Assembly: GCA_030609125.1 (NCBI GenBank) | Contig: JAUWCW010000079.1 | Coordinates: forward strand, 1-8,167 | Reading direction: 5' to 3' | Source of the DNA: JAUWCW01 sp030609125 [NCBI: Candidatus Rokuibacteriota bacterium] | GTDB taxonomy: Bacteria > JAUVQV01 | Length of the DNA stretch: 8,167 bases | In this document: piece after piece, positions 1 to 8,167 of the stretch | Position numbering within the stretch: the first letter of the stretch is position 1 | How the letters are laid out: each line of letters opens with the position of its first letter | Program-made: the position numbers and the translations under genes | The notes under the pieces: model-generated | What the model was told of the DNA's origin: nothing | The model's input: the letters and a program-made list of their open reading frames with translations, nothing else | Database searches by the model: none

Positions 1-1240
1 GGGCGTCCTCGACGAGCTTGATGATCTGGGCGAGCGCCGTGTCCTTTCCGATCCGGGTGGCCTCGAAGGTGAACGAGCCGGTCTTGTTGATGGTGGCCCC
101 CGTCACCGTGTCGCCGGCGGACTTCTCGACCGGGATGCTCTCGCCGGTGAGCATCGACTCGTCGACGCTGGAGTGGCCCTCGACGACGGTTCCGTCCACG
201 GGGATCTTCTGGCCCGGCTTGACGAGCACGATGTCCCCGACGGCTACCTCGTCGATGGGGATCTCCTTCTCCTTGCCGTCGCGGATGACGGTGGCCGTCT
301 TCGGCTGCAGGCCCATGAGGGTCTTGATCGCCTCCGAGGTCTTGCCCTTGGCGAGCGCCTCGAGGAGTTTGCCCATGAGAATGAAGGTGATGAGGACGCC
401 GGCCGTTTCGTAGTAGAGGTCGTCGGCGCCGAAGCCCGGGCGGCCCATCCAGACGGCGGTGCTCACGGCCAGGCTGTAGAGCCAGGCGGCGCCGGTGCCG
501 ATGGCGACGAGGGTGTCCATGGTGGCCGTCTTCGTCCGGGCCAGCGCGAGAAGGCCCCGGGAGTAGAACTGGCTGTTCACCACGAGGATCGGCGTGGCGA
601 GGAGAAACTGGATAAGCGCGATCGCGCCGTCGCTGAAGGGGAGGGGAGGCAGGCCCACCATGGGGCCCATGGCGACGTACAGGAGGGGAATGGCGAGACA
701 GACCGATACGAGAAACTTCAGCTTGAGGGTGCCGATCTCCTTTTCGCGTGCCTCCTTCTCGCGGTCCGCCGTTGTCTCCTCCTCCCGCACGGGGGTGTAG
801 CCCGCGTCGCTCACCGCTTTTTCGATATCGGCGATGGAGACGCGGGCGGGGTCGACATCGACGGAGGCCTTTTCGGTGGCCAGATTGACGCGTGCATCCG
901 AGACTCCTTCGATGCCCTTGAGGGCCTTTTCGACGGAGGCGACGCAGGAGGCGCAGTGCATGCCCTTGACGCCGATGGCTATGGTGCCGGGCGTGGAGGC
1001 GGGCGCCTCCTTCACCGGGGTGTAGCCGGCATCGGAGATGGCCTTCTCGAGGTCCTCCCTCGATGCGAAGCCCGGGTCGAAGTCGATGGAGGCCTTTTCC
1101 GCGGCGAGGTTGATCCGCGCGTCGGAAACGCCCTCGACGCTCTTGAGGGCCTTTTCCACCGAGGCGACGCAGGAGGCGCAGGTCATCCCCGTAACGCCGA
1201 TGGTTACGCGCCGCTCCTCTTTCTTTTCCGCGTCAGCCAT
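1..1240 (-). CDS. copA: Copper-translocating P1B-type ATPase CopA, N-terminal part (runs off the left edge)
   Basis: Predicted inner-membrane pump that uses ATP to export Cu(I) from the cytoplasm. The start is the ATG at 1240-1238, preceded by GGTGGGG. The frame stays open for 413 codons to the window edge. Residues 12-76 and 87-151 are two heavy-metal-associated (HMA) domains, with metal-binding GMTCASC (C21, C24) and GMHCASC (C96, C99). A charged linker follows, then membrane helices including [15 protein letters not shown], the MDTLVAIGT segment typical of CPx ATPases, and the actuator-domain TGES motif near residue 365. The CPC motif, the phosphorylation motif DKTGT and the nucleotide-binding domain would lie beyond the edge and are not seen. 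Cu(I) specificity is inferred from the family pattern and from csoR in the same operon; Ag(I) is also possible. The gene starts 34 bases after the end of the small selenoprotein candidate. Confidence 0.95.
788..1207 (-). repeat. Tandem duplication of the HMA domain inside copA
   Basis: Two copies of a 65-residue unit at a 75-codon period: 1207-1013 (copy 1) and 982-788 (copy 2). By eye about 48 of 65 residues are identical. The stretch from the CASC motif through VEKALK is identical in both, as are EGVSDAR and SDAGYTPV. The two copies are also close at nucleotide level, suggesting a fairly recent internal duplication or gene conversion. Two HMA domains are common in CopA; this level of similarity is what stands out. 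Confidence 0.8.
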
Positions 1241-1274
1241 TGCGACCCCACCGTGACACAGCACTCACCGCCTC

Positions 1275-1433
1275 TCAGGCGAGGGGACAGCAACCCCCTC
1301 CCTTGCGGTCGTCCTTGCCCGTTCCGCTGCCTTCACCAGCACCGTGGTGATGGGAGGGGCCTCAGCCGCCGCCGGTGAAGATCTTGTAGACGATAAAAAG
1401 AACAAACGCGATCAGAAAGACATTTTCCACCAT
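1275..1433 (-). CDS. Small membrane protein with a candidate selenocysteine (52 residues), in the csoR-copA operon
   Basis: I do not recognise a named family. The ATG at 1433-1431 lies 7 bases after the csoR stop and follows an AGGGGG ribosome-binding sequence overlapping that stop. Residues 1-23 form one hydrophobic helix (MVENVFLIAFVLFIVYKIF) ending in Thr-Gly-Gly-Gly. Codon 24 is TGA (1364-1362). The frame stays open 28 more codons to a second TGA at 1277-1275. That tail is not random: it starts Gly-Pro-Ser-His-His-His-Gly, is rich in Gly, Lys and Asp, and ends GGGCCPLA. A stem-loop just after the TGA fits a bacterial SECIS element. If read as Sec, the protein is a membrane-anchored peptide with likely soft-metal ligands Sec24, H28-H30, C48 and C49. 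A role in handling Cu(I) between CsoR control and CopA export is inference. The alternative is a 23-residue hydrophobic peptide ending at the first TGA. A second, independent Sec candidate in this window supports Sec decoding in this genome. Confidence 0.68.
1333..1364 (-). promoter_or_regulatory. Bacterial SECIS-like hairpin after the in-frame TGA of the small membrane protein
   Basis: Reading the minus strand, TGA at 1364-1362 is followed by 17 bases, of which the last six (TCACCA, 1350-1345) are the left arm. The loop CGGTGC is at 1344-1339 and the right arm TGGTGA at 1338-1333, giving six perfect pairs. Known bacterial SECIS elements sit inside the reading frame directly after the UGA. 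They have an apical loop starting roughly 16-37 bases downstream and a G in the first two loop positions, often within GGU. All three traits are present. Folding energy was not computed. Confidence 0.6.
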
Positions 1434-1440
1434 GCACCCC

Positions 1441-1707
1441 CTACGGTTTTCTGAACCTTGAGATCAGTTCGAGGATCTCGCTGATTTTCGTCTCCTTGTC
1501 GGCATCGCTCCCCTCGCTGAGCGAGTCGTGCACACAGGTCTCGATATGATGTTTGAAGATGTTGTCCTGGACCTTGCAGAGGGCGTTGATGGCCGAGCGA
1601 AGCTGCAGAAGAACGTCGACGCAGTAACGCTCCTCCTCGATCATCTTCTTGATCCCGCGCACCTGCCCCTCGATCCTGCTGAGGCGGGCGATCTGTGCCT
1701 GCTCCAT
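1441..1707 (-). CDS. csoR: Copper-sensing transcriptional repressor CsoR
   Basis: Small all-helical DNA-binding protein (88 residues) of the CsoR/RcnR family. It represses copper-export genes until Cu(I) binds. The family Cu(I) ligands are visible with the right spacing: C29, H54 and C58 (H-x3-C; 25 residues between the first Cys and the His, as in the characterised CsoR). The N-terminus LSRIEGQVRGIKKMI is the family signature. I chose the ATG at 1707-1705. The frame is open further upstream to 1803, but that part crosses the promoter and does not resemble the family. It heads the operon csoR - small Sec protein - copA, and is probably autoregulated through the operator-like sequence in its promoter. 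Confidence 0.93.
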   Translation of the reverse strand: MEQAQIARLSRIEGQVRGIKKMIEEERYCVDVLLQLRSAINALCKVQDNIFKHHIETCVHDSLSEGSDADKETKISEILELISRFRKP

Positions 1708-1713
1708 GTCCTT

Positions 1714-1743
1714 AATATAGGGTACCCCCCCATGGCATGTCAA
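1714..1743 (-). promoter_or_regulatory. csoR operon promoter with an operator-like palindrome in the spacer
   Basis: On the minus strand: -35 TTGACA (1743-1738, perfect), 18-bp spacer, -10 TATATT (1719-1714). The last base of the -10 lies 7 bases before the A of the csoR ATG, so transcription should start at or next to the start codon (leaderless). The spacer contains seven Gs and the perfect palindrome GGGTACCC (1720-1727). CsoR operators are typically GC-rich pseudo-palindromes with G-tracts, so this is a plausible operator. A-rich tracts at 1753-1770 sit where an UP element would. Confidence 0.7.
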
Positions 1744-1776
1744 GGAAAAACGCCTTTTTTCTTTTTTTTCGGCTGG

Positions 1777-1792
1777 TGTGACGGCTATCACA
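1777..1792. promoter_or_regulatory. CRP/FNR-family binding-site-like palindrome (TGTGA-N6-TCACA)
   Basis: Both half-sites match the Escherichia coli CRP consensus exactly, with the canonical 6-bp spacing (CGGCTA). The site lies between the divergent csoR operon and the sensor-kinase gene. Its centre is about 78 bases upstream of the predicted csoR transcription start and about 86 bases upstream of the kinase ATG. The kinase is the more likely target. Which CRP/FNR-family regulator would bind cannot be told from the sequence. Confidence 0.5.
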
Positions 1793-1836
1793 GCGAAGTT
1801 CATGAGCCATCGCCTACTTTGTACCTAACCTATTTA

Positions 1837-1847
1837 GTATTAAATAC
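1837..1847. promoter_or_regulatory. AT-rich palindrome GTATTAAATAC upstream of the kinase gene
   Basis: Perfect odd palindrome (GTATT-A-AATAC), 23 bases before the kinase ATG. It overlaps the region expected to hold the -10 box: TTGTAC at 1819-1824 and TAAATA at 1841-1846 form a weak promoter with a 16-bp spacer. It may be an operator or simply an AT-rich promoter core. Confidence 0.25.
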
Positions 1848-1870
1848 CCAGTGAGAAGAAACACGAATCG

Positions 1871-3364
1871 ATGCTGAAATACCTGAGAACCTCCATATTC
1901 GCGGTGGGAGTGACCGGCACGGTCATGATCCTTGCCTCACTTTTCTGGAACGCATCGCAGGTGCACAAGAGCACCATCGAGGAGGCACGGATCCAGGCGC
2001 GCATCGCCCACGACGAGGACGTCGTCTACCGCAACTGGAACTCCCGGCACGGCGGCGTCTACGTCAGAGTTACCGACGAGACCCGGCCGAACCCCTACCT
2101 CGCCGACGTTGCCGACAGGGACATCACCACGACCACGGGGGAGCGCCTGACGCTCGTCAACCCCGCCTTCATGACCCGACAGGCCCACGAGTACGCCGGC
2201 GAGTGGCACAACGTGGCGGGGCACCTCACCAGCCTCAATCCCATACGGCCCGGAAACAAGCCCGACCGGTGGGAGTGGTCGGCGCTCCTGGATTTCGAGG
2301 AGGGGGCTGAGGAGGTGAGCTCCGTCGCCATGGTGGACGGTGTCGAGTACTTTCGCCTCATGAAGCCCCTCGTGGCCGAGCAGGAATGCCTCGGATGCCA
2401 TGCGGGCCAGGCTTACAGCCCCGGCGAGATCCGCGGCGGGATCAGCATGGCCGTGCCGATGAAGCCCATGCGGACGATCGAGCGCAGCACCATCCTGAAG
2501 CTGATTATGGCCCACGCGGCCCTGTGGATCGTCGGCTTCACGGCGCTTCTCGCGGGGGGGCGAAGACTCATGCGGGCAGAGGAGGCGCGGAGCTCCGCCG
2601 AGGAAGACCTGAAGGTCCACGCCCGCAAGCTGGAAGAGTCGAACCGGCTCAAGGACCTGTTCACCGACATCATGCGCCACGACCTGCTGAACCCGACGGG
2701 GATCATAAATTGCTACGCTGATTTTATCCTCGAGCGGGAAGTGGATCCGCGGACGAGGGACTTCAGCGTCAAGATCAAGAACACCGCCGCCCGGCTGATC
2801 AACATGATCGACAACGCCTCGCGTTTCACTCACCTGAAGGAGATGGAGGCGGTGGAGTGCGAGGATCTCGACCTCGGCGCCGTCATCGAAGAGGCGATGC
2901 TGGAAGTGGAGGAGTGCTGCGGCGGCGCCGGCGTGGAGCTCGTCTATCGGCCCAGCGGGGAATTCCCCATCCGCGCCAACACCATGCTCGAGAACGTCTT
3001 CGTCAACCTTTTTTCGAACGCGGCCAAGTACGCGCCCGAAGGCGAGAGGGTGGAGGTCGACATCGAGGACGGGGGGAAGCTCTGGACCGTCTCGGTGAAG
3101 GATTTCGGAGTGGGCATTCCCGACGAAGAAAAGGAGCGGGTCTTCTGCCGCTTCGAGCGGCTGCGCAAGGAAGGTGTTCAGGGCACGGGACTCGGCCTGG
3201 CGATCTCACGCCACCTCGTCGAGCTCCACGACGGTGTCATCTGGGCGCAGGACAACCCTGAAGGGGGCGCGATCTTCATGGTCAGCCTTCCCAAGGATGG
3301 TCCGCGGACGGACAGACTGCAGGTCCCTCGCCTTGAGCTTCTGGAAGAGCGGCTTTCAGCCTGA
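1871..3364 (+). CDS. Membrane sensor histidine kinase with a periplasmic heme-c (DUF3365/Tll0287-like) domain
   Basis: 497 residues. A membrane helix at about residues 7-27 is followed by a periplasmic domain to about residue 210. This domain ends with CLGCH (C173, C176, H177), a CxxCH heme-c attachment motif; the overall pattern resembles the Tll0287-like/DUF3365 domain. A second membrane helix (about 212-230) is followed by a coiled-coil signalling helix (about 235-262). The dimerisation and phosphoacceptor motif MRHDLLNPTG puts the phospho-His at H270. The ATPase domain shows the N box NLFSNAAKY (379-387), DFGVGIP (D411) and GTGLGLAI (from 438). It probably senses redox state or a small gas ligand through heme; the signal is not known. 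No response regulator is in the window, so it is an orphan kinase here. It is divergent from the csoR operon. The Shine-Dalgarno sequence is weak (GAGAAG, over 10 bases upstream). Confidence 0.9.
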   Translation: MLKYLRTSIFAVGVTGTVMILASLFWNASQVHKSTIEEARIQARIAHDEDVVYRNWNSRHGGVYVRVTDETRPNPYLADVADRDITTTTGERLTLVNPAFMTRQAHEYAGEWHNVAGHLTSLNPIRPGNKPDRWEWSALLDFEEGAEEVSSVAMVDGVEYFRLMKPLVAEQECLGCHAGQAYSPGEIRGGISMAVPMKPMRTIERSTILKLIMAHAALWIVGFTALLAGGRRLMRAEEARSSAEEDLKVHARKLEESNRLKDLFTDIMRHDLLNPTGIINCYADFILEREVDPRTRDFSVKIKNTAARLINMIDNASRFTHLKEMEAVECEDLDLGAVIEEAMLEVEECCGGAGVELVYRPSGEFPIRANTMLENVFVNLFSNAAKYAPEGERVEVDIEDGGKLWTVSVKDFGVGIPDEEKERVFCRFERLRKEGVQGTGLGLAISRHLVELHDGVIWAQDNPEGGAIFMVSLPKDGPRTDRLQVPRLELLEERLSA

Positions 3365-3381
3365 CGGCGGGACCCGCCGTC
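3363..3381. terminator. Strong inverted repeat between convergent genes (terminator-like, no T-tract)
   Basis: GACGGCGGG-A-CCCGCCGTC is a perfect 9-1-9 inverted repeat; a real hairpin would open to 7 pairs with a 5-base loop. It begins inside the kinase stop codon and lies 13 bases beyond the end of the convergent glutaredoxin-like gene. It could serve both transcripts. No run of Ts follows on either strand, so it is not a classic intrinsic terminator. Confidence 0.45.
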
Positions 3382-3393
3382 GGATCAGACCCC

Positions 3394-3609
3394 TCAGGAG
3401 CCTCCGTAGCCGATGGTGACCTTCCCTCCGTCCAGGATGACGGGAACGTCGCGCCGTCCCTTGCTGTGCCGGAGCATCTCGTCCAGGAGGGCGCGGTCCG
3501 CTTTCACGTCCCGGTAGTCAACCTCCCGTCCCTCGGCTGAGTAGGCCTCACGGGCCTTCACGGTGTAGGGTCAGCTGGCCTTTCCGTAGATGATGACCGC
3601 GTCCGACAT
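3394..3609 (-). CDS. Glutaredoxin-like selenoprotein (UPYT active site)
   Basis: 71 residues, ATG at 3609-3607 with a good Shine-Dalgarno AAGGAGGAG. The protein begins with the beta strand AVIIYGKAS, then an in-frame TGA at codon 13 (3573-3571), then Pro-Tyr-Thr. Sec-Pro-Tyr-Thr replaces the Cys-Pro-Tyr-(Cys/Ser) active site of glutaredoxins. The rest follows the glutaredoxin/thioredoxin fold: VKAREAY helix, EVDYRDVKAD strand, a helix, then cis-Pro VPVILDGGKVTIGYGG. The fold on both sides of the TGA is continuous, which excludes a true stop. A SECIS-like hairpin follows the TGA. NCBI naming includes a UXX-star (seleno)protein family that this may belong to. Thiol/selenol redox chemistry in the cytoplasm is likely, perhaps with a monothiol-type mechanism because the second Cys is Thr; the substrate is unknown. 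Ordinary gene calling would drop it or start it after the TGA. Confidence 0.9.
3543..3573 (-). promoter_or_regulatory. Bacterial SECIS-like hairpin of the glutaredoxin-like selenoprotein
   Basis: On the minus strand, 18 bases separate the TGA (3573-3571) from the apical loop. The arms are AGGCC (3557-3553) and GGCCT (3547-3543), five perfect pairs. The loop is CGTGA (3552-3548), with G in the second position followed by T. Position and loop pattern match the rule for bacterial SECIS elements and closely match the hairpin at 1333-1364. Confidence 0.65.
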
Positions 3610-3644
3610 GGCTCTCTCCTCCTTCTCTTACGAATCGCTCCCCC

Positions 3645-3650
3645 AGTATA
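3645..3650 (-). promoter_or_regulatory. Probable -10 box of the glutaredoxin-like gene
   Basis: TATACT on the minus strand ends 36 bases before the ATG at 3609, leaving a leader of about 29 bases that contains the AAGGAGGAG ribosome-binding site. The -35 region is weak (TTTCCC at 3672-3667, 16-bp spacer). Confidence 0.4.
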
Positions 3651-3679
3651 GACAAAAATGCCACGGGGGAAAGATCTGG

Positions 3680-3685
3680 TATACT
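3680..3685 (+). promoter_or_regulatory. Probable -10 box for a leaderless cupin transcript
   Basis: TATACT ends 8 bases before the A of the cupin ATG at 3693, so the predicted transcript would begin at the start codon. No Shine-Dalgarno sequence lies within reach (the nearest G-rich run is over 20 bases upstream). The -35 region is not recognisable. Confidence 0.4.
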
Positions 3686-3692
3686 TTTCGGC

Positions 3693-4061
3693 ATGAAAAA
3701 CGACGCGGTCGACACGCATCCCGTGGAGGACCACCGCCCCTGGGGCTTCTTTGAGGTCCTCTCCGACGGGGAAGATCACAAGGTCAAGAGGATAACGGTC
3801 TACGCCGGCAAGAGGCTCTCCTATCAGCGCCACAGCAGAAGAAGCGAGCACTGGCACGTCGTGGCGGGAGAGGCCGTGGTCACCATCGATAGGCGCGACA
3901 TCCGCCTCGGTCCCGGGGAGTCGGTCGACATCGGCACCGGCGAGGCCCATCGCATCGCCAATCCCGGCACGGAGAACGTTGTCTTCATCGAAGTCCAGCG
4001 GGGCGACTACTTCGGCGAAGACGACATCGAGCGGCTGGAAGACGATTTCGGCCGGACCTGA
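3693..4061 (+). CDS. Stand-alone cupin, mannose-6-phosphate isomerase type II C-terminal-domain family
   Basis: 122 residues. RPWGFFEVL at 15-23 and the core KRITVYAGKRLSYQRHSRRSEHWHVVAGE match the C-terminal isomerase cupin of bifunctional GDP-mannose pyrophosphorylase/phosphomannose isomerases. Metal ligands are likely among H47, H53, H55 and H86. The N-terminal nucleotidyltransferase half is absent, as in many stand-alone members. It may interconvert mannose-6-phosphate and fructose-6-phosphate, but free-standing cupins of this type often have unproven substrates. Transcription is probably leaderless. The next gene starts 13 bases after the stop, suggesting co-transcription. Confidence 0.82.
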   Translation: MKNDAVDTHPVEDHRPWGFFEVLSDGEDHKVKRITVYAGKRLSYQRHSRRSEHWHVVAGEAVVTIDRRDIRLGPGESVDIGTGEAHRIANPGTENVVFIEVQRGDYFGEDDIERLEDDFGRT

Positions 4062-4074
4062 AAAAGACCGTCTC

Positions 4075-4554
4075 ATGCTGAACCATTCGATCAAGACAGG
4101 GGTCTGCTTCGGCCTGACCTCAGGCGTCATCACGACCCTGGGCCTGATGGTCGGGCTCAACTCCGGCACCCACTCGAAGCCGGCGGTCCTGGGGGGCATC
4201 CTCACCATAGCCGTCGCCGACGCCTTTTCCGACGCCCTCGGCATCCACATCGCCGAAGAGTCGGAGAACACTCACACCCACTGGGAGGTCTGGCAGTCCA
4301 CCATCGCCACCTTCCTGTCCAAGTTCTTCCTTGCCCTTACCTTCGCCGTCCCCGTCCTCCTGCTGGACCTCCCCACGGCGGTCATCGTCAGCGTCGTCTA
4401 CGGCCTGTCGGTCCTCGGTGCCCTCAGCTACTATCTGGCCCGCGAGCAGGGAGACATCCCCGCCAGGGTTGTCAGTGAACATCTCGGAATCGCGCTGCTC
4501 GTGATCGTCGCGACCCACACCGTCGGGCAGTGGATCGGCGCGCACTTCGGCTGA
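4075..4554 (+). CDS. Short VIT1/CCC1-like membrane protein (putative metal transporter)
   Basis: 159 residues with five likely membrane helices. GVITTLGLMVGL near the N-terminus and ADAFSDALGIHIAEESE (48-64) at the end of helix 2 are signatures of the VIT1/CCC1 Fe(II)/Mn(II) transporter family. The acidic/Asp residues D49, D53, E61 and E62 are the family's transport-path positions. Full-length VIT1 has a cytosolic metal-binding domain between helices 2 and 3; here only a short linker (about residues 65-73) is present, so this is the shorter subtype. The start is the ATG at 4075. Longer in-frame extension into the cupin gene is possible but lacks family similarity. The Shine-Dalgarno sequence is poor, so it is probably translated by coupling to the upstream gene. 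The transported metal is not shown. Confidence 0.78.
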   Translation: MLNHSIKTGVCFGLTSGVITTLGLMVGLNSGTHSKPAVLGGILTIAVADAFSDALGIHIAEESENTHTHWEVWQSTIATFLSKFFLALTFAVPVLLLDLPTAVIVSVVYGLSVLGALSYYLAREQGDIPARVVSEHLGIALLVIVATHTVGQWIGAHFG

Positions 4555-4568
4555 CGGGGGATGCGGCG

Positions 4569-5366
4569 TTGAGTGATGCGATAGGCGTTTTTGATTCCGG
4601 CGTCGGGGGCCTGACGGTCCTCAAGGAGATCTCGCGGCTTCTGCCGCGGGAAGACACCATCTACCTCGGAGACACCGCCCGCGTGCCGTACGGGACCCGC
4701 TCGGCGGTGACGATCAGAAAGTACGCCCTTCAGACGGCGGGATTTCTCGTCTCAAAAGGTGTGAAAATGCTGGTGGTGGCCTGCAACACCTCGGCCGCCG
4801 TCGCCCTGCCGACCCTGAGACGCAGCTTCCCGGGACTGCCTGTTCTAGGGGTCACCGAGCCGGGGGCGAAGGCGGCGGCCGCCGCCACGACAGGCGGACG
4901 GGTGGGAGTGATCGGAACGGAGGGGACCATCCGCAGCGGCGCCTACGAGAAGGCCATCCTGCGCTTTCGCCCGGGAACACGCATCGTCGCCAGGGCCTGT
5001 CCTCTCTTTGTCTCCCTCGCCGAAGAGGGCTGGGTGGAGGGCAAGGTGGCGCACCTTGTCGCCGCGGAGTACCTCGAGCCCCTTCGGGCGGGGGGGATCG
5101 ACACCCTGGTTCTGGGGTGCACCCACTACCCGCTGCTGAAGGGGACGATCCGCAAGGTCATGGGGCCGAGGGTGCGGCTGATAGACTCGGCGGAGGAGAC
5201 GGCCCGGGCGGTGAGGGAGATGCTGGAGCGCACCGGCCTGGGGACGACGTCCCGGCGCCCCTCCCGGCACCGGTTTTTCGTTACCGACCTGCCGGCCAAG
5301 TTCAAGGTCCTGGGCCGGCGCTTTCTCGACGCCCCCATCGGGCGGGCGTACCAGGTGGACATGTGA
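4569..5366 (+). CDS. murI: Glutamate racemase
   Basis: Converts L-glutamate to D-glutamate for peptidoglycan. About 265 residues, full length. The two catalytic cysteines are present: C72 in VVACNTSAA and C184 in [10 protein letters not shown]. Other signatures are [14 protein letters not shown] (D9, S10) and [15 protein letters not shown] chose the TTG at 4569-4571 because GGGGGA lies 7 bases before it and the family begins right at IGVFDSG. The alternative ATG at 4530 would overlap the upstream membrane-protein gene by 25 bases and add 13 residues. It is in the same transcription direction as rph and rdgB and closely spaced with them. Confidence 0.95.
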
Positions 5367-5380
5367 GACAGGAGATGAAA

Positions 5381-6124
5381 GTGAAGAGAATTGACGGAAG
5401 AAAAGAGGGGCAGATGCGCCCCGTTGAAATCGAGCCGGGGTATCTGAGAAACGCCGAAGGGTCGGCGCTGATATCCGTCGGCGGAACGAGGGTGATCTGC
5501 GCCGCCAGCGTGGAGGAGAAAGTGCCCCACTTCATGCGGGGGAAGGGTTCGGGGTGGGTGACGGCAGAGTACGCCATGCTGCCGCGCTCGACCCACACGC
5601 GGACGCCCCGGGAGTCCTCCAAGGGCAAGGTCGGAGGCCGGACCCACGAGATCAAGCGCCTCATCGGCCGGTCGCTCAGGGCCGTGACGGACATGGAGGC
5701 GCTCGGCGAGCGGACGGTGTGGATAGACTGCGACGTGATCGAGGCCGACGGCGGGACCAGGACCGCATCCATAACAGGCGCCTTCGTCGCTCTCTGTCTC
5801 GCCCTCGAGAAGATCAGGGGAGAGGGGCTGATCGACACCATCCCCGTTCGGGACCATCTGGCGGCTATCAGCGTCGGTGTCGTCGAGGGAGAGATCCTGC
5901 TTGATCTCTGCTACGACGAGGACTCACGGGCCGACGTGGACATGAACGTGGTCATGACCGGAGGCGGCAAGATCGTTGAGATCCAAGGCACCGCGGAGAA
6001 GGAGCCTTTCAGCTGGAACCGCCTGGAGACGATGACACATCTTGCCAAGAAAGGCATAGCAGACCTTGTGGGGGTGCAGAAGAAGGTTCTCGGCAGGGGG
6101 ATTGCCCTGGGGGAAAAAGGGTGA
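5381..6124 (+). CDS. rph: Ribonuclease PH
   Basis: Phosphate-dependent 3'-to-5' exoribonuclease that trims tRNA 3' ends. 247 residues, the family's normal length. Near-invariant segments are visible: [87 protein letters not shown] chose the GTG at 5381: AGGAG at 5370-5374 is 6 bases upstream. The ATG at 5375 (two codons earlier, in frame) abuts the Shine-Dalgarno sequence and is less likely. The stop overlaps the rdgB start by 3 bases (GTGA), indicating translational coupling. Two tRNA genes lie downstream in the window, though not demonstrably in the same transcript. Confidence 0.95.
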
Positions 6125-6744
6125 AGATCCTTCTCGCCACGGGAAACCGCAAGAAGGCGGTGGAGATCACGGCGATTTTCGCGGAAGGGGAGGGGCCGAA
6201 GGTGGAGTTCCTGAGTCTCGCCGACTTTCCCGATCTGCCGGAGGCGGTTGAGGACGGTGACACCTTCCTCGAGAATGCCCGCAAGAAGGCCCATCCCGCG
6301 GCGAAGGCGACGGGCCTGCCGACCCTCGGCGAGGACTCCGGTCTCGAGGTGGACGCCCTGGGCGGGGCGCCCGGCATATACTCAGCCAGGTACGCCGGCG
6401 AGAGTGCCGCCGACGGGGACAACACCCGCAAACTCCTGGAGGATATGAAAGACGTTCCTGCCGGGAAGAGAAGTGCCCGCTACCGCTGCGTGGCGGTCCT
6501 CGCCTTCCCCGACGGCGGCGAGATCACCGCCGATGGAAGCTGCGAGGGTGAGATAGCTTTTGAGCCCAGGGGCACGGGAGGCTTCGGCTACGACCCGATT
6601 TTTCTCCTCCCCGACGGCCGCATGATGGCCGAGCTGAGTCCGCGGGAAAAGGATGCCCTCAGCCACCGCGGCCGGGCTTTAAGGAAAATGCAAATCAGCC
6701 TGGAAAGCTTCGACCTGTCATCCCGAGGAAAGCGAGGGATCTGA
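6121..6744 (+). CDS. rdgB: XTP/dITP diphosphatase (non-canonical purine NTP pyrophosphatase, RdgB/HAM1 family)
   Basis: Hydrolyses ITP, XTP and their deoxy forms to monophosphates, keeping damaged purines out of nucleic acids. 207 residues, GTG start overlapping the rph stop. Motifs: LLATGNRKK (substrate loop), [59 protein letters not shown]. The family normally ends soon after the SHRGxAL helix. Here the last residues, SSRGKRGI, and the stop codon are encoded by a repeat-like sequence (see 6717-6791), so the C-terminus may be a later addition. Catalysis should not be affected, because all active-site motifs lie upstream. Confidence 0.95.
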
Positions 6745-6791
6745 CGTCTCTTCAGGATAATCTCCGCGAAGGATCTGGCGGGAATCCTCGG
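6717..6791. repeat. Probable small dispersed repeat overlapping the end of rdgB
   Basis: GTCATCCCGAGG...AGCGAGGGATCT at 6717-6742 resembles the GTCATCC(C/T)GAG...GCGA(A/G)GGATCT sequence common at gene ends in many bacterial genomes. Within the stretch, two direct copies are seen: GCGAGGGATCTGACG (6732-6746) and GCGAAGGATCTGGCG (6766-6780), 13 of 15 identical. The inverted arms CCGAGGA (6723-6729) and TCCTCGG (6785-6791) bracket most of the element. It has no coding capacity. Whether copies occur elsewhere cannot be seen from this window. Confidence 0.5.
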
Positions 6792-6802
6792 AACAACAAT
6801 GC

Positions 6803-6808
6803 TATTAT
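6803..6808 (+). promoter_or_regulatory. Possible -10 box for tRNA-Pro
   Basis: TATTAT ends 15 bases before the tRNA 5' end. No clear -35 box is seen. The tRNA could instead be read through from rdgB. Confidence 0.3.
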
Positions 6809-6823
6809 TGGCCATTCACCGTA

Positions 6824-6900
<77 letters not shown>

Positions 6901-6914
6901 TCTCGTCGGCGAAC

Positions 6915-6929
6915 CGGGGGCTGTCCCCG
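6915..6929. terminator. Weak hairpin between tRNA-Pro and the convergent PilZ gene
   Basis: CGGGG-GCTGT-CCCCG forms a 5-pair GC stem 15 bases after the tRNA and 31 bases beyond the PilZ gene stop. There is no T-tract. It is a possible end signal for one or both transcripts. Confidence 0.25.
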
Positions 6930-6959
6930 ATCACCTGTGTGCGCCGTCCCGGTGGGGGA

Positions 6960-7316
6960 TCAGGCGGGGCGGGGCGTCTGCGTCTGGGTCAGCGACTCGA
7001 GGAGGACCGTCTCCTCCGGACCGAGGTCGGTGAACTCGGTGCCGATCTCGAAGCGATAGCCGGCGGGGAGACTTCTCATCCACGCAACCTTGGCGAAGGT
7101 CTTGACCAATTCCTTCTTGTCGAGAAGGGAAAACTCCAAAAAGAGCTTGGTGTCGTGGGGAAGGAAGGACTCGCTGTGGAATCTCACGCCGCCGGCGCTG
7201 ACATCCCTGACCAGAGCTCCGTGACAGACCCGGGAGGAAGAGGAGGTTTCGCAGAACTTGATGGGGAAATGAGCCCAAACGCGAGTATGCCGGCGTTTCT
7301 CGAATGTTCTTTTCAC
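6960..7316 (-). CDS. PilZ-domain protein (probable cyclic-di-GMP receptor)
   Basis: 118 residues, essentially one PilZ domain. The two c-di-GMP-binding motifs are present: RRHTR (8-12, RxxxR) and DVSAGG (38-43, D/NxSxxG), followed by the beta-barrel strands. It probably binds c-di-GMP and controls motility, surface or signalling functions; no partner gene is adjacent. I chose the GTG at 7316-7314 just before FEKRRHTR. The frame is open upstream to 7850 on the minus strand, but that region crosses the dinB-like gene and is not PilZ-like. A -10-like TATACA (7336-7331) would put the transcript start only about 8 bases before the GTG. Confidence 0.83.
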   Translation of the reverse strand: MKRTFEKRRHTRVWAHFPIKFCETSSSSRVCHGALVRDVSAGGVRFHSESFLPHDTKLFLEFSLLDKKELVKTFAKVAWMRSLPAGYRFEIGTEFTDLGPEETVLLESLTQTQTPRPA

Positions 7317-7394
7317 TATTCCATTCCCTATGTATAAAACTACATCATTCGGGGGGAAAAGGCAAAAATGTGCACAACCCGTCGCATTCCCGTC

Positions 7395-7426
7395 TTGACA
7401 GCCAGTCGCACGTAGGAAAGTATGAT
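7395..7426 (+). promoter_or_regulatory. Possible promoter of the dinB-like gene
   Basis: TTGACA (7395-7400) is a perfect -35 box. The best -10 is TATGAT (7421-7426), but the spacer is 20 bp; AAGTAT at 7418 gives 17 bp with a poorer match. The long spacer would suit an activator or repressor that twists the DNA. Confidence 0.35.
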
Positions 7427-7461
7427 GAAGACTCTGCTTTTCCCTGAAAGGAGGAAACGTT

Positions 7462-7932
7462 ATGACTCCCGATGCCCTGGTGAGTGAGCTCAAGTCATTC
7501 AAGGTGTTTTTTGACCGCACGACGGCGTGCCTCACCGAAGAGGACTCCGCCTTCGCTCCCATCGAGGGACTGATGACGACGGCCCGTGTGGTGGCCCATG
7601 TCGCCCAGACTGTCGACTGGTTCCTCGAGGGAGCTTTTCGAGACATAGGCTTCGACATGGACTTCGAGAAACATGGAGCAGAGGTCGCCGGGGTCACCTC
7701 CCTGACCGCTTCCCGCGAATGGCTCGACCGCTCCTTCGCGACAGCTGAGGAAACTATTCTCAAGCATTCAGCCGAGGAGTGGGCCATGCCTCTGCCGGCA
7801 GGTCCGGTGATGGGCGGTGCACCGCGATTCGCTATTTTCAGCGGCATCAACGACCATACTGCCCATCACCGTGGGGCCCTTGCCGTCTACGCCCGTCTCC
7901 GCGGTCACATACCAGCAATGCCCTACATGTGA
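7462..7932 (+). CDS. DinB/YfiT-like metal-dependent protein
   Basis: 156 residues with the DinB four-helix-bundle pattern. The likely metal-binding His triad is H46 (VVAHVAQTVDWF, helix 2) and H132/H136 (INDHTAHHRGALAVYARL, last helix). The motif HHRGALAVYARL is typical of the family, whose members include thiol transferases (bacillithiol or mycothiol dependent) and many uncharacterised proteins; the substrate here is unknown. The start is secured by AGGAGG at 7449-7454, 7 bases before the ATG. It is divergent from the PilZ gene with a 145-base shared upstream region. Confidence 0.85.
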   Translation: MTPDALVSELKSFKVFFDRTTACLTEEDSAFAPIEGLMTTARVVAHVAQTVDWFLEGAFRDIGFDMDFEKHGAEVAGVTSLTASREWLDRSFATAEETILKHSAEEWAMPLPAGPVMGGAPRFAIFSGINDHTAHHRGALAVYARLRGHIPAMPYM

Positions 7933-7984
7933 GCCGCACAGACCCGCGCCAGCAGAACAGTTCGAGTCGGGTGTAAGAAGGGGA

Positions 7985-8005
7985 GGGGAAGGATTCACCT
8001 TTCCC
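7985..8005 (+). terminator. Hairpin downstream of the dinB-like gene
   Basis: GGGGAAGG (7985-7992) and CCTTTCCC (7998-8005) form 8 pairs (one G-U) around the loop ATTCA, 52 bases after the stop. No T-tract follows. This is the only structure I see in the 129 bases before the tRNA-Arg, apart from the promoter. Confidence 0.3.
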
Positions 8006-8021
8006 GAGGAAGCTGTGGAGT

Positions 8022-8050
8022 TTGAGAAATGGAGCGTAAGCAGTTAATAT
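8022..8050 (+). promoter_or_regulatory. Promoter of tRNA-Arg
   Basis: TTGAGA (8022-8027, 5 of 6 consensus), an exact 17-bp spacer and TAATAT (8045-8050). The expected transcript start is about 5 bases before the tRNA 5' end. The quality of this promoter argues that the interrupted tRNA behind it was a working gene. Confidence 0.6.
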
Positions 8051-8061
8051 TCAACCAGAGT

Positions 8062-8102
<41 letters not shown>

Positions 8103-8167
8103 TCGGGACAGCCAATATGGTGTCTCTTTGGCAACCCGCCGAAAAGCAAAGAGTTTCAAGGAATGAC
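8103..8167. other. Unidentified sequence following the tRNA-Arg break
   Basis: 65 bases of no recognised origin. They contain a 7-bp perfect inverted repeat, CTCTTTG (8124-8130) and CAAAGAG (8147-8153), around a 16-base loop. I could not fit a group I intron P1 helix to the tRNA exon, and no tRNA 3' half is present. The stretch is too short to call. Confidence 0.3.

What the first reader, a model, noticed from the sequence alone, without database searches (positions are those of the whole stretch)
1275..1433. Candidate undescribed selenoprotein embedded in a CsoR-CopA copper operon
Seen: between csoR and copA, with a good ribosome-binding site, a 23-codon membrane helix runs into TGA. The frame then continues 28 codons with a His-His-His motif and a GGGCC end. 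A six-pair hairpin with the loop CGGTGC begins 17 bases after the TGA, fitting the bacterial SECIS rule. Known: selenocysteine UGA codons in bacteria need such an in-frame hairpin, and small Cys/His-rich membrane peptides occur next to metal transporters. Inference: a membrane-tethered Sec/His/Cys peptide that binds or passes on Cu(I), or protects against copper-driven oxidation. Pairing Sec with a copper-export operon would be unusual, and standard annotation would miss the gene.
Basis: partly seen in the sequence, partly recalled or inferred. Interest (0 to 1): 0.9.

Follow-up and report, generated by a model that had tools for sequence, protein, structure and literature searches.

The report
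Copper-operon membrane selenoprotein with cysteine relatives
A tiny membrane gene between a copper sensor and a copper pump seems to use a UGA codon to insert selenocysteine where its relatives in other bacterial phyla have cysteine, which points to an unnamed family of copper-handling peptides with a selenium version.

Summary
On the minus strand, between csoR and copA, a 52-residue frame reads membrane helix-GGG-(TGA)-GPSHHHG...RKGGGCCPLA-stop. The genome has selA, selB, selD (itself with in-frame TGA) and tRNA-Sec. Searches with the protein found no relatives; looking in the csoR-copA slot did: a same-order genome ends ...RGGGGG-TGA-GC-stop, and genomes of other phyla carry cysteine forms (...FRGGGCGGSHGGHKK...). 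I keep 20 members from 17 genomes: TGA in 2, Cys at that site in 17, neither in 1. Four other members end in a (K/R)G1-3CC tail like the window's RKGGGCC, which lies after the TGA. An early His cluster plus a CC end follows 2 of 11,267 TGAs sampled, the window's own being one. No Pfam or NCBIfam model passed its cut-off for the members scanned. The hairpin fits the bacterial SECIS rule, but so do 9.4% of TGAs sampled in this genome, and competing folds exist. Best reading: a genuine selenocysteine form of an unnamed family of membrane-tethered Cys/His peptides that hand Cu(I) to CopA. Identity is well supported by computation; copper handling is inferred; nothing is shown experimentally.

The parts
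1275..1433 (-). small selenoprotein gene (candidate), 52 residues with TGA read as Sec
   Evidence: homologues; synteny
1365..1433 (-). codons 1-23: single membrane helix plus GGG linker
   Evidence: AlphaFold2 helix 2-22, block pLDDT 90 and 87 in residues 1-20; KD window 2.77
1362..1364 (-). in-frame TGA, proposed selenocysteine 24; aligns with Cys in 17 of 20 family members and with TGA in one other
1333..1350 (-). SECIS-like hairpin UCACCA-CGGUGC-UGGUGA, loop 17 nt after TGA
   Evidence: weak on its own (9.4% base rate, competing folds)
1278..1361 (-). 28-codon tail GPSHHHGAGEGSGTGKDDRKGGGCCPLA, predicted disordered, Cys/His ligand-rich
   Evidence: CC ends in four other members
1441..1707 (-). 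csoR, Cu(I)-type C-H-C ligand spacing (Cys29, His54, Cys58 counted from the ATG at 1707)
   Evidence: PF02583 E 9.3e-25; ligand rule recalled
2..1240 (-). copA, 5' part only (HMA domains, start of the ATPase); contig ends
1714..1743 (-). csoR promoter TTGACA-18-TATATT with CsoR-like operator ACCATGGGGGGGTACC in the spacer
   Evidence: same layout in G001; similar operator in G109; operator type recalled

Best explanation
The gene encodes a 52-residue selenoprotein, the Sec form of an unnamed family of small membrane-tethered Cys/His peptides that occupy the place copZ often has in csoR-copA operons. Copper releases CsoR from its operator, the csoR-small-copA transcript is made, SelB with tRNA-Sec reads UGA 1364-1362 as Sec with the help of the hairpin that follows, and the peptide inserts as one helix with N out and C in. 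Sec24, the HHH cluster and the terminal CC then bind Cu(I) at the inner face of the membrane and pass it to the HMA domains or the entry site of CopA. Shown: the frame, the Sec machinery, the Cys/TGA correspondence, the synteny. Inferred: Sec insertion itself, orientation, copper binding and relay. The confidence below is for the identity (a real selenoprotein of this family); for the Cu(I)-relay step I would say about 0.45.
For: selA 593.7 bits, selB 314.5, selD 367.9 with in-frame TGA, tRNA-Sec anticodon TCA. A second selenoprotein, UXX-star family 1, lies in the same window. Cys homologues found with the G109 protein alone, not with the window: 6 of 12 genomes of that phylum, G109 itself included and G197 only at E 0.036. 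Alignment puts U24 on the family Cys; over 20 members 2 U, 17 C, 1 neither. Four other members (G193, G109c, G058a, G171) end in (K/R)G1-3CC like the window. Same-order genome G001, in a different family, has TGA at the same place in the same slot. The order csoR-small-copA holds in 7 of 20, and a CPC/HMA/YHS ATPase or part of one lies near in 6 more. Lys/Arg 27 on the C side of the helix core against 5 on the N side in 20 members.
Against: The hairpin is not special: 9.4% base rate, no better than shuffles, and in the 40-nt context the SECIS pairs have probability about 0.1 (0.46-0.99 in the five other lengths). No Rfam SECIS match. The profile of the 7 independent Cys rows scores the real protein at 18.0 bits against 9.6 without the tail, but 128 of 1555 random TGA tails and 453 of 2000 shuffled tails do as well; with 17 Cys-family rows 23.9 bits, 6 of 1555 and 144 of 2000. 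G001 keeps only two codons after its TGA. Only one sequence carries TGA plus long tail, and it is a fragmented draft genome. The window has no Lys/Arg in the 12 residues after its helix core. No direct evidence for copper.
Confidence: 0.72

Rival explanations
1. The TGA is a plain stop. The product is a 23-residue membrane peptide ending in GGG and the downstream frame is a decaying remnant of a Cys ancestor (Cys codon changed to TGA), or the TGA is an assembly error.
For: Only two codons remain after the TGA in G001; the SECIS signal is weak; draft genome of 376 contigs; the frame is open for 28 codons after 688 of 1555 TGAs, so openness alone means little, and in the strictest profile test 128 of 1555 random tails score as well.
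Against: The tail keeps the HHH cluster and CC end, a combination found after 1 of 1482 TGAs, itself. Two genomes of different families both have TGA, not TAA or TAG, at this codon, and this genome has the full Sec machinery. If the stop were ancestral, a neutral tail should have decayed (inference).
Confidence: 0.17
2. The small frame is a regulatory leader: its translation, and whether ribosomes pass the UGA and hairpin, sets translation of copA 34 nt downstream, making pump production depend on selenium or copper (compare control by a nascent exported protein in copper sensing).
For: Short frame directly upstream of copA in one strand, with hairpin. A copper system controlled by a nascent chain exists (PMC9973294, search listing and abstract start only).
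Against: Relatives lie downstream of copA (G058a, G139), are fused to a YHS domain (G169) or stand after csoR without an ATPase found nearby (G109b), which a leader would not. Cys/His residues are conserved as protein.
Confidence: 0.06
3. It is a selenoprotein, but works as a redox or metal-scavenging peptide (thiol/selenol buffer against Cu or Hg and oxidants) and does not deliver copper to CopA. (This rivals the mechanism, not the identity, so its odds overlap with the best explanation.)
For: Many selenoproteins are redox-active; the review PMC13188914 suggests Sec as a possible metal ligand in metal-resistance selenoproteins without proof (passage read). For 5 of 20 members no ATPase or CsoR was found within 3 kb in the stretch fetched.
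Against: Linkage with csoR and copper-type ATPases in most members, and a linker-like tail of His and Cys rather than a thioredoxin-like fold.
Confidence: 0.3

Closest known systems
DUF2933 (PF11666)
   Same: Small one-helix protein with a Gly/His-rich tail (architecture recalled), encoded beside copper P-type ATPases (PMC8478169, passages read); family member G032 matches weakly (E 0.019, 15.5 bits against cut-off 21).
   Different: No DUF2933 match for the window protein or 17 other members scanned; G169 was not scanned. The family here has a conserved Cys or Sec after the helix and sometimes a CC end.
FeoB-associated Cys-rich membrane protein (recalled, PF12669)
   Same: Short N-terminal helix followed by a Cys-rich tail; one such-looking protein (G341) scored at the edge of the profile (label recalled).
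   Different: Iron, not copper, context (recalled); no match to it in the 19 members scanned against Pfam.
CopZ copper chaperone
   Same: Small Cu(I) carrier encoded between or beside csoR and copA (recalled).
   Different: CopZ is a soluble HMA fold (recalled); this has no HMA match and is modelled as a helix with a disordered tail.
Known metal-linked selenoproteins: SaoC, CopZ-family 2Fe-2S selenoproteins, Sec cation ATPase, SO_0444 Cu/Zn exporter, KCU-star
   Same: Sec linked with metal handling; SaoC and KCU-star are listed with a CU motif (Table 1 of PMC13188914).
   Different: None of the families named in that table is described as a one-helix csoR-copA protein, and NCBIfam gave no match for the window protein.

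Membership tests
bacterial selenoprotein | Sec machinery in the genome (selA, selB, selD, tRNA-Sec) | tested here: met
bacterial selenoprotein | in-frame TGA aligning with Cys in homologues | tested here: met
   17 of 20 members Cys, 2 TGA, 1 neither
bacterial selenoprotein | TGA-containing homologue in another organism | tested here: met
   G001, same order, different family; but its tail is only two codons
bacterial selenoprotein | SECIS: loop 16-37 nt after UGA, G in the first two loop bases, stem 4-16 bp, MFE <= -7.5 (model from PMC13188914) | tested here: inconclusive
   geometry met (17 nt, loop CGGUGC, 6 bp); energy -6.4 for the bare 18-nt hairpin, -7.2 for 22 nt, -9.3 for 25 nt; 148 of 1567 TGAs fit the geometry with >=6 bp; competing folds
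bacterial selenoprotein | selenium found in the protein | not testable with these tools
   needs 75Se or mass spectrometry
DUF2933 (PF11666) | score over Pfam's gathering cut-off | tested here: not met
   no match for the window protein; best of the 19 members scanned is G032, 15.5 bits against 21
CopZ / HMA domain | HMA fold with CxxC | tested here: not met
   no HMA match; model is one helix and a disordered tail
Cu(I)-transfer peptide for CopA | binds Cu(I) and transfers it to CopA | not testable with these tools
   inferred from synteny and ligand residues only

The most novel reading that the evidence does not exclude
A cross-phylum, still unnamed family of membrane-tethered Cu(I)-relay peptides stands in for CopZ in csoR-copA operons. 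In one poorly sampled phylum its key ligand is selenocysteine, so a selenolate carries copper to the pump. The same-order relative (28 residues, ...GGGGG-Sec-Gly-Cys, with its SECIS-like hairpin beyond the stop codon) would be among the smallest selenoproteins.
Probability: 0.4. Interest if true: 0.8.

Novelty: new variant of a known kind. Interest (0 to 1): 0.62.

Why it matters
Selenoprotein genes are cut short by standard annotation, and this one is too small and too diverged for ordinary homology search: searches with the protein in viral contigs, genome contigs, plasmids and 98 related genomes gave nothing real, and only the gene-order route found the relatives. If true it adds a selenoprotein family tied to copper efflux, shows a selenol used as a probable soft-metal ligand, and points to a family of Cys/His membrane peptides in at least five phyla for which no Pfam or NCBIfam model passed its cut-off. 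It makes a clear question testable: does Sec improve Cu(I) capture at the membrane over Cys?

Tried and rejected
Direct searches with the read-through protein led nowhere: viral contigs, genome contigs, plasmids (9 weak partial matches, none covering 80%), phylum (only itself, 1 of 2). In 98 genomes 8 matched at E <= 0.1, one being its own; the other 7 (G032, G041, G049, G065, G075, G093, G095) read as unrelated frames (three of them lie on the minus strand, were first read on the wrong strand and were read again). The G109 protein against plasmids: no match. A scan of 88 CsoR loci for the architecture gave 7 rows: 2 for the window itself, G109, G001, and 3 (L036, L041, L073) that I rejected as noise (it demanded a ribosome-binding site, so misses are possible). 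A stricter pattern scan gave nothing but the window and noise.

Profile hits dropped from the family: G160, G093, G080, G228, G339 (5 of 16 genomes); G160 (SHOCT-like, recalled), G228 (FtsH-like, recalled), G269 (part of a 338-residue open frame), G315 (DUF2933-like), G341 (FeoB-associated-like) (5 of 20 genomes), read. The window's genome and G001 are not among the matches listed; the listing does not show whether they were in that sample. In A2 the rows of G049 and G169 were cut short, so 'CC in last 10' for G049 is not its true C-terminus; I count only G000, G193, G109c, G058a, G171 as having a CC end. The start of G197 is taken at an internal M of a longer open frame, and the G058b row lacked its first two residues.

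The profile test of the tail was weaker than hoped and is told in the Against line. Rfam for a SECIS: none. Literature: in the titles and abstract starts listed by searches I saw no paper on a csoR-copA selenoprotein; only open-licence PMC papers are held, and the two Haft papers that name many new families are not held. I saw PMC13188914 by abstract, section 5, parts 1 and 2 of section 7 and passages; PMC12013277 and PMC8478169 by passages; PMC9973294 by listing and abstract start.

Full report
What is there. The window's left part is a minus-strand operon csoR (1707->1441), a small frame (1433->1275) and copA (1240->2, cut by the contig end). The small frame starts with ATG at 1433 and reads MVENVFLIAFVLFIVYKIFTGGG, TGA, GPSHHHGAGEGSGTGKDDRKGGGCCPLA, TGA. 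CsoR has the Cys-His-Cys spacing of Cu(I)-sensing CsoR (rule recalled; read from the sequence). The promoter before csoR has TTGACA, 18 bases, TATATT, with ACCATGGGGGGGTACC in the spacer; the same layout stands before csoR in G001, and G109 has TATACCATAGGGGGGTAT, so the operon is very likely copper-regulated by CsoR (inference).

Sec machinery. The genome holds selA (TIGR00474, 593.7 bits), selB (314.5, cut-off 242.25), selD (367.9) with its own in-frame TGA, and tRNA-Sec (67.9 bits; anticodon TCA). The window itself carries a second selenoprotein gene, UXX-star family 1, with TGA at 3573-3571. So UGA decoding as Sec is to be expected in this organism.

Finding the relatives. Searches with the protein itself failed. 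I therefore used CsoR to reach the gene slot. A CsoR search of 192 genomes gave 61 places, of which 30 were held as loci; with the 58 CsoR loci from genome contigs that makes 88 loci, scanned for a helix with a Cys/Sec tail. Apart from the window, G001 (same order) and G109 (CsoR 63% identical) carried one between csoR and copA. G001: MEQYWWVVLVVVWAGWILLRGGGGG-TGA-GC-TAG. G109: MTSGNIITILLVVGFGYMMFRGGCCGGHGGKHGG....

The family. The G109 protein alone finds matches in 6 of the 12 genomes held of its phylum, itself included, at E <= 0.05. A profile of 9 rows matched 16 of 386 genomes at E <= 0.01, and one of 17 rows 20 of 385 at E <= 0.001; these lists overlap, and I dropped 5 genomes from each as false (listed under tried and rejected). 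The 9-row profile includes the window's own row; the rows do not depend on it. I retain 20 proteins in 17 genomes, including the window. The first Cys/Sec after the helix is TGA in 2 and Cys in 17; G109c lacks it. The members lie in at least five phyla, judged by separate phylum searches. No Pfam model passed its cut-off for the 19 members scanned, and no NCBIfam model for the 16 scanned; G169 was scanned in neither, G139, G058b and G171 in Pfam only.

Gene order. csoR-small-copA in the same orientation: G000, G001, G109a, G192, G193, G199, G200 (the last with about 0.5 kb between small gene and ATPase frame), 7 of 20. A copper-type ATPase or part of one within about 3 kb: G109c, G058a, G169, G139, G074, G171, 6 more. 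CsoR only: G109b (with 44) and G049 (1.3 kb off). None, or far, in the stretch fetched: G197, G202, G226, G032, G058b (motifs by pattern, not by curated models; G197 and G058b lie near contig ends).

Is the tail real? Against: a profile of the seven independent Cys rows gives the real protein 18.0 bits and 9.6 without the tail, yet 128 of 1555 random TGA tails and 453 of 2000 shuffles of the tail reach 18.0. With 17 non-TGA rows: 23.9 bits, 6 of 1555 and 144 of 2000. So the general Gly/His/Cys make-up, not a long alignment, carries the signal. For: two His or more within 8 residues after the TGA plus CC within the last 8 before the stop occurs after 1 of 1482 TGAs in this genome's loci, itself, 0 of 315 in G001's, and 2 of 11,267 in the CsoR loci, one being itself. 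These two features were chosen after seeing the relatives: of the 17 members with Cys there, 17 have at least one and 14 at least two His in the next 8 residues, and 4 of the 18 members without TGA have a CC end (G193, G109c, G058a, G171).

The hairpin. Loop CGGUGC begins 17 nt after the TGA with 6 bp below it. Comparisons: selD of this genome loop GGCCCT at 20 nt, 7 bp; UXX-star loop CGTGA at 18 nt, 5 bp; G001 selD loop CGTGCT at 20 nt, 8 bp; the G001 small gene GGCCCC-GGUUC-GGGGCC, loop 21 nt after TGA, or a 7-bp form with loop GUU (and sequence). The rule with >=6 bp is met by 148 of 1567 TGAs in G000 loci and 38 of 266 in G001 loci, so the hairpins are compatible but weak; of the comparison genes, UXX-star is also no better than shuffles (z 0.30 and -0.26), while the two selD hairpins lean better (z -1.56, -1.11). 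In the window the outer pairs have probability about 0.65, 0.1, 0.95, 0.98, 0.55, 0.6 in contexts of 36, 40, 45, 50, 60, 89 nt, the innermost pair somewhat less; in G001 0.69-1.0 throughout.

Mechanism. AlphaFold2 gives one helix (residues 2-22, pLDDT near 90) and a disordered tail (mean 62.5, pTM 0.34). Across 20 members Lys+Arg total 5 before and 27 in the 12 residues after the helix core, Asp+Glu 13 and 2, which by the positive-inside rule (recalled) places the Cys/Sec/His tail in the cytoplasm; the window's own sequence has no Lys/Arg in those 12 residues, so for it this rests on the family. A cytoplasmic, membrane-held soft ligand set next to CopA fits a Cu(I) relay in place of CopZ. This is inference.

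Verdict. A selenocysteine version of a real, unnamed family is the best reading; plain stop or decay is the main rival and is not excluded without an experiment. Novelty: a new selenoprotein family by computation, in a known kind of system.

Noticed in passing
window 3394-3612 (-), TGA at 3573-3571: A second selenoprotein gene: UXX-star family 1 (NF041114, E 1.4e-31), which ORF listing shows only as a truncated frame starting after the TGA.
   Followed up: partly
window 1708-1743 (-): csoR looks leaderless: TATATT ends six bases before the ATG, with the CsoR-like operator in the promoter spacer; the same layout is in G001 (L098 about 1428-1467).
   Followed up: partly
window 1871-3364 (+): Divergent from csoR: a histidine-kinase-like protein (recalled motifs) whose sensor part carries a heme-type CxxCH (ECLGCHAG).
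   Followed up: no
window 8063-8167 (+): The contig end starts like a tRNA-Arg(TCT) (by eye) and departs after the anticodon loop; Rfam and ARAGORN find no tRNA or intron there.
   Followed up: partly
L130 1275-1601: In G169 the small family protein is fused to a YHS metal-binding domain (by motif), just upstream of a YHS-containing ATPase frame.
   Followed up: no
G000 versus G109 and G001: CsoR of the window is closer to that of another phylum (G109, 63%) than to the same-order G001 (51%), hinting at transfer of the operon.
   Followed up: no
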